Assembly (NCBI GenBank): GCA_002894685.1
Contig: NCRC01000014.1
Coordinates: 1 to 64,000 of the forward strand
From: Salinivenus lutea
GTDB lineage: Bacteria > Bacteroidota > Rhodothermia > Rhodothermales > Salinibacteraceae
Direction of reading: 5' to 3'
DNA: 64,000 nt
Shown: positions 1 to 64,000 of the stretch, piece after piece
Numbering within the stretch: the first letter of the stretch is position 1
Layout of the letters: each line of letters begins with the position of its first letter
Made by a program: the position numbers and the translations under genes
Notes under the pieces: generated by a model
What the model was told of the DNA's origin: nothing
The model's database searches: none
Seen by the model: the letters and a program-made list of their open reading frames with translations, nothing else

Positions 1-2
1 CC

Positions 3-221
3 CCCGCCGACTTTATCGACGTGGCGTTCGACCGCCTGCGCACCACGATGGACACCTACGTAGGCCTGCGCCGCACCCCCGATGGCCTCCAGACGGCCGC
101 CGAACGGCTGGGGAGGCTTGCCGATGAGGCCGACGCCCGGGCGGAGGCGGTCGGCCGCTCCCGCCGCCTCACCGAGCTTCGGTCGGCCGCCCGCGTCGCC
201 ACCTGTATTGCCGAGGCCGCC
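3..221 (+). pseudogene. nadB: C-terminal domain of L-aspartate oxidase, displaced to the plus strand
   Basis: The plus-strand frame is open from the window edge. It reads as the helical C-terminal domain of NadB: a YVGLRRT segment (family YVGIVRT), then an amphipathic stretch ending in LTELRSAARVATCIAEAA (family LLELRNLVQVAELIV). The frame runs on to a stop at 327-329, but everything after about 221 is the reverse complement of the nadB body and makes no sense as protein. The final family motif (SRG.H) is missing. The rest of nadB lies immediately to the right on the opposite strand, so this is the gene's own 3' part in inverted orientation rather than a second gene. It continues left beyond the window. 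Confidence 0.75.
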
Positions 222-1369
222 GCGTCGGCCCCGGCCCGGAGTCCCCACACCAGCCCCTCCAACAGCGAGGTGGAGGCCAGCCGGTTCGCCCCGTGCACGC
301 CGGTCCGGGCACACTCGCCGGCGGCGTAGAGGCGGTCGAGGGATGCGCGGCCGCGGGTGTCCACGTCGACGCCGCCGCAGAGGAAATGCTCGGCGGCCTG
401 GACCGGGATGCCGGTGGAGGGATCGATGTCGTGCTCGTCGCAGAGGGCGGCGAGGTCGGGGAAGGTGCCGGAAAAGTTGAGGGGCGACACGTCGAGCACC
501 ACCTGCCCGGTGCGCTCGTGCTCCTGCTCCACGGCGCGGGCCACCACGTCGCGGGGGGCCAGTTCGGCGTCGGGGTGCACGTCGGGCATGAAGCGCTCGC
601 CGTGGGCGTTGCGGAGGTGCGCCCCCTCTCCACGCACCGCCTCGCTCACCAGAAACGGGTCGCCGTGGGCCACGCACACGGTCGGGTGAAACTGCACGAA
701 CTCCAGGTCGGCCGTCTCGGCCCCGGCCCGGAGGGCCATCGCCACGCCGTCGCCGGTGGCCCCGTCGGGGTTCGTGGAGACGCCGTAGAGCGCCCCGATG
801 CCGCCGGTGGCCAGCACCGTTGCCCCCGCCCGGCACGCCGTGACCGTGTCGCCCGACTCGAGCCAGGCGCCGCCCACCGTCGTGCCGGTCACGAGCAGGT
901 CCCAGGCGGTGGTGTCTTCCAGAAGGGTGACGCGGTCGTGCGCGGACACGTGGCGCAGGAGGGGGACGTGGATGTGCTTGCCCGTCGAGGCGTCCACGTG
1001 CAGGATGCGGTCGGCCGAGTGGGCGGCCTCGCGCCCGAAGTCGAATCCGGCGGCGTCGGCGTCAAAATCGACGTTCAGCGTATCGAGCAGCACGTCGCGG
1101 ACGGCCGCGTCGGCGTGCTCGACCAGCACATCAAGCGCCTCGGGGTCGCTGGTGTGGCTGGAGGCGGCCGCAATGTCGCGCTTGAACAGGTCGGGGGCGT
1201 CGCGGGCGACGGCAATGCCCCCCTGGGCCCACCAGGTGGAGGCGCCGGAGGGCCGGGAGGCCTTCGTGGCGATGGTGACCTCCGCCCCGTTGCGGGCCGC
1301 GGCGAGGGCGGCCGACAGCCCCGCAATGCCGGAGCCAATCACCAGCACCTCCGTCGTATCGGGAATCAT
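56..1369 (-). CDS. nadB: L-aspartate oxidase, body only, C-terminus disrupted
   Basis: FAD enzyme that oxidises L-aspartate to iminoaspartate, the first step of de novo NAD synthesis. The N-terminus has the dinucleotide motif GSGIAGLSAALAAA (about residues 12-25), then STWWAQGGIA, EAVRGEGAHLRN, and near the end GVHGANRLASTSLLEGLVWG. These are diagnostic of the NadB/succinate dehydrogenase flavoprotein family. The family is usually about 520-540 residues; this frame gives 437. The last 50 or so residues, after GADAAASA, are low-complexity R/S/A sequence. That tail is the antisense of the genuine C-terminal domain on the plus strand at 3-221. The enzyme as read here would lack its C-terminal helical domain, so it is probably inactive unless the segment flips back. 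ATG at 1367-1369. Confidence 0.85.
   Translation of the reverse strand: MIPDTTEVLVIGSGIAGLSAALAAARNGAEVTIATKASRPSGASTWWAQGGIAVARDAPDLFKRDIAAASSHTSDPEALDVLVEHADAAVRDVLLDTLNVDFDADAAGFDFGREAAHSADRILHVDASTGKHIHVPLLRHVSAHDRVTLLEDTTAWDLLVTGTTVGGAWLESGDTVTACRAGATVLATGGIGALYGVSTNPDGATGDGVAMALRAGAETADLEFVQFHPTVCVAHGDPFLVSEAVRGEGAHLRNAHGERFMPDVHPDAELAPRDVVARAVEQEHERTGQVVLDVSPLNFSGTFPDLAALCDEHDIDPSTGIPVQAAEHFLCGGVDVDTRGRASLDRLYAAGECARTGVHGANRLASTSLLEGLVWGLRAGADAAASAIQVATRAADRSSVRRRERPTASARASASSASLPSRSAAVWRPSGVRRRPT
210..220. repeat. 11-bp inversion junction in nadB
   Basis: GCCGAGGCCGC on the plus strand reads as AEAA, near the end of NadB. The same bases read on the minus strand (GCGGCCTCGGC) encode the AAASA that continues the NadB body. 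One 11-mer therefore fits both sides of the breakpoint. This is what recombination between two short inverted copies would leave. The partner copy should lie left of the window. Confidence 0.55.
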
Positions 1370-1581
1370 GCGTCGCAGTCGTCGATGGCGAAGAGGACTC
1401 TGGATTCCGTTCTATGTCCGCATGTGACCCGGTGTTCGTGTGCTGTGGGCTGGGGTGCGACGGCGCTGTAACGTTCTGTGAGCCCTGCTGATGAGCGGCA
1501 CGGCGGGGATGCACAGCGGGGGAAACAGCCCGTTCTGACGTGCCTACCATCTCCGCCCCGTTCACCAGATCCGATTCTCCG

Positions 1582-2637
1582 ATGTCCGACCCGTCTGGCC
1601 TGCCGCTGACCCGCCGTCCGTTGACCGCGGCGGTCCTTCTTGTTGCCGCGCTCCTGGGCGGGTACGCCCTGTTTCAGGTAACGGGGGTGCTCCTGACAGT
1701 CTTTGCGGGGGTTCTTCTCGCGGTGTTTCTGGCCGGGGTCACCGAGCGGCTCTGCGCGCACACCCCCGTGCCCCGCCCGGCGGCCCTCGGGATCGTGGTC
1801 GTGGCGCTGGGGGGCGCCCTGGCGGGGCTGTGGATGCTGACCGGGCCGGACCTCTCCACCCAGATCAATGCCCTCGTGGCGCTGCTTCCGAGCGCAGTGG
1901 ACCGCCTGTCGCTGCAGGTGCAGGGCTGGGCCGAGCAGTACACTTGGATTCGTCAGTTGATTTCACCGAGTGAGCTGGTGCCTTCGGCCACGAGTGTGCT
2001 GGGAGGCGTGACGAACGTCTTTTCCGTGACGGTGGACGTGCTGGTGAATGTGCTCATCATTTTGTTTATCGGCATCTACGGGGCGGCCACGCCTCGCTCC
2101 TACACCGAAAGCGCCGTGCGGCTCGTTCCGTCGGCGGGGCGCGATCGGGCCCGCGAAATCCTGCATGCCCTCGGGCGGGCCCTGCGGTGGTGGATCGTCG
2201 GGCGGCTCACCATGATGGCGGTGGTGGGGGTGCTCACGGCGGTGGGGCTCAGCCTGGTTGGCATCCCGTCGCCGCTGGCGCTGGGGCTGGTGGCGGCGCT
2301 CTGCTCGTTTGTGCCGTACCTGGGGCCGGTGCTGTCGGTGGGGCCGGCGCTGCTGGTCGCCTTTACGCTCGGGTCGACTAAGGTGCTGTCCGTCCTCGTC
2401 GTGTACGGGGTGGTGCAGGTGCTAGAGAGCTACCTCATTGCCCCGCTGGTGCAGGAGCGCGCGGTGCACATTCCCCCCGCGGCGGTCATTACGGCCCAGT
2501 TTGTCGGGGGCGTGGTGGCCGGGGCCGTGGGCGTGCTGCTGGCCACGCCGCTGGCCATCGTCGTGATCGTGCTGGTGCAGACGCTCTATGTGGAGGATGT
2601 GCTGGGGGACGCAGTGCCTCTCCTGGGCGAGCACTGA
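1582..2637 (+). CDS. AI-2E family permease (PF01594-like)
   Basis: Integral membrane protein of 351 residues with about eight hydrophobic segments. Two lie at the N-terminus, followed by a soluble stretch at about 85-140, then paired helices around the family-type sequences IPSPLALGLVAALCSFVPYLGP and VQVLESYLIAPLVQERAVHIPP. The family includes the proposed autoinducer-2 exporter TqsA, Na+/H+ antiporters and many proteins of unknown substrate, so no substrate can be assigned. I chose the ATG at 1582. A GTG at 1540 in the same frame would add 14 polar residues. It is divergent from nadB, with about 210 bp between the two starts. Confidence 0.85.
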   Translation: MSDPSGLPLTRRPLTAAVLLVAALLGGYALFQVTGVLLTVFAGVLLAVFLAGVTERLCAHTPVPRPAALGIVVVALGGALAGLWMLTGPDLSTQINALVALLPSAVDRLSLQVQGWAEQYTWIRQLISPSELVPSATSVLGGVTNVFSVTVDVLVNVLIILFIGIYGAATPRSYTESAVRLVPSAGRDRAREILHALGRALRWWIVGRLTMMAVVGVLTAVGLSLVGIPSPLALGLVAALCSFVPYLGPVLSVGPALLVAFTLGSTKVLSVLVVYGVVQVLESYLIAPLVQERAVHIPPAAVITAQFVGGVVAGAVGVLLATPLAIVVIVLVQTLYVEDVLGDAVPLLGEH

Positions 2638-2743
2638 CGGGGGGAGCCGGAGCGCGCCCGAGGCGTTGGACTGAACGCGAGCGCCGTTCCGGGCGTACAG
2701 AACATCCCGCCTTGTTTTTGTCCTCTCCCCTTGCAGTGTCGGC

Positions 2744-3088
2744 ATGTCCATCTCCACCCCGCGTGACGTTTCGGCGTCCGGCCCTTCGCCCCCCGCCTCG
2801 CTGACGCGGTGGGGCGGCGTCATTGTCGGGGAGGCCCGCACCTACTCCCACGCGCTGAACGCCTCGCGGGCCGAGGTGGTCGACGCGGTGGACGGCCCCG
2901 ACGCGGTGGAAACCCTCGTGCTGGTGAACGGCCATCGCGGGACCGACCACGCCGGAGCGGCCACCAACCGCACTCGCTCCGCGGCCCACCCCGACCACGA
3001 CGGCGTCGACCGGATCGTCATTGCCACCACGCCGGCCCAGTTCGAGGCGCTGGCCGAGCGGGTGGGCGCCGACGTCCAGGTGTCCTGA
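2744..3088 (+). CDS. hypothetical protein, 114 aa
   Basis: Small soluble protein that I do not recognise. The first 20 residues are rich in S/P/T. The rest alternates polar helix and strand, with WGGVIVGEARTYSHAL, ETLVLVNGHRG and a final DRIVIATTPAQFEALAERVG, which looks like a compact alpha/beta fold. There is no signal peptide or membrane segment. The ATG follows a T-rich stretch (2715-2735). It is followed within 20 bp by a tiny membrane protein and then by another small unknown gene, all on the same strand, which suggests one transcript. Confidence 0.6.
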   Translation: MSISTPRDVSASGPSPPASLTRWGGVIVGEARTYSHALNASRAEVVDAVDGPDAVETLVLVNGHRGTDHAGAATNRTRSAAHPDHDGVDRIVIATTPAQFEALAERVGADVQVS

Positions 3089-3106
3089 TTCGACCTTCCC
3101 CCTCCG

Positions 3107-3265
3107 ATGTCCGACTACACGCCCCTGTGGATTGCGGCGGCCCTGATTGCCGTCGACCTCGTGTTTTTCATGGTGCCCGTCGTGCCGGTTTTGGCGGTCT
3201 ACGTGCTGCTCGTCCGCCCGCCCTGGTTCAAGGCATTCGTGGACGATCTGTACGCCGACGGGTAA
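3107..3265 (+). CDS. small single-span membrane protein, 52 aa
   Basis: ATG at 3107 and TAA at 3263-3265. After seven residues (MSDYTPL) comes an uninterrupted hydrophobic span of about 28 residues (WIAAALIAVDLVFFMVPVVP and onward). A short tail PPWFKAFVDDLYADG follows. The start context (ccgATGtcc) is the one used by neighbouring genes, and the coding frame is clean between two other genes. No family is recognised. It may be a small accessory membrane peptide. Confidence 0.5.
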   Translation: MSDYTPLWIAAALIAVDLVFFMVPVVPVLAVYVLLVRPPWFKAFVDDLYADG

Positions 3266-3305
3266 CTTGCAGTCTCGCGTTCTCTTTCCCGTAGTTTCTT
3301 CGCTT

Positions 3306-3671
3306 ATGGACCTCCGAATCGACCAGATCGAGTGGCGACGACCGGACGACGAGGCGTTCACCGACATCACCGACGCACTGTCGGATGCCGTGGTGAGCGC
3401 GACCCCGCACCCCGACGACGAGGTGGAGCCCCCGAAGGGCTACTCGCTGAAGCTTACCCTTCGCGACGACAGCACCGAGCTCGCGGAGGACCTGCAGGCG
3501 GCGCTCATGGACCTGGACCCCGCCCGCGTGACCCTGCGCCTGGCGGGCGCCGACGCCCCCATCGAGGACGTGCCGGTGAGCGTGAGCCGAGTGCCCTACC
3601 CCGGCGAGCAGAATGTGGCCGAGCTGGGGGTGCCGCCGGAGGGGCACGATGCCTTTCACCCGTACTTCTGA
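3306..3671 (+). CDS. hypothetical acidic protein, 121 aa
   Basis: Acidic soluble protein starting at the ATG at 3306. Longer readings of the frame run back through the previous gene and are not credible. The sequence has a repeated beta/helix pattern: MDLRIDQIEWRRPDDEAF, YSLKLTLRDDSTELAEDL, RVTLRLAGADAPIEDVPVS, ending GHDAFHPYF. There are no signal or membrane segments. No function is assigned. It is the last gene before the tRNA-Leu element, and its stop is 20 bp from the degenerate tRNA copy. Confidence 0.6.
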   Translation: MDLRIDQIEWRRPDDEAFTDITDALSDAVVSATPHPDDEVEPPKGYSLKLTLRDDSTELAEDLQAALMDLDPARVTLRLAGADAPIEDVPVSVSRVPYPGEQNVAELGVPPEGHDAFHPYF

Positions 3672-3690
3672 GGGGACGGAATAGACGTGG

Positions 3691-3770
3691 TGCCCGCGGC
3701 GGGACTGGATCCCTCACGCCCATGAGGACAAGGGGATTTGAATGCGTGCCCGCCGTGTCGATATCCGGGC
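3691..3770 (-). pseudogene. degenerate tRNA-Leu copy, probable attachment-site remnant
   Basis: Over 3691-3731 it matches the 3' half of the intact tRNA-Leu at 4655-4738 in about 36 of 41 positions, on the same strand. Similarity then fades through the anticodon arm to about 3770. The T-loop no longer carries GTTCGA (it reads GGATCCA) and the acceptor stem does not close, so it cannot be a working tRNA. A partial tRNA 3' end in direct orientation about 0.96 kb from the intact gene is the expected far attachment site of an element integrated into the tRNA 3' end. Confidence 0.65.
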
Positions 3771-4351
3771 TTCCGCGCCCAGAAACGGCTAGGCCCGAAC
3801 ATCGGCTGATCGCATACTGCCCCAACAGGTCGATGGGGGCCTCCATCTCCGCTCCCGCTGGAAAACGATTGAAGGCGGGGCAGGCGGGCGAGCCGCACCG
3901 GCGTAGCACGGCCGACCGGAGCGACCGACCTTCGTGTCACAGCTGGTGGGCGACCAGCCATACGACCTCCATAATCTGCTCTCCTGCCCTTTCGAACGGC
4001 TACGTTTTGCCTTCTGACAGGAGACGGAAAGTATTCTCGTGCTTGTTCTTGAATTGCCTCGCATCCTCGATCAGGTCCTTCCGTTCCTCATCCGTCACCG
4101 TCCGTTCCCCCACTGACCGATCCCCGGACGTGCGGCCCTGTTCAGATGTGTTGGCCGTGCCGTTCTGCGCCTTGGACATGAAAACGACGGTCGGTGTGGA
4201 AAGAAACGCGTCTCTAATCGCTCCAGAATGCAGTGAGCAACGGGATTCGTAACTATCCTCCGTCCCCGGTAAAGTTCAAATCACAAGAGCTTCATGGACC
4301 GAATTTCACACAAGAACGGACGGATGCGGCGCCAAATAGAAGCGGCCGACC
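3771..4351. other. decayed element interior
   Basis: Between the degenerate tRNA copy and the integrase remnant there is no convincing full gene. Base composition is lower in GC than the flanks, with runs such as TTCTTGAATTGCC, and frames are broken. The only tidy frame is a 59-codon minus-strand one (4000-4179). This looks like eroded foreign DNA. Confidence 0.5.
4000..4179 (-). CDS. possible small protein inside the decayed element, 59 aa
   Basis: ATG at 4177-4179, TAG at 4000-4002. Hydrophilic and highly charged. The N-terminal half is rich in G/S/T/R, and the C-terminal half is likely helical (VTDEERKDLIEDARQFKNKH). I recognise no family. It could be an accessory gene of the integrated element (an antitoxin- or excisionase-sized product) or a chance frame. 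Confidence is low because the surrounding sequence is eroded. Confidence 0.25.
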   Translation of the reverse strand: MSKAQNGTANTSEQGRTSGDRSVGERTVTDEERKDLIEDARQFKNKHENTFRLLSEGKT

Positions 4352-4483
4352 ATGTCCCTCTCCTCCCCCAAAGCAGCAGACTCAATCCTCTTGGGCCACT
4401 CCGATAGCGAAGGGACCGAACGCTACAGCCATCTGATCCCCGAGGCGCTGGACCAAGCGATGGAAGAGACCTTCGGCGAGTAG
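4352..4483 (+). pseudogene. C-terminal remnant of a tyrosine recombinase/integrase
   Basis: Forty-three codons ending in TAG. Residues 12-39 (LLGHSDSEGTERYSHLIPEALDQ and on) match the end of tyrosine recombinases, where the pattern is LGHs.i.TT..Y.Hl.pe.l..a and the Tyr is the catalytic nucleophile. The R-H-x-x-R part and everything upstream are absent: the sequence before 4352 has stops and no family resemblance. It lies about 170 bp from the intact tRNA-Leu, as expected for an integrase gene next to its tRNA target. Not functional. Confidence 0.65.
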
Positions 4484-4498
4484 CCGTTTAATTACCGA

Positions 4499-4528
4499 GT
4501 GGGAAACGTCGCTCAAAAAATTTCCCAC
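4499..4528. repeat. 8-bp inverted repeat
   Basis: GTGGGAAA (4499-4506) and TTTCCCAC (4521-4528) are exact inverted copies separated by 14 bp of A-rich sequence. It lies between the integrase remnant and the tRNA terminator, and could be a protein-binding site of the old element. Confidence 0.35.
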
Positions 4529-4588
4529 ATGTTGCCCACAGAGGCTCTTTTCCGTGCGTCTCAGTGGAATTCGGTCGTCGCAGCCTCG

Positions 4589-4640
4589 AAAAAGAAAACG
4601 CTCCTGAAATGAGCTTCAGTGCCGATCAGGGGCGTTTTTG
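4589..4640 (-). terminator. probable tRNA-Leu terminator
   Basis: On the minus strand, starting about 15 nt after the tRNA 3' end, ACGCCCCTGA pairs with TCAGGAGCGT across a loop of about 18 nt. It is followed by TTTTCTTTTTC. The stem has one mismatch. The opposite strand also ends in TTTTT, so it could act in both directions. Confidence 0.6.
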
Positions 4641-4654
4641 TGTGTGAAACGCAG

Positions 4655-4738
4655 TGCCCGCGGAGGGACTCGAACCCTCACGCCCGTAAGGACAACGGAT
4701 TTTGAATCCGTCGCGTCTGCCAATTCCGCCACGCGGGC
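4655..4738 (-). tRNA. tRNA-Leu (CAA)
   Basis: On the minus strand the acceptor stem GCCCGCG pairs with CGCGGGC and is followed by discriminator A. The D arm contains GGCAGACGC. The anticodon stem ACGGA/TCCGT encloses the loop TTCAAAA, giving anticodon CAA. A long type-II variable arm follows, then the T arm GAGGG-TTCGAGT-CCCTC. The length is 84 nt and CCA is not encoded. All arms close perfectly. Its 3' end is the likely integration site of the decayed element to the left. Confidence 0.95.
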
Positions 4739-4844
4739 TGTGACACTCGCCAGAGTGCGACTGTCGAATTTCAGAAGGAAGGGGAGAGTTCCACGGCGGG
4801 CGGGGCTTTTCCGGTTCCTCTACTCGACCCCGCCCCTGCGGCGG

Positions 4845-6212
4845 CTAGGCGGCGGCGTAGTGCTGGTGGAACCGGATGATGGACTGAATGCCGGCGCGGA
4901 AGCGGTCGAGGCCGAAGTGCTCGTTGGGCGAGTGGATGGCGTCGGTGTCCAGGCCAAAGCCCATGAGCACGCTGTCGAGGCCCAGCAGGTCCTTGAAGTC
5001 GGCGACGATGGGGATGGAGCCGCCGTGCCGCACGAACGTCGGCTCGGTGCCCATCACCTCGCCCATGGCCGTCTGCGCGGCCTGCATGGCGGGGGAGGTG
5101 CGGTCCACGAGCACGGGGCGGCCGCCGTGGAGCCGCCGAAAGGTCATCGTCATGGTGTCCGGGACCTGCGCCTCGAGGTGCGCCTCCAGCTTGTCGTAGA
5201 TCTCGCCGGGCGTCTGCTCGGGAACTAGGCGCATCGAGATTTTGGCGTGCGCCTTGGCGGGGAGCACCGTCTTGGCGCCCTCGCCGGTGTAGCCGCCCCA
5301 GAGGCCGTTCACGTCGAGGGTGGGGCGGGCCGAGAGGCATTCGAGCACCGAGTAGCCCCCTTCGGTGCGCACGGCGTCCACCCCGACCGCGTCCGCCCAC
5401 CCGTCCTCGTCGAACGGCAGCTCGGCGTACGTCTCGCGCTCGGCGTCGGTGAGCGGGCGGACGTTCTCGTAGAAGCCCGGGATGGTGATGCGGTGCTCGT
5501 CGTCGTGCAGGTCGGCAATGAGGGCCGCGAGGGCGTTGGCCGGGTTCTCCACCGCGCCGCCGTAGACGCCGGAGTGGAGGTCGCGGTCGGGGCCCTGCAG
5601 CGTCACCTCGGCGTACGCGAGCCCGCGCAGGCCGTACGTGATCGAGGGCACGTCCTCGGAGAACATGGACGTATCGCTGATGAGGACCACGTCGGCGTCG
5701 AGGCGGTCCCGATGGGCGCGGAGGAAGGGCGCGAGGTGTTCGGAGCCGATTTCTTCTTCGCCCTCAATCACGAACTTAAGGTTGACCGGCGGCTCCCCGT
5801 CGCTTTCGAGGTACGACTCCAGCGCCTTCAGGTGCATAAACATCTGCCCCTTGTCGTCGCAGGCGCCGCGGGCGTACAGCGTGTTGTTGCGCCGGGTGGG
5901 GTCGAAGGGCGGGGTGTCCCACTCGTCGAGGGGGTCGGGCGGCTGGACGTCGTAGTGTCCGTAGACCAGGACGGTGGGCTTGTCGTCGCCGGTGAGGTGT
6001 TCGGCGTAGACCACCGGGTGGCCGTCCGTCTCGGCCACTTCGGCGTGGTGCACGCCCCGCTCGCGCAGGTGCTCGGCCACCCACTGGGCGGCGCGCTGCA
6101 CCTCGTCGGTGTACGTGGAGTCGGTGCTCACGGAGGGGATCGAGAGCAGGTCTTCGAGCTGGTCGACGAACGTGTCGAAGTGCTCGTCGGCGTAGGAAAG
6201 CGCGGCGTTCAT
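4845..6212 (-). CDS. M20 family dipeptidase
   Basis: Zinc metallopeptidase of the M20 (ArgE/DapE/CNDP) type, 455 residues, probably a cytosolic dipeptidase. Visible motifs: VLVYGHYDVQPPDPLDEW (first metal ligands), YARGACDDKGQMFMHL (bridging Asp), FVIEGEEEIGSEHL (catalytic Glu), and in the lid domain DLHSGVYGGAVENPANALAAL. A late GGSIPIVADFKD follows, with the final ligand His in HSPNEHFGLDRF. The ATG at 6212 is chosen; a longer reading to 6305 would run into the methyltransferase gene. It is the third gene of a minus-strand group (ispH, methyltransferase, this gene), 40 bp after the previous stop. Confidence 0.88.
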   Translation of the reverse strand: MNAALSYADEHFDTFVDQLEDLLSIPSVSTDSTYTDEVQRAAQWVAEHLRERGVHHAEVAETDGHPVVYAEHLTGDDKPTVLVYGHYDVQPPDPLDEWDTPPFDPTRRNNTLYARGACDDKGQMFMHLKALESYLESDGEPPVNLKFVIEGEEEIGSEHLAPFLRAHRDRLDADVVLISDTSMFSEDVPSITYGLRGLAYAEVTLQGPDRDLHSGVYGGAVENPANALAALIADLHDDEHRITIPGFYENVRPLTDAERETYAELPFDEDGWADAVGVDAVRTEGGYSVLECLSARPTLDVNGLWGGYTGEGAKTVLPAKAHAKISMRLVPEQTPGEIYDKLEAHLEAQVPDTMTMTFRRLHGGRPVLVDRTSPAMQAAQTAMGEVMGTEPTFVRHGGSIPIVADFKDLLGLDSVLMGFGLDTDAIHSPNEHFGLDRFRAGIQSIIRFHQHYAAA

Positions 6213-6252
6213 ATCAGTTGCGACGTGCGAGTGACAAATGTCGAACAGGAAG

Positions 6253-6990
6253 TCAGGAGGACGGCCGACGGGCGTGGAGGAGCAGGCGAGGGCTCGTCTC
6301 GGCATAGGGGGCGCCGTCGTAGTCGCCGTAGGTGGCGACGAGGTCGAGCCCCACGGCCGCGTACAGTGTCCGAAAGTCGTCGAGGGTGAAGAGGCGGACG
6401 CTCTCGCGGAACGTCGCCGTCGTGCCGTTCTGGGTGAGCGTGATCTTCTTGTTGATGCGCCCGTCGGCGATCCAGCGCTCCTGGTGGATCGTGACGCCCT
6501 TTTCGGTGTGGGTGCTTTCGGGCGTCAGGGTGGCGCGGACCTGCGGGGCGTTCAGGAAGTCCTGCAGCAGCCAGCCGCCGGGGCGGAGGGCCGTGGCCAT
6601 GGCCTGGAGGGCGCGCTGGTTTTCGGCATCGTCGTCGAAGTAGCCGAAGGTGGTGAAGAGGTTAACGACGCCGTCGGCGCAGCCCTCGCAGTACGGATCC
6701 CGCATGTCGCCCGGCGCGAAGGTGACGTCGAGCCCGTCGGCCGCGGCCCGCTCGCGGGCATCGGCGATGGACTGTTCGGAGAGGTCGATGCCCGTCACGT
6801 CGTAGCCGCGGCGGGCGAAGGCGCGGGCGTGCCGGCCCCGTCCGCACCCGACGTCCAGGATGTGGGCGTCCGGCGCCGGGGCGATCTCCCGGTCGACGAA
6901 ATCGACCAGCCGCTCGGCCTCGTCCTCGTCGCGGTGATCGTAGACGAGGGTGTAGGCGTCGCTGCCGAACCAGCCGTCGTACCAGGCCAT
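6253..6990 (-). CDS. class I SAM-dependent methyltransferase
   Basis: 245 residues. The Rossmann-type SAM site is clear: ILDVGCGRGRHARAFARRGY (motif I), VTGIDLSEQSI (motif II), VTFAPGDMRDP (motif III), VVNLFTTFGYFDDD (motif IV) and LRPGGWLLQDFLN. The C-terminal part carries the strands typical of small-molecule methyltransferases. The substrate cannot be told from sequence. It lies between ispH (62 bp upstream) and the M20 dipeptidase (40 bp downstream), so it is probably co-transcribed with both. Confidence 0.85.
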   Translation of the reverse strand: MAWYDGWFGSDAYTLVYDHRDEDEAERLVDFVDREIAPAPDAHILDVGCGRGRHARAFARRGYDVTGIDLSEQSIADARERAAADGLDVTFAPGDMRDPYCEGCADGVVNLFTTFGYFDDDAENQRALQAMATALRPGGWLLQDFLNAPQVRATLTPESTHTEKGVTIHQERWIADGRINKKITLTQNGTTATFRESVRLFTLDDFRTLYAAVGLDLVATYGDYDGAPYAETSPRLLLHARRPSS

Positions 6991-7052
6991 GGAAAAAAGG
7001 AGAGCGCGAAGACGGAGGAATGCGAGAGACTGAGGAGCGCGGGCCCGGCGTC

Positions 7053-8297
7053 TCAGTCGTCCTCGTCCTCTATCTCCTGGAAGGGCGCGAGGGCCTCCTC
7101 TACGGGGCGGGCGTCGGGGAACCAGCTGAGAATGTCGCGGATGACCTCGTCGAGCAGCGCGTCGGGGCAGGAGGCGCCGGAGGTCAGGAGCACGTCGACC
7201 GGCGGGTCGTCCGCGGGGAACCAGTGCTCGGTGGTCTCCTCCGTCTTGGTGTGAATGTCGAAGTGCTGAATCTCGGCGGGCCCCTCAAATTCCCCGGCGT
7301 CGCGGATGAAGTAGGTGGGCATGTACTCTTCGCAGAGCTCCACCAGATGGCTCGTGTTCGACGAGTTGTAGCCGCCCACGATGAGGCCGAGGTCGGCCCC
7401 GTCCTCAATCAGCGCCTTGGTCGCGCTCTGATTCTCGTTGGTGGCGTAGCAGAGCGTGTCGGAGGTGTCGGCAAAGTGCTCCTTCACGTCGGCCTCGCCG
7501 TAGCGGTCGATCATCGCCTCGCGCATGAGGTCGGCGATGGCGGCCGTCTCCTCCGCGAGCATGGTGGTCTGGTTCACCACGCCCAGCTTCTGCAGGTCCG
7601 TCTCCGGGTCGAAGCCCTCGGAGTACTTGTCGTCGAAGTAGTCGTAGAAGAAGTCGGTGTCCTTCTCGCCCCGAATCACCTTCGCCAGCTCCTGTGCCTC
7701 CTCCATGTCGCGCACCACCACGACCGGCCCTTCCTCCTTGGCGTGCGAGAAGGTGGCACGGGTTTCCTCGTGGTAGCGCTTGCCGTGCACGATGATGGAG
7801 TAGTCGTCGTCCCCGATCTGGGAGCTTTTGCGCCACACCTTTTCGACGAACGGGCAGGTGGTGTCGTACGACGCGGTGTCGACCCCAATCTCCTCGAGTG
7901 TCTGTTCCACTTCCAGCGTCGTCCCGAACGCCGGAATGATGACCACATCGTCGGGCGTCAGCTCCTCGAACGGGATGAGCTGCTCGCCCTTCGTGGTGCG
8001 GAGAAACTGAATGCCCCGCTCGCGCAGGTCCTCGTTCACGTGCGGGTTGTGGATCATCTCCGACAGGAGAAAGATCCGTTTGTCCGGGTTTTCCTCCAGC
8101 GCCTCGTAGGCGATCTCGATGGCCTGCTCCACGCCGAAGCAGAAGCCGAAGTGCCGGGCAATTTTGAAGCGCACCGGCCCAAAGTCGATAATGGACGGCG
8201 AGAGGTCTTTCTTGCGCGGGTCGGTGGCCTGGCGCGCGTCCTTGACCGTCGAGATGATGGGGCTCTGGTAGAACGTCGGGACGTCGAACTGGCGCAT
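7053..8297 (-). CDS. ispH: 4-hydroxy-3-methylbut-2-enyl diphosphate reductase
   Basis: Last enzyme of the MEP pathway, an Fe-S protein that reduces HMBPP to IPP and DMAPP. The three cluster cysteines are visible: C53 in HFGFCFGVEQAI, C148 in TTCPFVEKVW, and C377 in TSGASCPDALLDE. The TNENQSAT substrate motif and VGGYNSSNTSHLVELCEE are also present. At 414 residues it is longer than the E. coli enzyme (about 316), with an N-terminal extension of about 40 residues and extra acidic loops. Such longer IspH forms are known in Bacteroidota and cyanobacteria. The ATG at 8297 is preferred over one 60 bp upstream. First gene of a three-gene minus-strand group. Confidence 0.95.
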   Translation of the reverse strand: MRQFDVPTFYQSPIISTVKDARQATDPRKKDLSPSIIDFGPVRFKIARHFGFCFGVEQAIEIAYEALEENPDKRIFLLSEMIHNPHVNEDLRERGIQFLRTTKGEQLIPFEELTPDDVVIIPAFGTTLEVEQTLEEIGVDTASYDTTCPFVEKVWRKSSQIGDDDYSIIVHGKRYHEETRATFSHAKEEGPVVVVRDMEEAQELAKVIRGEKDTDFFYDYFDDKYSEGFDPETDLQKLGVVNQTTMLAEETAAIADLMREAMIDRYGEADVKEHFADTSDTLCYATNENQSATKALIEDGADLGLIVGGYNSSNTSHLVELCEEYMPTYFIRDAGEFEGPAEIQHFDIHTKTEETTEHWFPADDPPVDVLLTSGASCPDALLDEVIRDILSWFPDARPVEEALAPFQEIEDEDD

Positions 8298-8492
8298 GAA
8301 GCGAGGGGGGCTTGGAGAAAAACCAGTAGCATCCGCTCGTACGCGAGGGGGGAGCACAGGTTCAGGCGAGCGGGCGCGGCGGGCGCCCCGGGGCCCGAGG
8401 CCAATGAGGAGACCGCGGGCGGCGAACGATGGGGCGGGCGTGGGGGTTCACGGACCCGCGACCCGCACCCGTCAAACGACGACTTGTCCCGC

Positions 8493-9668
8493 ATGATTGA
8501 CACGTTCCAGTCCGACGCCGACGCGCTTTTTGCGTCGGTCGTTGCCCTTCGTCGCACGCTGCACCGCCACCCGGAGCTGTCGGGGGAGGAGCACGAGACG
8601 GCCCGCCGGGTGGCCGAGCGCCTCCGCGAGCTGGGGGTGGAGGCGGTGCAGACCGGCGTAAATGGCACCGGCGTCGTGGCGACGCTCGAGGGGGAGCGCC
8701 CCGGCCCCACGGTGCTCCTCCGGGCCGACATGGATGCGTTGCCGATTCAGGAGGAGACGGGCCTTGAGTTTGCCTCGGAGGTGGACGGCGTGATGCACGC
8801 CTGCGGCCACGACGTGCACACCGCCTCGCTGCTGGGGACCGCCGCCATTCTGGCCCGCCACCGCGACCAGCTCCACGGGCGGGTGCGCTTCTGCTTTCAG
8901 CCGCACGAGGAGCGCCTGCCGGGCGGGGCGCAGGGCATGATTGAGGCCGGCGTGCTGGCGGGCGTCGACGCCGTGTTCGGGCAGCACATCAAACCGGACC
9001 TGCCGGCGGGCACCCTTGGCGTGCGGGCGGGGGCGGCCATGGCGTCGAGCGACGAGGTCTACGTCACGGTGACGGGCGAGGGGGGGCACGCCGCCGAGCC
9101 GCACGAGCTGGCCGCGGACGCGACCTACGTGGGCAGCCAGATCGTCGGGGCGCTCCAGTCGGTGATCAGCCGCCACTGCCCGCCCGATGTGCCGTCGATC
9201 CTCACCATCGGACGCCTCATCGCCGACGGGGCGACCAACGTGATCCCCGAGACGGCGCGGCTGGAGGGCACCTTCCGGGCGATGGACGAGGCGTGGCGGG
9301 GCCGGGGGCACAACCTCATCCGGCGCGTGGCGACCCGCACGGCGGAGGCGCACGGCGCCACCGCCGACGTGGAGATTCACACCGGATACCCTGCGCTCTA
9401 CAACCACGAGGACGAGGCCCATCTCGTAGCGGACGCGGCCCGCGAGTACGTGGGGCCGGAACGGGCGCTCGACGTGGACCGGTGGTTTGCCGGGGAGGAC
9501 TTTGCCTATTTCCTGCAGGAGCGGCCCGGGGCGTTCTACCAGCTGGGCGTGGGCAGCGCGCACGGGCTCCACACGGCGGGCCTGAACGTGGACGAGGAGG
9601 CCCTGCGGGCAAGCACCGGCTTCATGGCGTACGTGGCGTGGCGGTATGGTCGGGAGCACGCCGCCTAG
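8493..9668 (+). CDS. M20D amidohydrolase (N-acyl amino acid or hippurate hydrolase type)
   Basis: 391 residues. Motifs of the M20D subfamily in order: LHRHPELSGEEHET, LLRADMDALPIQEETG, MHACGHDVHTASLLG, FCFQPHEERLPGGAQGMIEAG, VFGQHIKPDLPAGT, and near the end WFAGEDFAYFLQERPGAFYQLG. The His, Asp and Glu metal and catalytic positions are intact. Members hydrolyse N-acyl or N-benzoyl amino acids, or indole-acetyl conjugates; the substrate here is unknown. The ATG at 8493 begins the family-aligned sequence; upstream frame is arginine-rich antisense. Divergent from ispH, with a 195-bp intergenic region. Confidence 0.9.
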   Translation: MIDTFQSDADALFASVVALRRTLHRHPELSGEEHETARRVAERLRELGVEAVQTGVNGTGVVATLEGERPGPTVLLRADMDALPIQEETGLEFASEVDGVMHACGHDVHTASLLGTAAILARHRDQLHGRVRFCFQPHEERLPGGAQGMIEAGVLAGVDAVFGQHIKPDLPAGTLGVRAGAAMASSDEVYVTVTGEGGHAAEPHELAADATYVGSQIVGALQSVISRHCPPDVPSILTIGRLIADGATNVIPETARLEGTFRAMDEAWRGRGHNLIRRVATRTAEAHGATADVEIHTGYPALYNHEDEAHLVADAAREYVGPERALDVDRWFAGEDFAYFLQERPGAFYQLGVGSAHGLHTAGLNVDEEALRASTGFMAYVAWRYGREHAA

Positions 9669-9672
9669 CGTC

Positions 9673-10152
9673 TCAGTATTCGATGCGCTCCTCGTAATTG
9701 GCCCAGGCCTCGAACGGGCGACGGGCCGCCACGCCGTCGTGCTGCTCCATGGGGATGCGGCGGCGGGGCGGCGGCTTGTCGATTTCCTCGTAGATGTGCG
9801 CGTCGTCGAAGCCGGCCGCGGCGGCCTGGTCACTGGTTGCGGCGTACACCACGCGGTCGAGCCGGGTCCAGTAGATGGCGCCCAGGCACATGGGGCACGG
9901 CTCGCAGGACGAGTACAGGGTGCAGCCGGTCAGTTCGAAGTCGCCCCGCGCCTCGCACGCCGCCCGGATGGCGGTGATCTCGGCGTGGGCCGTCGGGTCG
10001 TTTTCGGTCGTCACCCGATTGGTGCCCGTCGCGATGACGTCGTCGTCCGACACAACGAGCGCCGCAAAGGGGCCTCCGCGCCCGGACTGGACGTTCGTGA
10101 CGGCCAGGGTTACGGCCTCCTGCAGAAAGTCGGCGGGCGTAGGAGAAGACAT
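9673..10152 (-). CDS. guaD: guanine deaminase
   Basis: Zinc-dependent deaminase of the CDA fold, 159 residues, converting guanine to xanthine. Zinc site: H56-A-E58 (catalytic Glu) in DPTAHAEITAIR, and C86-x-x-C89 in SSCEPCPMCLGAIYW. The C-terminal signature AGFDDAHIYEEIDKP, followed by PFEAWANYEERIEY, matches the Bacillus GuaD type rather than tRNA adenosine deaminase (TadA), which lacks this tail. The ATG at 10152 gives the normal length. It converges tail to tail on the M20D gene, with stops 4 bp apart. Confidence 0.85.
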   Translation of the reverse strand: MSSPTPADFLQEAVTLAVTNVQSGRGGPFAALVVSDDDVIATGTNRVTTENDPTAHAEITAIRAACEARGDFELTGCTLYSSCEPCPMCLGAIYWTRLDRVVYAATSDQAAAAGFDDAHIYEEIDKPPPRRRIPMEQHDGVAARRPFEAWANYEERIEY

Positions 10153-10297
10153 GAGGAGAGGAGGAAGTCCGAAAGAGACGACCCCCGACTCAAAGACCCA
10201 GGCCCGTCGTCGTTCCGACGGGCGGCCGGGGTTGCACCCGGTCCCCGAAAGCGTTTTCTTGCGCGTACGCGATTCTGTTGAAGGCGTCTCCCGGCCC

Positions 10298-11488
10298 ATG
10301 GCCCCTTCGTCTCACTTTTCGTTTGCCACTCGCGCCCAGTCGCTGGAGCAGAGCGACATCCGTGCCGTCACCCAGCGGGTCGAAGAGGTGGGCGGCATCA
10401 ACCTGGGGCAGGGCATCTGCGACCTGCCGACGCCCGAGCCGCTGCGGGCGGGCGCCCAGCGGGCAATTGCCGACGACGAGTCAATCTACTCGCACTACGC
10501 GGGCATCGAGCCGCTCCGCCGCGCCATCCTGGAGAAGGAGCAGGCCTACAACGAGGTGCCCGCCACCTCGCCCGAGGAGGTCGTTGTGGGCGTGGGCTCG
10601 ACGGGCGTGTTCGTGACCGCCGCCATGTCGCTGCTGGAGGCCGGGGACGAGGTCGTGCTCTTCGAGCCGTTCTACGGCTACCACCGCAACATCCTGGAGC
10701 TCACCGGGGCCACCGTCCGGTACGTGCCGCTGGGCGGGCCCGAGTCCACGTTCGATCCCGAGGCCGTGGAGGCCGCCATCACCGACGACGCCAAGGTGAT
10801 CGTCGTCAACACCCCGGCCAACCCGAGCGGGAAGGTGTGGACGCGCGAGGAGCTGTCCGACCTGCTCGACCTGATGGAGCGGCACGACCTCGTGGCGATT
10901 ACCGACGAGATCTACGAGTACATGCTCTACGACGGGGCGGAGCACGTGTCGCTGGCGAGCCTGCCGGGCGCCTACGACCGCACGATCACACTCTCCGGCT
11001 TCTCGAAAACCTACAACGTGACGGGCTGGCGACTCGGCTACGGCGTGGCCCCGGCCCCGCTCGCGGAGCGGATGGGGCTCATGAACGACCTGCTGTACAT
11101 TTGTGCGCCGCGCCCCCTGCAGCACGCGGCCCTCGCGGCGTTTGAGGACCTGAGCGACGACTATTTCGAGCAGCTACGGGCCGACTACGCCGAGCGGCGG
11201 GCCCTGCTGTGCGAGACGCTGGAGGCGATCGGCTTTGAGGTGCCTCGGCCCGAGGGGGCGTACTATGCCCTTGCGGACTTCAGCCCCCTGGCGGCGACCC
11301 GGGACGGCTTTGCCGACGACGCGGCGGCGTGCGAGACCCTGGTGCAGGAGGCGAAGATCGCGAGTGTCACGGGCCGGTCGTTCTACGACGACCCGGCCGA
11401 CGGTCGCCGGCAACTGCGCTTCTGCTTCGCGAAGGAGCTGCCGGTGCTGCGGCAGGCGTGTGAGCAGCTCCGCGCGGCGTTTGGCTAG
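10298..11488 (+). CDS. PLP-dependent aminotransferase, class I/II
   Basis: 396 residues of fold-type I aminotransferase. NLGQGICDLPTPEPL at the start, YSHYAGIEPLRRAI (substrate loop), VIVVNTPANPSGKVW, DEIYEYMLYDG, and the PLP lysine K237 in LSGFSKTYNVTGWRLGY. Its closest resemblance is to kynurenine/aspartate aminotransferase-like enzymes (YbdL/KAT type), which often act on methionine, glutamine or aromatic amino acids. A precise substrate cannot be given. The start at 10298 follows an AT-poor 145-bp divergent spacer from guaD. Upstream in-frame codons are antisense to guaD. Confidence 0.88.
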   Translation: MAPSSHFSFATRAQSLEQSDIRAVTQRVEEVGGINLGQGICDLPTPEPLRAGAQRAIADDESIYSHYAGIEPLRRAILEKEQAYNEVPATSPEEVVVGVGSTGVFVTAAMSLLEAGDEVVLFEPFYGYHRNILELTGATVRYVPLGGPESTFDPEAVEAAITDDAKVIVVNTPANPSGKVWTREELSDLLDLMERHDLVAITDEIYEYMLYDGAEHVSLASLPGAYDRTITLSGFSKTYNVTGWRLGYGVAPAPLAERMGLMNDLLYICAPRPLQHAALAAFEDLSDDYFEQLRADYAERRALLCETLEAIGFEVPRPEGAYYALADFSPLAATRDGFADDAAACETLVQEAKIASVTGRSFYDDPADGRRQLRFCFAKELPVLRQACEQLRAAFG

Positions 11489-11521
11489 GCGTTGGGGGGC
11501 GTAGAAGGGAAGGCGTGGGGG

Positions 11522-12328
11522 CTACTCAGGGACGCAGGCCCGCACCTCGTCGGCGTCGAGGAGGTGGCGAGGCCCGTCGTCGAGCCGACTGCGGGCCCGC
11601 TCCAGGTCGTCGGGCGTGTTGCAGTGGAGGCGGAGGGCGTCCCGCTCGGGCAGGCGAACGGCCTCGACGGTCGTGCGCTGGGCCACGACGTGGAGGAAGC
11701 GGCCGAGGGTGTCGGGGTCGCCGCCGGTGCGAAGGTAGGGCTCGACCGTGGCCAGGGCACCGGGCGTCAGCAGGTGCCAGGAGGGGCAGATGCGGGTGCT
11801 GTCGGTGTCGCCTGGGTCTTCCACAAGCCCCCGAACGCGCGGCCCGTCGAGCTGTAGCACGCTGCTCTGGCGCCGCCGCTGCGGGTCGGGCTCGTGGAGG
11901 GCCAACACACGGCTCGTGGTGCGGTCGAAGGCGTTGAGGAGCGGGGCGAGCGGAAAGCGGTACAGGCTGTCGCCGCCGCTCACGAGGGCGCCGTCGGAGG
12001 GGAGAGCGGTTTCCGTGAGAAGAAAATGCAGGTCGCCGACCGCACCGCGCTGCTCGTCGGGGGCGGTCACGCCGTCGTCGTGGATCGAGAGCGCAATCCC
12101 GTCGTCGCCCAGCGCGCCGCGCCAGTCGTCGGCCCAGGCCCGGAAGGCGTCGGCGTCGCGGTGGTTGACCGCAACGTGGATGGTGTCGAGGGCCGTCCAG
12201 CCCCGCAGGTCGTCCAGCAGGTGGTCGAGGAGCGGACGGCCGGCGACGGGGAGGAGCGACTTGGGCGTCTCGTCCGTAAGCGGCCGCATGCGGGTGCCGA
12301 AGCCGGCGCAGAGGAGGTAGGCAGTCAC
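11522..12328 (-). CDS. sugar-phosphate nucleotidyltransferase
   Basis: 268 residues. The nucleotide-binding signature is at the very N-terminus: [33 protein letters not shown]. The metal-binding region is [14 protein letters not shown] (GD in place of the usual DGD). The family is NTP_transferase (GlmU N-domain, RmlA, MurNAc-1-P uridylyltransferase MurU-like). The short length without a left-handed helix domain fits a MurU- or mannose-1-P-guanylyltransferase-like enzyme; the sugar is unknown. The start is GTG at 12328, because the conserved motif begins five residues later. Part of a minus-strand run with the phosphatase upstream (about 175 bp). Confidence 0.8.
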
Positions 12329-12503
12329 GGTAGGGGGACGTGTGAGGGGACGGGGGCTCCGTGCTGGAATCGGGAGGCGGGCAGGAGCAAAGTAGAGGGA
12401 GGGGCGGGCGTCCGGGGATCGGCGCGGCGGAACGTGTCCCAATCCTCACGCTGTCGTCCCGCCGTTCCCGACACGGGCGCACCAGTTGTGCGCATTCCAA
12501 CAC

Positions 12504-13514
12504 TTACGAGTCGGCCTGTTCCGCGGCCCGGAGGGCCTCAATCACCCGGTCGTGCAGCGGGCCGTTGGTGGCGACGACACCGGTGTTTGCCTCGAGGAGC
12601 GGGCCGTGCGTAAAGTCGAGCGGCTCGCCGTGCATGTCGGTGACAGTGCCCCCGGCGGCCTCCACGACGAGCGCTCCGGCGGCGTGGTCCCAGATGCGCT
12701 CCGTGTAGTCGGTGCCGGGGCGGGGCAGGCGCAGATAGATTTCGGCGTCGCCCCGCGCCACGACGGCGTACTTGCACTGGCTGTCGATGCGGAGGGGCGC
12801 CTCCGTGATGCCGAGGCGCTCGCCCGCGGCGGCGGCCAGGCCGCGCGAACTGTGCGACGAGACGAACGACTCGGTGAAGCGGCTCTGGGCCGGCTCCGTC
12901 GTGTCGCTGGTGTGAACGGACCGGGCCTCGGTCTCCTCGTGCGGGTCCACGGGCAGCTGCGTTGTGCCCTCGCCCCGCTCGGCGAGAAAGACCTGCCCGC
13001 GGGACGCCGGGTCGTCGAAGTTCAGGGTTGGGGGCAGGTAGGGACACCCCAGCGCGGCCACCTGCGGCACGCCGTCGACCACGAGGGCGAGCGCGATGGC
13101 GTACTGGTCGCCCCGCACGAAGCCCTTGGTGCCGTCGATCGGGTCAATCGTCCAGTAGCGATCGGCGTAGTCGCGGGCGGTGCCGTGGTCGATCCACCCG
13201 AAGACGTCCTCGGGCGTGGCGTCCGGGTGGTGGGCCCGCACCTGATCGACGACGCGCGTGCGCACCGCGGCGTTCGCGTCGGCCCGGAGGGCGGAGGCAT
13301 CTTCCTCGCCGATGACGGGATCGTCCGGAAAGGCCGAGTGCAGGGCCTCGCAGACGAGCGCCTGGCTCCCAAAGTCGGCGACGGTGACGGGCGTGCGGTC
13401 GTCCTTTTCGAGCACGTCGCCGTCCATGGTGGCGCGGACGGACTGGCAGAGGGTGGCGGCGGCCCGAACGGCGTCGAGCGCCACCGATCGTTCGTGGTCG
13501 TAGGCGTCGGACAT
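12504..13514 (-). CDS. 3'(2'),5'-bisphosphate nucleotidase (HAL2/CysQ-like)
   Basis: 336 residues of the lithium-sensitive inositol monophosphatase superfamily. Signatures: PVTVADFGSQALV, VIGEEDAS (metal Glu), YWTIDPIDGTKGFVRGDQYAIALAL (metal motif DPIDGTKGF) and IWDHAAGALVVEAAGGTVTDM. The long insert between these blocks is typical of HAL2/SAL1 proteins, which convert PAP (3'-phosphoadenosine 5'-phosphate) to AMP and so protect sulfate assimilation. HAL2 is a salt-sensitivity target in yeast, notable in a halophile, but that link is only inference. The ATG at 13514 gives a family-length protein. Confidence 0.85.
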   Translation of the reverse strand: MSDAYDHERSVALDAVRAAATLCQSVRATMDGDVLEKDDRTPVTVADFGSQALVCEALHSAFPDDPVIGEEDASALRADANAAVRTRVVDQVRAHHPDATPEDVFGWIDHGTARDYADRYWTIDPIDGTKGFVRGDQYAIALALVVDGVPQVAALGCPYLPPTLNFDDPASRGQVFLAERGEGTTQLPVDPHEETEARSVHTSDTTEPAQSRFTESFVSSHSSRGLAAAAGERLGITEAPLRIDSQCKYAVVARGDAEIYLRLPRPGTDYTERIWDHAAGALVVEAAGGTVTDMHGEPLDFTHGPLLEANTGVVATNGPLHDRVIEALRAAEQADS

Positions 13515-13618
13515 GAGGCAGGAGAATTGTCAGGAAAAGGGTCGATTCACAACGTAGGGGGGCGGCGGCAGGATGTGCAGGCCCCGCGCCGTGTTTGTCG
13601 AGGTTTTGCAGGGGCGAC

Positions 13619-14083
13619 TCACCGGGCGTGGTCCAGCAGGTCGGCGTAGCGGGGCAGGTCGTCCAGAAAGGTGTAGGAGCGGTCGTCGAAGTCGATGCGG
13701 CAGGCGTAGTGCACGTGCCCGTTGGTGACGACGAGGAAGGGGGCGCCGAGGACGAGGTTGTACCCGGCGCCCTGGTCGAAGGCGTCCTGCCCGATCGAGA
13801 CGCGGGGCGCCTTGCACTCGACCAGGAGCAGCGGCTCGCCCTGCCGGTCGTGCGCGAGGATGTCGGCCCGGCGCGGCTGGCCCTGGTACCGAAAACTGGC
13901 CTCCACGGCGACGAGGCCCTGGGGCACGCCCTGCTCCTGGATGAGGTACTGCACGAAGTGCTGCCGCACCCACTCCTCGGGCGTCAGCCGTACGTAGGTG
14001 TGCCGGACCGGATCGTACACGACGCGCCCGTCTGTCCGATCCTCGATCCGAAAGTCGTACGCCGGCAGGTTGAGGGGGTCCAC
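13619..14083 (-). CDS. stand-alone HsdR N-terminal-like nuclease domain protein
   Basis: 154 residues. It resembles the type I restriction enzyme R-subunit N-terminal domain (PF13588). DPVRHTYVRLTPEEWVRQHF is followed by the PD-(D/E)xK nuclease core: ADILAHDRQGEPLLLVECKAP (Asp, then E-x-K), then AGYNLVLGAPFLVVTNG. No helicase, HsdM or HsdS genes are nearby, so this is not a restriction system in context. Solo copies of this domain are common in Bacteroidota and their role is not established. It sits between the CysQ-like gene and the CrtC-like gene, same strand, with gaps of about 70-100 bp. Confidence 0.75.
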   Translation of the reverse strand: MDPLNLPAYDFRIEDRTDGRVVYDPVRHTYVRLTPEEWVRQHFVQYLIQEQGVPQGLVAVEASFRYQGQPRRADILAHDRQGEPLLLVECKAPRVSIGQDAFDQGAGYNLVLGAPFLVVTNGHVHYACRIDFDDRSYTFLDDLPRYADLLDHAR

Positions 14084-14155
14084 GAGACGGCAGGGACGGG
14101 CATGAACGAGGCAAGAGGCGGGCAGGGCGTCCGAGGGGCCGCCTCCAGAAACCGA

Positions 14156-15328
14156 TCAGGAGGCGGGCGAGGCGGCGCTGTCGCCGTAGCCGGTGAGCTC
14201 CACGTAGCCGCGGCCGGTGTCGGAGCCGCTCACGCGCACGGCGCCCTCCCAGTACCGCACGGAGACGTCCATCTCCTGGTTCGGCAGGAGGGCCGTCACG
14301 CGCACGTCCACGTCGGCGGAGGGGATGCGCAGGCGCCAGGCAATGGGGTACGTGTGCGTGCCGTCGGGCGAGGTCCAGGTGTCGAGCACGTCCAGCGTCA
14401 CCTCGTCCCGCGCAATCGGGGTGGTGTCGCCGTCCGGCCCCACGATGGTGCCTTCGCTGAAGCGACTGGCCGAGCCGTCCGTGTTGCGGAGCTGGTAGTA
14501 CATGAGGTCGCGGCCGTCGTCGAGCTGGAGGGCAAACCAGTCCCAGCCCTCCTGGTCGGGGCCGAGGGCCGAGGTGCTCCACTCGCGGTCCATCCAGCTC
14601 TGGCCCGTGACCTGTGTGGTGTCGCCCCCGCTCACGACGGTGCCCTCCGTGGCGAGTCGGGTGTACGAGTAGTAGTAGGAGGCGTTGCCGACGCCGGGGC
14701 CTTTTTGGCTGAGTCCGCGATCGCCCTGGAGGATGCGCGGCTTTTGGGGGCGCACCGTCAGGTCGATGGCGGCGCCGTCCTGCTGGGCGCGCAGGCGGAG
14801 GGGAAACGGCTCCGGGCCGACGCTCTCCATCGACCAGTCTTCCAGCCACACGCGGAGCGGGTCGGCGTGTGCGCCGGCCAGCCCCGCCCCGCCCCGCCCG
14901 AAGCGCTCGTCGGCGTAGAAGGCCTGCCCCGCGCTGTCGGTGACGGCGAAGTGGGCCATGTAGAACTGGTTGGTCCGCCAGTCGGAGGCCGATCGGGGGC
15001 GCGTGGTGTCCGACGGGGGCGCGAGGGCAAAACGAAAGATCGTCAGCTCGTAGCCGAAGGGGCGGCCGTCGGGCCCGTTCAGGTTGCCGGTGAGGTACCA
15101 CCACTCGTTTTTGTAGCCGGGGTGGGGGCCGTGGTCCGCCGGAAAGGTGAACGCGCGACTCTCCGCGGCGCGCCGGTACCCAGTCGTGTCGCTGCTCATC
15201 GCATCGGCGACCGAGACGGACGCCTGGAGGCGGTCCGCCTCGGGGTCGGAGGTGAGCCAGTAGGCGCCGAGGCCGAGGGCCACCGCGAGGGCGACGAGGC
15301 CAACACTGAGCGTGCGGGAGCGGGACAT
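14156..15328 (-). CDS. CrtC/AttH-like lipocalin-domain exported protein
   Basis: 390 residues with an N-terminal membrane or signal segment (TLSVGLVALAVALGLGAYWL, residues 6-25). The body matches the AttH/CrtC family: FPADHGPHPGYKNEWWYLTGNL, GYELTIFRF, NQFYMAHFAV, GQSWMDREWSTS, WDWFALQLDDGRDLMYYQL. CrtC is carotenoid 1,2-hydratase, but AttH-type proteins next to ABC transporters are separate and of unknown substrate. Here the gene lies 22 bp after a double-FtsX permease and its ATPase. That arrangement is the att-like one, so I favour a transport or envelope role over carotenoid hydration. Confidence 0.8.
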   Translation of the reverse strand: MSRSRTLSVGLVALAVALGLGAYWLTSDPEADRLQASVSVADAMSSDTTGYRRAAESRAFTFPADHGPHPGYKNEWWYLTGNLNGPDGRPFGYELTIFRFALAPPSDTTRPRSASDWRTNQFYMAHFAVTDSAGQAFYADERFGRGGAGLAGAHADPLRVWLEDWSMESVGPEPFPLRLRAQQDGAAIDLTVRPQKPRILQGDRGLSQKGPGVGNASYYYSYTRLATEGTVVSGGDTTQVTGQSWMDREWSTSALGPDQEGWDWFALQLDDGRDLMYYQLRNTDGSASRFSEGTIVGPDGDTTPIARDEVTLDVLDTWTSPDGTHTYPIAWRLRIPSADVDVRVTALLPNQEMDVSVRYWEGAVRVSGSDTGRGYVELTGYGDSAASPAS

Positions 15329-15350
15329 TGGGGAAGCGGGGAGGGTGAGG

Positions 15351-17891
15351 CTATTCGTCGCGGAGGGCCGTGGCGGGGGACGACTGCGCCATTTTCCAGG
15401 CCGGGTAGAGGCCCGCCAGAAGGGCGGCCCCCACGGCCAGGCCGAGCGCCTGCAGGAGCACGTCGGGCGGCACGTTGAGCTGGAGCGTCCAGCCGAAGGA
15501 GCGTTTGTTGATGACGAAGACGAGCACGTAGGCCAGCACGTAGCCGAGGGGGAGCGACAGCACGCCCGCAATGGCGCCCATCAGGCCGGTTTGTAGCGTC
15601 ACGTAGCCGCCCACCTGGGGCGGCGTCATGCCGGTGGCGCGCAGAACGCCCATCTCGCGCTCCCGCTCCAGGACCAGGGCCATGAGCGCGCTCAGCACGC
15701 CGATGAAGGCCACGACGAGCGCCAGGAGGCGCAGCACGGTGGTGATGGTAAACGTGCGGTCGAACACCTTCAGCGACGTCTCGCGCAGGGCCCGGTTCGA
15801 TCGGATGAGCACGTCCTGGAGGCCGCCCACCGCCGCCCGCATGTCGGCGATCAGGGCGTCCACGTCGCGCCCCTCCTCGGCGTAGAAGGCGAGGCCCGAG
15901 ACGCCCCGGTCGTCGTAGAATTGAGTGTAGGCCGTGCGGCTCATCATGACGACGCCGAGGTCGGAGCCGTAGTCGTAGTAGACGGCCGCAATGGGAAGGG
16001 CCTGCGCTCCGCGATCGGTTTGCAGCCGAACGGTGTCCCCCACGGCGAGGTCGTGGCGGTAGGCATACGGCTCGGAGACGAAGACGGCGGATCCGTTCTG
16101 AAGCCGGGGCCAGGCCGTTTCCGGGGGGCCGCTTTTCAGTCGGTACACGTCTTCCGTCTCGGGCCCGGGCTCGATGGCCACGAGGTCGGTGGGGCCCACG
16201 TCGGCCTCGACCGACGCGCGGCGCACGGAGTAGGCACTCGCCACGCCGTCGACGGCCCGCAGGCGGGCGGCCACGGTGGAGTCGAGCGTGGCCGTGGAGC
16301 GGCGGAAGACCTCGCTTGGGGGCTGGACGTAGACGTCTGCCTGCAGCGACTGGGTGAGCCAGTCCTCCACCGTCCCGCGGAAGCTGTCGATCATCAGGCC
16401 GACGCCGATGGTGGCGGCCACGGCCACCATGAGCGCCGCGATGGCGACCCCGGTGCGGCTGAGGCTGGTGACCACGCCGCGGGCCGCCATGCGACCAATC
16501 ACCCCAAAGAGGCGGCCGAGGAGGGGCCGGGCGGCCCGGGCCAACCCCATCACGGCCCACGGCGTCAGCAGCGCGGCCGCCACCAGCAGGCCCAGCAGCG
16601 CCACATAGCTCACGATGATGCCCTGCGACGTCAGCGCAAGCACGGTCCCGCTCAGGGCCCCGAGGAGGGCGCCCCCGAGGGCGAGGCGGGGGGCCATCGC
16701 CTGCACGGAGGCTTCCTGTGTGGAGCGGCGCAGCACCGTGCTGACCGGGGCGTTCGTCGCCTCCCGGGCGGGCGGGATCGCCGCCGCGATCGTCGTGCCC
16801 AGGCCGAGGAGGCCCCCCTTCACGACGATCCACGGCGTAATGGTGAGCGCGCTCACCTCCACCACGAAGTAGAGGTCGTTGATGGTCTGGGCCAGGAGCT
16901 GCACGAGGCCCGACGCCAGCACGATCCCCAGCAGCACGCCGAGGCCGGTGCCCACCGCCCCGAGCAGCGCCGCCTCGCCCAGGACCAGCCCAAAGATCTG
17001 CCGCCGCGTGACGCCGAGGGCCCGCAGCCGCCCGATGAGGCCGCGCCGCTGCACGATGGAGAACGTCATCGTGTTGTAAATCAGGAAGGCGCCGACCACG
17101 AGCGCCAGCAGGCTGAGGGCGGTCAGGTTCAGGTCGAAGGCGCGCGTCATCTGCTCCACGGCCTGCGTGCGCGCCTCGGCCCGCTGGAGGCGCGTGCCCT
17201 CCGGCAGGACCGCCCGGATGCGCTCCAGGGCGGCCGTTTGCTCCGCGTCGTCGGAGGGAAGGATGAGGTCGACCCGGCTGAGCTGTCCCTGCCGGTCGAA
17301 CAGCGCCTGCGCGGTGGACACGTCCACCACGAGCAGGTTGGCCAGGGCCCGGCGCGTCCGCTCATCCTGCGGCTCGATGCGGCCGCCCACCACGACGGAC
17401 TGCTGGGTGCCCTCCACGTCGACCCGCAGCGTGTCGCCCGCCGTCACGCCCAGCTCGTCCGCGGTGGGGGCGGAGAGCAGGGCCGCGTCCTGCGTCATAA
17501 ACGTCCCGAGGTCAATGTCGCCGCCCGGCCCCGTGCCCAGGTAGGGGCGGAAGGGGGCGTCGGCGAAGGGGTCGATGCCCACGACCTGGAACGTGCGCTC
17601 GTCCCCCTCGACGGACGCGTAGCCCTCGACCACGGGCGCCGAGGGACGCACGCCCGCCTCCACTCGAAGCGTGCGGTACACCGAGTCGGGGAGCGCCCCC
17701 GCCGCGCCCGTCACCTGGTGCGTAGCCGTGCCCGTCACCGTTTCCGCCGACAGCTCGAAGGCGCGCCCCGCACTGGAGTTGGCGAGGTCGATGGACACCA
17801 CCACCGCCACGCCCAGCGCCACGCCGAGCACCGAGAGGCCCATGAGCCACGGGTGTCGGGTGAGGTAGCGGAGGCTGGAGCGGTAGAGCAC
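15351..17891 (-). CDS. ABC transporter permease with two FtsX domains
   Basis: 846 residues. The N-terminal membrane helix (about 13-35) is followed by a large extracytoplasmic MacB_PCD-like domain (about 40-240), then three helices with FtsX features (LVVGAFLIYNTMTFSIVQRRGLIGRLRALG). The middle of the chain has further helices (about 390-450) and a second FtsX unit at about 720-840 (LVVAFIGVLSALMALVLERE). A fused double permease serves as its own dimer. It is probably involved in lipid, lipoprotein or peptide export. It follows the ATPase gene by 87 bp and precedes the CrtC/AttH-like gene by 22 bp. Confidence 0.87.
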   Translation of the reverse strand: MLYRSSLRYLTRHPWLMGLSVLGVALGVAVVVSIDLANSSAGRAFELSAETVTGTATHQVTGAAGALPDSVYRTLRVEAGVRPSAPVVEGYASVEGDERTFQVVGIDPFADAPFRPYLGTGPGGDIDLGTFMTQDAALLSAPTADELGVTAGDTLRVDVEGTQQSVVVGGRIEPQDERTRRALANLLVVDVSTAQALFDRQGQLSRVDLILPSDDAEQTAALERIRAVLPEGTRLQRAEARTQAVEQMTRAFDLNLTALSLLALVVGAFLIYNTMTFSIVQRRGLIGRLRALGVTRRQIFGLVLGEAALLGAVGTGLGVLLGIVLASGLVQLLAQTINDLYFVVEVSALTITPWIVVKGGLLGLGTTIAAAIPPAREATNAPVSTVLRRSTQEASVQAMAPRLALGGALLGALSGTVLALTSQGIIVSYVALLGLLVAAALLTPWAVMGLARAARPLLGRLFGVIGRMAARGVVTSLSRTGVAIAALMVAVAATIGVGLMIDSFRGTVEDWLTQSLQADVYVQPPSEVFRRSTATLDSTVAARLRAVDGVASAYSVRRASVEADVGPTDLVAIEPGPETEDVYRLKSGPPETAWPRLQNGSAVFVSEPYAYRHDLAVGDTVRLQTDRGAQALPIAAVYYDYGSDLGVVMMSRTAYTQFYDDRGVSGLAFYAEEGRDVDALIADMRAAVGGLQDVLIRSNRALRETSLKVFDRTFTITTVLRLLALVVAFIGVLSALMALVLEREREMGVLRATGMTPPQVGGYVTLQTGLMGAIAGVLSLPLGYVLAYVLVFVINKRSFGWTLQLNVPPDVLLQALGLAVGAALLAGLYPAWKMAQSSPATALRDE

Positions 17892-17978
17892 AGTTCGTCT
17901 GTGTGTGGGTGGGGAGGAGGCGGAGCGCAGGCGAGCGAAGGAAAGGGGCGGGCCTCGCGGCGCCCAGGGCGGGGGGCG

Positions 17979-18740
17979 TCACGCGTCGGCGGCAGCGCCC
18001 TCGGCGGCCCGCCGGTCGTCCGGGGACAGGAAGTCCGGCAGTCGGTCGTGGAGCGTGCCGTCGTGGAGCGTGAGGGTGCGGTCGGCGCGGTCGAGCACGG
18101 AGCGGTCGTGGGTGGCGACGAGGAGGGTGGTGTCCGTGTCGCGGACCAGGTCGCCGAGGAGGGTGAGCACCTGCTGGCCCGTTTCGTAGTCGAGGTTGCC
18201 CGTCGGCTCGTCGGCCAGCACAAAGAGCGGGTCGTGGGCCAGGGCGCGGGCCACGGCCACCCGCTGCTGCTCCCCGCCCGAGAGGCGGTCCGGGAAGCTG
18301 TCGCCCCGGTCGCCGAGGCCGACGTGCGCCAGCACTGCCTGGGCCCGCTCGCGCGCCTCGCCGGTGGCGGTGCCCGACAGCTCCAGGGGCAGGAGCACAT
18401 TTTCCGCCACCGTGAGCGTCGAGATCAGGTTGAACGACTGAAACACGAAGCCGATGTTTTCGCGCCGAAACAGCGTCCGCTCCGTTTCCGACAGTTCGGT
18501 AAGTTCCGTTCCGTCCACCGTGATGCGGCCGCTCGTGGGCAGGTCGATGCCACTTACGAGGTTGAGGAGGGTGCTCTTGCCCGCTCCGCTCCGGCCCATG
18601 AGCACCACGAACGCGCCCGGCTCGATGGTGAGCGACAGGCCGCGCAGCACGGCCCGCTCCGCGTCCCCCTCGCGGTAGGTTTTCGTGACGTCGTCGAGGC
18701 GGAGAAGGGGAGTAGACACGAGAGGGGCGGCGTTGGACAA
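17979..18740 (-). CDS. ABC transporter ATP-binding protein (LolD/MacB class)
   Basis: 253 residues. Walker [10 protein letters not shown] (about residues 49-57), Q-loop [10 protein letters not shown], signature [15 protein letters not shown], Walker [14 protein letters not shown] and H-loop VATHDRS. The NLD and [11 protein letters not shown] forms are typical of the LolD/MacB/FtsE group, which pairs with FtsX-type permeases like the next gene. The N-terminal dozen residues are not conserved, so a slightly later start is possible. It is divergent from a second ABC ATPase at 18999; the 258-bp spacer must hold both promoters. Confidence 0.9.
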
Positions 18741-18998
18741 TCGACACGAGGCTGTTTGGACCTACGCGGCGGCGAGAGGTTCGCTGGGGCGGGGCAGTGT
18801 ATCGGATTCGTCGATGTTGGCGGGCACGTACCGGCGCGAGCGCAGGCATCGTGTCTCTCACAGCCGCCCCGACCCACACGGGCACTCGTCGCACGGCCCG
18901 GCCGATCCATCGTACGCCCTGCATCACGTGCGGGCGGACCCAGTGCAGACGGGGCACACCGACTCGTCCATTGTTCTCTCTCCGTTTTTCCTCCGGTT
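18741..18998. promoter_or_regulatory. divergent intergenic region between two ABC transporter operons
   Basis: 258 bp with outward-facing genes on each side. No credible frame on either strand. I see no clear -35/-10 pair, although the sequence near 18975-18995 is T-rich (TTGTTCTCTCTCCGTTTTTC), just before the plus-strand start. Placement alone implies two promoters. Confidence 0.4.
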
Positions 18999-19895
18999 AT
19001 GACCCTCACGATCGAGAACGTCTCGAAGACCTACCCCAACGGCACGCGGGCCCTCCACGACGTATCGCTTGAGATTCCGGCCGGCATGTTCGGGCTCCTC
19101 GGGCCCAACGGGGCGGGCAAGTCGACCCTGATGCGGACGGTGGCCACGCTGCAGGAGCCCGACACCGGGTCGGTGCAGCTCGGGGACATCAATGTGCTGG
19201 AGGAGAAGCACGCCCTGCGCACCCGGCTGGGGTACCTGCCGCAGGAGATCGGCGTCTACGACAACGTGACGGCCGAGACACTGCTCAATCATTTTGCGAC
19301 GCTGAAGGGCATTGAGGCGCGATCGGACCGCCGGGAGGTGGTCGACGCGCTCCTCGACCGGGTCAACCTGGCGGCGGCCCGCGATCAGGAACTGGGGGGA
19401 TACTCGGGCGGGATGAAGCGGCGGTTCGGCATCGCCGTGGCCCTGATCGGCAATCCGGACCTGATCATCGTCGACGAGCCCACGGCGGGCCTCGACCCGG
19501 CCGAGCGCGTCCGGTTCCTCAACCTGCTCAGTGAGATTGGCGAGGACAGCGTGGTCATCCTGTCCACGCACATCGTGGCCGACGTGCGCGAGCTCTGCAC
19601 GCAGATGGCCATCATTCGGGAGGGCAACATCATCTTCGAGGGCACGCCGCAGGCGGCCGTCGCGGCCCTCGACGGGCATGTGTGGCGGAAGACCGTCACC
19701 AAGGAGACCCTGCCCGATCACGAGGCGCAGTACGACGTGATCTCGACAAAGCTGGTGGCGGGGCGGCCGGTCATCCGCGCGGTGGCCGAGCGGCGGCCCG
19801 GAGAGGGGTTCGAGCCGGCGGACCCGGACCTGGAGGATGTCTACTTCACCCGAATGAAGGGCAACCGCCTGCCCGAGACGGCCTCCGCGGCCTGA
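18999..19895 (+). CDS. ABC-2 type transporter ATP-binding protein
   Basis: 298 residues. Walker A GPNGAGKSTLMRT, Q-loop GYLPQEIGVYDN, signature YSGGMKRRFGIAVAL, Walker B DLIIVDEPTAGLDP and H-loop VVILSTHIVADV. The C-terminal 70 residues are the substrate-unspecific tail common in ABC-2 exporter ATPases. It starts at the ATG at 18999; the frame is open far upstream, but that part is antisense to the minus-strand operon. Its partner is the permease/M1 peptidase fusion that begins 49 bp after its stop. Confidence 0.92.
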   Translation: MTLTIENVSKTYPNGTRALHDVSLEIPAGMFGLLGPNGAGKSTLMRTVATLQEPDTGSVQLGDINVLEEKHALRTRLGYLPQEIGVYDNVTAETLLNHFATLKGIEARSDRREVVDALLDRVNLAAARDQELGGYSGGMKRRFGIAVALIGNPDLIIVDEPTAGLDPAERVRFLNLLSEIGEDSVVILSTHIVADVRELCTQMAIIREGNIIFEGTPQAAVAALDGHVWRKTVTKETLPDHEAQYDVISTKLVAGRPVIRAVAERRPGEGFEPADPDLEDVYFTRMKGNRLPETASAA

Positions 19896-19944
19896 GTCCT
19901 CAGCTCCCCCTCGTCGCTTCACCCGCAGCAACCGCTCCCGCCGA

Positions 19945-22900
19945 ATGTTTTTTACGCTTGTCGGACAGGAGGTCGCCCATCGCCTCCGCCAGCTTTCCAC
20001 GCACGTCTACTTCCTGATCTTCTTCGGGATTAGCTTTCTGCTCATGAGCGCGCTCGGCGGCGCGTTCAGTGACGCCAACGTCGTCATCGGGGGCATGGGG
20101 CCAAACACCCATGTCAACGGCCCCTACGCGCTTACCGTCTCCACCCTGTTCCTAAGCCTCCTGGGGCTGATTCTGACGGCGCCGTTTATGGGGCAGGCCG
20201 TGTATCGCGACTACGCCAGCGGCATCGATCCGCTCATCTTTACCACGCCCGTCTCGAAGGCGCAGTACCTGGGCAGTCGGTTTTTGGGCAGTGTGCTGGC
20301 CCACCTCTACCTGTACGCCGGGCTCACCGGCGGCCTCATGCTGGCGGCGGTGATGCCGTGGGTGGACCCGAGCCGGTTTGGCGACTTTTCCCTGGCGGCG
20401 TACCTGTGGCCGTACCTGGTCTTCGTCCTCCCGAACCTGCTGTGGATTGGGGGGCTGTTCGTGGCGCTCCCGGCCCTTACGCGCCGCATGCTGCCGAACT
20501 ACCTCGGCGGCGTGCTCCTGTTCATGGGGTACAACATCGCGGCCGTGCTCGTGGGCGGCGATGCGCTGGAGAATAGCACCCTCGCCTCTGTGGTGGACCC
20601 GTTCGGGTTCATCTCTACGCAGCAGCTCACGCGGTACTGGACCACCGCCGAGCAAAACGCCCAGCTCGTGCCGCTGGAGGGGATGATTCTGATGAACCGG
20701 GTGCTGTGGGTGGCCGTGGGGGGAGCGATCATTGGCGGACTCTACACCGCGTTCCGGTTTGCCCACCGGTCGGACGGCTCTTCGAATGGCACAGACGACA
20801 CGGACGACGCCTCCGCGTCGCTGGCCGAGGTGGCGCCCACCGCGCTCATCCAGGCCGTCGACCTGCCGCGAGTGGCGCTCTCGGAAAGCATCGGCATGCG
20901 CCTCCGGCAGTTTGGCGCCATCGTGCGGCGGTCGTTCTGGTACGTGGTGCGCGACGTGTACTTCTACGCCATCGTGGGGGCGAGCATCCTCTTCCTCGTC
21001 GTGGCGGCCTCGCAGGCGGGCCAGATATACGGCACGCCGGTGCAGCCGGTGACCTACCAGGTGCTCGGGCAACTGAGCAGCCAGTTCACGCTCTTCATGG
21101 TGATCCTCATCACGTTCTACGCCGGGCAGCTGGTGTGGCGCGAGCGGGACGTGTCCATGCAGCAGGTGCACGATGCCCTGCCGCTCCCGAGCAGCCTGAC
21201 CCTCGCCGCCAAGGGCGTGGCCCTGGGGCTCGTCTGTGCCGTGCTGATGCTCGTCGTGCTGGTCACCGGCATCGGCACGCAGCTCAGCTACGGGTTCACC
21301 GACATCGACCTCGGCCTCTACCTGACGGAGCTCTACGGCGTGCAGCTCGTCGACTACCTGCTTTACGCCGTGCTGGCGCTGACCGTACAGGCCGTCGTCA
21401 ACCACAAGTACCTCGGCCACTTTCTCGTGGTCGGGTTTTTTGTGGCGCTGCTCTTTAGCGGCCAGCTGGGGCTGGAGCACACGCTCTGGCGCTACGGCTC
21501 GGACCCCGGCATGCCGTATTCCGACATGAACGGCTACGGCCACTTCGTCGTCGGCTTCGGGTGGCACAAGGTGCTCTGGGCCGCCGTGGCGGTCCTCCTG
21601 GCCGTCCTGGCGCGGCTGGCGTGGGTGCGGGGCGAAGATACGACGGGGGCCGTCCGCCTCGCCCAGGCCCGTCGCCGACTGACGCCCGCCCTGCTCGGCA
21701 CCGCGGGCGGGGCCCTCGCCGTGGCGCTGGGGGCGGGCACCGTGATCTACGTGAACACGTCGGTGTGGAATACCGTCCGCAGCAGCGACGAGCAGGCGGC
21801 CCTGCAGGCCGAGTACGAAACCACCTACGGTCGCTACGCCGACACGCCCCAGCCCCGCATCGACGCGGCACGTCTGGACGTAGACCTCTACCCCGAGGAG
21901 CGGGCGGCCCGCCTCGCCGGCACCTACACGCTCGTCAACGACGGGGAGGCCCCAATCGACACGGCCTTTGTGGAGACCCCCGCCGATGTGCAGGTGGGTA
22001 CGCTTTCGTTTGGGCGGGACGCGCAGACGGTGCGCCACGACGAGACGCACGGCGTTCGCCTCGTGCAACTGGGCACGCCCCTCGCACCGGGCGACACGAC
22101 GACGCTTGCGTTTGCGACCTGGCAGCGCAACGACGGCTTTACCCACGACGGCGGACAGACGTCCATCGTCTACAACGGCACGTTTCTCAACAGCGGCGTG
22201 CTGCCCCACTTCGGCTACGACGACGGAAAGGAACTCAGCGATCGGTCGCAGCGCGAGACGTACGGCCTCGCCCCCAAGCCGCGCATGCAGTCGCGGGCCG
22301 ACACGACGGCTCGCATGCGCCCCTACGTGTCCCGCGACGCGACGTGGCTCGACTACACGGCCACTGTGAGCACGACCGCCGAGCAGACGCCCCTCGCCCC
22401 CGGCACGCGCGATTCCGTGTGGACCGCCGAGGGGCGCCGCCACGTCCGCTTCCAGACCACCGCGCCCACGCTGGGCTTCTTCTCCTTCCTCTCGGCCCGG
22501 TACGACACGCGACGCGCCACCTGGACGCCGCCCGCCGACACGCTGAACGGCGGCGAGGCGGTCGACCTCGAAATCCACCACCACCCCGCGCACACCTACA
22601 ACCTCGACCGCATGACCGATGCGATGGAGCGGTCGCTCACCTACTACACACGCCACTTTGGCGCGTATCAGAACGAGGAGATGCGCATCGCCGAGTTTCC
22701 CCGGTACGCCTCCTTTGCCCAGTCCTTCCTGGGCACCATCCCGTACTCCGAGAGCATCGGCTTTATCGCCCGGGTGGACCCCGAGACGGACATCGACTAT
22801 CCGTATTACATCACCGCGCACGAGGTGGCGCACCAGTGGTGGGCCCACCAGATCGTGAGCGGGCCGGTGTGGGGCGCGACGATGCTGGTCGAGTCGCTGG

Positions 22901-23619
22901 CGCAGTACAGCGCGCTTATGGTGATGGAGGAGACCTACGGACGCGAGGCCATGAAGCGGTTTTTGGAATACGAACTCGACAACTACCTGAGCGGTCGGAG
23001 CATGGAGTCCCGCGAGGAGCGCCCGCTGATGGACGCGGCCGCCGGGCAGCAGTACATCCACTACGAGAAGGGCTCGCTCGTGCTCTATGCGCTGAAGGAA
23101 TACCTGGGCGAGGACACGGTGAATCGTGTTCTGCGCCGGTTCCTCCGCGACCACCGCTACGAATCGCCGCCGTTCACCACCTCCGAGGCGCTCGTGGAAC
23201 GCTTCGAGGCCGCCGCGCCCGACTCGCTGGACGGCTTTGTCGGGGACCTCTTCCGCAAAATTACGCTCTACGACAACCGCGCCGTGGACGCCACCTATAC
23301 CGAGACGGACGACGGCCGCTACCGGGTCGACCTGACGGTGCGGGCCCGCAAGCAGCAGGCCGACAGCATCGGGGCCTCGCCCACGGAGAAGCCGATGGAC
23401 CTCCCGGTCGAGATTGGCGTCTTTGCTGAAACGGCCGACGTAACGGCCGACGGCCAGCGCACGCTCTACCGGAACAGGCACCGGGTGACCGACGGGGAGC
23501 AGACGATCACGGTAACGGTCGACGAGAAGCCGGCCCGCGCCGGGATCGACCCGTACACGCTGCTCATTGATCGCGAAACGGACGACAACCTCACGTCGGT
23601 GCAGCCCGCGACGGAGTAG
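19945..23619 (+). CDS. ABC-2 permease fused to an M1-type aminopeptidase domain
   Basis: 1224 residues in two functional parts. Residues 1 to about 620 form two blocks of six or so membrane helices each, separated by a polar stretch rich in D/S/T (about 270-290), like a tandem ABC-2 permease. After the last helix (about 585-610) comes an extracytoplasmic M1 gluzincin domain. Zinc site HEVAHQWW with H959, E960, H963 and the third ligand E983, spaced 19 residues after the HExxH motif. LVESLAQYSALMVME and HYEKGSLVLYALKEYLGED follow. Such fusions occur in Bacteroidota. The peptidase may process the exported substrate or be anchored by the permease. Operon with the ATPase upstream and an adhesin-like gene downstream. 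Confidence 0.88.
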   Translation: MFFTLVGQEVAHRLRQLSTHVYFLIFFGISFLLMSALGGAFSDANVVIGGMGPNTHVNGPYALTVSTLFLSLLGLILTAPFMGQAVYRDYASGIDPLIFTTPVSKAQYLGSRFLGSVLAHLYLYAGLTGGLMLAAVMPWVDPSRFGDFSLAAYLWPYLVFVLPNLLWIGGLFVALPALTRRMLPNYLGGVLLFMGYNIAAVLVGGDALENSTLASVVDPFGFISTQQLTRYWTTAEQNAQLVPLEGMILMNRVLWVAVGGAIIGGLYTAFRFAHRSDGSSNGTDDTDDASASLAEVAPTALIQAVDLPRVALSESIGMRLRQFGAIVRRSFWYVVRDVYFYAIVGASILFLVVAASQAGQIYGTPVQPVTYQVLGQLSSQFTLFMVILITFYAGQLVWRERDVSMQQVHDALPLPSSLTLAAKGVALGLVCAVLMLVVLVTGIGTQLSYGFTDIDLGLYLTELYGVQLVDYLLYAVLALTVQAVVNHKYLGHFLVVGFFVALLFSGQLGLEHTLWRYGSDPGMPYSDMNGYGHFVVGFGWHKVLWAAVAVLLAVLARLAWVRGEDTTGAVRLAQARRRLTPALLGTAGGALAVALGAGTVIYVNTSVWNTVRSSDEQAALQAEYETTYGRYADTPQPRIDAARLDVDLYPEERAARLAGTYTLVNDGEAPIDTAFVETPADVQVGTLSFGRDAQTVRHDETHGVRLVQLGTPLAPGDTTTLAFATWQRNDGFTHDGGQTSIVYNGTFLNSGVLPHFGYDDGKELSDRSQRETYGLAPKPRMQSRADTTARMRPYVSRDATWLDYTATVSTTAEQTPLAPGTRDSVWTAEGRRHVRFQTTAPTLGFFSFLSARYDTRRATWTPPADTLNGGEAVDLEIHHHPAHTYNLDRMTDAMERSLTYYTRHFGAYQNEEMRIAEFPRYASFAQSFLGTIPYSESIGFIARVDPETDIDYPYYITAHEVAHQWWAHQIVSGPVWGATMLVESLAQYSALMVMEETYGREAMKRFLEYELDNYLSGRSMESREERPLMDAAAGQQYIHYEKGSLVLYALKEYLGEDTVNRVLRRFLRDHRYESPPFTTSEALVERFEAAAPDSLDGFVGDLFRKITLYDNRAVDATYTETDDGRYRVDLTVRARKQQADSIGASPTEKPMDLPVEIGVFAETADVTADGQRTLYRNRHRVTDGEQTITVTVDEKPARAGIDPYTLLIDRETDDNLTSVQPATE

Positions 23620-23662
23620 CCGTTGCCCGTTCTCATTCACATTCTTTGCTCCCCCACGCGTC

Positions 23663-24547
23663 ATGACGCCCCCGCCTCGCCCCCTTCCCCTTCTTCTCGG
23701 AATTCTCCTCGCCGCCCCGCTCTCCATGCCGGGGCAGGCCCAGCCCTACGACCGCGTCGTGCAGGATACGATAGAGGGGGCGCCGGAGCAGTTCACCGTC
23801 GAAACCGAGGACGGGCGCGTGGCGGTGGAGGCGTGGGGACGAGACGCGGTGGCGTTTACGGCGCGCATCGAATCGCCCAATGCGCCGGCGCCCGTGGAGC
23901 AGACCCGCATCGACGTGGATCGGACCGGGCCCGCCAGGTCGCTGGCGACCAACTACGAGCACGTGGAGGCCCGCTGGAGCTGGGGGCCGTCGGTCTACGG
24001 GTACGGCACCACCACGCCCCGGGTGGCCTACACGGTGAGGGTGCCGCGCAGCACGGCAATCGCCATTGAAGGGGACGAGACGGACATCGAGGTGGCAGGG
24101 CTGGCGGCCCGCCTTCGCGTCGACGTGGAGGCGGGGCGCACGCAGGTGAGGGACCAGGCCGGAGCGGTGCGGGTCGATGCCGAGGAGGGGACGGTGGGGC
24201 TGCAGGGGATTGCCGGCGACGTGGTTGCGGACATGGAGGACGGCGAGGTGCGGATGGAGAAGGTGTCCGGATCAGTGGATCTGGAGATCCAAGAGGGCGA
24301 GGCGTCTCTCCAGTTTGACTCGTTCGATGGGGGCGCCGTCGAGGCCCGGGAGGCGTCCGTGACCCTTGCACTGCCGGCGGGGCAGGGCGTTGATCTGTCG
24401 ACTGACCTGGGCGAGGAGGCCGTCCTGAACGGCCCGATGGACCTCTCCGGCATTCGGGGCGACGGGGGCGACTACACGGGGGCCGTGCGGGGCGGGGGGC
24501 CGCGGCTCCGGATCGAGCTGGTAGAGGGGACGGTTACACTTCAGTAA
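23663..24547 (+). CDS. exported beta-helix protein (DUF4097/adhesin-like)
   Basis: 294 residues with a cleavable signal peptide (PLPLLLGILLAAPLSMPGQAQ, cleavage near residue 25). The body consists of short repeating strands of the type VRVDAEEGTVGLQGIAGDVV and GEVRMEKVSGSVDLEIQEG, each unit about 10-12 residues. This is the pattern of DUF4097/DUF4098 putative adhesin domains that form a right-handed beta-solenoid. It follows the ABC-M1 fusion by 43 bp on the same strand, so it may be handled by that system. The true substrate relationship is unknown. Confidence 0.7.
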   Translation: MTPPPRPLPLLLGILLAAPLSMPGQAQPYDRVVQDTIEGAPEQFTVETEDGRVAVEAWGRDAVAFTARIESPNAPAPVEQTRIDVDRTGPARSLATNYEHVEARWSWGPSVYGYGTTTPRVAYTVRVPRSTAIAIEGDETDIEVAGLAARLRVDVEAGRTQVRDQAGAVRVDAEEGTVGLQGIAGDVVADMEDGEVRMEKVSGSVDLEIQEGEASLQFDSFDGGAVEAREASVTLALPAGQGVDLSTDLGEEAVLNGPMDLSGIRGDGGDYTGAVRGGGPRLRIELVEGTVTLQ

Positions 24548-24582
24548 GCATCGAGCGCTCACGCAACACCCCCTCATACGCC

Positions 24583-25026
24583 GTGCATATTGCTCGCTTG
24601 ACTCGATATTGGGGGCTCGGAGTGCCCCTTCTCGTGATTCTTCTGATTCGGTGCCGGGCAGAGAAGACCGGACGTGGGACGGAGGCTGTTGCCCGCGAGA
24701 TTCGGCCGTCGGTTGTTTCGGGCGAGGCGGAGGTTGACGTGAACGTGCCCCCCGGTGAGAGCGGGGGACGGCATGTGGAACTGACGTTCACCGGAGGGGC
24801 GGCCGATCAGCCTGGCATGGATGCGGTCGCGCCGTTCGATTCGGTCCAACAACGTTTGAAGCGCCGGGCGAAAACGGTGGCGCGCCGACTGAAACGTCAG
24901 TCCGCGGAGGTCGACCGCGTGGAGCGACTGGAGATTGCATTCATGGAAAAGGCCGCCCTTGGAGGAACAAGCGTGAGCGTTGGCCCCAAGATCACGTTCC
25001 CCCGGGACGAGCTTGCGGACCTGTAA
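24583..25026 (+). CDS. hypothetical envelope protein, 147 aa
   Basis: Starts with GTG at 24583. Short basic N-terminus, then a hydrophobic span LGVPLLVILLI followed by RC. The Cys could be a weak lipobox, but Arg at -1 is unusual, so a membrane anchor is equally likely. The remainder is polar with one strongly basic helix (QQRLKRRAKTVARRLKRQSAEVDRVERLEI). No family is recognised. Last gene of the ABC/M1/adhesin run, with 35 bp to the previous stop. Confidence 0.5.
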   Translation: MHIARLTRYWGLGVPLLVILLIRCRAEKTGRGTEAVAREIRPSVVSGEAEVDVNVPPGESGGRHVELTFTGGAADQPGMDAVAPFDSVQQRLKRRAKTVARRLKRQSAEVDRVERLEIAFMEKAALGGTSVSVGPKITFPRDELADL

Positions 25027-25098
25027 CCTTTCGTGCGATCAAACGGGAGACGGAGGCGTACGGACCTAGCCACGTCCTTCCGTTGATCTCCGCCTGTC

Positions 25099-26499
25099 AT
25101 GGTCGACCCCCGCGTTGGGTTTGAAAGCCTCCGCCACGAGCTCCACGATCCGGATCTGCCGGTGCAGGGGGACTGGCCGGACTGGCTCGCCGGCACCCTC
25201 TTCCGCAACGGCCCGGCGCAGTTCGAGGTGGGAGAGGAGGAGTACGCCCACTGGTTCGACGGGCACGCCATGCTCCACGCCTTCCGGATGGGCGGCGGCA
25301 CGGTGGGGTATCGCAACCGCTTCGTGCAGTCGCAGAGCCGGACGGAGGCGTTGCAGGAGGGGCGAATCGTCCGGTCTGAGTTTGCCACGGACCCGTGCAT
25401 GTCCATCTTCGGGCGGGTGATGAGCACGTTCAATCCCCAGCCCACGGACAACGCGAGCATCAACGTGGCGCGGCTCGATGACCAGTACGTCGCGCTCACG
25501 GCCACCCCGCTCCCGGTGGCGTTCGACCCCGAGACGCTGGAGACGGCGGGGGTCGTTGAGTATGCGGACGACGTGGCGGCGGATATGTCGACGCCGCACC
25601 CGCACGTGGAGCCGGGGACGGGGCGCCTCCTCACGCAGATGCTGTCGTTCGGGCGGCAGTGCCAGTACAAGATCGGGGCGATTCCCCCGGACAGCCGCAC
25701 CCGTGAGCTGCTCGCCACGCTGTCGGTGGACCGGCCCAGCTACATGCACAGTTTTGGCATGACGGAGCACTACGTCGTCCTGTCGGAGTGGCCGCTTACG
25801 GTCAATCCCCTGGATCTACTGCTTCGGGGCAAGCCGTTCATCGAAAACTTCGAGTGGCGGCCCGAAGGGGGCACGCGCTTTCGGGTGCTTCGCAAGCGCG
25901 ACGGGGCGGAGGTGGCGACCCTTGCGGCCGCCCCGGCGTTTGGCTTTCACCACGTCAACGCCTTCGAGCGGGACGGGGCGGTGGTCTGTGACATCGTTAC
26001 GTACCCCGACGCGTCCATCATCGACGACTTGTACCTCGACCGCCTGCGGAGCGACGACCCGACGCCGGGCACGGGGCATCTCCGCCGCTACACCCTCCCG
26101 CTGGACGGCGGCGCGGCGTCGTCTCGCGTGCTCGGCGACGAGCAGATCGAGCTTCCCCGGATCCACGAGGCGGCCGCCGTGGCCCGCCCATACGAGTATG
26201 TATACGGCATCGGGACGCGGCAGGAGGGGCAGTTCAGCGACCAGCTCGTGAAGATGGGGGTTCCGGACGGCACGACCCAGACGTGGCACGAGCCCGGCAC
26301 CCATCCCGGCGAGCCGGTGTTCGTGCCGCACCCCGAGGGCACGGCCGAGGACGACGGCGTGGTGCTCTCGGTCGTTCTCGACCCGGCGGGCGAGGAGTCG
26401 TTCCTGCTCCTCCTGGACGCCGACTCGTTCACGGAGCGGGCGCGGGCGACGGTGCCCCACCCCATCCCGTTCGGCTTCCACGGCCAGTTTTTCGAGTGA
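25099..26499 (+). CDS. carotenoid cleavage oxygenase (RPE65/CCD family)
   Basis: 466 residues. It is a non-heme iron dioxygenase of seven-bladed propeller fold that splits carotenoids or apocarotenoids. The four iron-binding histidines are apparent: H167 in STPHPHVEPGTG, H217 in YMHSFGMTEHYVVLSEWP, H284 or H285 in FGFHHVNAFE, and H461 in PFGFHGQFFE at the C-terminus. The second-shell Glu positions and GTLFRNGPAQFE also fit. In rhodopsin-bearing halophiles such enzymes can supply retinal, but the Blh type is the better known source; which reaction this one does cannot be read from sequence. ATG at 25099. Confidence 0.9.
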   Translation: MVDPRVGFESLRHELHDPDLPVQGDWPDWLAGTLFRNGPAQFEVGEEEYAHWFDGHAMLHAFRMGGGTVGYRNRFVQSQSRTEALQEGRIVRSEFATDPCMSIFGRVMSTFNPQPTDNASINVARLDDQYVALTATPLPVAFDPETLETAGVVEYADDVAADMSTPHPHVEPGTGRLLTQMLSFGRQCQYKIGAIPPDSRTRELLATLSVDRPSYMHSFGMTEHYVVLSEWPLTVNPLDLLLRGKPFIENFEWRPEGGTRFRVLRKRDGAEVATLAAAPAFGFHHVNAFERDGAVVCDIVTYPDASIIDDLYLDRLRSDDPTPGTGHLRRYTLPLDGGAASSRVLGDEQIELPRIHEAAAVARPYEYVYGIGTRQEGQFSDQLVKMGVPDGTTQTWHEPGTHPGEPVFVPHPEGTAEDDGVVLSVVLDPAGEESFLLLLDADSFTERARATVPHPIPFGFHGQFFE

Positions 26500-26537
26500 G
26501 GACGGGGCCGAAACGCGCCCTCTCCGACCGTCACATC

Positions 26538-28784
26538 CTAAAAGGCGGCGAGGTCGCGGGCGGCCTCCAGAATGCCTTCGTCGCTCGGCAGCACCGCCCG
26601 CTCCAGCGCGTGGGCGAACGGAATCGGCGTAAACTCGCCGGCGACGCGGCGGATTGGGGCATCGAGGTACTTAAAGGCGTCGTCGCCAATCTGGGCGCAA
26701 ATCTCGGCCCCGAACCCGATGAATTCGTGGTCTTCGTAGACGACGAGCGCCCGGTTCGTCTTCTTGACGGAGTCGAGCACCGTCTCCGAGTCGAACGGCA
26801 CGATCGTGCGCAGGTCCACGACCTCCACGTCCACGCCCTCCTGCTCCAGCTCCTTTGCGGCGTTGAGGGCCTTGGGCACCATCATGCCGTAGGTGACGAT
26901 GGTGAGGTCCGAGCCCTCGCGGGCGATGCGTGCTTCGCCGAACGGCAGCGTGTAGTTCTCGGGCGGGGTGGGCGTGCGGGCCGAGGCCGCGCGGTAGAGG
27001 GCCTTGTGCTCCAGAAAGAGCGTCGGGTCCTCCGAGCGAATGGCCGTGGCGAGGAGCCCCTTCGCGTCGGCGGCGGTGGAGGGAAGGGCCACCTTGAGGC
27101 CGGGCGTGTGGCCGAAAATCGACTCGATGTTTTGCGAGTGGCACAGGCCGCCGTGGATGTAGCCCCCGCAGGGGACGCGAATCACCATGGGACAGCTCCA
27201 GTCGCCGTTCGAGCGGTAGCGGAACGGGGCCACCTGGTTGCGGAGCTGCTGCATCGCGGGCCAGATGTAGTCGGCAAACTGAATCTCGACGACCGGGCGG
27301 AACCCGCTGGCGGCATAGCCCACCGCCGTGCCGATGATGGAGCCCTCGGCCAGGGGCGAGTTAAAGCAGCGGTCCTCGCCAAACTCGGCGGTCAGTTCCT
27401 TGGTGGCAGTAAAGACGCCGCCTTTGTTGCCCGCCACATCTTCGCCGTACACAATGATCGACTCGTCGCGCGCCATTTCTTCCTTCAGCGTGCGGTTGAT
27501 GGCGTCCACCATCACCATCGGCTCGGCGTCCGGGTCGAGGTCGTCCTCCGAGTTGTAGTCGATGTCGAGGTCGCCCTCGAAGAAGACGTGCTGGGTTGCG
27601 GTGTCGGGGGTCGGGTCGTCCTGCTTCTTGGCCCATTCGGCGGCCTCGTCGACCTCCGTGTGGACCTCCTCCTGCATGGCCTCCACCTCGTCCTCCGTGA
27701 CGATGTCGGCCTCGAGGAGGTGGGCCTCCAGCCGGGCGATCGGGTCGATCCTGCGGTCGGCCTCCAGCTCCTCCGGCGGGCGGTACTTGCTGTGGTCGTC
27801 GGAGGAGGAGTGCGGAAGGAGGCGCACGACGTCGCCCACGAGGCACACCGGGCCCTGGCCCGCCCGAATGTGCTCGATGGCCGCCTTCGCCACCGAGGCG
27901 CTCGCAAAGAAGTCCGTGCCGTCGACCCGGGCCCGGCTCAGGCCCTCGTAGCCGGCGGCCAGCTTGTACGGCGTGCCGCCGGCGGTCTGCTCCTCAATCG
28001 GCACGCTGATGGCGTACTTGTTGTCCTGGACGAAGAAGAGGGCGGGGGCCTGCTCGCGGGCGGCCCAGTTGAGGGCCTCGTGGAAGTCGCCCTGCGAGGT
28101 GGCGCCTTCGCCGCAGGAGACGTACACGAAGTTGTCCTCGCCGCGCTGCTGGACCGAGAAGGCAAACCCGACGCCGGGATTAAACTGCGCCCCCACCGAC
28201 GAGGCGGTCGTCATCACGTTCAGGTGCTTGAGGCCGAAGTGCTCCGGCATCTGGCGCCCGCCGGAGTTGGGGTCGTCGGCCTTGGCGAGGTGGGCCAGCA
28301 GGGCCTCCCGCGGGGTCATGCCCAGGGACAGGGCCATGCACAGGTCGCGATAGTAGAAGCAGAACCAGTCGTGCCCCGGCCCTTCGCCGGGCCGCGCGTA
28401 GCGACTGATTGCGGACTGGGCGGCCTCGTGGCCCGCGCAGCCAATGTGAAAGTGTCCCTTGCCCTGCTTGAGGAGGGTCAGCATTTTTTCGTCGAGGCGG
28501 CGCGACAGCATCATCGTGCGCAGCCGCTGCCGCAGCTCGTCGGGGTCGAAGTCGTCGGGGCCCAGGCGCTCGATATCGAGCGACCCGTCCGACTCGATCG
28601 ACGGAATCTCGGGAATGGCGGCGTGCCCGTCCCCATGCATCAGCTGGTCCACCGGCAGGTCGTCGGTGGCAGCCTCCGCCGTGTCCGGGGCGGGCTCGGG
28701 GGCGTCCGCCTCAGGCATCTCCGGGTCGGGGGCGTTGGGCGCGTCCGCGTCGGGGGAATCGGGAGAGGAGGTCGTATCCGCCAT
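26538..28784 (-). CDS. 2-oxoacid (branched-chain type) dehydrogenase E1, alpha-beta fusion
   Basis: 748 residues joining both E1 subunits. The N-terminal 60 residues are a D/E/A/P-rich linker. The alpha part (about 75-390) has RRLDEKMLTLLKQGKGHFHIG, the TPP site GEGATSQGDFHEALNWAA..QDN and PHSSSDDHSKYRPPEE, as in BkdA. The beta part (about 425-748) has INRTLKEEMARDESIIVYGEDVAGNKGGVF, NSPLAEGSIIGTAVGYAASGFRPV and VPCGGYIHGGLCHSQNIES. It would feed the E2/E3 core that oxidises branched-chain 2-oxoacids or pyruvate. It stands alone here; no E2 or E3 gene is in the window. It converges on the carotenoid oxygenase gene. Confidence 0.9.
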   Translation of the reverse strand: MADTTSSPDSPDADAPNAPDPEMPEADAPEPAPDTAEAATDDLPVDQLMHGDGHAAIPEIPSIESDGSLDIERLGPDDFDPDELRQRLRTMMLSRRLDEKMLTLLKQGKGHFHIGCAGHEAAQSAISRYARPGEGPGHDWFCFYYRDLCMALSLGMTPREALLAHLAKADDPNSGGRQMPEHFGLKHLNVMTTASSVGAQFNPGVGFAFSVQQRGEDNFVYVSCGEGATSQGDFHEALNWAAREQAPALFFVQDNKYAISVPIEEQTAGGTPYKLAAGYEGLSRARVDGTDFFASASVAKAAIEHIRAGQGPVCLVGDVVRLLPHSSSDDHSKYRPPEELEADRRIDPIARLEAHLLEADIVTEDEVEAMQEEVHTEVDEAAEWAKKQDDPTPDTATQHVFFEGDLDIDYNSEDDLDPDAEPMVMVDAINRTLKEEMARDESIIVYGEDVAGNKGGVFTATKELTAEFGEDRCFNSPLAEGSIIGTAVGYAASGFRPVVEIQFADYIWPAMQQLRNQVAPFRYRSNGDWSCPMVIRVPCGGYIHGGLCHSQNIESIFGHTPGLKVALPSTAADAKGLLATAIRSEDPTLFLEHKALYRAASARTPTPPENYTLPFGEARIAREGSDLTIVTYGMMVPKALNAAKELEQEGVDVEVVDLRTIVPFDSETVLDSVKKTNRALVVYEDHEFIGFGAEICAQIGDDAFKYLDAPIRRVAGEFTPIPFAHALERAVLPSDEGILEAARDLAAF

Positions 28785-29044
28785 GTTCAGAAGGGAGGGT
28801 TAGAAAAAGCCAACCGAGAGGACAGTGGCCTCGATCGGGTCTCGCACGGGGCGAGAGGGTCACATCGAAGCGCTTCCGGGAGGGGTGGCGACCCACGGCC
28901 CGGGGCTGAAACGAAGCAGCCGGTAGTCAGCCATCAACATAGGCAACAGACCCCTCAAGCAAAAGATGGAGGACGGGCGTCGCGGGGGCGCGTGGGCGAA
29001 TTATCCGCGGAGAATCCCAGGGCATCTGGGACGCAGGAGAGACG

Positions 29045-30493
29045 TTACGATGACTGCACCCCGTCTGATTCCGAGGCATAGGGCAGTTCGAACCAGAAGC
29101 GGGTCCCGCGCCCTTTTGTGCTTTCCACGTGGATGTCTTCGTCGTGGGCCTGAAGGATTTGCTTCACAATGCTGAGGCCGAGGCCCGTGCCGCCGCTGTC
29201 GCGCGCCCGGTCCTCGTCCACGCGGTAGAATCGATCGAAGATGCGGTCCAGGTGGTCCTCGTCGATGCCCTGCCCGGTGTCGACGACGTGGATGCGCACT
29301 TTGTCCGCCCGGCGCTGCACGCGGCACCGCACCGATCCCTCCGGGGTGTAGGCGATGGCGTTTTCGATGAGGTTGCGCAGCACCTGCCGGATGCGCGACC
29401 GGTCGGCGCTGACGTAGAATCGGGGCACGTCGGCCTGGAGGTCGAGCCCCTTTTCGTCCGCCTTGGGCCGCAGCATCTCCGTGACCTCATTCACCAGGTC
29501 CTTCAGATCGAAGGCCGACCGGTTGATGAGGTCCTTCCGGTACTCCAGACGGGCGATGTCAATCAGGTCGTTGAAGAGATTCTGGAGCCGCTCCAGGTTG
29601 GTGAGGGCCTTTTCGGCGTAGGTCTTGCGCTGGCTGTCGCTGAGGCCGGGCGTGCCGAGGGCTTCGAGGTAGCCGCTGATGGAGAAGATGGGGTTGCGGA
29701 CCTCGTGGGAGACGTTGCCGATAAACTCGCTCTGCAGCTGGGTGAGGCGCTCCAACTCCTCAATCTTTTCGCGGAGCGTGGCGCCGGCGCGGTTCAGGCT
29801 TCCGGCGAGGTCCTGGAATTCGGCGGCGCGCGAATTGAGGCGCACGCGACCGGCAAATTGCCCTTCGGCCACGCGCTGAGCGGTCTCGCGGATGCGCCGG
29901 AGGGGGGTGGTGACCTGATAGGCGGCGACGAAGCTGCCGAGGACGGCGAGGATGAAGGCGAGCACCATCCCCAGGATGAGCACCACCTGCGAGCGCTGGA
30001 CGAGGTGGTAGAGCGGGGGGGCGGGCTGCTCAACCTGGACTGTCAGATCGGCGGCCGGACGGGAGAGGCCCGCCAGGAAGACGAGGGCCCCCTCCTCATT
30101 TCGGTAGCTCGAAAACTGGGCCGGGTCCGAGGCCTCGGACCGATTGGTCGACGACAGCAGCGAGTCCGGCGCCGACAAGCTGGCGGTCGTGTAGGTGGTG
30201 TCGCGGGTCGTGACGGCCACCCGCAGGTCCGTCAGTTCGGTCAGGTGTTGGACGATGCTCGCGTGTCGTCCGGGGCCGGGGGCCTGTTCCACCTGTTCCA
30301 CGATCCGCTCGGCCTGATCGTGGAGGGTCTGCTGCATGGCCGTCCGCATTTCCCCCCGAAGCACCAGGAGGGCGTACAGCGCCACCCCCAGTACCGCAAT
30401 GCCCACGAACAACGAAAACGTCAGCACCATCCACGTTTGTGTGGAGGCACGGTCGGGGAGTACCGCGTCGCGGACCGAACGAAAGACCGACAT
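29045..30493 (-). CDS. two-component sensor histidine kinase
   Basis: About 482 residues (an earlier ATG at 30499 would add two). Transmembrane helix 1 (about 22-48) and helix 2 (about 171-195) enclose a sensory domain of about 120 residues with no recognised family. HAMP follows (about 195-245), then HisKA with the phosphorylation site H265 (counted from the longer start) in FIGNVSHEVRNPIFSISGY. The HATPase domain has NLIENAIAYTPEGS (N box), VDTGQGIDEDHLDRIFDRFYR and GGTGLGLSIVKQI. The order HAMP-HisKA-HATPase is that of PhoR/EnvZ-like kinases. The response regulator gene lies about 110 bp upstream on the same strand. Confidence 0.92.
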   Translation of the reverse strand: MSVFRSVRDAVLPDRASTQTWMVLTFSLFVGIAVLGVALYALLVLRGEMRTAMQQTLHDQAERIVEQVEQAPGPGRHASIVQHLTELTDLRVAVTTRDTTYTTASLSAPDSLLSSTNRSEASDPAQFSSYRNEEGALVFLAGLSRPAADLTVQVEQPAPPLYHLVQRSQVVLILGMVLAFILAVLGSFVAAYQVTTPLRRIRETAQRVAEGQFAGRVRLNSRAAEFQDLAGSLNRAGATLREKIEELERLTQLQSEFIGNVSHEVRNPIFSISGYLEALGTPGLSDSQRKTYAEKALTNLERLQNLFNDLIDIARLEYRKDLINRSAFDLKDLVNEVTEMLRPKADEKGLDLQADVPRFYVSADRSRIRQVLRNLIENAIAYTPEGSVRCRVQRRADKVRIHVVDTGQGIDEDHLDRIFDRFYRVDEDRARDSGGTGLGLSIVKQILQAHDEDIHVESTKGRGTRFWFELPYASESDGVQSS

Positions 30494-30610
30494 TACCACT
30501 CAGCAGAACCCAGAAGGAGGGAGCGCGCGAACGAAGCAAGGGCCCGGGGCGCGGGCCACGGACGAACCAGTTCACCGCGCGTCCCCCGGCGCGGGTGTGG
30601 GAGGCACCGG

Positions 30611-31324
30611 CTAGGCCTCGGCGGATTCTTCCTCGCGGACGAACCGGTAGCCCACGCCGCGAACCGTCTGGATGTGTTCGGCAAAGTCCCCGAGCTTCTC
30701 GCGCAGGTTTTTGATGTGGGCGTCGACGGTCCGCTCGGTGACCATCATCGCATCCTTCCAGATGGTTTCGAGGAGTTGCTGCCGCGTGAACGCCTTGCGC
30801 GGGTGCCGCACCAGGTAGCGGAGAAGCTCGAACTCCGTGAGCGTGAGGCCGAGGTCCTCGCCCTCGAGCTCGGCGCGGTACTCGTCCTCGTAGATCTTGA
30901 GGCCGTCCACTTCCAGGATGCTGCTTTCCTCGACGCCGGAGCGTCGCAGGACGGCCTTGACGTGGGCCACGAGCACCTGCGGGGACACCGGCTTCGTAAG
31001 GTAGTCGTCTCCCCCCAGCATGAGGCCCTCGATCTGGTCCTCCTCCTCGGTCTTCGCACTAAGGAAGACGATGGGAATGTTCTCCGTCTCGACGCGCGAG
31101 CGGAGCTTCCGACACACCTCGTATCCGTCGACCCCCGGAAGCATGATGTCAAGAACAATCAGGTCAATGTCGCTCGACGCGGTCTCCAGGGCTTCTTCGC
31201 CGTCGTGGGCGGTGTGGACGGTGTATCCTTCTTCTTCGAGGAAGTGACCGACGACCTCGACAACGTCTTTCTCGTCGTCGACGACGAGGATGTCGATGTC
31301 ACCGGGATCGGCAGTAATCGGCAT
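30611..31324 (-). CDS. OmpR/PhoB-family response regulator
   Basis: 237 residues. The receiver domain has the acidic pair D16-D17, phospho-acceptor D59 in LIVLDIMLPGVDG, and K in DDYLTKPVSPQVLVAHV. The C-terminal winged-helix domain shows LTLTEFELLRYLVRHPRKAFTRQQLLETIW and RTVDAHIKNLREKLGDFAEHIQTVRGVGYRF. The VRGVGYRF ending is typical of PhoB/PhoP proteins. Probably the first gene of a two-gene unit with the kinase. Target genes are unknown. Confidence 0.94.
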   Translation of the reverse strand: MPITADPGDIDILVVDDEKDVVEVVGHFLEEEGYTVHTAHDGEEALETASSDIDLIVLDIMLPGVDGYEVCRKLRSRVETENIPIVFLSAKTEEEDQIEGLMLGGDDYLTKPVSPQVLVAHVKAVLRRSGVEESSILEVDGLKIYEDEYRAELEGEDLGLTLTEFELLRYLVRHPRKAFTRQQLLETIWKDAMMVTERTVDAHIKNLREKLGDFAEHIQTVRGVGYRFVREEESAEA

Positions 31325-31479
31325 GAGTCAATGGGATGGTAAATGAAAAAAGACAACGCAAAGAACGAACGGAAGGTAGGAGCCGCGACGGCGCCCCAAG
31401 GGCACGGCTATCAAAGAAGACGACAGCACGCACCTCCGCCATTAATTAAACGTCCGAATACGTAACGATCTTGTGGAAA

Positions 31480-32649
31480 TCAGGATGCAGGGGACGCTTC
31501 GGTGGTCGAGTGTGGCGTCGGGGGGGGCTTCGGTTCTGTATCGGTATAGGTCCGAGGGACCCGGGACGACAGGTCACAACAAATTTCGTACGGAATCGTC
31601 TCGGCCCAGTCGGCCACGTCGTGCATTGTCGGTCCTTCGGGGCCGAACAGGAGGGCTTCGTCTCCCACCGATACGTCTGTGGCGGGCGGGCGATCCGGAG
31701 GCCCCAGATTGACCATGCACATGTCCATGCAAATGGTGCCCACGACCGGCCGCTTCTCGCCGGCGATGCGGACCACGGCCCGTCCCGAGGCCAGGCGCGG
31801 GTAGCCGTCGCCGTAGCCGACGCCCAGCGTGGCGATGCGGGACGGTTCGGAGGCGCGCCACGTGGCGCCGTAGGAAATGGGCGTTCCGGGCGCGACGGTC
31901 TTCAGGTGGGTGACGCGGGCCCGCAGCCGCATGATCGGTCGAAGAGGGAGCCGGGACGCCAGGGCGGGCCGGGCCGCCAGCCCGTACAGCGAGATGCCGG
32001 TGCGCACCAGGGGGCGCGGGAAGTCACGGGCCCGGGGGCCGACGGTGAGGAGCGCGCCGGTGTTGGCCGTGTGGATAAATTCGGGCGTGGCGTCGAGGCG
32101 GTCCAGTAGGGCCTCAAACCGATCCAGCTGGGTCTGGGGGAAGGAGCTGTCGGGGTCGTCGGCGGTGGCGAAGTGGGTCCAGACGCCGGCCAGGACGACG
32201 CCGTCCGCCGCGGCCAGGCGATGGATCACCTCCGGGGCGTCGGCGGGGGCGAGGCCGAGGCGGCCCATGCCGGTGTCGATCTTCACGTGGGCCCGCAAGG
32301 GGTGGGCCGACGTCCCGTGGGTACGGACGGCCTCGGCTGCGTCGGCCGACGAGACGGTCACGTCCAGGTCGTGCCGCGTGTACACGGACAGGTGGTTCGG
32401 GAAGGGGGCGCCGAGGACGAGGATGCGACCCGACAGGCCGGCCTCCCGGAGGTGCACCCCCTCGTCCGGGCGGGCAACGGCAAAGTGGCGAACCCCCTCG
32501 TCCGCCAGCGTGCGGGCGACGGGGACGGCCCCGTGCCCGTACGCGTCGGCTTTGAGCACCGCCATCACATCGGCGTCCGCCGCGCACTCCTGAAGCGTCC
32601 GCACGTTGTGCCGGAGGGCCCCGAGATCAACGGATGCCGTCACCGGCAT
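31480..32649 (-). CDS. alr: alanine racemase
   Basis: PLP enzyme that makes D-alanine for peptidoglycan; 389 residues. The PLP lysine is K33 in MAVLKADAYGHGAV. Other family blocks: AHVKIDTGMGRLGL, FIHTANTGALL, LVRTGISLYGL, the catalytic Tyr in PISYGATW, GVGYGDGYPR and VGTICMDMCMVNLG. The ATG at 32649 gives normal length. The long upstream extension in frame is low-complexity and rejected. It is divergent from the S9 peptidase gene, beyond which lies ddl, the next step in D-Ala use. Confidence 0.95.
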   Translation of the reverse strand: MPVTASVDLGALRHNVRTLQECAADADVMAVLKADAYGHGAVPVARTLADEGVRHFAVARPDEGVHLREAGLSGRILVLGAPFPNHLSVYTRHDLDVTVSSADAAEAVRTHGTSAHPLRAHVKIDTGMGRLGLAPADAPEVIHRLAAADGVVLAGVWTHFATADDPDSSFPQTQLDRFEALLDRLDATPEFIHTANTGALLTVGPRARDFPRPLVRTGISLYGLAARPALASRLPLRPIMRLRARVTHLKTVAPGTPISYGATWRASEPSRIATLGVGYGDGYPRLASGRAVVRIAGEKRPVVGTICMDMCMVNLGPPDRPPATDVSVGDEALLFGPEGPTMHDVADWAETIPYEICCDLSSRVPRTYTDTEPKPPPTPHSTTEASPAS

Positions 32650-32882
32650 GAGCCGATCGGGATGTGGGGAGGTGTCGGGGGCAGCCACGGGGCGTCTGAG
32701 GTGGAGATTTAAATACGCAACCGGTTCATAGATTGCGTCTCTGTAATGGTTCCAATCCGAGAGGGTGGATGCGCCAGAGGAAATGCGGCCCGGGGTCTTG
32801 CGAAGGAGGGGGAGCGGCGGGTATGTTGCGCAGTACGGCCGAGGTCGGGCCGCGCCAGATCTCCACAACGTGACGCCCTCCT

Positions 32883-35252
32883 ATGGTTCGACGCTTCGTC
32901 TATGCCCTCACGGCCCTCGCCTTCCTGTGTGGATCGGTTCCGGAGACGCACGCCCAGCCGGCGGATTCGCTGAGCTTCTCCCTGGAGGCCATCCACGCCT
33001 CCTCCACCTTCTCGCCGGACGCTTTTGAAGGGGGACGCTGGGCGGAGGAAGGCCCCGTCATCACCTACATCCAGCCGGCCGACACGGGCGAGGCCACCCA
33101 CCTGATGCGGTACAACCTGGAGACCGACGAGGAGACGCGCCTCGTGGACGGCACGAATCTATACGCGGAGGACGTCGATCGGGTGGTGCCGATCGAAGAC
33201 TACGAGTTCGGGCCCGAGCGGGAGAAGGTGCTCATCTACACGGACTCGAAGCAGGTGTGGCGCGCCAACACCAAGGGGTTTTATTACGTCTACGACCGGT
33301 CGGAGCAGACCCTGACCCCCGTTGCCGATCGCGACGACGGCTACCAGATGTTCGCCAAGTTCAACCCGTCGGCTACGAGGGTGGGCTTCGTGCGGGAGCG
33401 CAACCTGTTCGCGGTGGACCTGGAGACCGGAACCGAGACTGCGCTGACGACGGACGGCGCGGACGGCACAATTATCAACGGCACGTTCGACTGGGTGTAC
33501 GAGGAGGAGTTCGGCCTGCGCGACGGGTGGAAGTGGAGTCCGGACGGAGACCACATCGCGTTCTTCAAGCTCGACGAGTCGGACACCCGCTCGTTTGCGC
33601 TTACCGACTACACCACGCGCTACCCGGAATACAAGCGGTTTCGGTACCCGAAAGCGGGAGAGGTCAACAGCGACATCAAGGTTGGGGTGGTCACCCTGGC
33701 CGATGTGGATACGACGCGGGCCGGCCAGCCGCAGGCCATCCAGTACTTCGACACGGGCACCTGGGACCCGTCGCTCTCGCACGAGGAGGAGATCACAGAC
33801 CCGCACGAGTACCTGGCCCGCATGGGCTGGACGCCCGAGATTGACGGGCGTCACCGCGTGTGGCTCTTTCGAATGAACCGGGGGCAGAATCAGCTCGACT
33901 TGCTCTACGGCGACCCGCAGTCGGGGACGGTGCGGGAGGTGATGCAGGAGGAAAACGACACCTACATCGACATCACCGACGACAAGATTGCGTTTCTCGA
34001 CGAGAGCGATCACTTCGTCTTCCTGACCGAGCGCACGGGCTACAACCACGCCCACCTCTACCGGACGGATGGGACGCACCTGGGCCCGGTGACCGACGGG
34101 AACTGGGAGGTCACGTCGTTCCACGGCGTCGACGAGGGAACCCTCACGGCGTATTTCACCGCCACCCGGGACACGTCCACGCAGCGCCACCTGTACCGCG
34201 CCGGCCTGTCGCTGTCCGAGCACGAGACGGCCATGACGCCGGAGAAGATCACCGAGCGGTCCGGCTCGCACAGCGTCAATCTTTCGGCGGACCGGTCGTA
34301 CTACATCGACACGTACTCGCGCCCCGACGTGCCGCCGACCTGGACGCTGCACGCGGCCGACGGCGACCGGCTGACGACGCTGGAGGACAACGATGCACTG
34401 AAGCAGCGCCTCGATCGCCTGAACCTGCCCGAGGCCACGTTCACGACGCTCCCGGCCGCCGACGGCACCCCGCTCAACGCCTACGTCGTGAAGCCGACGG
34501 ACTTCGACCCGTCCCAGCAGTACCCGGTGCTGATGTACGTGTACGGCGGGCCCGGCGTCCAGACCGTTATGGACCGGTGGGGCGGCAGCCGAATGCTCTG
34601 GCACAAGTACTTGGCCCGGGCGCACGATGTGGTCGTGGTGAGCGTGGACAATCGGGGCACCGGCGGACGGGGGAAAGCCTTTCAGGACGTGCCGTACCAG
34701 CGCCTCGGCCAGCCCGAAGCAGCCGATCAGGTGCACGCCGCCCAGGCCCTCAGCGATTCCAGCTGGGTCGATGACGAGCGCATTGGCATCTGGGGCTGGA
34801 GCTACGGCGGCTACATGACCCTGCTCTCCATGCTCAAGGGCGAGGGGCCGTCTACCTTCGATGTCGGCCTCTCGGTGGCCCCCGTGACCGACTGGCGGCT
34901 CTACGATACCATCTACACGGAGCGCTACATGTCCACCCCGCAGCAGAACGAGGACGGCTATACGAACGGCGCCCCGCAGGCCTACGCCGATAGCCTGCGC
35001 CCCGACCAATCGCTCTTCCTCGCCCACGGGGACTTCGACGACAATGTGCACTTTCAGAACAGCGTGCAGATGATCGACAAGCTGCAGGCGGCCGGGAAGC
35101 AGTTTTCGTTCATGATGTACCCGAAGAAAGACCACAGCATTGCGGGGGGGACGACGCGGCTCCACCTGTTCCGCGCACTCACCGACTTCGTGGACACCCA
35201 TTTGGTGGAGCGCGGCGCCGGGTCCGATTCGGGCGGGCCGTCGGCGAGATAA
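32883..35252 (+). CDS. S9 family peptidase (dipeptidyl-peptidase IV-like)
   Basis: 789 residues, exported: signal peptide of about 24 residues ending THAQ. The N-terminal DPPIV_N beta-propeller (about 80-540) shows FNPSATRVGFVRERNLFAVDLE and DWVYEEEFGLRDGWKWSPDGDHIAFFKLDES. The latter holds the EE pair that binds the substrate amino end in DPP-IV enzymes. The C-terminal alpha/beta hydrolase has nucleophile S640 in WGWSYGGYM, D719 in HGDFDDNVHF and H751 in KKDHSIAGG. Likely a periplasmic X-Pro or related dipeptidyl peptidase in peptide use. It lies between alr (divergent) and ddl (same strand, 21 bp downstream). Confidence 0.93.
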   Translation: MVRRFVYALTALAFLCGSVPETHAQPADSLSFSLEAIHASSTFSPDAFEGGRWAEEGPVITYIQPADTGEATHLMRYNLETDEETRLVDGTNLYAEDVDRVVPIEDYEFGPEREKVLIYTDSKQVWRANTKGFYYVYDRSEQTLTPVADRDDGYQMFAKFNPSATRVGFVRERNLFAVDLETGTETALTTDGADGTIINGTFDWVYEEEFGLRDGWKWSPDGDHIAFFKLDESDTRSFALTDYTTRYPEYKRFRYPKAGEVNSDIKVGVVTLADVDTTRAGQPQAIQYFDTGTWDPSLSHEEEITDPHEYLARMGWTPEIDGRHRVWLFRMNRGQNQLDLLYGDPQSGTVREVMQEENDTYIDITDDKIAFLDESDHFVFLTERTGYNHAHLYRTDGTHLGPVTDGNWEVTSFHGVDEGTLTAYFTATRDTSTQRHLYRAGLSLSEHETAMTPEKITERSGSHSVNLSADRSYYIDTYSRPDVPPTWTLHAADGDRLTTLEDNDALKQRLDRLNLPEATFTTLPAADGTPLNAYVVKPTDFDPSQQYPVLMYVYGGPGVQTVMDRWGGSRMLWHKYLARAHDVVVVSVDNRGTGGRGKAFQDVPYQRLGQPEAADQVHAAQALSDSSWVDDERIGIWGWSYGGYMTLLSMLKGEGPSTFDVGLSVAPVTDWRLYDTIYTERYMSTPQQNEDGYTNGAPQAYADSLRPDQSLFLAHGDFDDNVHFQNSVQMIDKLQAAGKQFSFMMYPKKDHSIAGGTTRLHLFRALTDFVDTHLVERGAGSDSGGPSAR

Positions 35253-35273
35253 TGGGAGGGGGGAGGTTCGTCT

Positions 35274-36557
35274 GTGCCGAATAGAACAGGAGTCTCTGTG
35301 TCGACCGATCGATTGAACGTTGGGATTGCCCTGGGAGGCGTCGCCCCCGAGCACGAGGTCTCGATCATTTCTGCGCTGCAGGCGGCCGCGGCCCTCGACC
35401 GCGACCGCTTCCGGCCGGTGCCCCTCTACATTGCGAAGGACGGGCGGTGGTACACGGGCGAGTCGTTGCTGGACGTGGAGCGCTACCAGGAGCTCGAGGC
35501 CTTGCTGGAGGAGGCGACGCCGGCGGCCCTGGCGCCCACCCCGCACGGTCGGCTGGAGGTGGTGGAGGACCGCGCGGCGGGGGCGTTGCAGCGGCTTACG
35601 CGTCCGCCTCGTCGCCTCCCGGTGGACGTTATGCTGCTGGGGTTGCACGGAGGGGCCGGAGAGGACGGCGGCCTGCAGGGCCTCTGCGAAACGTTCAACG
35701 TGCCCTACACCAGCACCGGCGTCTTCGGCTCGGCCCTCGGCATGGACAAGGTGATGTCGAAGCGTCTGTGCCGCGACGCCGGGATTCCGGTGGTCGACTT
35801 CGTTTCGATCCGCGAGCGGGAGTGGGCCGGTCGGGAGGAGGACGGGCTGGACCGCTGCGAGGACGCGATCGGGTATCCCATGGTGGTGAAGCCGGCGCGC
35901 TGTGGGTCCTCCATCGGCATTGCCCGGGCGGACGACCGCGCCGCGCTCGACGCGGCCATCGAGGAGGCCTTTCGCTACGACGACAAGATTGTGGTGGAGC
36001 GGGCCGTCGAGGCGCTCCGCGAGATCAACTGCTCCGTCCTCGGGGACGCCCACGAGGCAACGCCCAGCGTGCTGGAGGAGCCCGTTCCGTCGGACGAGGA
36101 GGAGCTGCTCAGCTTTCAGGACAAGTACATGCGCGATGGCGACGGCGGGACGAAGGAGCGCAGCGGGGGGACCAAACCCGGAGCGGAGGCGCCGGGCGGC
36201 ATGGCCTCTCTCGACCGCATCGTGCCGGCGGACCTTTCCGACGAGCGGACGGAGCGCATCCAGAACCTCGCGGTGCGGCTCTTCCGCCTCTTCGAATGTG
36301 CCGGGGTGGTCCGCATCGACTTCATGATTGACGAGTCGACGGGCGATCTCTATTTCAACGAGATCAACACCATCCCCGGCTCGTTCTCGTTCTACCTGTG
36401 GGAGCCGTCCGGCGTCCCGTTCGACGAACTGATGGAGCGACTCATCGAGATTGCCCGCCGGCGCCACCGCGAGCAGAACGGTCGCGTGCGGACCTACGAT
36501 GTCAACTTGCTGGCAGAGAAGAGCTTGCGCGGGTTAAAGAGCGGCGACCCGGGATGA
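35274..36557 (+). CDS. ddl: D-alanine--D-alanine ligase
   Basis: ATP-grasp ligase joining two D-alanines for peptidoglycan; 427 residues. N-terminal GGVAPEHEVSIISALQAA, middle LLGLHGGAGEDGGLQGLCETFNVPYTSTGVFGSALGMDKVMSK, ATP-grasp MVVKPARCGSSIGIARA, and metal/substrate block VVRIDFMIDESTGDLYFNEINTIPGS. It is longer than most Ddl proteins. The extra length includes a G/T/K-rich insert near residues 280-310 (about 36120-36205) between the ATP-grasp strands. The start is GTG at 35274, or GTG at 35298, which sits closer to the conserved LNVGIALGG; both are plausible. Follows the S9 peptidase by 21 bp. Confidence 0.93.
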   Translation: MPNRTGVSVSTDRLNVGIALGGVAPEHEVSIISALQAAAALDRDRFRPVPLYIAKDGRWYTGESLLDVERYQELEALLEEATPAALAPTPHGRLEVVEDRAAGALQRLTRPPRRLPVDVMLLGLHGGAGEDGGLQGLCETFNVPYTSTGVFGSALGMDKVMSKRLCRDAGIPVVDFVSIREREWAGREEDGLDRCEDAIGYPMVVKPARCGSSIGIARADDRAALDAAIEEAFRYDDKIVVERAVEALREINCSVLGDAHEATPSVLEEPVPSDEEELLSFQDKYMRDGDGGTKERSGGTKPGAEAPGGMASLDRIVPADLSDERTERIQNLAVRLFRLFECAGVVRIDFMIDESTGDLYFNEINTIPGSFSFYLWEPSGVPFDELMERLIEIARRRHREQNGRVRTYDVNLLAEKSLRGLKSGDPG

Positions 36558-36639
36558 GGCCGGCGCGGCAAGGGAACAGCCCCTCGCGGCGCAAGGTTTG
36601 CCGGGTCCGATGTGCTGTTCGGAATCGCAGGTGGCAACA

Positions 36640-37833
36640 ATGATGCGCCGGTGGACGACCGGACTGGTCCTGCTGCTGGTTGCAGTGGTCGGGCCCGCGG
36701 ACGCGTACGCGCAGACGGCGGCGGACGGGGCCGGGCGGTCCACCTCGGTCCTTGGGGAGCCGTTCGTCCGGGAGGAAGGCAAGAAGGGGCTCGATCTTCT
36801 CTACAACATGCAGTCCGAGGAGGCGCGGGCGATCTTTCAGGAGATCGACCGGCGCTATCCGGAGCATCCAGTGGGTCCTTTTCTGCAGGGGCTAAACCTG
36901 TGGTGGACCATCATGCTGGACCTGACGGACACCGCGCACGACGAGGCGTTCTTTGAGAAGATGGACGCGGTGATCGACCGGTGCGACGAGCTGCTCGACG
37001 AGGACCCCGATCACTTTGACGCCCAGCTCTTCAAGGCCGCCGCCCACGGATTCAAGGCGCGCCTGGCGTCGAACCGGAGCAACTGGTGGAAGGCCCTGCG
37101 CAACGGCCGCACGGCCATCAAGCATGCACGCTCCGTGGCCGAGGCAGCCCCGTCCGACAGCGCGGGCGACTACGTGTTTGGAAAAGGGCTGTACGACTAC
37201 TACGCCGCCATCCTGGAAGAGGAGTATCCGGTCACCAAGACGTTTACCTGGATGCTGCCGGATGGAAACAAGGAGCGCGGGCTGCGTCTGCTCCAGCGGA
37301 CCGCGGAGGAGGGCCGGTACGTGCAGACGGAGGCGATTTACTACCTCACGCAGATCTACTACCTCTACGAGGAGGACTATCAGAAAAGTCGCCACTACGT
37401 TCGGCGTCTCCGCGAGCGACACCCGAAAAACCCCTACTTCCACACGTTTGAGGGGCGGGTGTATGCGCGCTGGGGCCGATGGGGCGAGGCCCGTCAGGTG
37501 TTTTCGTCCGTCGTTGAGCGCTGTGCCGCCGGGGCGGTGGGCTACAACACGCACATGGAAGAGATTGCCCGCTACTACCTGGGCCGCGATCGACTGTACC
37601 GGGACGACTACGAGCAGGCGCTCACCTATTTCACGGAGGTTCAGCGGCTTACCGACCGCGACGTCGAAGACAATCGCTACCGCATTCTGGCGCTCCTGTA
37701 CCAGGGGATGACCTACGACGCGATGGATCGCCGGGAGCTGGCCGTCAAACACTATCGCCACGTCCTGGAGCTGGACGATCCGGTGGGGGCGCACGACCAG
37801 GCGGAGCAGTACCTCGACGAGCCGTATTCGTAA
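36640..37833 (+). CDS. exported TPR protein
   Basis: 397 residues with a signal peptide (TTGLVLLLVAVVGPADAYAQ). The rest is helical with TPR-like repeats, for example GLDLLYNMQSEEARAIFQEI, AEQYLDEPYS at the end, and DDYEQALTYFTEVQRL and RRELAVKHYRHVLELDD towards the C-terminus. Aromatic and charged residues are frequent in the helices (EAIYYLTQIYYLYEEDYQ). Probably a periplasmic scaffold of unknown partner. It follows ddl by 82 bp. Two adjacent ATGs (36640, 36643) are possible starts. Confidence 0.75.
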   Translation: MMRRWTTGLVLLLVAVVGPADAYAQTAADGAGRSTSVLGEPFVREEGKKGLDLLYNMQSEEARAIFQEIDRRYPEHPVGPFLQGLNLWWTIMLDLTDTAHDEAFFEKMDAVIDRCDELLDEDPDHFDAQLFKAAAHGFKARLASNRSNWWKALRNGRTAIKHARSVAEAAPSDSAGDYVFGKGLYDYYAAILEEEYPVTKTFTWMLPDGNKERGLRLLQRTAEEGRYVQTEAIYYLTQIYYLYEEDYQKSRHYVRRLRERHPKNPYFHTFEGRVYARWGRWGEARQVFSSVVERCAAGAVGYNTHMEEIARYYLGRDRLYRDDYEQALTYFTEVQRLTDRDVEDNRYRILALLYQGMTYDAMDRRELAVKHYRHVLELDDPVGAHDQAEQYLDEPYS

Positions 37834-37933
37834 CGCGACCGGGACGACTGCGGGCGGGGATTCGTCAAACAAAGCTGCGCGGCGCGGCGTACGCTTTTTT
37901 CCGTTGTTATCATTCCTACTGGTTGGGTGCGCC

Positions 37934-39040
37934 ATGCGACTTCGGTATCTCGATTGGGACCCTGCCCGCCACGGCAGCCAAAAGCCGCTCTTCGAAGAGC
38001 TCATGGACCTCTTCGAGAAACTGCTGGAGTACGCGGCCGGCGACGCGGAGGAGGCGCTCGACTGGCTCCGCCAGCTCGATGAGCAGCACGACCTCACCGC
38101 CGGCCACGACGAGGACCTCGACGACTTTATCGAGGAGCTGAAAAAGCGCGGGTACCTGGAAGAGGACGAGGAGACGGGCCAGATGCAGATCACGGCCCAG
38201 GCCGAGCGGTCGCTCCGGCAGTCGGCCCTGGAAGAGATCTTCGGGGAGCTGCGCAAGCACGGCGACGGCGACCACCGCACCCCGTACAAGGGGAAAAACA
38301 ACGAGCGCCGGCCCGAAACGCGGGACTGGCAGTTCGGCGACGACGTGTCGCAGCTCGACATGACCGGCACCCTCTCCAATTCGTTCCGGCGCAGCGGGGT
38401 GGGCGACGACTGGCACCTCTCCGAGGACGACTTCCAGGTCCACGAGACGGATCACCGCGCCACCATGGCGACCGTGCTCATGGTGGACCTCTCCCACTCC
38501 ATGGTGCTCTACGGCGAGGACCGGATCACCCCCGCCCGCCGCGTGGCGATGGGCCTGTCGGAGCTGATCATGACGAAGTACCCGAAGGACACGCTCGACA
38601 TCGTGGCCTTCGGCAACGATGCGTGGGAGATTGAGGTGGAGGACCTGCCGTACCTCGACGTCGGCCCCTACCACACCAACACCCGAGCGGGACTGCAGCG
38701 GGCGCGCAACATCCTGCACCGCCGCAACAACCGCAACAAGCAGATCTTCATGATCACGGACGGCAAGCCCAGCTGCCACATCGAAAACGGGCAGATGTAC
38801 CGCAACGCCTACGGGCTCGACCGGAAGATCGTGAACAAGGTGCTCGACGAGGCGGTGGTGTGCCGGCGGCAGGACATCACGATTACTACCTTCATGATTG
38901 CTCGCGACCCGGGCCTCCAGAATTTCGTCCGCAAGCTGACGGAGGCCAACCGGGGCCGGGCCTACTATGCCCAGCTCGACGACCTCGGCTCATTCCTCTT
39001 TGAGGACTACGTCCGAAACCGCCGCAAGCACGTGCGTTGA
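37934..39040 (+). CDS. VWA-domain protein
   Basis: 368 residues without a signal peptide. The N-terminal half is an acidic helical region (residues 1-160) with a stretch resembling regulators of VWA proteins (LDDFIEELKKRGYLEED). The von Willebrand A domain starts at about 178: MIDAS D185-x-S187-x-S189 in LMVDLSHSM, the conserved Thr in YHTNTRAGLQRA, and the Asp in QIFMITDGKP. Such cytoplasmic VWA proteins usually work with a MoxR AAA+ ATPase, but none is adjacent. I chose the ATG at 37934, because the 10 residues before it are not conserved in character. Confidence 0.82.
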   Translation: MRLRYLDWDPARHGSQKPLFEELMDLFEKLLEYAAGDAEEALDWLRQLDEQHDLTAGHDEDLDDFIEELKKRGYLEEDEETGQMQITAQAERSLRQSALEEIFGELRKHGDGDHRTPYKGKNNERRPETRDWQFGDDVSQLDMTGTLSNSFRRSGVGDDWHLSEDDFQVHETDHRATMATVLMVDLSHSMVLYGEDRITPARRVAMGLSELIMTKYPKDTLDIVAFGNDAWEIEVEDLPYLDVGPYHTNTRAGLQRARNILHRRNNRNKQIFMITDGKPSCHIENGQMYRNAYGLDRKIVNKVLDEAVVCRRQDITITTFMIARDPGLQNFVRKLTEANRGRAYYAQLDDLGSFLFEDYVRNRRKHVR

Positions 39041-39081
39041 ACGGGGTGCGCTTTTTTCTTCCTGTTCGTCCCCCCGACCCG

Positions 39082-39891
39082 ATGCCCGGACGCGTCCCGT
39101 TTCGCCCCAAGCAAAGCCTCGGCCAGAACTTTCTGCAGGACCCGAACATGGCCGAAAAGATTGTGCGCACCCTGCAGGCGCCGACCGATGCGCACGTCGT
39201 GGAGGTGGGGGCGGGGACGGGCGAGCTCACCGGCCTGTTGGCCGAGCGATACGAGTGCCTGACGGCCATCGAGATTGATGAGCGGGCCGTCGAGGTCCTC
39301 CGGCAGAAGCATCCGGGGCTCGACGTGCGAGCGACGGACGTGCGCACCGTCGACTGGGCCGCCCTCGCGACCGACACGGGCGGGCCGCTCCATGTCATCA
39401 GCAACACGCCGTATCACCTGACGACGGAAATCCTTTTTGCGCTGCTTGAGAACCGGGCGCACGTCGCGGAGGCGGTGCTGACCATGCAGGAGGCCGTGGC
39501 GGAGCGGCTGGTGGCCGAGCCGCGAACCAAGGGCTACGGGGTGCTGAGCGTGCTTCTTCAGCTCTTCGCGGCGCCCACGCTGGCGTTCTCGGTGCCCCCG
39601 CAGGTGTTTTCGCCCCAGCCCGATGTGTCGAGCGCCGTGGTGCGCGTCACGTTCGGGGAGGAGGCGGCGCCCGCCGACCTGACCCTCGACGACGTGCGGC
39701 CCTACGTGCGGGCGGCCTTTGGGCAACGACGCAAGATGCTGCGCAACAGCCTGAGCGCCTGGGTGAAAGACCAGGGCGTGGATCTGCCGCACGACTGGAA
39801 CCGCAAGCGCGCCGAGGCGCTCACCCCGGAGAACTTCGCTGAGGTTGCCCGTCACCTCAACGCCCGAACCGAGCCGGTCGACCCTTCGTAG
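39082..39891 (+). CDS. rsmA: 16S rRNA dimethyladenosine transferase
   Basis: KsgA/RsmA methylates two adjacent adenosines near the 3' end of 16S rRNA. 269 residues. RPKQSLGQNFLQDPNMAEKIV (rRNA binding and start of the SAM fold), VEVGAGTGELTGLLAER (motif I), LTAIEIDERAVE (acidic ribose-binding residue), VISNTPYHLTTEILF (family N-[ILP]PY motif, here NTPY) and FSPQPDVSSAVVRV. The ATG at 39082 precedes the family start. A TTG overlapping the previous stop is rejected. Same strand as the VWA gene and mgtE. Confidence 0.94.
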   Translation: MPGRVPFRPKQSLGQNFLQDPNMAEKIVRTLQAPTDAHVVEVGAGTGELTGLLAERYECLTAIEIDERAVEVLRQKHPGLDVRATDVRTVDWAALATDTGGPLHVISNTPYHLTTEILFALLENRAHVAEAVLTMQEAVAERLVAEPRTKGYGVLSVLLQLFAAPTLAFSVPPQVFSPQPDVSSAVVRVTFGEEAAPADLTLDDVRPYVRAAFGQRRKMLRNSLSAWVKDQGVDLPHDWNRKRAEALTPENFAEVARHLNARTEPVDPS

Positions 39892-39955
39892 CGAACACGC
39901 GGAGGGCGCCGTCCGCCCCCTGTTCGCCGCCCGTTTCACTGCGTCCCGCGTACGC

Positions 39956-41365
39956 ATGCCGGAGTCGTCTGCTGAGTCTGCTCGCCCCCCGTCCGTGCCC
40001 CCCGAAAGCCGGCCGGGCGGGGCCCTGGAGCTGGATGAGTCCGTCGTCGACGACATCATCACCCTCCTGGCGGAGGGACAGCGCGGCATGGTGCTCAACC
40101 TGATGGCCGACCTGCACCCGGCCGACGTGGCGCTGATCCTGCGCCGCCTGCCGACCGAGAAGGCCCACCGCCTCTTTCAGTGGCTTCCGCCCGTTCAGGC
40201 GAGCGAGACCCTGGCGGAGATCGACGATGTGCTCCGGAATGCGCTCCTCAAGGGGCTGCCCGAGCCCACGCTCACGGCCCTGCTCGACGCCCTCGACACG
40301 GACGACGCCGTGGACGTGCTGGCGGACCTCCCCGACGAGGTGGCCCTGCAGGTGCTTCCCGACCTGGAGGACACGGCCGACCTCGCCGAGCTCCTGGAGT
40401 ACGGCGAGGAGACCGCCGGCGGCCTCATGGCGCGGGAGTACGTGGCCATCGCCCCGGACGCCACCCTCCAGGAAGCCACCGACGCGGTGCGCCGCTACGC
40501 CGACGACATCGACGAGATCTACACCGCCTACGTGGTTGACGACGAAGGGGTGCTGGTGGGCGTGGTGTCGCTCAAGCAGCTGCTCCTGTCCTCGGCCACC
40601 GTGCCGGTGCGCGACATCATGGAGACCGACTTCGTATCGGTGTCCCTCGCGGTGGACCAGGAGGAGGTGGGACAGCTCGTGCAGCGCTACGACCTGGTGT
40701 CGCTCCCCGTCGTCGACGACGCCGGGCGCATGATGGGGCGCATCACGATCGACGACGTGGTGGACGTGATTCGGGACGAGGCCGAAGAGGACATGCAGCT
40801 GATGAGCGGCCTCACGGGCGACGAGGAAACGGCCGATACGGTGGTGAACGTGAGTCGGGGCCGACTGCCGTGGCTCATCGTCGGGCTCGTCGGGTCGGGC
40901 CTGTCGGGCACCGTCATCGGGGCCTTCGAGGCCACGCTGGAGCAGGCCGTGGTCCTTGCCACCTTCATCCCAATCGTGACGGCCATGGGGGGCAACGCGG
41001 CGGTGCAGAGCGCCGCGATCGCGGTGCAGGGACTGGGCTCCGGGGAGTTGTGGGTGACCGACGCCTTCGTCCGGATTGGAAAAGAGATTGCCGTGGCGTT
41101 CCTGAACGGGCTGGTGGTGGCCGCCCTCCTCTGCGCCACCGTCGCCGCGCTGGGCATGGGCAACGTGGGCATGCTCGTGTCCACGCTCGGCCTCACGATG
41201 CTGTGCGTGAGCCTGGTGGCGACCACCAACGGCGCCCTCATCCCGTTCCTGCTCACGTGGCTGGGCATCGACCCGGCCAGTGCCATGGGGCCCTTCGTCA
41301 CCACGCTCAACGACATCCTGGGCCTGGCGATCTACTTCTTCATCGCCACGACGCTCTACCTCTAG
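39956..41365 (+). CDS. mgtE: magnesium transporter MgtE
   Basis: 469 residues with the full MgtE layout. The cytoplasmic N domain (about 30-130) has repeats such as LHPADVALILRRLPTEKAHRLFQWL. Two CBS domains (about 135-260) include GGLMAREYVAIAPDATLQEA and RYDLVSLPVVDDAGRMMGRITIDDVVDVI. Five membrane helices follow (about 305-469), with the pore sequence FIPIVTAMGGNAAVQSA that holds the selectivity residues. The N and CBS domains gate the channel by sensing Mg2+. The TAG stop overlaps the stop of the convergent DUF1499 gene. ATG at 39956. Confidence 0.95.
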   Translation: MPESSAESARPPSVPPESRPGGALELDESVVDDIITLLAEGQRGMVLNLMADLHPADVALILRRLPTEKAHRLFQWLPPVQASETLAEIDDVLRNALLKGLPEPTLTALLDALDTDDAVDVLADLPDEVALQVLPDLEDTADLAELLEYGEETAGGLMAREYVAIAPDATLQEATDAVRRYADDIDEIYTAYVVDDEGVLVGVVSLKQLLLSSATVPVRDIMETDFVSVSLAVDQEEVGQLVQRYDLVSLPVVDDAGRMMGRITIDDVVDVIRDEAEEDMQLMSGLTGDEETADTVVNVSRGRLPWLIVGLVGSGLSGTVIGAFEATLEQAVVLATFIPIVTAMGGNAAVQSAAIAVQGLGSGELWVTDAFVRIGKEIAVAFLNGLVVAALLCATVAALGMGNVGMLVSTLGLTMLCVSLVATTNGALIPFLLTWLGIDPASAMGPFVTTLNDILGLAIYFFIATTLYL

Positions 41366-41823
41366 TCCGACCGGGCGTCGAGGGCCTCGTCTACGGCGCG
41401 GAAGAACCGGTCGACCCGCCGGCGATTCACGCCCAGGTCGCTGTGCCCGACCCGACTGGCGCTGCGCACGTGCAGGGTGCTTTCGTCGTCCGTCGACTCT
41501 ACCGCCACGTCCACGTCGTCCTTGAACACAAACGCCACGCGGTACACCGCCGCGGCGCGCCGGGCCTCCGGCTGCACCTGAAGCTCGACGGGGCCGAGCG
41601 CGTCCAGGGCCCGCTGGGCCGCCGCGAAGAGGGTGGGGGCGTCCACCGGGTAGGGGCGGGCCGTCCGCTCACAGTTGGGGGTGTCGGGACACGGGGGGAG
41701 AGGCGAGTCGGACGGGGCGGATCGCTTCACGGACGACGACGAACAGGCAAAAAGGACAACCGAAAGCAGAAGAAGTCCCCCGAGACGACCGATCGCCCGG
41801 GGAGCCGGGCACGAGAGGATCAT
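41362..41823 (-). CDS. DUF1499 lipoprotein
   Basis: 153 residues. Lipoprotein signal LGGLLLLSVVLFAC gives a lipidated Cys at 27, followed by a Ser-rich linker. The body matches DUF1499: PPCPDTPNCERTAR at the start of the domain (family CP..PNCVSS), YRVAFVFKDDVDVAVE, and SASRVGHSDLGVNRRRVDRFF near the end. Function is unknown. It is the last gene of the ccm group, starting directly after the ccmE stop, and its own stop overlaps that of mgtE on the other strand. Confidence 0.85.
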   Translation of the reverse strand: MILSCPAPRAIGRLGGLLLLSVVLFACSSSSVKRSAPSDSPLPPCPDTPNCERTARPYPVDAPTLFAAAQRALDALGPVELQVQPEARRAAAVYRVAFVFKDDVDVAVESTDDESTLHVRSASRVGHSDLGVNRRRVDRFFRAVDEALDARSD

Positions 41824-42225
41824 TTACGACGATGCGTCGGCCGTCTGTTGTTGGAGCCCCTTGGCCTCGTTGTACTTCGACGGGCACTTCACGAGGATGC
41901 TTTCCGCCTCGAACGACTGGGTGCCCGCCGTTCCCTCCACGACCACCTGCTCGGCCTCCTCAAAATTTGCGGGCTTCGGGTTTTTGTACCGCACCTTGCG
42001 CACCGTGCCCGACTCGTCGCGCATGTAGAACGTGAAGACGTTTTCCGTGCGGTCGTAGCGGGTGGGGCGGTCCTCCACCCAGGTGCCCACCACGTGGGCC
42101 CGCGCCCCGCTCTCGGACGCCTGTTCAAAATTCATGTAGCCGCCCACCTGGCTGCCGAAGTTGAAGAGCAGCAGCCCGGCAAAGCCGATCATGGCCACGA
42201 GGCCGACGAGGGTTTTTTTCTTCAT
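41824..42225 (-). CDS. ccmE: cytochrome c maturation protein CcmE, Cys-type
   Basis: Periplasmic heme chaperone with one N-terminal membrane helix (TLVGLVAMIGFAGLLLFNF) and an OB-fold domain; 133 residues. The family heme site is usually H-x-x-x-Y in VLAKHDENY. Here the aligned segment is ESILVKCPSKYNE, so the covalent heme ligand is C114 with Y118 (CxxxY). Such Cys-type CcmE proteins are known in Desulfovibrio and archaeal systems. It lies after ccmD and before the DUF1499 lipoprotein, all on one strand. Confidence 0.9.
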   Translation of the reverse strand: MKKKTLVGLVAMIGFAGLLLFNFGSQVGGYMNFEQASESGARAHVVGTWVEDRPTRYDRTENVFTFYMRDESGTVRKVRYKNPKPANFEEAEQVVVEGTAGTQSFEAESILVKCPSKYNEAKGLQQQTADASS

Positions 42226-42261
42226 GGGAGGGGGAGGAGAAGCGGCTCAGTACTGCGAGAG

Positions 42262-42549
42262 TTACGCCGGGTCTTCTGGAATGTCCTGGTCAAGGCGCCG
42301 TTCCAGTGCGTCGATGCGGCGATCCGTTCGGAAAAGCATCGTCACCACCCCGATCCAGATGATGAGCACCACGGCGAGGACGACGTAAATTTTGCCGTCG
42401 TCGAGCATCACCCGCTCCAGGCCCTGCGGGGACTGGGCGGGCGACTCTTCGGTCCACGTGCTGTCGTAGGCCGCCGCCGTGTCGGGGCGGGCCTGCTGGG
42501 GCCGGAGCGACGGCGCGGCGGCCGAGGCGGGGAGCGGGTGGAGGGTCAT
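42262..42549 (-). CDS. ccmD: CcmD-like small membrane protein
   Basis: 95 residues. The single membrane helix KIYVVLAVVLIIWIGVVTMLF (about 55-75) is followed by a charged helix RTDRRIDALERRLDQD, the pattern of CcmD. It has a longer, proline- and alanine-rich N-terminal half than proteobacterial CcmD. In known systems CcmD holds the CcmABC complex to CcmE. Position between ccmC and ccmE supports the call. Start at the ATG at 42549. Confidence 0.75.
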   Translation of the reverse strand: MTLHPLPASAAAPSLRPQQARPDTAAAYDSTWTEESPAQSPQGLERVMLDDGKIYVVLAVVLIIWIGVVTMLFRTDRRIDALERRLDQDIPEDPA

Positions 42550-42590
42550 CGTGCTCGGAAAAAGGTCGAGGGAGGCACGAGAGGGACGGG

Positions 42591-43301
42591 CTACAGCTCC
42601 GGCTCGCGCCGCAGCCGCTTGCGAATCCAGGACAGCCGCACGCGCTGCGTGTACAGCACCCAGAACAGGCCGAGGAAGCCGAGGACCGACGGGTAAAAGA
42701 CCCACCGCATCGCCGGCGCGAGGTCCGTCTGCGTGAAGGCCGGGCTGCCCTCCCCGCCGGGGTGGAGGCTCGGGAGCTGGCGCGGGAGGATGTACAGGAG
42801 GAAGGGCATGGTGACCACGGCGAACAGGTTGTAGACCGCCGCGACCCGCCCGCGGGTGTCGGGGTCCTCCACGCTGTCGCGCAGCACAAAGTAGCCGCCG
42901 TAAATGAGGAGCAGCACCGCCGCCATGGACTGCTTCGGGTCGAAGTTCCACCACTTGCCAGAGCCCACGTACCACGTAAAGCGGGCCCACACCATGCCGG
43001 TCACGATCCCGAGAAGGCCGAAGAGGAGGGCGAGCCAGGCGGCCTCGCGGGCGCGGATGTCGCGCAGCCGATCGCCGGACTGGAGGTAGCGGAACGAGTG
43101 ATACGCCGAAATCACGGTCCCCATCATCAGCGCAAACCACATGGGAACGTGGAAGTACAGGTTGCGCGCCGACTGCTCGAGGATGTCGAGCTGGGGAATT
43201 TGGCCGAGGAAGCCGGCCACGAGTGCGCCCGACAGGAGCGCGACCACGAGGGCCCGCACCGAGCGGTACACGGTAGGAGAGCTGAGGACAGAAGAAGCCA
43301 T
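42591..43301 (-). CDS. ccmC: heme exporter/handling protein CcmC
   Basis: 236 residues with six membrane helices. The heme-handling signature is present as WYVGSGKWWNFDPKQSMAAVL (family WGtwWvWDpr), with periplasmic histidines in FHVPMWFALMMG (H near residue 51) and the later ligand region SLHPGG. CcmC loads heme onto CcmE. The ATG at 43301 gives the normal length; the longer open frame upstream is antisense in character. It follows ccmB by about 130 bp, with no gene between. Confidence 0.9.
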   Translation of the reverse strand: MASSVLSSPTVYRSVRALVVALLSGALVAGFLGQIPQLDILEQSARNLYFHVPMWFALMMGTVISAYHSFRYLQSGDRLRDIRAREAAWLALLFGLLGIVTGMVWARFTWYVGSGKWWNFDPKQSMAAVLLLIYGGYFVLRDSVEDPDTRGRVAAVYNLFAVVTMPFLLYILPRQLPSLHPGGEGSPAFTQTDLAPAMRWVFYPSVLGFLGLFWVLYTQRVRLSWIRKRLRREPEL

Positions 43302-43432
43302 CGCGTGGAGCCGAAACCCACGAAGTTTATTAGTGATGGACACACTCGAACCGACAGGAGCCAACGAGATTCCGGCGGGGCGTTGATTTTGCTCCAAATC
43401 CCCAGTCGGGCGTGCCGCGGGCGAGCGGGGGA

Positions 43433-44101
43433 TCAGTCCGCCCACACGTAGTCGAAGAGCAGGGTGGCGGCCGAGAGGGTCGCGCCTACAAAGCCGACCA
43501 GGGTGAGCAGCTCGTCCTGCGCCTCCGTCCAGGGCAGCCCCTGAATCGCCTTCTGGGTGGCGCTCACGCTGGAGACGAGGAGGGGGGTGAGGAGGGGGAG
43601 CAGGAGTACGGGGAGCAGGGCCCCGCGGCGGGCCGCCCGGGCCACGAGGGCGCCCAGAAGCGTAGTGGCGACGGCAAGCCCCAGGACGCCCATGCCCAGC
43701 GCCGTCGCCAGAAGTCCCGGCCGGGCCACGGACACGTCGAGCAGCAACAGAAGGGCGCCGGTCGAGACCCCTCCGAGGCTGCCCACCAGGACGAGGTTGA
43801 ACAGCAGCTTGCCGGCAAACACCATGCTGGGCCGCGTATTGAGCCGAAGGAGCAGGGCGGTGCCCTGTCGTTCCTCGGCGACGAAGGAGCGCCCCAGCCC
43901 CACCGCCGCGGCAAACAGGATCACCATCCACAGGAAGGCCGACTGGACGCGCGTCGGGATCGGCTGGGGGCCGACGGCGAAGAGGATGAGCAGGAGGGCG
44001 CCCAGGGCAAACAAAAGAAGGGCATTGAGGGCGTACCGGGTGCGCAGTTCAATGCGCAGGTCGTTCCGAAAGACGGCCCATGCCCCGGCAAGCCAGTCCA
44101 T
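43433..44101 (-). CDS. ccmB: heme exporter subunit CcmB
   Basis: 222 residues with six membrane helices. Family features: AVFRNDLRIELRTRYALNALLLFALGA at the N-terminus, LWMVILFAAAVGLGRSFVAEERQGTALLL (conserved F-x-x-E-x-x-x-G/D), and a hydrophobic second half (LLPVLLLPLLTPLLVSSV). CcmB is the membrane partner of the ATPase CcmA. No ccmA is found beside it: the next gene upstream is divergent. So the ATPase must be elsewhere. First gene of the minus-strand ccm group. Confidence 0.9.
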   Translation of the reverse strand: MDWLAGAWAVFRNDLRIELRTRYALNALLLFALGALLLILFAVGPQPIPTRVQSAFLWMVILFAAAVGLGRSFVAEERQGTALLLRLNTRPSMVFAGKLLFNLVLVGSLGGVSTGALLLLLDVSVARPGLLATALGMGVLGLAVATTLLGALVARAARRGALLPVLLLPLLTPLLVSSVSATQKAIQGLPWTEAQDELLTLVGFVGATLSAATLLFDYVWAD

Positions 44102-44208
44102 GCAAAACCGAGTGTCAGTGAAAAGAGCGCGCCGGTCCGAACATAGCGACTGGCCCGTCGATTCGCTAGCAGCGCACGCTGTTCGTTTCTCGTTTCCGTT
44201 TTTTTCCA

Positions 44209-45195
44209 ATGACCGTCGCCTCGGATCGAATCGTGGGCGCCCTCCTGGGCACCGCCGTCGGAGATGCCCTCGGCATGCCCGTCGAGGGCCTCAGTCACCA
44301 GAACGTCCGGACCTACTATTTGGGCATCAAGGAGTATCGCGACGACGACCAGCGGGGCGACCTTTCCGCGGGGCAGTGGACCGACGACACGCAGATGACC
44401 TTTGCCCTGGTCCGGGCCATGACGCAGACGGCAGCCCCGGAGGAATGGCCCGCCGCCGTGGCCGAGGAGTACGTGGCCCTTCGATCGGAGGCACGGCGGT
44501 GGGGCGAGACCACCACCGCGGCAATTGACCGGTTGGCCGACGGGGTCGCCCCCGCCGACTCGGGAGGGGCGGACCGGCCCACCGACGGCGCCGCCATGCG
44601 GGCCGCCCCGATTGGGCTGTGGTGGGCCGCGGCGGACGTGTCGCGGGCCCGGGCCTTCGAGGTCGCTCGGGCCGTGCTGGGCGTAACCCACCGGCATCCC
44701 GTGTCGCTGGTCGCCGGATGGGGACAGGTGGCCGCGGTGCGGTTTGCCCTCGGGCAGGCCCCCGACACGTTCGACCGATCGGCGTTTTGGGCGACGCTCC
44801 TGAAGGCCACGACCTGGGCCGAGGAGCACCTTGCCGCGGAGGCGCGGGTCTCCGATCGGCTGCGGACCCTTGAGGGAAACCTCGACGGGTTCCCCCTGGA
44901 TTTGCGCGATCTGTGTGATGGTGTCGGCGTGCGGGCGGAGGAGGCCTGGCCCTTCGCCTGCGCCATGGTGGCGCGCCGGCCCCACCTGCTCGAAAACACC
45001 CTGCTCTCCGGCATCAACGTGGGCGGGGACGCCGATACCACCGGCGCCATGATGGGCGCCCTCCTGGGGGCCCTCCACGGATGGGAGGCGGTGCCGACAG
45101 AGTGGAAAGAGGGGCTGGAAGCGACCGGTGACCTTGTCGAGCAGGCGCGGGCTCTGTCGGAGGCGCTCCCGTATGCGAAGCCATCCATCGACTAA
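44209..45195 (+). CDS. ADP-ribosylglycohydrolase family protein
   Basis: 328 residues of the DraG/ARH3 family (PF03747). Metal and substrate motifs: GALLGTAVGDALGMPVEG, GQWTDDTQMTFAL (first Mg site, T-D-D), GAAMRAAPIGLW, and near the end INVGGDADTTGAMMGALLGAL (second site, D-x-D-T). It should remove ADP-ribose from proteins or small molecules. No ADP-ribosyltransferase or nitrogenase gene is nearby, so the substrate is unknown. ATG at 44209, 107 bp from the divergent ccmB start. Confidence 0.92.
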   Translation: MTVASDRIVGALLGTAVGDALGMPVEGLSHQNVRTYYLGIKEYRDDDQRGDLSAGQWTDDTQMTFALVRAMTQTAAPEEWPAAVAEEYVALRSEARRWGETTTAAIDRLADGVAPADSGGADRPTDGAAMRAAPIGLWWAAADVSRARAFEVARAVLGVTHRHPVSLVAGWGQVAAVRFALGQAPDTFDRSAFWATLLKATTWAEEHLAAEARVSDRLRTLEGNLDGFPLDLRDLCDGVGVRAEEAWPFACAMVARRPHLLENTLLSGINVGGDADTTGAMMGALLGALHGWEAVPTEWKEGLEATGDLVEQARALSEALPYAKPSID

Positions 45196-45241
45196 GAGTC
45201 TTTAACAATACCAGCACTGTGGATCTGAAACATTCTCCCTT

Positions 45242-45332
45242 CGTCGCTCCAGACTTGATCTGGAGCCTATCCATCCGACGGGGGGACCGCCTCGAAGCGA
45301 TGGATGGGCTCTGAATCAAGTTCAGAGCGACG
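45242..45332. repeat. REPIN-like paired-hairpin element
   Basis: Two 34-nt arms, 45242-45275 and 45299-45332, are inverted copies of one another with 27 of 34 positions matching. Each arm is also a hairpin: CTCCAGA-CTTGA-TCTGGAG on the left and CTCTGAA-TCAAG-TTCAGAG on the right. Six of the seven mismatches between arms fall in the small stems and keep both stems paired, so they are compensatory. The element lies between the 3' ends of two convergent genes, the usual place for REP elements. Confidence 0.65.
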
Positions 45333-45355
45333 TTCTGTCACGGTTTTGCGAGGCT

Positions 45356-46390
45356 CTAAGCGCGCTGCCGGGCCCGCTCCTCGGCCGAAACGAGGTCCGG
45401 ATCCTTCGGCGTGTGCATCGGGGCCGTGTCGGTGGGCGGCGCGAACTCGCCGACAAAGTCGATCTCCGTCTCTAGCCGGTAGCCCGTCTCGCGCTCGACA
45501 ACCGTCCGGACGTGGTCGATGAGGGCGCAAAGGTCGGCCGCGGTCGCGCCGCCCGCATTCACAAAGATGTTGGCGTGGCGGTGCGTTACCATCGCGCCTC
45601 CGATGCGGGTGCCCTTCAGGCCACAGTCGTCGATGAGACGGCCGGCCCCGATGCCTTCAATCTTCTTGAAGATCGATCCCGCACTCGGTTCCGTATCGAG
45701 CGGGGGGTGGCGCTCCGCCCGCCACTGCAGGTTGGCGTCCATGATCTCGCGGAGGCGCTCTTCGGGGGCCGCCTCAAGCTGGAACGTGGCGGCGAGGACC
45801 ACGTCCTCCCGGTCGTGCAGGACGGAATAGTCGTAGCCGAAGTTGAAGAAGTCAACCCCTACCGTTTTTCGTTCTCCTGTTTCCGTGAGAACGTCGGCCG
45901 AGTGGAGGACCTCTTCGATGAACATGGTTCGCTCCCGCTCGGGGGGCGGGGAGAGGAAGTGGAGGTTTTGCCAGAGGGCCCCGCCCACGGTGGACGGGAT
46001 GCCGACGTAGTGCTCCAGCCCCGAGAGGCCGGCGGACACGGCCTGCTCGATGAGGTCGGGATACATAATGGCGCCGCTTTCGGCCCAGAGGCGTCCGGTG
46101 CCGGCGTCGAGGCGGGTGTGGCGGGCCTGGTTGTGGATGACAAGCCCGCGCACGCCCCGATCGCCCACAATCACGTTGGCCCCCGTGCCGAGCAGGAACG
46201 CCGGCAGGTCGTGCTCGCGAACCACGCGGAGGACCTGTGCCAGCTCGTCGGCGGACCGCACGGCCACGTACCAGTCGGCTGCGCCCCCCACGCCGAAGGT
46301 CGTGAATGGGGCGAGGGGCACGTCTTGCTGGAGGGACGCCGCGTCGGTGGCGGCGTCGAGGGCGCGTCGGCTCGAGGGGGAAAGCGGCAT
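45356..46390 (-). CDS. murB: UDP-N-acetylenolpyruvoylglucosamine reductase
   Basis: FAD enzyme that reduces UDP-GlcNAc-enolpyruvate to UDP-MurNAc, 344 residues. LAPFTTFGVGGAADWYV and FLLGTGANVIVGDRGVRGLVI form the FAD domain. GLEHYVGIPSTVGGALWQNL and NFGYDYSVLHDR follow. The proton-donor Ser is in PSAGSIFKK, and THRHANIFVNAGGATAADL and LETEIDFVGEF complete the substrate domain. The presence of the Tyr loop indicates the type I (E. coli-like) form. The C-terminal 25 residues are an extension. It is convergent with the ADP-ribosylglycohydrolase. ATG at 46390. Confidence 0.95.
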   Translation of the reverse strand: MPLSPSSRRALDAATDAASLQQDVPLAPFTTFGVGGAADWYVAVRSADELAQVLRVVREHDLPAFLLGTGANVIVGDRGVRGLVIHNQARHTRLDAGTGRLWAESGAIMYPDLIEQAVSAGLSGLEHYVGIPSTVGGALWQNLHFLSPPPERERTMFIEEVLHSADVLTETGERKTVGVDFFNFGYDYSVLHDREDVVLAATFQLEAAPEERLREIMDANLQWRAERHPPLDTEPSAGSIFKKIEGIGAGRLIDDCGLKGTRIGGAMVTHRHANIFVNAGGATAADLCALIDHVRTVVERETGYRLETEIDFVGEFAPPTDTAPMHTPKDPDLVSAEERARQRA

Positions 46391-46686
46391 GGAGAAAGAG
46401 ACCGGACCGATGGCGGGGCGTGCGGGGGGGGCGGACGTGCTCCCAGGTCTAAGTGACTAGTTCATGTACGTATCGTGTCCCGTCACCTGTTTGGGGAGGA
46501 ATGTAAAGAATGTGGGGCCTTCGGGCCCGGTCGGCTTCAGTCACCGGGGATTTCAAATCAGACGCCTCAGCGATATTGGATACCGGACGGACAGATGCGA
46601 AAAAAGAAGACCCTGTAACGTAAAGCACGCTGAAGACACATGACACAAAGGAGCACACTACCCATAGCGGATGACGCAAAGGGGGG
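46391..46686. other. intergenic region, left border of the AT-richer island
   Basis: About 300 bp between murB and the susC1 promoter. GC is high up to about 46440 and then falls abruptly (for example GTACGTATCG, AATGTAAAGAATG). No convincing gene on either strand, and no integrase, tRNA or insertion-sequence end. Confidence 0.5.
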
Positions 46687-46715
46687 TTGACATAGGTGCA
46701 TCCCGTCTTTATCTA
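46687..46715 (+). promoter_or_regulatory. susC1 promoter
   Basis: TTGACA (46687-46692), 17-nt spacer, TATCTA (46710-46715). Fifteen of the bases in and around it, TTGACATAGG and GTCTTTATCTA, recur at the same spacing before susC2. It is a sigma70-like rather than a Bacteroides-type (TTG/TAnnTTTG) promoter. The implied leader is about 170 nt. Confidence 0.65.
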
Positions 46716-46852
46716 TGGTTTACGTGAGCTTTCGGCTATATTCTCGCGAGACTCGCTCGATCGGAAGAGACCGCAGGCAGAAACGTTGTGGCGGGGCTCG
46801 TCGATTCTTGGAGTGTGTTGCGTGCCTTTCTCGTCGATGCTCACAGAGAGAT

Positions 46853-46975
46853 CACCATTCGTCGTTCTACGATTTACAGTCCAGATTTAGTCATGAGGAG
46901 ATTGCTATCAACGGTTGCCTTGGGGCTTGCGCTCCTGTTGGCACCCAGTCTTGCGTGGGCCCAGCAGGGGACGGT
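46853..46975 (+). repeat. leader/signal-peptide repeat, copy 1
   Basis: 123 bp that match 52300-52422 at 121 positions. It covers the last 40 nt of the 5' leader and the first 83 nt of susC1, including the whole signal peptide. The two mismatches are C/T in the leader and a synonymous A/G in the signal peptide. Similarity drops immediately downstream. Confidence 0.85.
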
Positions 46976-49900
46976 GTCCGGAAGAGTCACTGAAGCATCG
47001 TCGGGGAATCCATTGCCGGGAGCCACTGTGCAAGTGGAAGGAGCGAATCTGGGATCGGCAGCGAACGCACAAGGCCGATTCGAAATTTCGGGCGTTCCGG
47101 CGGGGGAGCAAACCCTTCAAGTTTCGTTCGTCGGCTACCAGGAGGTTCAGCGTACGGTGAACGTTCCGGAAGGAGGCACTGTCCGGGCGAATTTTCAGCT
47201 TCAGCGTGAGGCGACCCAGCTTGATGAGGTTGTCAAGATTGGATACGGCGAGCGTGAGCGTGATGAGCTGACCGGGACAGTCTCCAGTGTAACCGCCGAA
47301 GATATTGAAGATGTGGCGTCGGTTGGGTCGCCGCAAGAGCTCCTCTCAGGGGCTTCAGGCGTTACCGTAACCAACACGTCGGGTCTCGCGGGACAGGCGA
47401 TTAGCGTGTCGGTTCGTGGGGTGTCGTCGCTCAACGGCGATAGCCAGCCGCTTTACGTGGTGGACGGTACGCCTGTGACGTCGGCTTCCACCGGTGGCGG
47501 ATTTGGCCAGGCAACCAATGCGCTGTCGACGATTAACTCGCAGGACATCCAGTCGATTGAGGTGCTGAAGGGCGCTGCCGCCACCGCCATCTACGGTTCG
47601 CGCGCAGCAAATGGGGTCGTTCTGATTGAGACGAAGCAAGGAAGCTCGGGGCGACGGACAGTCTCTGCGAGCTACCAGCTCGGAGGCGTCTCGTCCACGT
47701 CGGACTTCGATGACGTGATTGTGAACGGCCAGGAGTGGTCGGAACTTCACCAGGATGCCACCAGAGGATTTTACAATACGTGCAACATCCCAGGGCTCTG
47801 TGGTCCAACCACTGGTCTGTCATTTGAAGAATTTGAGCAGGCAGGCCTGGGAGGGGGAGCGTACGAAGAGCTCGTTCTTGGTACGCCGTCTCCATACCCG
47901 GATTCCGCCAACGCCACGACCTTTCCCTGGCTTGAAGAGGCCCAGCAGACGGGCATCACGCAGCAGGCCAACGTCTCGGTCAGTGGGGGCGACGAAGACA
48001 CGGATTACTTCATTAGCGGGACGTTCTCTAAGGATGAAAGCTTCGTTCGAAACAATCAGTTCAATCGCTTCAGCGGCCGAATCAACGTGACGCAGGATGC
48101 GACCGACTGGTTGCAAGTTGGAACGAACACCTCGGTGACACGGACGGAGAACTTTCAGGCGTCGTCCGACAACAACGTCTCCGGAGTGTTGACCTCCGCG
48201 GCTCTTATCCCGCCGATTCTTCCAATCCGGAATGACGACGGCTCCTTTAACTTCAACAACCCCTGGAATATTGCGGCTAATTCGATTGGGGAAGCCGAAG
48301 TTAACAGCAAAAACATTCGAAACTGGCGGATCCTGTCGACAACATTCCTGGAAGCGCAGCCGCTTGAGTCGCTGACACTCCGGGCGGAAGGCGGAATTGA
48401 TGCCTTGATTGTGGATGACTTTACTCGGTACGACCGTCGTACCACCGATGGCGCCCCGACAGGGTTCGGCGGACAGGTCTACGAGGATGAGCGTCGCTAC
48501 AGCATCCGCGGTACGGCCACGTACAGCAACACGTTTGCGGGCCGTCACGACGTCAACGCCGTTGCGGGAGCTAGCTTCGAGGATTCGCGCCGGAATCAGG
48601 TCTTTGCTGAAGCTCAGAATTTTCCGTCCAATCAGTTCCAGAACGTGGCTTCGGGCGCTTCGCCCCTTACAACGAGTGCTGGTGTGGTACGGAAGGACGG
48701 GCTTGCCTCCTTCTTTACCAGGGCTACATACACCCTGGATGGGAAGTACACCATTGAGGGAAGTTTTCGACGGGATGGATCCTCACGATTCGGAGAGGAC
48801 AATCGGTGGGGGAACTTCGGATCGGCGTCCCTCGCTTACCAAATTGGTCAGGAGAGTTTCCTTCAGCCCTACGACTGGCTTTCGAATCTGAAGCTCCGTG
48901 GGTCCATCGGATGGGTTGGGAATCGGGACATCGGAGGGTTCTTTCCGCAGCTGGGTCTTGCCTCTGCTGGAAATAATTACAATGAGGCCTCTGGTGTTGC
49001 TCCGGCACAGCTTCCCAATCCTGACCTGAAGTGGGAGTCGACGCGAACCCTTGAAGCCGGGGTCGATTTCGGTGCATTCAACGACCGCATCTTCCTGTCG
49101 AGCACGTATTTCCGGAGCCTGACGAACGATCTCATCACGGATCGACAGCTTCCATTTAATTCCGGATACGGGAGCATCACCCAGAACCGTGGCGAGCTGC
49201 TCAACGAAGGGGTTGAGGCACAGCTCGAGACGCAGAACATCGTGACGGAAGACTTCCAGTGGACGACGACCTTCACGGCAACCTGGAAGCGGAATGAGGT
49301 TCAGAGCCTGCCGGGTGGAGATCCCATCCTCAGTGGTCCACAGCGTGCCATCGAGGGAGAAGAACTCTCGTGGTACATGCTGGAGTATCGCGGTGTGAAT
49401 CCGGACAACGGAAAGCCTCTCTGGACCGGCACGGATGGACAGCCGACGAGTAATCCCTCCGGAGACGCCGAAAGCATCCAGGGCGGCATCCTTCCGAACT
49501 GGAACGGATCGGTCGCCACCACGGCGAATTACAAGGGCTTTGATCTGCGAGCCCGAATGACGTTCAAGGCCGGATACAGCATCTACAACGATACGAAGAG
49601 CTTCCTGATGACCTACGCGAATTTCGGGTTGCATGAGGATGCACTGGATCGCTGGCAGGAGCCCGGGGACCAGACAGATGTGCCGCGGGCGGTCTTCGGA
49701 GACGCGGCGGACAATAGTACCCGCGAGTCGACACGCTTCCTTGAGAGCGGGGATTATCTCCGTCTCCAGAACGTGACCCTCGGCTACACGCTACCGCAGG
49801 ACCTCACGCAGTCATTCGGTGTGAATAGCCTGCGCGTGTACTTCCAGGGAACCAATCTCCTGACCTTCAAGGAGACGAGTATTGGCGATCCCGAAGGGAG

Positions 49901-49997
49901 CACGGGCGGTGCGACAAGCGCACTGGACCGTGGGGTGCTCTTCTTCACGCCGCCGCAGGCACGCTCCTTCACCGGAGGGGTAGAGCTCCAACTCTAA
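46893..49997 (+). CDS. SusC/RagA-family TonB-dependent receptor 1
   Basis: 1034 residues, outer-membrane beta-barrel for TonB-driven uptake of oligosaccharides or peptides. Signal peptide ends at AWAQ (about residue 23). The carboxypeptidase-regulatory-like domain is at about 24-110 (GRVTEASSGNPLPGATVQVEG). A TonB-box-like segment and the plug follow (LDEVVKIGYGERERDELTGTV; YVVDGTPV; SIEVLKGAAATAIYGSRAANGVVLIETK). The rest is a 22-strand type barrel ending in an aromatic-poor strand, FTGGVELQL. The ATG at 46893 begins the repeat shared with susC2. Its SusD partner lies 110 bp downstream after a hairpin. Confidence 0.95.
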   Translation: MRRLLSTVALGLALLLAPSLAWAQQGTVSGRVTEASSGNPLPGATVQVEGANLGSAANAQGRFEISGVPAGEQTLQVSFVGYQEVQRTVNVPEGGTVRANFQLQREATQLDEVVKIGYGERERDELTGTVSSVTAEDIEDVASVGSPQELLSGASGVTVTNTSGLAGQAISVSVRGVSSLNGDSQPLYVVDGTPVTSASTGGGFGQATNALSTINSQDIQSIEVLKGAAATAIYGSRAANGVVLIETKQGSSGRRTVSASYQLGGVSSTSDFDDVIVNGQEWSELHQDATRGFYNTCNIPGLCGPTTGLSFEEFEQAGLGGGAYEELVLGTPSPYPDSANATTFPWLEEAQQTGITQQANVSVSGGDEDTDYFISGTFSKDESFVRNNQFNRFSGRINVTQDATDWLQVGTNTSVTRTENFQASSDNNVSGVLTSAALIPPILPIRNDDGSFNFNNPWNIAANSIGEAEVNSKNIRNWRILSTTFLEAQPLESLTLRAEGGIDALIVDDFTRYDRRTTDGAPTGFGGQVYEDERRYSIRGTATYSNTFAGRHDVNAVAGASFEDSRRNQVFAEAQNFPSNQFQNVASGASPLTTSAGVVRKDGLASFFTRATYTLDGKYTIEGSFRRDGSSRFGEDNRWGNFGSASLAYQIGQESFLQPYDWLSNLKLRGSIGWVGNRDIGGFFPQLGLASAGNNYNEASGVAPAQLPNPDLKWESTRTLEAGVDFGAFNDRIFLSSTYFRSLTNDLITDRQLPFNSGYGSITQNRGELLNEGVEAQLETQNIVTEDFQWTTTFTATWKRNEVQSLPGGDPILSGPQRAIEGEELSWYMLEYRGVNPDNGKPLWTGTDGQPTSNPSGDAESIQGGILPNWNGSVATTANYKGFDLRARMTFKAGYSIYNDTKSFLMTYANFGLHEDALDRWQEPGDQTDVPRAVFGDAADNSTRESTRFLESGDYLRLQNVTLGYTLPQDLTQSFGVNSLRVYFQGTNLLTFKETSIGDPEGSTGGATSALDRGVLFFTPPQARSFTGGVELQL

Positions 49998-50021
49998 CGG
50001 TTGAAGCACCTCTCAACTCAG

Positions 50022-50066
50022 ACAGGCACGGGCCCGCCATAGGGTGGGCCCGGGGCTCTGTCTTTT
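50022..50066 (+). terminator. hairpin between susC1 and susD1
   Basis: CGGGCCCGCC pairs with GGTGGGCCCG around the loop ATAG, with outer ACAG/CTGT pairing, and is followed by TCTTTT. It may be an attenuating terminator that lowers susD relative to susC, or a stabilising 3' structure. Confidence 0.55.
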
Positions 50067-50107
50067 GCGTGCCGATTGTTCTACGACTATCACAGAACGG
50101 TATTATT

Positions 50108-51559
50108 ATGGGTTACTCTACAGTTAAATCCTTTCTCGTTGCGCTTGCTGCTGTCGGTCTCCTTGGCCTGACGGCTTGCGACCAGACGGTTGATAGGCAG
50201 CCGGAGCAAGAAATCCCGATTGATCAGATTTTTCAGGATGTTTCTGGGGCTCAGTCGGCCCTAACAGGAGCGTATGATGGGCTCCAATCCGATGGGGTGT
50301 ACGGTGGGTTTCCGGTGATGGCGGGAGATTTCACCGCTGATGTTGCAAACTTCAGTGGATCCTTTACGACGTGGCAGCAGGCCCAGGCCTTCAATGTGTC
50401 GTCGACTCACGGACCCACAGAGAACCTTTGGCAAGATCACTACAACGTGATCAATCGGGTGAACCTGATCATTGATAACACGCCGGATGTTGAAGGAATC
50501 ACGCAGGAAGAGGTCGACGATATTGTTGGCCAGGCAAAGTTCATCCGAGCTCTTGCGTACTTTAACCTTGTCCGCTGGTTTGCCCAACCCTACGATCCAG
50601 AAGCAGGAACCAATGATCAACCGGGCGTAATTCTTCAGACAACCGGTGTTGCATCGACTGATCCTGAATTCAATAAGCCTCGTGCCTCAGTCGAAGAGAT
50701 CTACACGCAGATTCGGAATGATCTCACCGACGCGATTAGTCGGCTCGAGATTAAGGGCGCGCGCAAGAGAGCTGGACAATCAGTTGCAAAAGCGCTCCTA
50801 GCGAAAGTAGACCTTTATCAGGGACAGTGGGACGATGCTGCCGAGCGTGCCGGAGAGGTTATTTCACAGGATCCGTTTAGCCTTTCGTCGTCCATTACGG
50901 AGCCGTACCGGAATGAGCTTAGCACTGAGATTGTCTTCGAGGTTTCCTTTAGTGCTATCGACAATTCAGGGACTAACGCCTTCATGAGTTCCTTCTATCT
51001 CCCAGGAGATCTTGGGGGACGGGGCGATCTCAATCCGCTGGGTCAATTTACCACCTCCGCAGAGTCCGGCGACCTGAGGGCAGACCCCTCGACCGCTGGT
51101 CCAACGGAGTCTGGAGAGATCAACGGCAATGGCCTCCTGTATTCATATGACGGAAACCTCTGGACCAACAAGTGGACCCAGGATTCCTTTGGGGACGATA
51201 TGCCAGTTCTACGCGTCGCTGAGATGTATCTCATTCGTGCTGAGGGGCTTGCACGCGGATCGGGGTCGGCTGCCGACGCACGTGAGGACGTGAACGCGAT
51301 TCGTAATCGCGCAGGCCTGGACGATGTATCGAGCTCCCTATCGGGCCAGGACCTCATCGATGAGATCATCACCCAACGCCGGTACGAGCTGGCGTTTGAG
51401 GGGGATCGTCGTCACGATCTCCAGCGGCTCGGCCGCACCATTAACAGTGGTACGGGGACACTGCAACCAGGAGACTCCCAGCGGATTCTCCCGATTCCGA
51501 ACCGGGCCATCCAGGTGAACGACGCCCTTGATCAGTCGTCGCAGAACCCTGGCTACTAA
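50108..51559 (+). CDS. SusD/RagB-family lipoprotein 1
   Basis: 483 residues. Lipoprotein signal ending LGLTAC (Cys at about 24). It has the SusD layout: an N-terminal helical TPR-like part (IDQIFQDVSGAQSALTGAYDGL; DIVGQAKFIRALAYFNLVRWFAQPY), and a C-terminal part with DDMPVLRVAEMYLIRAEGLAR and IDEIITQRRYELAFEGDRRHDLQRLGR. These are the RagB/SusD family blocks. It caps the SusC barrel on the cell surface and binds substrate, which is unknown here. The ATG at 50108 precedes the signal sequence. Confidence 0.93.
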   Translation: MGYSTVKSFLVALAAVGLLGLTACDQTVDRQPEQEIPIDQIFQDVSGAQSALTGAYDGLQSDGVYGGFPVMAGDFTADVANFSGSFTTWQQAQAFNVSSTHGPTENLWQDHYNVINRVNLIIDNTPDVEGITQEEVDDIVGQAKFIRALAYFNLVRWFAQPYDPEAGTNDQPGVILQTTGVASTDPEFNKPRASVEEIYTQIRNDLTDAISRLEIKGARKRAGQSVAKALLAKVDLYQGQWDDAAERAGEVISQDPFSLSSSITEPYRNELSTEIVFEVSFSAIDNSGTNAFMSSFYLPGDLGGRGDLNPLGQFTTSAESGDLRADPSTAGPTESGEINGNGLLYSYDGNLWTNKWTQDSFGDDMPVLRVAEMYLIRAEGLARGSGSAADAREDVNAIRNRAGLDDVSSSLSGQDLIDEIITQRRYELAFEGDRRHDLQRLGRTINSGTGTLQPGDSQRILPIPNRAIQVNDALDQSSQNPGY

Positions 51560-51593
51560 CCGCCATGGTTCTTACGACAGACGATGAATTCCG

Positions 51594-51636
51594 GCCGTGC
51601 CCGCTCTCCGCGAGGAGGAGCGGGCACGGCTTTTTT
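51594..51636 (+). terminator. terminator after susD1
   Basis: Perfect 13-bp stem GCCGTGCCCGCTC/GAGCGGGCACGGC with an 11-nt loop, followed by TTTTTT. A textbook intrinsic terminator that ends the first Sus operon. Confidence 0.9.
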
Positions 51637-52134
51637 AGTGAGGGACACCTACCAACCACAATTACCCCCACCCGTGGGCTTAGCGGCAATTTTCGGATTG
51701 GACGACTGAGGAGATCTTCGGGAAAGAGCAGGAAGCAGAAAAAAGGACGGGTTGTACGAGGAATTCCTGCCCATGGTGGGCCGAATGCTTCCACGTAGCA
51801 CTCTTCCCGAAAGGCTCGTAGGAGAGAAACATGATCATGGGGCAGTTGGGCCGAATGGAGGCGTAAAGGAAGAGATGTTACACAAACTTCTTTGGGTGGC
51901 TGCCCTGTGTACGCGGTCGACACCGTGGTCTACTTGGAAGAAGATTTAAAAAGTGCAGGGCAACGAGGGAGTCCGGAGAGTTATCAACTTTCAAAAGCGG
52001 CGTTTTACCCTGCTTTATCAGTCAGACTAAAAATTTTGGACGAAGACGATTCCGGAAAGATGTAATGCAAAACACCTGAAGGACAGGTAGCCCCCAAGGG
52101 CTTTTAGCACGGAGGCAATACCACACAGGACAAT
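51637..52134. other. intergenic region between the two Sus operons
   Basis: About 500 bp, AT-richer than the average of the window, with A-rich runs (GCAGAAAAAAGGACGG, GACTAAAAATTTTGG). No frame with credible coding character on either strand, and no similarity to the region before susC1 apart from the promoter and leader that follow. I see nothing else in it. Confidence 0.5.
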
Positions 52135-52163
52135 TTGACATAGGCACAGGCTGTCTTTATCTA
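52135..52163 (+). promoter_or_regulatory. susC2 promoter
   Basis: TTGACA (52135-52140), 17-nt spacer, TATCTA (52158-52163). It has the same elements and the same distance to the start codon (about 175 nt) as the susC1 promoter. Confidence 0.65.
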
Positions 52164-52299
52164 CGCATAATGTGAGTGCTCGCTTCCCACTCCAGTGACA
52201 TGCTTCGTCACAGAGGCGGGTCACTGGCGGGAGTGCTGTGATGGGAGTCGTCTGGTTCTAGATCAATTGCCCATCTCCCGTCGATGCTCACGACCGAAG

Positions 52300-52422
52300 C
52301 ACCATTCGTCGTTCTACGATTTATAGTCCAGATTTAGTCATGAGGAGATTGCTATCAACGGTTGCCTTGGGGCTTGCGCTCCTGTTGGCGCCCAGTCTTG
52401 CGTGGGCCCAGCAGGGGACGGT
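52300..52422 (+). repeat. leader/signal-peptide repeat, copy 2
   Basis: 123 bp matching 46853-46975 at 121 positions. A further 12 bp (GTCGATGCTCAC) are shared slightly upstream of both copies. It spans the end of the leader and the susC2 signal peptide. Confidence 0.85.
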
Positions 52423-55240
52423 CGCCGGCACAGTCATAGACGATGCAACGGGAAATAGCCTGCCCGGAGCAAACGTTCAGATTGCAGGAACGGAACTTGG
52501 GTCCGCAACCAACCCAAACGGACAATTTTCGATTTCGGGTGTGCCGGCTGGAGAGCAGACCATTCGCGTCACGTTTGTCGGGTACGAGCCGACCGAGCGG
52601 ACGGTGAACGTGCAGGAAGGAGGCACGACCCGGGTCCGAATTCGACTTGCCTCCGACGCGCAGGCCCTCGATGAGGTCGTTGTGACAGGGGTTGGCCAGC
52701 AACAGACCCGTGGAGAAACGAATGTGTCTGTCTCGAGCATTGATGCTGAGGAGCTGACTGAGACAGCAGAGTACGAAAACGTGACCGATCTCTTGCAGGG
52801 GCGGACGACTGGAGTCACAATTTCCCGCTCCTCCGGAAATGTTGGATCGGGGCTCCGATTCGACGTGCGGGGAGGTGTGAGCCTCAATAGTGATGGTCAG
52901 CCGCTCATTTTCGTAGACGGCACGCGCATCAACCAGGACCCTGCGACTGGATTTAATGTCGGAGGTCAGGGAACCGGCTCCCCCTTGGCCGATCTCGATC
53001 CGAGCAATATCGCGTCGATCAACGTCTTGAAAGGCCCGGCGGCCACCTCTTTGTACGGGACTGACGGCACCGACGGCGTGGTGCTGATCGAAACGAAAAG
53101 CGGTCGGCAGGGCCAGGACCTGGAGGTGAGCTATCAGGGAACCCTGGGCATCGCTACGAAGCAGGCAGGGTACAACGATGACATTTATCCCACGGCGGAT
53201 CGGCTCGATGCCATCCACCGCGACGGCACCATTCAGGGACACCGTGTATCCATGAGCGGTGCTACTGAGAATACCAATTATCTCGTTTCGTATTCTCACC
53301 GCGACACGGAGAGCATTTTCCCGACTGGGAATGGCCAGCGGAATAATCTAAACGCAAACGTTGAGTATCGCCCAAACGAGTCGTTTACGCTTAGCAGTCG
53401 CTCCACGCTTGCGTTCAACTATTACTCCCGGCCGCAGGCGGACAATAACATCTTCGGTGTGCTCGGGGCCCTTGCCCTTGACGCACCCTTTGGGGCGTTC
53501 ACGGAGCGAGACAGCTCCGCGTTCTTTGCCATCGATGACCAGCAGCGTGTCCGGAAATTCCAGCAGTCGGTGCAGCTCTCGTACAGTCCCGATGCCATTT
53601 CGGGGTTGACCCTTCGTGCGCAAGGAGGAGCTGACATCAGTGCCCGGCGCAATGATCAGACCTGGCCTGCCCAGTACGAAGATATTTATATATCGTCCGG
53701 GGGAGAGCGTAATGCTCTCGATTCAGACCGCCGCCGCTTCAACGCGGATCTGACGGCGACCTACAACTACGATCTGTCGCCGGACGTAAGCGGAACGACG
53801 ACGGCTGGAACTCAGCTCTTTACGGAGTCGGATCGGTTCGTGAGCGCGACAGCGTCGCAAATTGGGACCGATCTCATTACGGACATCGGAGCTGGGACGC
53901 AGCTCGATGTCATTAGCGAAGGGCTCTCGAATGAACGTAGCGCCGGAATTATTGGGCGTCAGCAATTTGAATTCCTTGACCGGTACTCCGTTGAGTTTTC
54001 CGTCCGTCGCGACTGGTCCACCCGACTTGTTGCGGGTGAAGCGGGCTCCTTTAAGGAGTGGTATCCGGCGGCACGCGCCTCGGCGCAGATCGGGAATCTG
54101 GACTTTATGCCCGACGCAGTCAGTAGCTTGAACGTGCGTGCGTCCTGGGGGCAATCGGGGTCCCTTCCCAGTCTGGTTGATGGCGAGTTGGTTCGACTCA
54201 ACGGTCAGTCCAGCGGATTTGGGACTGGCGCGACCATTGGAAACGTCGGAAATCCGGATCTTGGCCTGGAGCGGGTTAATGAGGTCGAAGGCGGATTTGA
54301 CCTGGGAATCAACGAGCGTTACTCCCTGTCCTTTACATACTACCGCCAAAGCACGGAAAATTCGATCGTGAACTTCCAGGCGGCTCCGTCAACCGGATTT
54401 GGAAATCAAACAGTCCCCCGGAACGTCGGAGAAATCTTTGCTCAGGGTGTTGAGACTTCTCTGGACGTGACGGCTTTCCAGACCGAGCGGCACTCGCTTA
54501 GCTTCAATGCGAACTATAGCTTCCGAGATCGGGAAGTGAGAGAGCTCGGAGGAGAGAGTATCTTCGGTGTTTTCCAGCGTAACGTGATTCGCGAAGACCT
54601 CGCGCCCTTCTCCTTCGTTGGACGAGAGGTTCTTGGGGCCCGGTTCGCCGACAACGGCGAATACCTTGGCCCTGAGCTGAGCGACGAAGAGGTTGAGCTC
54701 GGGAATCCGGTTGCCGATCACTTCGGCGGGTTTGGATTCACAGCGACGGTCTTCGAGGACCTCCGAATTAATGCGCAGGCCGAGTACCAGCTTGGGAATC
54801 AGACCTACGCGAGTACGGCTCGATTCCTGACGCTGATTGGAGCGAATGAGCGCCGAAATGCACTTCAGGAGGAACTCTCTGGCCTCGATCCGGGGACCGA
54901 TCAGTACCGGCAGGTTGCCAATGATCTGGCGAGAACGAACCCGGGCGCTGGTACCGGAGAAGTCGATAACTTTCTGCAGGACGCCGACTTCCTGAAGCTC
55001 CGTTCGCTTGGTGTTCGCTACAACGCGTCGGACCTGATTTCGTCCGTCACGGGGACTGATCAGCTGAGAAGCTTCACGCTTGGTTTCTCGGCTTCGAATC
55101 TCTTCACGATCACGCCCTATGATCTCGGTCCCGATCCGGAGGTGAACTTTGACGGATCGCGAGGTATTACGCGCGGGCAGGACTTCCTGACTCTGCAGAC
55201 GCCCAGGGAGTATACATTCACTCTCGAAGTTGGAATCTAA
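52340..55240 (+). CDS. SusC/RagA-family TonB-dependent receptor 2
   Basis: 966 residues. Its signal peptide is identical to that of receptor 1 (first 23 residues). The regulatory-like domain (GTVIDDATGNSLPGANVQIAG), TonB box and plug (LDEVVVTGVGQQQTRGETNVSVSS), FVDGTRINQDP and SINVLKGPAATSLYGTDGTDGVVLIETK follow. The barrel diverges strongly from receptor 1, so the two should take different substrates. It ends in FTLEVGI, with a typical terminal aromatic pattern. The ATG at 52340 lies within the repeat shared with susC1. SusD2 follows 100 bp downstream after a hairpin. Confidence 0.95.
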   Translation: MRRLLSTVALGLALLLAPSLAWAQQGTVAGTVIDDATGNSLPGANVQIAGTELGSATNPNGQFSISGVPAGEQTIRVTFVGYEPTERTVNVQEGGTTRVRIRLASDAQALDEVVVTGVGQQQTRGETNVSVSSIDAEELTETAEYENVTDLLQGRTTGVTISRSSGNVGSGLRFDVRGGVSLNSDGQPLIFVDGTRINQDPATGFNVGGQGTGSPLADLDPSNIASINVLKGPAATSLYGTDGTDGVVLIETKSGRQGQDLEVSYQGTLGIATKQAGYNDDIYPTADRLDAIHRDGTIQGHRVSMSGATENTNYLVSYSHRDTESIFPTGNGQRNNLNANVEYRPNESFTLSSRSTLAFNYYSRPQADNNIFGVLGALALDAPFGAFTERDSSAFFAIDDQQRVRKFQQSVQLSYSPDAISGLTLRAQGGADISARRNDQTWPAQYEDIYISSGGERNALDSDRRRFNADLTATYNYDLSPDVSGTTTAGTQLFTESDRFVSATASQIGTDLITDIGAGTQLDVISEGLSNERSAGIIGRQQFEFLDRYSVEFSVRRDWSTRLVAGEAGSFKEWYPAARASAQIGNLDFMPDAVSSLNVRASWGQSGSLPSLVDGELVRLNGQSSGFGTGATIGNVGNPDLGLERVNEVEGGFDLGINERYSLSFTYYRQSTENSIVNFQAAPSTGFGNQTVPRNVGEIFAQGVETSLDVTAFQTERHSLSFNANYSFRDREVRELGGESIFGVFQRNVIREDLAPFSFVGREVLGARFADNGEYLGPELSDEEVELGNPVADHFGGFGFTATVFEDLRINAQAEYQLGNQTYASTARFLTLIGANERRNALQEELSGLDPGTDQYRQVANDLARTNPGAGTGEVDNFLQDADFLKLRSLGVRYNASDLISSVTGTDQLRSFTLGFSASNLFTITPYDLGPDPEVNFDGSRGITRGQDFLTLQTPREYTFTLEVGI

Positions 55241-55253
55241 CGAGTGATTCGAA

Positions 55254-55284
55254 ATGGGGAGTGGGGGACAAAACCACTCCCCAT
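55254..55284 (+). repeat. perfect hairpin between susC2 and susD2
   Basis: ATGGGGAGTGG (55254-55264) and CCACTCCCCAT (55274-55284) form an exact 11-bp stem with a 9-nt loop. No T-run follows, so it is more likely an mRNA processing or stability structure than a terminator. Confidence 0.6.
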
Positions 55285-55339
55285 ATTCCTGCCCCGAAAT
55301 CTTGCCTCCACGTTTTTAACGCACAGTCAGAATTGAATT

Positions 55340-56914
55340 ATGAGTAGTTATCAAACTACACTCAGAAGACTTTCGGCACTCGGTGCCATCTTGCTTTTCG
55401 CCGTGTCATTTACGGCCTGCGATTCCTTTGTCTCGAACGTAGACCAGCCCAAAGACGCTGCCGGGAGCGAGCAGTTTAGCGATCCTGCAGAAGCTGAATT
55501 TCTCATTACTGGAGTTCAGGCTCAGTGGGCGGACACCCACTCGGAGGTGACGGTGTTGGCCGATGGATTGTCCGACGAGTTTCGCTTTGGCATCAACGGG
55601 GATGCGACCTTCCCGACGTTTGCCCAACTTGATGCGGGTCTCATTGCGGACGACAACAACAGCATTACGGGGGCCCTGAATGACCTTCAGGAGTATCGGT
55701 ACCTGGCCGACGACCTGCTCCGGCGTGTTGAGGAGGATGAGGAGTTTGACCTCTCCGATCCTTCTGCCTCGGCCTCTGAAGAGGAGGTCCGTCTTGCGGC
55801 CAATCTGCATGGAGCAAATGCCCGGTTCTACCTCGCCACGTACTTCGGTCACCCGGACGATCCGCGCCGCGGAGGGGCGACGATCGACACGTCCGAATTC
55901 ATTCCGTCCCCCCAGCTGTACCAGCAGGCAGAGGACAAATACGCAAACGCGCTGGCACAGGCTGAGGCCCTGGATGATGGTCTCCGCCAGCGACAAATTC
56001 AATCGGCGCGGGCCCGCGCGGCGCTCTACGCTGGCACCCATGATTTTGAAGACTCCGGTGGGTTTCAGGGGGATGAAGCCCTTCAGGCCGCTGCACAGTA
56101 CGCGCAGGAAGGCCTTAACCAAGGAGAATCCTGGGATGTGGCCTACGACCTGAATACTCCCAATAACTACCATACAGATGCGGGGGTTGGCCGTCTGCAG
56201 CTCGCCGTACAGGACGGAAACCTCAACCAGCTTGCCACGCGCTCGCCGAATCCGTCGCAGAGCTACCGCGTAGCGGATGAGGGCACCGGCGACCTGGAGG
56301 CGCGAAGCCACATTGAGACGGTGGCCAACAACCCGGGTGAATTGCAACGAATCCCACTCACAATCATCAACCCAGGGGGGACGACCTTGGGAGGGTTCGG
56401 GGCGCTTCCGACCAATCTGGAGAACCTGGATTTGGGAGACGGTGCCTTCTCTGCCGTTTATGATGCCTTTGAGCTCAACGGTGAGCCGAATGTAGTTCCC
56501 GGGTCGGGCGGCGAGTCCGCGTTTATCGAGTGGGGCCAGGGCAAGTGGGAGGAGCGAACGAGCATGTCGTTCATCAGCTGGCAGGAGCTCTTCCTCATCC
56601 GCGCCGAACTCGAGTTGCGGGGGTACGATGCTGGTGAAGAATCTGCTCTCGAACTTGTGAATGCCGTTCGGGCAAGCTACGGTGTGGACGAAGACGAAGA
56701 CCCGTTTCTCGAGCCACTCAGTCAAGGCGAACTTGACTTGGAGCGTCTTGCGGTTGAGCGCGACCGTACGCTGTTTGCGACTGGAAATCGTCTGCCGGAC
56801 CAGCGGCGGATGGATGTGGTCGAGTGGCACCTCAAGGATCAGGTGGGTGGCCAGCAGACCGCGCAGTGGTTGCAGCTTACGCAGGCTGAAACCGAGCCGA
56901 ACCCGAACTTCTAG
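55340..56914 (+). CDS. SusD/RagB-family lipoprotein 2
   Basis: 524 residues. Lipoprotein signal with Cys at about 29 (AVSFTAC). The N-terminal helical part has AEFLITGVQAQWADTHSEVTVLADGL and EEEVRLAANLHGANARFYLATYFG. The C-terminal part has MSFISWQELFLIRAELELRGYD, LELVNAVRASYG and DLERLAVERDRTLFATGNRLPDQRR, which correspond to the SusD C-terminal blocks. The sequence differs greatly from SusD1, matching the divergence between receptors. It is the partner of receptor 2. ATG at 55340. Confidence 0.9.
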   Translation: MSSYQTTLRRLSALGAILLFAVSFTACDSFVSNVDQPKDAAGSEQFSDPAEAEFLITGVQAQWADTHSEVTVLADGLSDEFRFGINGDATFPTFAQLDAGLIADDNNSITGALNDLQEYRYLADDLLRRVEEDEEFDLSDPSASASEEEVRLAANLHGANARFYLATYFGHPDDPRRGGATIDTSEFIPSPQLYQQAEDKYANALAQAEALDDGLRQRQIQSARARAALYAGTHDFEDSGGFQGDEALQAAAQYAQEGLNQGESWDVAYDLNTPNNYHTDAGVGRLQLAVQDGNLNQLATRSPNPSQSYRVADEGTGDLEARSHIETVANNPGELQRIPLTIINPGGTTLGGFGALPTNLENLDLGDGAFSAVYDAFELNGEPNVVPGSGGESAFIEWGQGKWEERTSMSFISWQELFLIRAELELRGYDAGEESALELVNAVRASYGVDEDEDPFLEPLSQGELDLERLAVERDRTLFATGNRLPDQRRMDVVEWHLKDQVGGQQTAQWLQLTQAETEPNPNF

Positions 56915-56945
56915 GGATTCGGTTTGATCATTCTACCGGTAATTG

Positions 56946-56985
56946 CAGGGTTGTCCCCGAACCTTCGGGGGCAACCCTGTTTTTA
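56946..56985 (+). terminator. terminator after susD2
   Basis: CAGGGTTGTCCCCGAA pairs with TTCGGGGGCAACCCTG around a short CC loop, with one bulge, followed by TTTTTATT. Strong intrinsic terminator closing the second Sus operon. Confidence 0.88.
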
Positions 56986-57082
56986 TTGTAGCGCTTTGTC
57001 CGTGGCTATTGGGCGTCTACTGAGCCTTCAGGCTCATTTGAGGAGCGAACACGAAACGTAGTTGCATAACGCAAACAGCTGT

Positions 57083-57547
57083 ATGGGCACCTATCTTGCA
57101 CGACGCTTCTTTTTTCTGCTTGTATTTGGTGCGCTTCTGAGTGGGGGGTGTGATTTTGGGAATGGAGCAGAAAATCAAGCCCGTGACCGCCTGGAACGCG
57201 CACGAGAGCAGTGGCAGGAACAGGACATTCAGGACTATCGATTTGTGTATCGTCAGCAACGTGGAGAGGTCATCGTCGACACCGCCGAGGTTTTCGTCCG
57301 GGGAGGTCAAGTCGACTCTATTCATACGGAACCGGAGGTTTCGGAAGATGAACTGCTTGTAGGGACGATTGAATCGTTCTTTGACCTTATTGAGGCGCGA
57401 ATTGGGGAGGACGAGAGCCAGTTTGGGGCAAACTTCGACCAGGAGAAAGGATTTCCGATCGAATATAATGCTGGCTTTCAGGGGGATCGACGAAACCAGG
57501 ACATCATTACCGTTTCGGTCGAGGGTCAGGATGGGGGGAGTTCATGA
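57083..57547 (+). CDS. small lipoprotein (DUF6174-like)
   Basis: 154 residues. Lipoprotein signal FFFLLVFGALLSGGC (Cys at about 23). The mature part begins with a charged helix (NQARDRLERAREQWQEQDIQDYRFVY), then RGEVIVDTAEVFVRGGQVDSI and FFDLIEARIGEDESQ. The W-x-x-x-x-I-x-D-Y-x-F/Y-x-Y pattern and the strands after it resemble DUF6174, a family of unknown role. It is encoded in the AT-richer island. The stop overlaps the start of the MGMT gene in ATGATGA, so translation may be coupled. An upstream TTG (57062) is possible but less likely. Confidence 0.7.
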   Translation: MGTYLARRFFFLLVFGALLSGGCDFGNGAENQARDRLERAREQWQEQDIQDYRFVYRQQRGEVIVDTAEVFVRGGQVDSIHTEPEVSEDELLVGTIESFFDLIEARIGEDESQFGANFDQEKGFPIEYNAGFQGDRRNQDIITVSVEGQDGGSS

Positions 57548-57891
57548 TGAGTCGTGAGGAACCGGAGGCTTCAGACTCTTTCTATGAGCGCGTCTGGGAG
57601 GTCGTGGCGGAGATTCCGCCCGGCCGCGTGACCACCTACGGCGACATTGCGGAGTACCTGGGCCGGCGCGGGGCGGCCCGCACCGTGGGCTGGGCACTGA
57701 ATGAGGCCGTGGGCTCCGACCTGCCGTGCCACCGGGTGGTGAATCGGAACGGGCAGTTGACGGGCAAGCGCTACTTCGAAACCCCGCACGTCATGGAGGA
57801 GCGGCTGCGCAGCGAGGGCGTTGCGTTTGCGGCAGAGGACCGGGTGGATCTGGAAGCGCACCGGTGGGTCCCGTCCGAGGAGCTTTCGTAG
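57544..57891 (+). CDS. MGMT-domain alkyltransferase-like protein
   Basis: 115 residues: only the C-terminal DNA-binding and active-site domain of O6-alkylguanine-DNA alkyltransferase. FYERVWEVVAEIPPGRVTTYGDIAEYLG, AARTVGWALNEA and LPCHRVVNRNGQLTG. The acceptor Cys (C62 in PCHRV) is present, whereas ATL proteins usually have Trp there. The N-terminal domain of full Ogt/Ada proteins is missing. It may be a small active methyltransferase or a damage-binding ATL-like protein. It overlaps the lipoprotein gene by 4 bp, and base composition changes about 45 bp into the gene. Confidence 0.85.
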   Translation: MMSREEPEASDSFYERVWEVVAEIPPGRVTTYGDIAEYLGRRGAARTVGWALNEAVGSDLPCHRVVNRNGQLTGKRYFETPHVMEERLRSEGVAFAAEDRVDLEAHRWVPSEELS

Positions 57892-57987
57892 CCGGGGCAT
57901 TCCTGGGGAGACAGACCCGTGTTGGGGATGACGCTCGTGCTTTGTACCTTCGTTGGGCGTTTGTCCCGATGGTTTTTCCCGTGATGC

Positions 57988-60696
57988 ATGACAGTTTCGG
58001 TCCGCTCCCTCGCCCTCTTCTTGCTCTGTTGCCTGCTCGGCCCCGGGTCGATTGCCGCGCAGCCCGTGTATGAGCGGGCGTCCTTTGCGATCACCGACAC
58101 CAGTGTGGTGCAGGGCGACTTTCGTGTCGTGGCGCCTTCGCGCACGAGGATCACGTCGAACTATCAGCGGGAGACGACCCGGATCAACTTCAAGTTTAGC
58201 CTGAACCGCCGCGACAACGAGCGCCGGTCCGGGGACGACCGTCGCCTCCGCGTCGACCCGGCCGGCGGGACCTACCAGACGCCGGTCTACGTCTTCGGCG
58301 GGCGTCAGGCAGAGGCGTTTCCCCGGCCCACGACGGTCCGACAGCGCGGGGCGGGCGACTCGGTTGAGGTTGTCTTTCGCGTGGACCTCCGCCCGGTCCT
58401 GCGCAGCTTCCGCGAAACTGGCAGCTACACGCCGCCGCAGGGCGATCCCATTGCCGAAGCGGACTTTGAGGGCGTCTGGATTCTGGGCGATACCGGCCCG
58501 CTCTCCTGGAGCACCGACGCCCTGCCGGACGACGGGCCGCTCCGCCTCACCGACCCGGACGAGGACGGGGTGTACCGCACCACGATCGCGTTTGCCAAGC
58601 GCGACCTGCGGCCCCTCAACGAGGAGGGGCGGGCCGTGTGGTCGCTCTCCGCCGACGTGTCGGACTACCCCACGTACCGCTCGGATCAGCGGCTGGTGGA
58701 TGCCCTCTACAATCTGTCGCTGGAAGAGCTGCAGCAGAACATCCGCGACGACGGGGCGCTCATGGCGGGGGCGAAGTGGACCGGCGTGTGGACGCGCGAC
58801 ATCAGCTACAGCATCCTGCTGAGCCTCGCCCTGCTGGAGCCGCAGGCGGCCAAGACGAGCCTCCGGCAGAAGGTGACGGAGGAGGGGCGCATCATTCAGG
58901 ACACGGGCACCGGCGGGTCCTGGCCGATCTCGACGGACCGCATGACGTGGGCCCTGGCCGCGTGGGAGGTGTACCTGACGACCGGCGACCGGGCGTGGCT
59001 CCAGGACAGCTACGACATCATCCGCCGCTCGGCCGAAGCCGACCTGCGTACCGCGTTCGACTCGACGCGCGGGCTGTTCCACGGGGAGACCTCCTTTATG
59101 GATTGGCGCGAGCAGTCGTATCCCGACTGGATGGAGCCGGTGGACATTTACCAGTCGCAGGGACTGAGCACCAATGTGGTGCACTACCGCACCTACCGAA
59201 TCCTGGAGAACATGGCGGAGGCCCTGGGAGAGCCGTCCGATCCGTGGGCCCGCGTCGCGCACACGGTGAAAGAGGGGGTCAACGAGCATCTCTGGCGGGA
59301 GGGGGACGGGCGCTACAGCGCGTACCGGTACGGGCGGACGTTCCCCGCCGCTACGCCGCGGGCCGAGGCGCTGGGGAGCGCCCTCGCGATTCTGTCCGGC
59401 ATTGCGGACGGGCCGCGGGCGCAGCGCGTGGCGGAGAACCAGCCGGTCGTCGACTTTGGCGTTCCCAGCATTTGGCCGTACATCCCGGGCATCCCGCCGT
59501 ACCACAACGCAGGCATCTGGCCGTTTGTGGGGGCGTACTGGACCTGGGCCTCGGCCGAGGCCGAGAACACGCCCGGCGTGGAGCACGGCCTGGCCTCGCT
59601 CTACCGGGCCGCGGGGCTCTTTCTCACCAACAAGGAAAACATGGTGGCCCAGACGGGGCACTTCGAGGGCACGGAAATCAATTCGGATCGACAGCTCTGG
59701 AGCGTGGCGGGCAACCTGGCGATGGTGTATCGCGTGTTCTACGGCATGCGGTTTACGCCGGAGGGGCTGCGCTTCCGGCCGTTCGTGCCGGACGGCTACG
59801 CCGGTACGCACACCCTGGAGGGCGTTTCGTACCGCGACGCGACGCTCGATATTACCCTGCGCGGGTACGGGAATCGTGTGGTGCAGGCAACCCTCGACGG
59901 CGAGCCGCTGGACAAGCCCATGCTCCCGGCGGACCTGGAGGGCGCCCACGACGTGCGCCTGATCCTGAACGGTCAGGTGCCGGAGGGCACGCACCGGACG
60001 GTGGCGAACCGGTACACCCCCGCCACGCCCCCGGTGCGGCGAGCGGACGGGGCCCTCGAGTGGGCAGAGGGGGACGAGGCGCTCGCGTACCGCGTGTACC
60101 GGAATGGGGTGCCGGTCGACACCACGGGCCACCGTCGCTATTCGGTGGAGCCGGGGGCCACGCTATCGGAGTACCAGGTCCAGGCGGTCGGCTCCCGAGG
60201 GCAGGTCTCGTTCCGGAGCGAGCCGGTGCGCGTCGTGGCGGACTCGGCGGTCCGGACGGCCCAGCCGCCCGGTGCGCAGGCGACTGAGCATGCGGGCTAC
60301 ACGGGCGACGGCTACCTGCCCCTCACCCGCGAGACGAATCGCACCGTGGAACTGGAGGTGACGGCGCCCGCCACGGGACGCTATGCGCTTGCGTTCCGGT
60401 ACGCCAATGGGCACGGCCCGATCAATACCGACAACAAGGCGGCCATCCGGTCGGTGCGGGTCGATGGGGAGCGGGTGGGGGCCGCGGTCTTTCCCCAGCG
60501 GGGCGACGGGGCCTGGACCGACTGGGGCTACACGAACACCCTCCGGGTTCGGCTGGCCGAGGGGACCCACACGGTCACCGTGGCCTTCACAGAAAGCGAC
60601 GAAAACATGAATGGAACGGTCAATGCCGCGCACCTCGATCACCTGCGCCTGACGCCCCTGCCGCCCGCGCCGGCCGAGGCGTCCAGGTCCGAATGA
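57988..60696 (+). CDS. secreted six-hairpin glycosidase-like protein with C-terminal carbohydrate-binding-like domain
   Basis: 902 residues. Signal peptide ends SIAAQ (about residue 24). The N-terminal part (about 25-230) is strand-rich. The middle (about 235-640) is helical with (alpha/alpha)6-type features: GAKWTGVWTRDISYSILLSLALLE, GGSWPISTDRMTWALAAWEVYL, PSIWPYIPGIPPYHNAGIWPFVG and TGHFEGTEINSDRQLWSVAGNLAMVYRVFYGM. A short fn3-like segment follows (about 685-760). The last 130 residues resemble a CBM35-like jelly roll (AGYTGDGYLPLTRE, NTLRVRLAEGTHTVTVAF). Possible acid residues include those in WTRDI and EINSD. Substrate unknown; it may supply sugars to the Sus pairs upstream. Confidence 0.75.
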   Translation: MTVSVRSLALFLLCCLLGPGSIAAQPVYERASFAITDTSVVQGDFRVVAPSRTRITSNYQRETTRINFKFSLNRRDNERRSGDDRRLRVDPAGGTYQTPVYVFGGRQAEAFPRPTTVRQRGAGDSVEVVFRVDLRPVLRSFRETGSYTPPQGDPIAEADFEGVWILGDTGPLSWSTDALPDDGPLRLTDPDEDGVYRTTIAFAKRDLRPLNEEGRAVWSLSADVSDYPTYRSDQRLVDALYNLSLEELQQNIRDDGALMAGAKWTGVWTRDISYSILLSLALLEPQAAKTSLRQKVTEEGRIIQDTGTGGSWPISTDRMTWALAAWEVYLTTGDRAWLQDSYDIIRRSAEADLRTAFDSTRGLFHGETSFMDWREQSYPDWMEPVDIYQSQGLSTNVVHYRTYRILENMAEALGEPSDPWARVAHTVKEGVNEHLWREGDGRYSAYRYGRTFPAATPRAEALGSALAILSGIADGPRAQRVAENQPVVDFGVPSIWPYIPGIPPYHNAGIWPFVGAYWTWASAEAENTPGVEHGLASLYRAAGLFLTNKENMVAQTGHFEGTEINSDRQLWSVAGNLAMVYRVFYGMRFTPEGLRFRPFVPDGYAGTHTLEGVSYRDATLDITLRGYGNRVVQATLDGEPLDKPMLPADLEGAHDVRLILNGQVPEGTHRTVANRYTPATPPVRRADGALEWAEGDEALAYRVYRNGVPVDTTGHRRYSVEPGATLSEYQVQAVGSRGQVSFRSEPVRVVADSAVRTAQPPGAQATEHAGYTGDGYLPLTRETNRTVELEVTAPATGRYALAFRYANGHGPINTDNKAAIRSVRVDGERVGAAVFPQRGDGAWTDWGYTNTLRVRLAEGTHTVTVAFTESDENMNGTVNAAHLDHLRLTPLPPAPAEASRSE

Positions 60697-60843
60697 GGGC
60701 TGCCCTGCCGCCCGGCATGCGGCGGCCGCAAAGACCGCGTGGATTCGCCGGAACGAGCCCGGAGTGGGCGTGGCGGGCAAACGAATGCTGCGTGCTCCTG
60801 TACAACCGCTGATTTCTATTCTCTCGCGCCTTTGTCCTTGTTC

Positions 60844-61515
60844 ATGAACACCGTCGCCTCGCTCTGGCCGGATCTCGGACGATTCTGGACCGTGGCGAAT
60901 GCCCTGAGCCTCACCCGGCTCGTCGTGGTCGTCCCGCTTGCCGTTCTTCTCTGGCAGGACGGGCCCCTGGAATGGCTCCTGGGCCTCGCCCTGGTGGCCA
61001 TCGTGACCGACTGGGTCGACGGGCGCGTGGCGCGCTGGACCCGCACCGTCTCCGAGTGGGGCAAAGTCATCGATCCCGTTGCCGACAAGGTGGCGGCCGT
61101 CCTCACGGTGTCGGTGCTTGCCTTCCGACCGGCCGAGCCCCAGCTGCCCCTCTGGTTTTTTGGGCTGGTGCTCGGGCGCGATGCGCTCATCCTGGCCGGC
61201 GGCGTCCTCATTGCGCGTCGCTCCGGCAAAATTCTGATGAGTGCCTGGGCCGGAAAGGCCGCCACTCTCTGGCTGGCCCTCACGGTGCTGAGCATCATCC
61301 TGAAGGCCGATCCGCCCATCCTGAACGTCTGCCTCTGGATGGCGACGGGCCTGTTCGTGTTCTCGTTCGGGCTCTACGTGGTGCGGTACGTGCGGGCCGT
61401 TCGGTCGCCCTCGGCGGGGACCGGGCCGGACGCGCCGGCGTCCGACGACGCTGTGGGGCAGCCGTCGCCCCCGAGCGCAGATCGCTCGACGGCACTGGAG
61501 GCCTCGCGCCCCTGA
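60844..61515 (+). CDS. CDP-alcohol phosphatidyltransferase (PgsA-like)
   Basis: 223 residues with about five membrane helices. The family signature DGx2ARx8Gx3Dx3D appears in DWVDGRVARWTRTVSEWGKVIDPVADK. PgsA makes phosphatidylglycerophosphate from CDP-diacylglycerol and glycerol 3-phosphate at the cytoplasmic face; other alcohol acceptors are possible in this family. The C-terminal 35 residues are a polar S/P/A-rich tail. ATG at 60844. It is followed by ftsY. Confidence 0.87.
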   Translation: MNTVASLWPDLGRFWTVANALSLTRLVVVVPLAVLLWQDGPLEWLLGLALVAIVTDWVDGRVARWTRTVSEWGKVIDPVADKVAAVLTVSVLAFRPAEPQLPLWFFGLVLGRDALILAGGVLIARRSGKILMSAWAGKAATLWLALTVLSIILKADPPILNVCLWMATGLFVFSFGLYVVRYVRAVRSPSAGTGPDAPASDDAVGQPSPPSADRSTALEASRP

Positions 61516-61576
61516 CGGGGCCGGAGGGGGCGATGGGGTCCTTTCGTTTTGTTTTCCACGCTGACCGCTGATCCGT

Positions 61577-62551
61577 ATGGGTTTTCTCGACCGATTTACC
61601 AACAGCAACGACGAAGAGGAGCAGGAGAAGCTCGAAGAGGGCCTCGAAAAGACCCGAACGAGCTTTTTCGGGAAGATTGACCGCATGGTCCGCGGCAAAG
61701 ACACCGTGGACGCGGAGGTCCTCGACAAGCTGGAGGAGATCCTCGTGACGAGTGACGTGGGGGTGGACACGACCCTCGACATCATCGACCACGTGGAGGC
61801 CCGCGTCTCGGAGGACCAGTATGTGTCCACGCAGGAGCTGAATGCCCTCATTCGCGACGAGATCGCGAAGCTGATGCTGGAGAGAGGGGAGGAGCGCCCG
61901 GCCGACTTCGACGCGCCTCTGCCCAACAAGCCGCACGTGATCATGGTCGTCGGGGTGAATGGCGTGGGGAAGACCACGACCATCGGCAAAATGGCGTACC
62001 GGTACCGGCAGGCCGGCAAGAGCGTGGTCCTGGGGGCGGCGGACACCTTTCGGGCGGCGGCGATCGAGCAGCTCGAAATCTGGGCCGACCGGGCCGGGGT
62101 GCCCATCATTAAGCAGAAGCACGGCTCCGACCCCGCCGCGGTGGCCTACGACACCATCGAGGCCGCCCAGGCCCGCGACGCGGACGTGGTGCTCATCGAC
62201 ACCGCCGGGCGGTTGCACACCAAGGGCGGGCTCATGGACGAGCTTGCCAAGATGAAGCGCGTCATGCAGAAGCGCACCGACAGCGCCCCGCACGAGGTGC
62301 TGCTGGTGCTCGATGCCTCCACCGGACAGAACGCCCTGCGCCAGGCCGAGGAGTTTATCGAGAGCGTGGACGTGACGGGGCTTGCCCTCACCAAGCTCGA
62401 CGGCACCGCCAAGGGGGGCGTTGTGATTGGCGTGTCCCACCAGTTTGGCGTGCCGGTGAAATACATCGGGGTCGGCGAAGAGATTGACGACCTGCAGGTG
62501 TTCGACCGGAAGGGGTTTGTGGAGGGCCTGTTCAAGGGCGTCGAAGGGTGA
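61577..62551 (+). CDS. ftsY: signal recognition particle receptor FtsY
   Basis: SRP-GTPase that docks ribosome-SRP complexes at the membrane, 324 residues. A short acidic N-terminus (NSNDEEEQEKLEEGLEKTR) replaces the long A domain of E. coli. N domain about 15-110. G domain: P-loop GVNGVGKTTT (126-135), the insertion box with ADTFRAAAIEQLEIWA, VVLIDTAGRLHTKGGLMDEL, and TKLDGTAKGGVV. The ending VGEEIDDLQVFDRKGFVEGLF is characteristic. ATG at 61577. It lies 57 bp before fmt. Confidence 0.97.
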   Translation: MGFLDRFTNSNDEEEQEKLEEGLEKTRTSFFGKIDRMVRGKDTVDAEVLDKLEEILVTSDVGVDTTLDIIDHVEARVSEDQYVSTQELNALIRDEIAKLMLERGEERPADFDAPLPNKPHVIMVVGVNGVGKTTTIGKMAYRYRQAGKSVVLGAADTFRAAAIEQLEIWADRAGVPIIKQKHGSDPAAVAYDTIEAAQARDADVVLIDTAGRLHTKGGLMDELAKMKRVMQKRTDSAPHEVLLVLDASTGQNALRQAEEFIESVDVTGLALTKLDGTAKGGVVIGVSHQFGVPVKYIGVGEEIDDLQVFDRKGFVEGLFKGVEG

Positions 62552-62608
62552 GCGGAAGAAGAAAGGGGACGATCTTCGCGATTTGAGACTTGACGATCGA
62601 TACGGGTC

Positions 62609-63535
62609 ATGAGAGTCGTTTTTATGGGGACCCCGGAATTTGCCGTGCCGTCCCTCACGAAATTGATTGGGGCCGGGTATCCGCCGGTGGCGGTGGCAAC
62701 CGGGCCGGATCGGCCTCGGGGGCGGGGACAGGAGGTGTCGCCGACGCCCGTGAAGAAGGCGGCGCAGGAGGCCGGAATCGACCGCATTCTCCAGCCCGAA
62801 GACGTGACCGACGATTCGTTTGCGGAGTCGGTGGCGGCCCTGGAGCCCGACGTCATTGCGGTGGTGGCGTACAAAATTCTGCCGCCCAAGGTGTTCACGA
62901 CGGCGGCGGAGGGGGCGTTCAACCTGCACGGCTCGCTGTTGCCGAAGTACCGGGGCGCGGCGCCCATCAACCACGCAATTATGCAGGGGGAGACGGAGAC
63001 GGGTGTGACCACGTTCTTCTTGGAGCCGTCGGTGGACACCGGCGATCTCATTCTGCAGAAGCGCCTCTCGATTGGCCCGGACGAGACGGCCGGGGAGGTG
63101 CACGACCGCATGAAGGGCCTGGGCGGCGAGGCGGTGGTGGAGACGGTGCAGCAGATTGAGGCCGGCACTGTCGACCCGACGCCCCAGGACGACACGCAGG
63201 CGACCCCCGCCCCGAAGATCCACGACGACGATTGCGAGGTGCCCTGGGCCGCCTCGGGAGAGGACGTGCACAACCACGTGCGGGGCCTGTCGCCGTATCC
63301 GGGCGCCTGGACGATGCACGGCGACACGCGCCTCAAGCTCTACCGCACGCGCCGGGCCGAGGGGCACGGGCTTCCCGGGGAGGTGCTGCGGGCCGACGGC
63401 CGGCTCGTGGTGGCCTGCGGCGCGGACGCCGTCGAAATCATGGAACTGCAGCAGCCGGGGCGCCAGCGGCTCTCGGCCTCCGACTTCCTGAACGGCTATT
63501 CGCTGTCGGAAGTGGAGCGGCTCGGCGACACGTGA
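62609..63535 (+). CDS. fmt: methionyl-tRNA formyltransferase
   Basis: Formylates initiator Met-tRNA using 10-formyl-THF, 308 residues. MRVVFMGTPEFAVPSLTKLI at the start, FNLHGSLLPKYRGAAPI (formyl-THF site with Asn and His), and GVTTFFLEPSVDTGDLILQKRLSI with the catalytic Asp. The C-terminal OB-like domain (about 210-308) binds tRNA and includes VRGLSPYPGAWT. All catalytic residues are present. ATG at 62609. Confidence 0.96.
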   Translation: MRVVFMGTPEFAVPSLTKLIGAGYPPVAVATGPDRPRGRGQEVSPTPVKKAAQEAGIDRILQPEDVTDDSFAESVAALEPDVIAVVAYKILPPKVFTTAAEGAFNLHGSLLPKYRGAAPINHAIMQGETETGVTTFFLEPSVDTGDLILQKRLSIGPDETAGEVHDRMKGLGGEAVVETVQQIEAGTVDPTPQDDTQATPAPKIHDDDCEVPWAASGEDVHNHVRGLSPYPGAWTMHGDTRLKLYRTRRAEGHGLPGEVLRADGRLVVACGADAVEIMELQQPGRQRLSASDFLNGYSLSEVERLGDT

Positions 63536-63583
63536 GCGGAGGGCAGCGATTCGTCGCACTCGCCGATCGATTCGGGACCCCCG

Positions 63584-64000
63584 ATGTCGACTGTGTCTGT
63601 GCCGCCATTTGTGGAATCCCTGCCCGACTCGGACGACGGACGGGCGGCGAGGGCGCGTCGCCAGCTCGTCGACCGATGGGGAGACGCCCCGTCCGCCCCC
63701 GTCGCAACGGGAGAGGCGTGCGGGGTGGTTGGCGTGCAGGCGCGTCAGACGCACTACTCCGATGGGTTTGGGCTGTTGATGCCGACGCCCATGGGCACGG
63801 CGGTCGCGCTCCGGCGGGCCGACACGTTCCGGGTTGTGTTTGCCGGGGGGGAGCGCGTGTGGACCGATCGCTCCGCGTCCGCCCCGGCCTGGGTGCGGGT
63901 GACGAAGCGGGTGCTGGAGAGCGTGTGTGCGGACGCCTCGGTGGAGGTCAGTGTGGTGAGCCGCGTCCGCCCCGGGTGCCGAGACGGGTACTGGGCCAGT
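63584..64000 (+). CDS. divergent GHMP/galactokinase-like protein, 5' part
   Basis: 139 codons run to the window edge. A stretch at residues 46-85 (VVGVQARQTHYSDGFGLLMP, then TPMGTAVALRR) parallels the galactokinase start (APGRVNLIGEHTDY..G..LPMAI..GT.VA.R). Here the ATP/sugar motif is changed: GEHTDY is replaced by RQTHYSDG. A later segment VEVSVVSRVRPGCRDGYWAS could align with the strand before the GHMP glycine/serine loop, but the GLSSSAA motif would lie beyond or near the edge. Either a divergent sugar kinase or a pseudo-enzyme; confidence is limited by truncation. Confidence 0.45.
   Translation, partial: MSTVSVPPFVESLPDSDDGRAARARRQLVDRWGDAPSAPVATGEACGVVGVQARQTHYSDGFGLLMPTPMGTAVALRRADTFRVVFAGGERVWTDRSASAPAWVRVTKRVLESVCADASVEVSVVSRVRPGCRDGYWAS

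Follow-up and report, generated by a model that had tools for sequence, protein, structure and literature searches.

How do two genes for clearly different outer membrane receptors come to begin with almost the same DNA? The window, a 64,000-nucleotide stretch of Salinivenus lutea (Salinibacteraceae, with Salinivenus iranica as a near relative), raises this question beside murB (45356-46390, reverse strand; PF02873, PF01565), the conserved left flank of a variable array of SusC/SusD cassettes. Two such cassettes lie on the forward strand. The first comprises susC1 (46893-49997, 1034 aa, receptor type A), laid out as signal peptide, NTE (residues 28-114), plug (124-242) and barrel, and its partner susD1 (50069-51559; PF07980, PF14322), which probably starts, as a lipoprotein, near 50108. 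The second comprises susC2 (52340-55240, 966 aa, receptor type B) and a lipoprotein in the SusD position (55340-56914) that has no Pfam or NCBIfam match and whose orthologs stand behind type-B susC genes in S. iranica, G6 and G10 (G and a number denote a compared genome, one per species); a terminator-like hairpin of 16 pairs with a T tail (56945-56980, forward strand) ends this unit. Both susC1 and susC2 encode SusC/RagA TonB-linked outer membrane proteins with NTE and plug domains (PF13715, PF07715), and score 732 and 434.5 bits against TIGR04056, above its cut-off of 368.25 bits.

A common start with sharp edges

The likeness is concentrated in a 123-bp block running from -40 to +83 around the ATG codons at 46893 and 52340, which covers the start region and the signal peptide. 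The copies, at 46853-46975 (A) and 52300-52422 (B) on the forward strand, are identical at 121 of 123 bases; the two differences, one of them synonymous as the earlier note had counted, are C46877/T52324, 16 nt upstream of the ATG, and A46943/G52390, at the third base of codon 17. Over -40 to +80, 39/40, 40/40 and 39/40 bases match, against identities of about 50-60% directly upstream and 60-72% directly downstream, and the mature receptors are only 28% identical past residue 115, so that the strong divergence described after the block also holds. With an assumed match rate of 66%, the chance that a 123-nt tract would contain 2 mismatches or fewer is P = 1e-19. A genome-wide search for further copies, which the earlier note had called for, found the block at just these two places, and the remaining TIGR04056 genes of the genome have different 5' ends that do not carry it; in the rest of the family, beyond the genus, searches with the header gave weak matches alone. 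The two copies are direct repeats, and 0 inverted pairs of at least 40 nt were found at the shared ends. An assembly artefact was ruled out, as S. iranica has the same gene order and private substitutions.

The promoter core TTGACA-N17-TATCTA is exact in both copies (46687-46715 and 52135-52163, forward strand), as claimed, and is largely common to both S. iranica copies, in one of which (copy B) the -10 reads TATATA. The longer promoter pattern TTGACATAGG...TATCTA occurs at two places in the genome, both of them here. The leaders that follow, at 46716-46892 and 52164-52339 on the forward strand, are 177 and 176 nt long, close to the 175 nt previously estimated. Their sequences are not near-identical, as an earlier title had it: upstream of -42, 61 of 131 sites differ (53% identity), and the two upstream regions have in common only the promoter core, the GTCGATGCTCAC motif and the last ~42 nt. 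The reading frame is open upstream of the ATG in copy A, but we rejected the idea that the leader is translated as an N-terminal extension: in copy B an in-frame TAG is followed by no start codon, and S. iranica A has indels in its leader.

Header and receptor across the genus

The murB flank is syntenic in S. iranica, G2, G3, G4, G5, G10 and G11, and across the genus the region on this side of murB holds an array of SusC/SusD cassettes that varies by species. Two tandem cassettes bearing the 5' start sequence, hereafter the header, occur in this genome, S. iranica (same pair, same order), G3 and G4. Orthologs of susC1 were found in S. iranica and two MAGs, and type-B orthologs of susC2 in G6 and G10. 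According to pairwise comparisons, header identity tracks the genome or lineage and plug-barrel identity tracks the receptor type: the window's A and B copies are 98% identical in the header and 28% in the receptor, G3a and G3b 90% and 26%, and G3a and G2a 96% and 50%, whereas the window's A copy and its ortholog G4A are 59% identical in the header and 84% in the receptor, and the B copy and G6B2 53% and 83%. AU tests on the block rejected clades by receptor type (lnL loss 50 and 64), and those on the mature protein rejected clades by header (lnL loss 1448 and 399).

The syntenic genes G10a and G2a agree at about 93-95% of positions both in the promoter window and between -60 and about +120; identity is 76-83% in the mid-leader, 70-81% in the rest of the NTE and, past +300, 41-70% across most of the plug and barrel. 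This drop past the header argues that a receptor was replaced behind it. At the murB-side locus of G2 and G10, the neighbouring genes are 96-97% identical in amino acids, the SusC 52% and the SusD 41%. The joined G3 stretch contains, at 22670-22984, a decayed solo header that has no receptor. As one genome per species was compared, the exchange that we infer is one between species. On that evolutionary time scale, the suggestion that the shared start serves as a recombination point for receptor swapping is the best supported reading; the single-active-promoter expression site attached to it is not, since every cassette has its own promoter.

Timing of the likeness and constraint on the header

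In a four-way alignment with both S. iranica copies, the block contains 0 ortholog-type and 0 concerted-type sites and only private changes, and ortholog-type sites make up 46/126 of the leader and 81/262 of the NTE outside it. Block distances between A and B (2-3/122) equal those between the species (2-3/122), while leader distances are ~0.76 between A and B against 0.06-0.12 between species. These site patterns point to a single homogenisation of -42 to +82 around the split from S. iranica and give no sign of conversion continuing after it, so the gene conversion proposed earlier would stand as a past event and not as an ongoing process. After scaling for constraint, about 11-20 A-B differences would be expected against the 2-3 seen, an estimate from a short alignment. 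The susD1 product is just 73% identical in amino acids to its S. iranica copy.

The header is also under constraint at the nucleotide level, so conservation, and not conversion, could account for some of the likeness of A and B. The promoter core and -33 to +21 are nearly invariant across five Salinibacter genes with unrelated receptors. Synonymous identity between the orthologs G3a and G10a is 84% in codons 1-27 against 48-51% elsewhere (p=3e-4), and it is not raised in a control SusC (G3/G10, G3/G2). Codons 2-6 (AGG AGA TTG CTA TCA) are each rare in native genes. For the Salinibacter pair G3a/G3b we found no recent conversion, only shared ancestry and constraint.

Explanations of the shared start

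We consider it quite probable that a header specific to this locus has evolved in concert while the receptor cassettes behind it were exchanged. On this reading each gene stands first in a SusC/SusD cassette of a hypervariable array adjoining murB, and its 5' end is a locus- and lineage-specific header that joins a promoter core of the TTGACA type and a long leader to a start region with signal peptide (about -42 to +82). The plug and barrel and the SusD partners would have been replaced or exchanged over evolutionary time, while homologous recombination or short-tract gene conversion may have kept the headers of one lineage alike, with help from purifying selection that acts on the promoter core and the start region. 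In this genome a tract of about 125 bp would have been made alike in headers A and B at around the time when the window species and S. iranica separated. Homologous recombination is the presumed agent of the likeness, the selected role of the header may be efficient translation and export, and receptor turnover could be driven by nutrient or phage pressure. There is an outside chance that the header is more than this, a required nucleotide-level control element (-33 to +21 and the promoter core) that a locus-specific trans-acting factor reads. Captured receptors would then have to acquire it, and the array would serve to capture receptors, with recombination placing the resident header in front of incoming SusCD cassettes. 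That purifying selection on a translation or export element held two old paralogs alike without any conversion is improbable: the near-invariant core, the synonymous excess and the rare codons all favour it, but the headers of true orthologs (G4A, G5A; G6B2, G10B) are just 52-61% identical to A/B, so the header is less constrained than would be needed at such depth, and the block lacks the several ortholog-type sites that would be expected.

The earlier proposal of a structured regulatory RNA (riboswitch-like or a small RNA target) co-regulating many Sus genes is very improbable. The leader is long, its length is conserved and leader B folds better than its shuffles (z -2.40), but leader A does not (z +0.41), the mid-leader is the least conserved portion, the leaders have no covarying fold in common (covariation term -1.69 in A1, +1.24 in A2) and an Rfam search gave no credible match; a genome-wide Sus regulator is unsupported because the block is confined to two places and the other SusC genes lack it. 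Shuffling of receptors behind the header within a population by a site-specific recombinase is highly improbable. In Bacteroides fragilis the site-specific invertase Tsr0667 inverts DNA in such a SusC/SusD shufflon (PMC4747536), and here too SusC/SusD clusters at one place, with divergent SusC genes sharing 5' ends, would have been diversified by DNA rearrangement; unlike the shufflon (PMC4747536), however, the copies are direct repeats without inverted repeats, each cassette carries a promoter of its own, the differences lie between species and S. iranica keeps the gene order. None of the 12 genome matches to tyrosine integrases (PF00589), the one recombinase family searched, lies on the window's contig. 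Recent local duplication of one cassette with later divergence of its mature part is extremely improbable: the tandem arrangement, common orientation and homologous leaders and promoter suit it, but receptors at 28% and leaders at 53% against a block at 98% rule out a simple recent event, each receptor is closer to orthologs in other species, and the sharp edges at -42 and +82 refute duplication as the sole cause. A single recent local duplication was one of the three outcomes that the earlier note had named together as refuting its own reading.

Comparison with known systems

Concerted evolution of a resident header would mean that surface receptors, which may be both nutrient gates and phage docking sites, can be exchanged without rebuilding expression and export signals every time. 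The Mycoplasma vsp/vsa surface lipoproteins likewise have a conserved 5' region and signal peptide before divergent mature proteins; they are phase-variable through site-specific inversion, whereas the proteins here are different ones and give no evidence of switching. Receptor swapping is already known in other Bacteroidota, and our sequence comparisons suggest a variant in which the start sequence stays with the lineage. In Porphyromonas gingivalis, ragAB has four allele types of one locus, with a highly conserved signal peptide and CarbopepD_reg_2 NTE and a divergent barrel and lid, and exchange between strains or species has been proposed (PMC11817032). As in ragAB (PMC11817032), divergent SusC/SusD-type pairs occupy one chromosomal place, here beside murB, and signal peptide and NTE are conserved across alleles (G10a/G2a); unlike it, the locus is a tandem array of variable copy number and not one cassette per genome, and several cassettes of one genome can share a header, promoter core and start region included. 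Within the family, the flexible genomic islands of Salinibacter ruber carry SusC/RagA TonB receptors in variable regions, with phage and transport pressure discussed; murB is not mentioned in that text, and the parts of it considered here describe neither a 5' header held in common nor discordance between header and receptor (PMC6060240). The locus offers a concrete case, with a defined place, defined edges and explicit header/receptor discordance, and carries the rag-type pattern beyond a pathogen into free-living halophiles and tandem arrays. A further caution is that two SusC genes with a common 5' end do not necessarily belong to a common regulon.

Queried with susC1 for a plasmid origin, all matches were below 60% identity (best about 36%). 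In favour of exchanged cassettes, the GC3 of susC1, susD1, susC2 and its partner is 0.57-0.67, and that of the flanking murB and GH genes 0.86-0.89.

The two receptor genes and their shared 5' ends

Both susC1 and susC2, the genes of receptor types A and B, encode SusC/RagA TonB-linked receptors (TIGR04056, 732 and 434.5 bits, respectively) in which an N-terminal domain (NTE, PF13715) and a plug (PF07715) were found. The 123-bp block around their start codons (46893 and 52340) is as the earlier note had described it, 46853-46975 and 52300-52422 differing only at C46877/T52324 and at A46943/G52390, the latter synonymous in codon 17; at a 66% match rate, such a tract has a chance probability of about 1e-19. 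The TTGACA-N17-TATCTA promoter was likewise confirmed for both genes (46687-46715 and 52135-52163), and the longer pattern TTGACATAGG...TATCTA occurs in the 3.55-Mb genome at these two promoters only. The leaders keep their length (177 and 176 nt), but 61 of 131 sites upstream of -42 differ, so that the near identity also claimed for them does not hold. A search of the same genome for further copies of the block found only these two.

A clear SusD (PF07980, PF14322) comes after susC1; the lipoprotein in the SusD position after susC2 gave no family match, and its orthologs in S. iranica and the related genomes G6 and G10 follow a susC of that same type. The second unit is closed by a strong terminator-like hairpin (56945-56980).

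Variable receptor arrays beside murB

The left neighbour of the array is murB (45356-46390, minus strand), and an all-against-all comparison, with one genome per species and exchange compared between species, showed this region to hold species-variable arrays of cassettes, each a SusC gene with its partner. The window genome lies near Salinivenus iranica CB7, the contig of which has the same order with both cassettes present, A then B. G4 has A followed by x, G5 has A, G3 has a followed by b, G10 has B followed by a, G2 has only a', and G6 has B1 followed by B2, its murB being outside the stretch compared; on the right side, a conserved SusC starting MFRK is found in G2, G3, G6, G10 and G5. 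Between G2 and G10, MurB and the MFRK SusC are 96-97% identical, against 52% for the cassette SusC and 41% for its SusD. The cassette SusC genes are 93-95% identical in the promoter window and from -60 to about +120, 76-83% in mid-leader and mostly 41-70% past +300; the receptor has thus been replaced while the 5' end in front of it was kept. G3 has, immediately to the left of its MFRK SusC (22670-22984 of the joined L141+L168), a decayed solo header with a recognisable promoter remnant, its ATG changed to ACG, with stops and the receptor absent behind it, as would be expected from loss of cassettes from the array.

Header (promoter core, start region and signal peptide) and receptor are discordant: over 14 genes, header identity tracks lineage and receptor identity tracks type. 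The block tree, from a short alignment and with some internal branches uncertain, rejects the clade of ownA, iraA, G4A and G5A (the type A genes of the window, S. iranica, G4 and G5) and that of all type B genes, with lnL losses of 50 and 64; the mature-protein tree rejects the clade of ownA, ownB, iraA and iraB and that of G3a, G3b, G10a, G2a and G6B2, with losses of 1448 and 399. Type B stands behind three different headers, MRRLL in the window, MKRLIP in G6B2 and MNRW in G6B1 and G10B. Receptors of types a, a', b and B follow the MKRLIP header and those of types A and x a more diverged form of it; in the genomes examined at the locus level, the shared sequence of this header occurs only at the locus beside murB.

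Constraint and history of the block

The header is under constraint. In the Salinibacter group, -33 to +21 is almost invariant across five genes with unrelated receptors and the promoter core is conserved, whereas the approximately 120 nt between core and start region are not. In the true orthologs G3a and G10a, synonymous identity is 84% in codons 1-27 against 48-51% elsewhere; the control MFRK SusC gave no synonymous excess in G3/G10 and G3/G2 (67 and 62% against 64-65%) and some in the closer G6/G10 pair (p=0.013). Codons 2-6 of both window receptors (46893-46910 for susC1), AGG AGA TTG CTA TCA, are five consecutive codons of the rarest class, each at most about 1% of the codons for its amino acid in native high-GC3 genes, and the start region has 40-42% GC against 66% for the window; this would fit with selection for an open start of translation. 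Some other SusC starts of the genome are also below average in GC, and low GC by itself is therefore nothing special.

Constraint alone does not account for the likeness of the A and B blocks. The block's between-species rate is about a quarter of the leader's; scaling the leader A-B distance (about 0.76) by this ratio predicts about 20 A-B differences, and the stronger constraint seen in Salinibacter about 11, figures that are our own arithmetic from alignment distances and identity profiles over a short block. In a four-way alignment of A and B with A' and B' of S. iranica, 46 of 126 leader sites and 81 of 262 NTE sites are patterned A=A', B=B'; among the 122 block sites, none is so patterned and none A=B, A'=B', the five variable sites each being private to one copy. 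The A-B differences in the block (2 and 3) equal those between species (2 and 3), which therefore places homogenisation at about the time of the split from S. iranica, and no later conversion is needed.

Proposed mode of working

Most likely, receptor and lid would arrive with each cassette, and the locus would supply the signal peptide, the start region and a functional promoter. Through homologous recombination within the header and NTE that cassettes share, a new plug-barrel and SusD would take the place of the old, and header sequence would also be copied between adjacent cassettes, so that headers would evolve in concert as receptors diversify. The analysis shows the discordance of header and receptor, the edges of the tract, the constraint and the synteny; the machinery of recombination, the benefit of the header and the ecological driver (nutrients or phages) are inferred.

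Of known systems, the nearest is that of Porphyromonas gingivalis, whose rag locus has four divergent RagA types with a highly conserved signal peptide and NTE (PMC11817032); the array here differs in being tandem, with a header common to cassettes within one genome. The SusC/SusD shufflon of B. fragilis works by inversion with a dedicated invertase (PMC4747536), whereas the repeats in the window are direct and its contig has no tyrosine-integrase match. SusC/RagA receptors have been reported in flexible islands of Salinibacter ruber, which as far as described there are without this header pattern (PMC6060240).

Composition of the cassettes and minor observations

GC3 is 0.66 in susC1, 0.57 in susD1, 0.65 in susC2 and 0.67 in its partner, and the flanking genes, murB and GH, have 0.86-0.89; the header-bearing cassettes of G3, G10 and G6 are also low, and the MNRW-type B of G10 has 0.87. 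Compared with S. iranica, susC1 and susD1 are mosaic, with identity of about 93% at the ends and 60-80% in susD1 and over most of susC1's middle. Per 60-nt bin it is about 45-80%, with a few bins higher, over 47780-49220 (the middle of susC1) and 50000-51320 (most of susD1), suggesting further exchange within the cassette. SusD1 of S. iranica has a nearer counterpart in G5 (82%) than in the window (73%).

Directly after the type-a SusD (L141:11473-12282 and L143:6372-7184) lie proteins with ASH and BT_3987-like domains that are probably surface lipoproteins, and cassettes may thus include a third surface protein. A 161-aa lipoprotein-like DUF6174 protein is encoded at 57062-57544 and is found with the type-B cassette in the window, in S. 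iranica and in G6. Lying between murB and the adjacent gene, an inverted-repeat-like stretch (45254-45320), poorly conserved in S. iranica, matches an unrelated microRNA model on both strands, far below the cut-off of the model. A small protein with a 6-O-methylguanine DNA methyltransferase DNA-binding domain (alkyltransferase-like) is encoded at 57544-57888, and in G2 and G6 ORFs resembling it lie next to the receptor array as well, with a weak match in G3.
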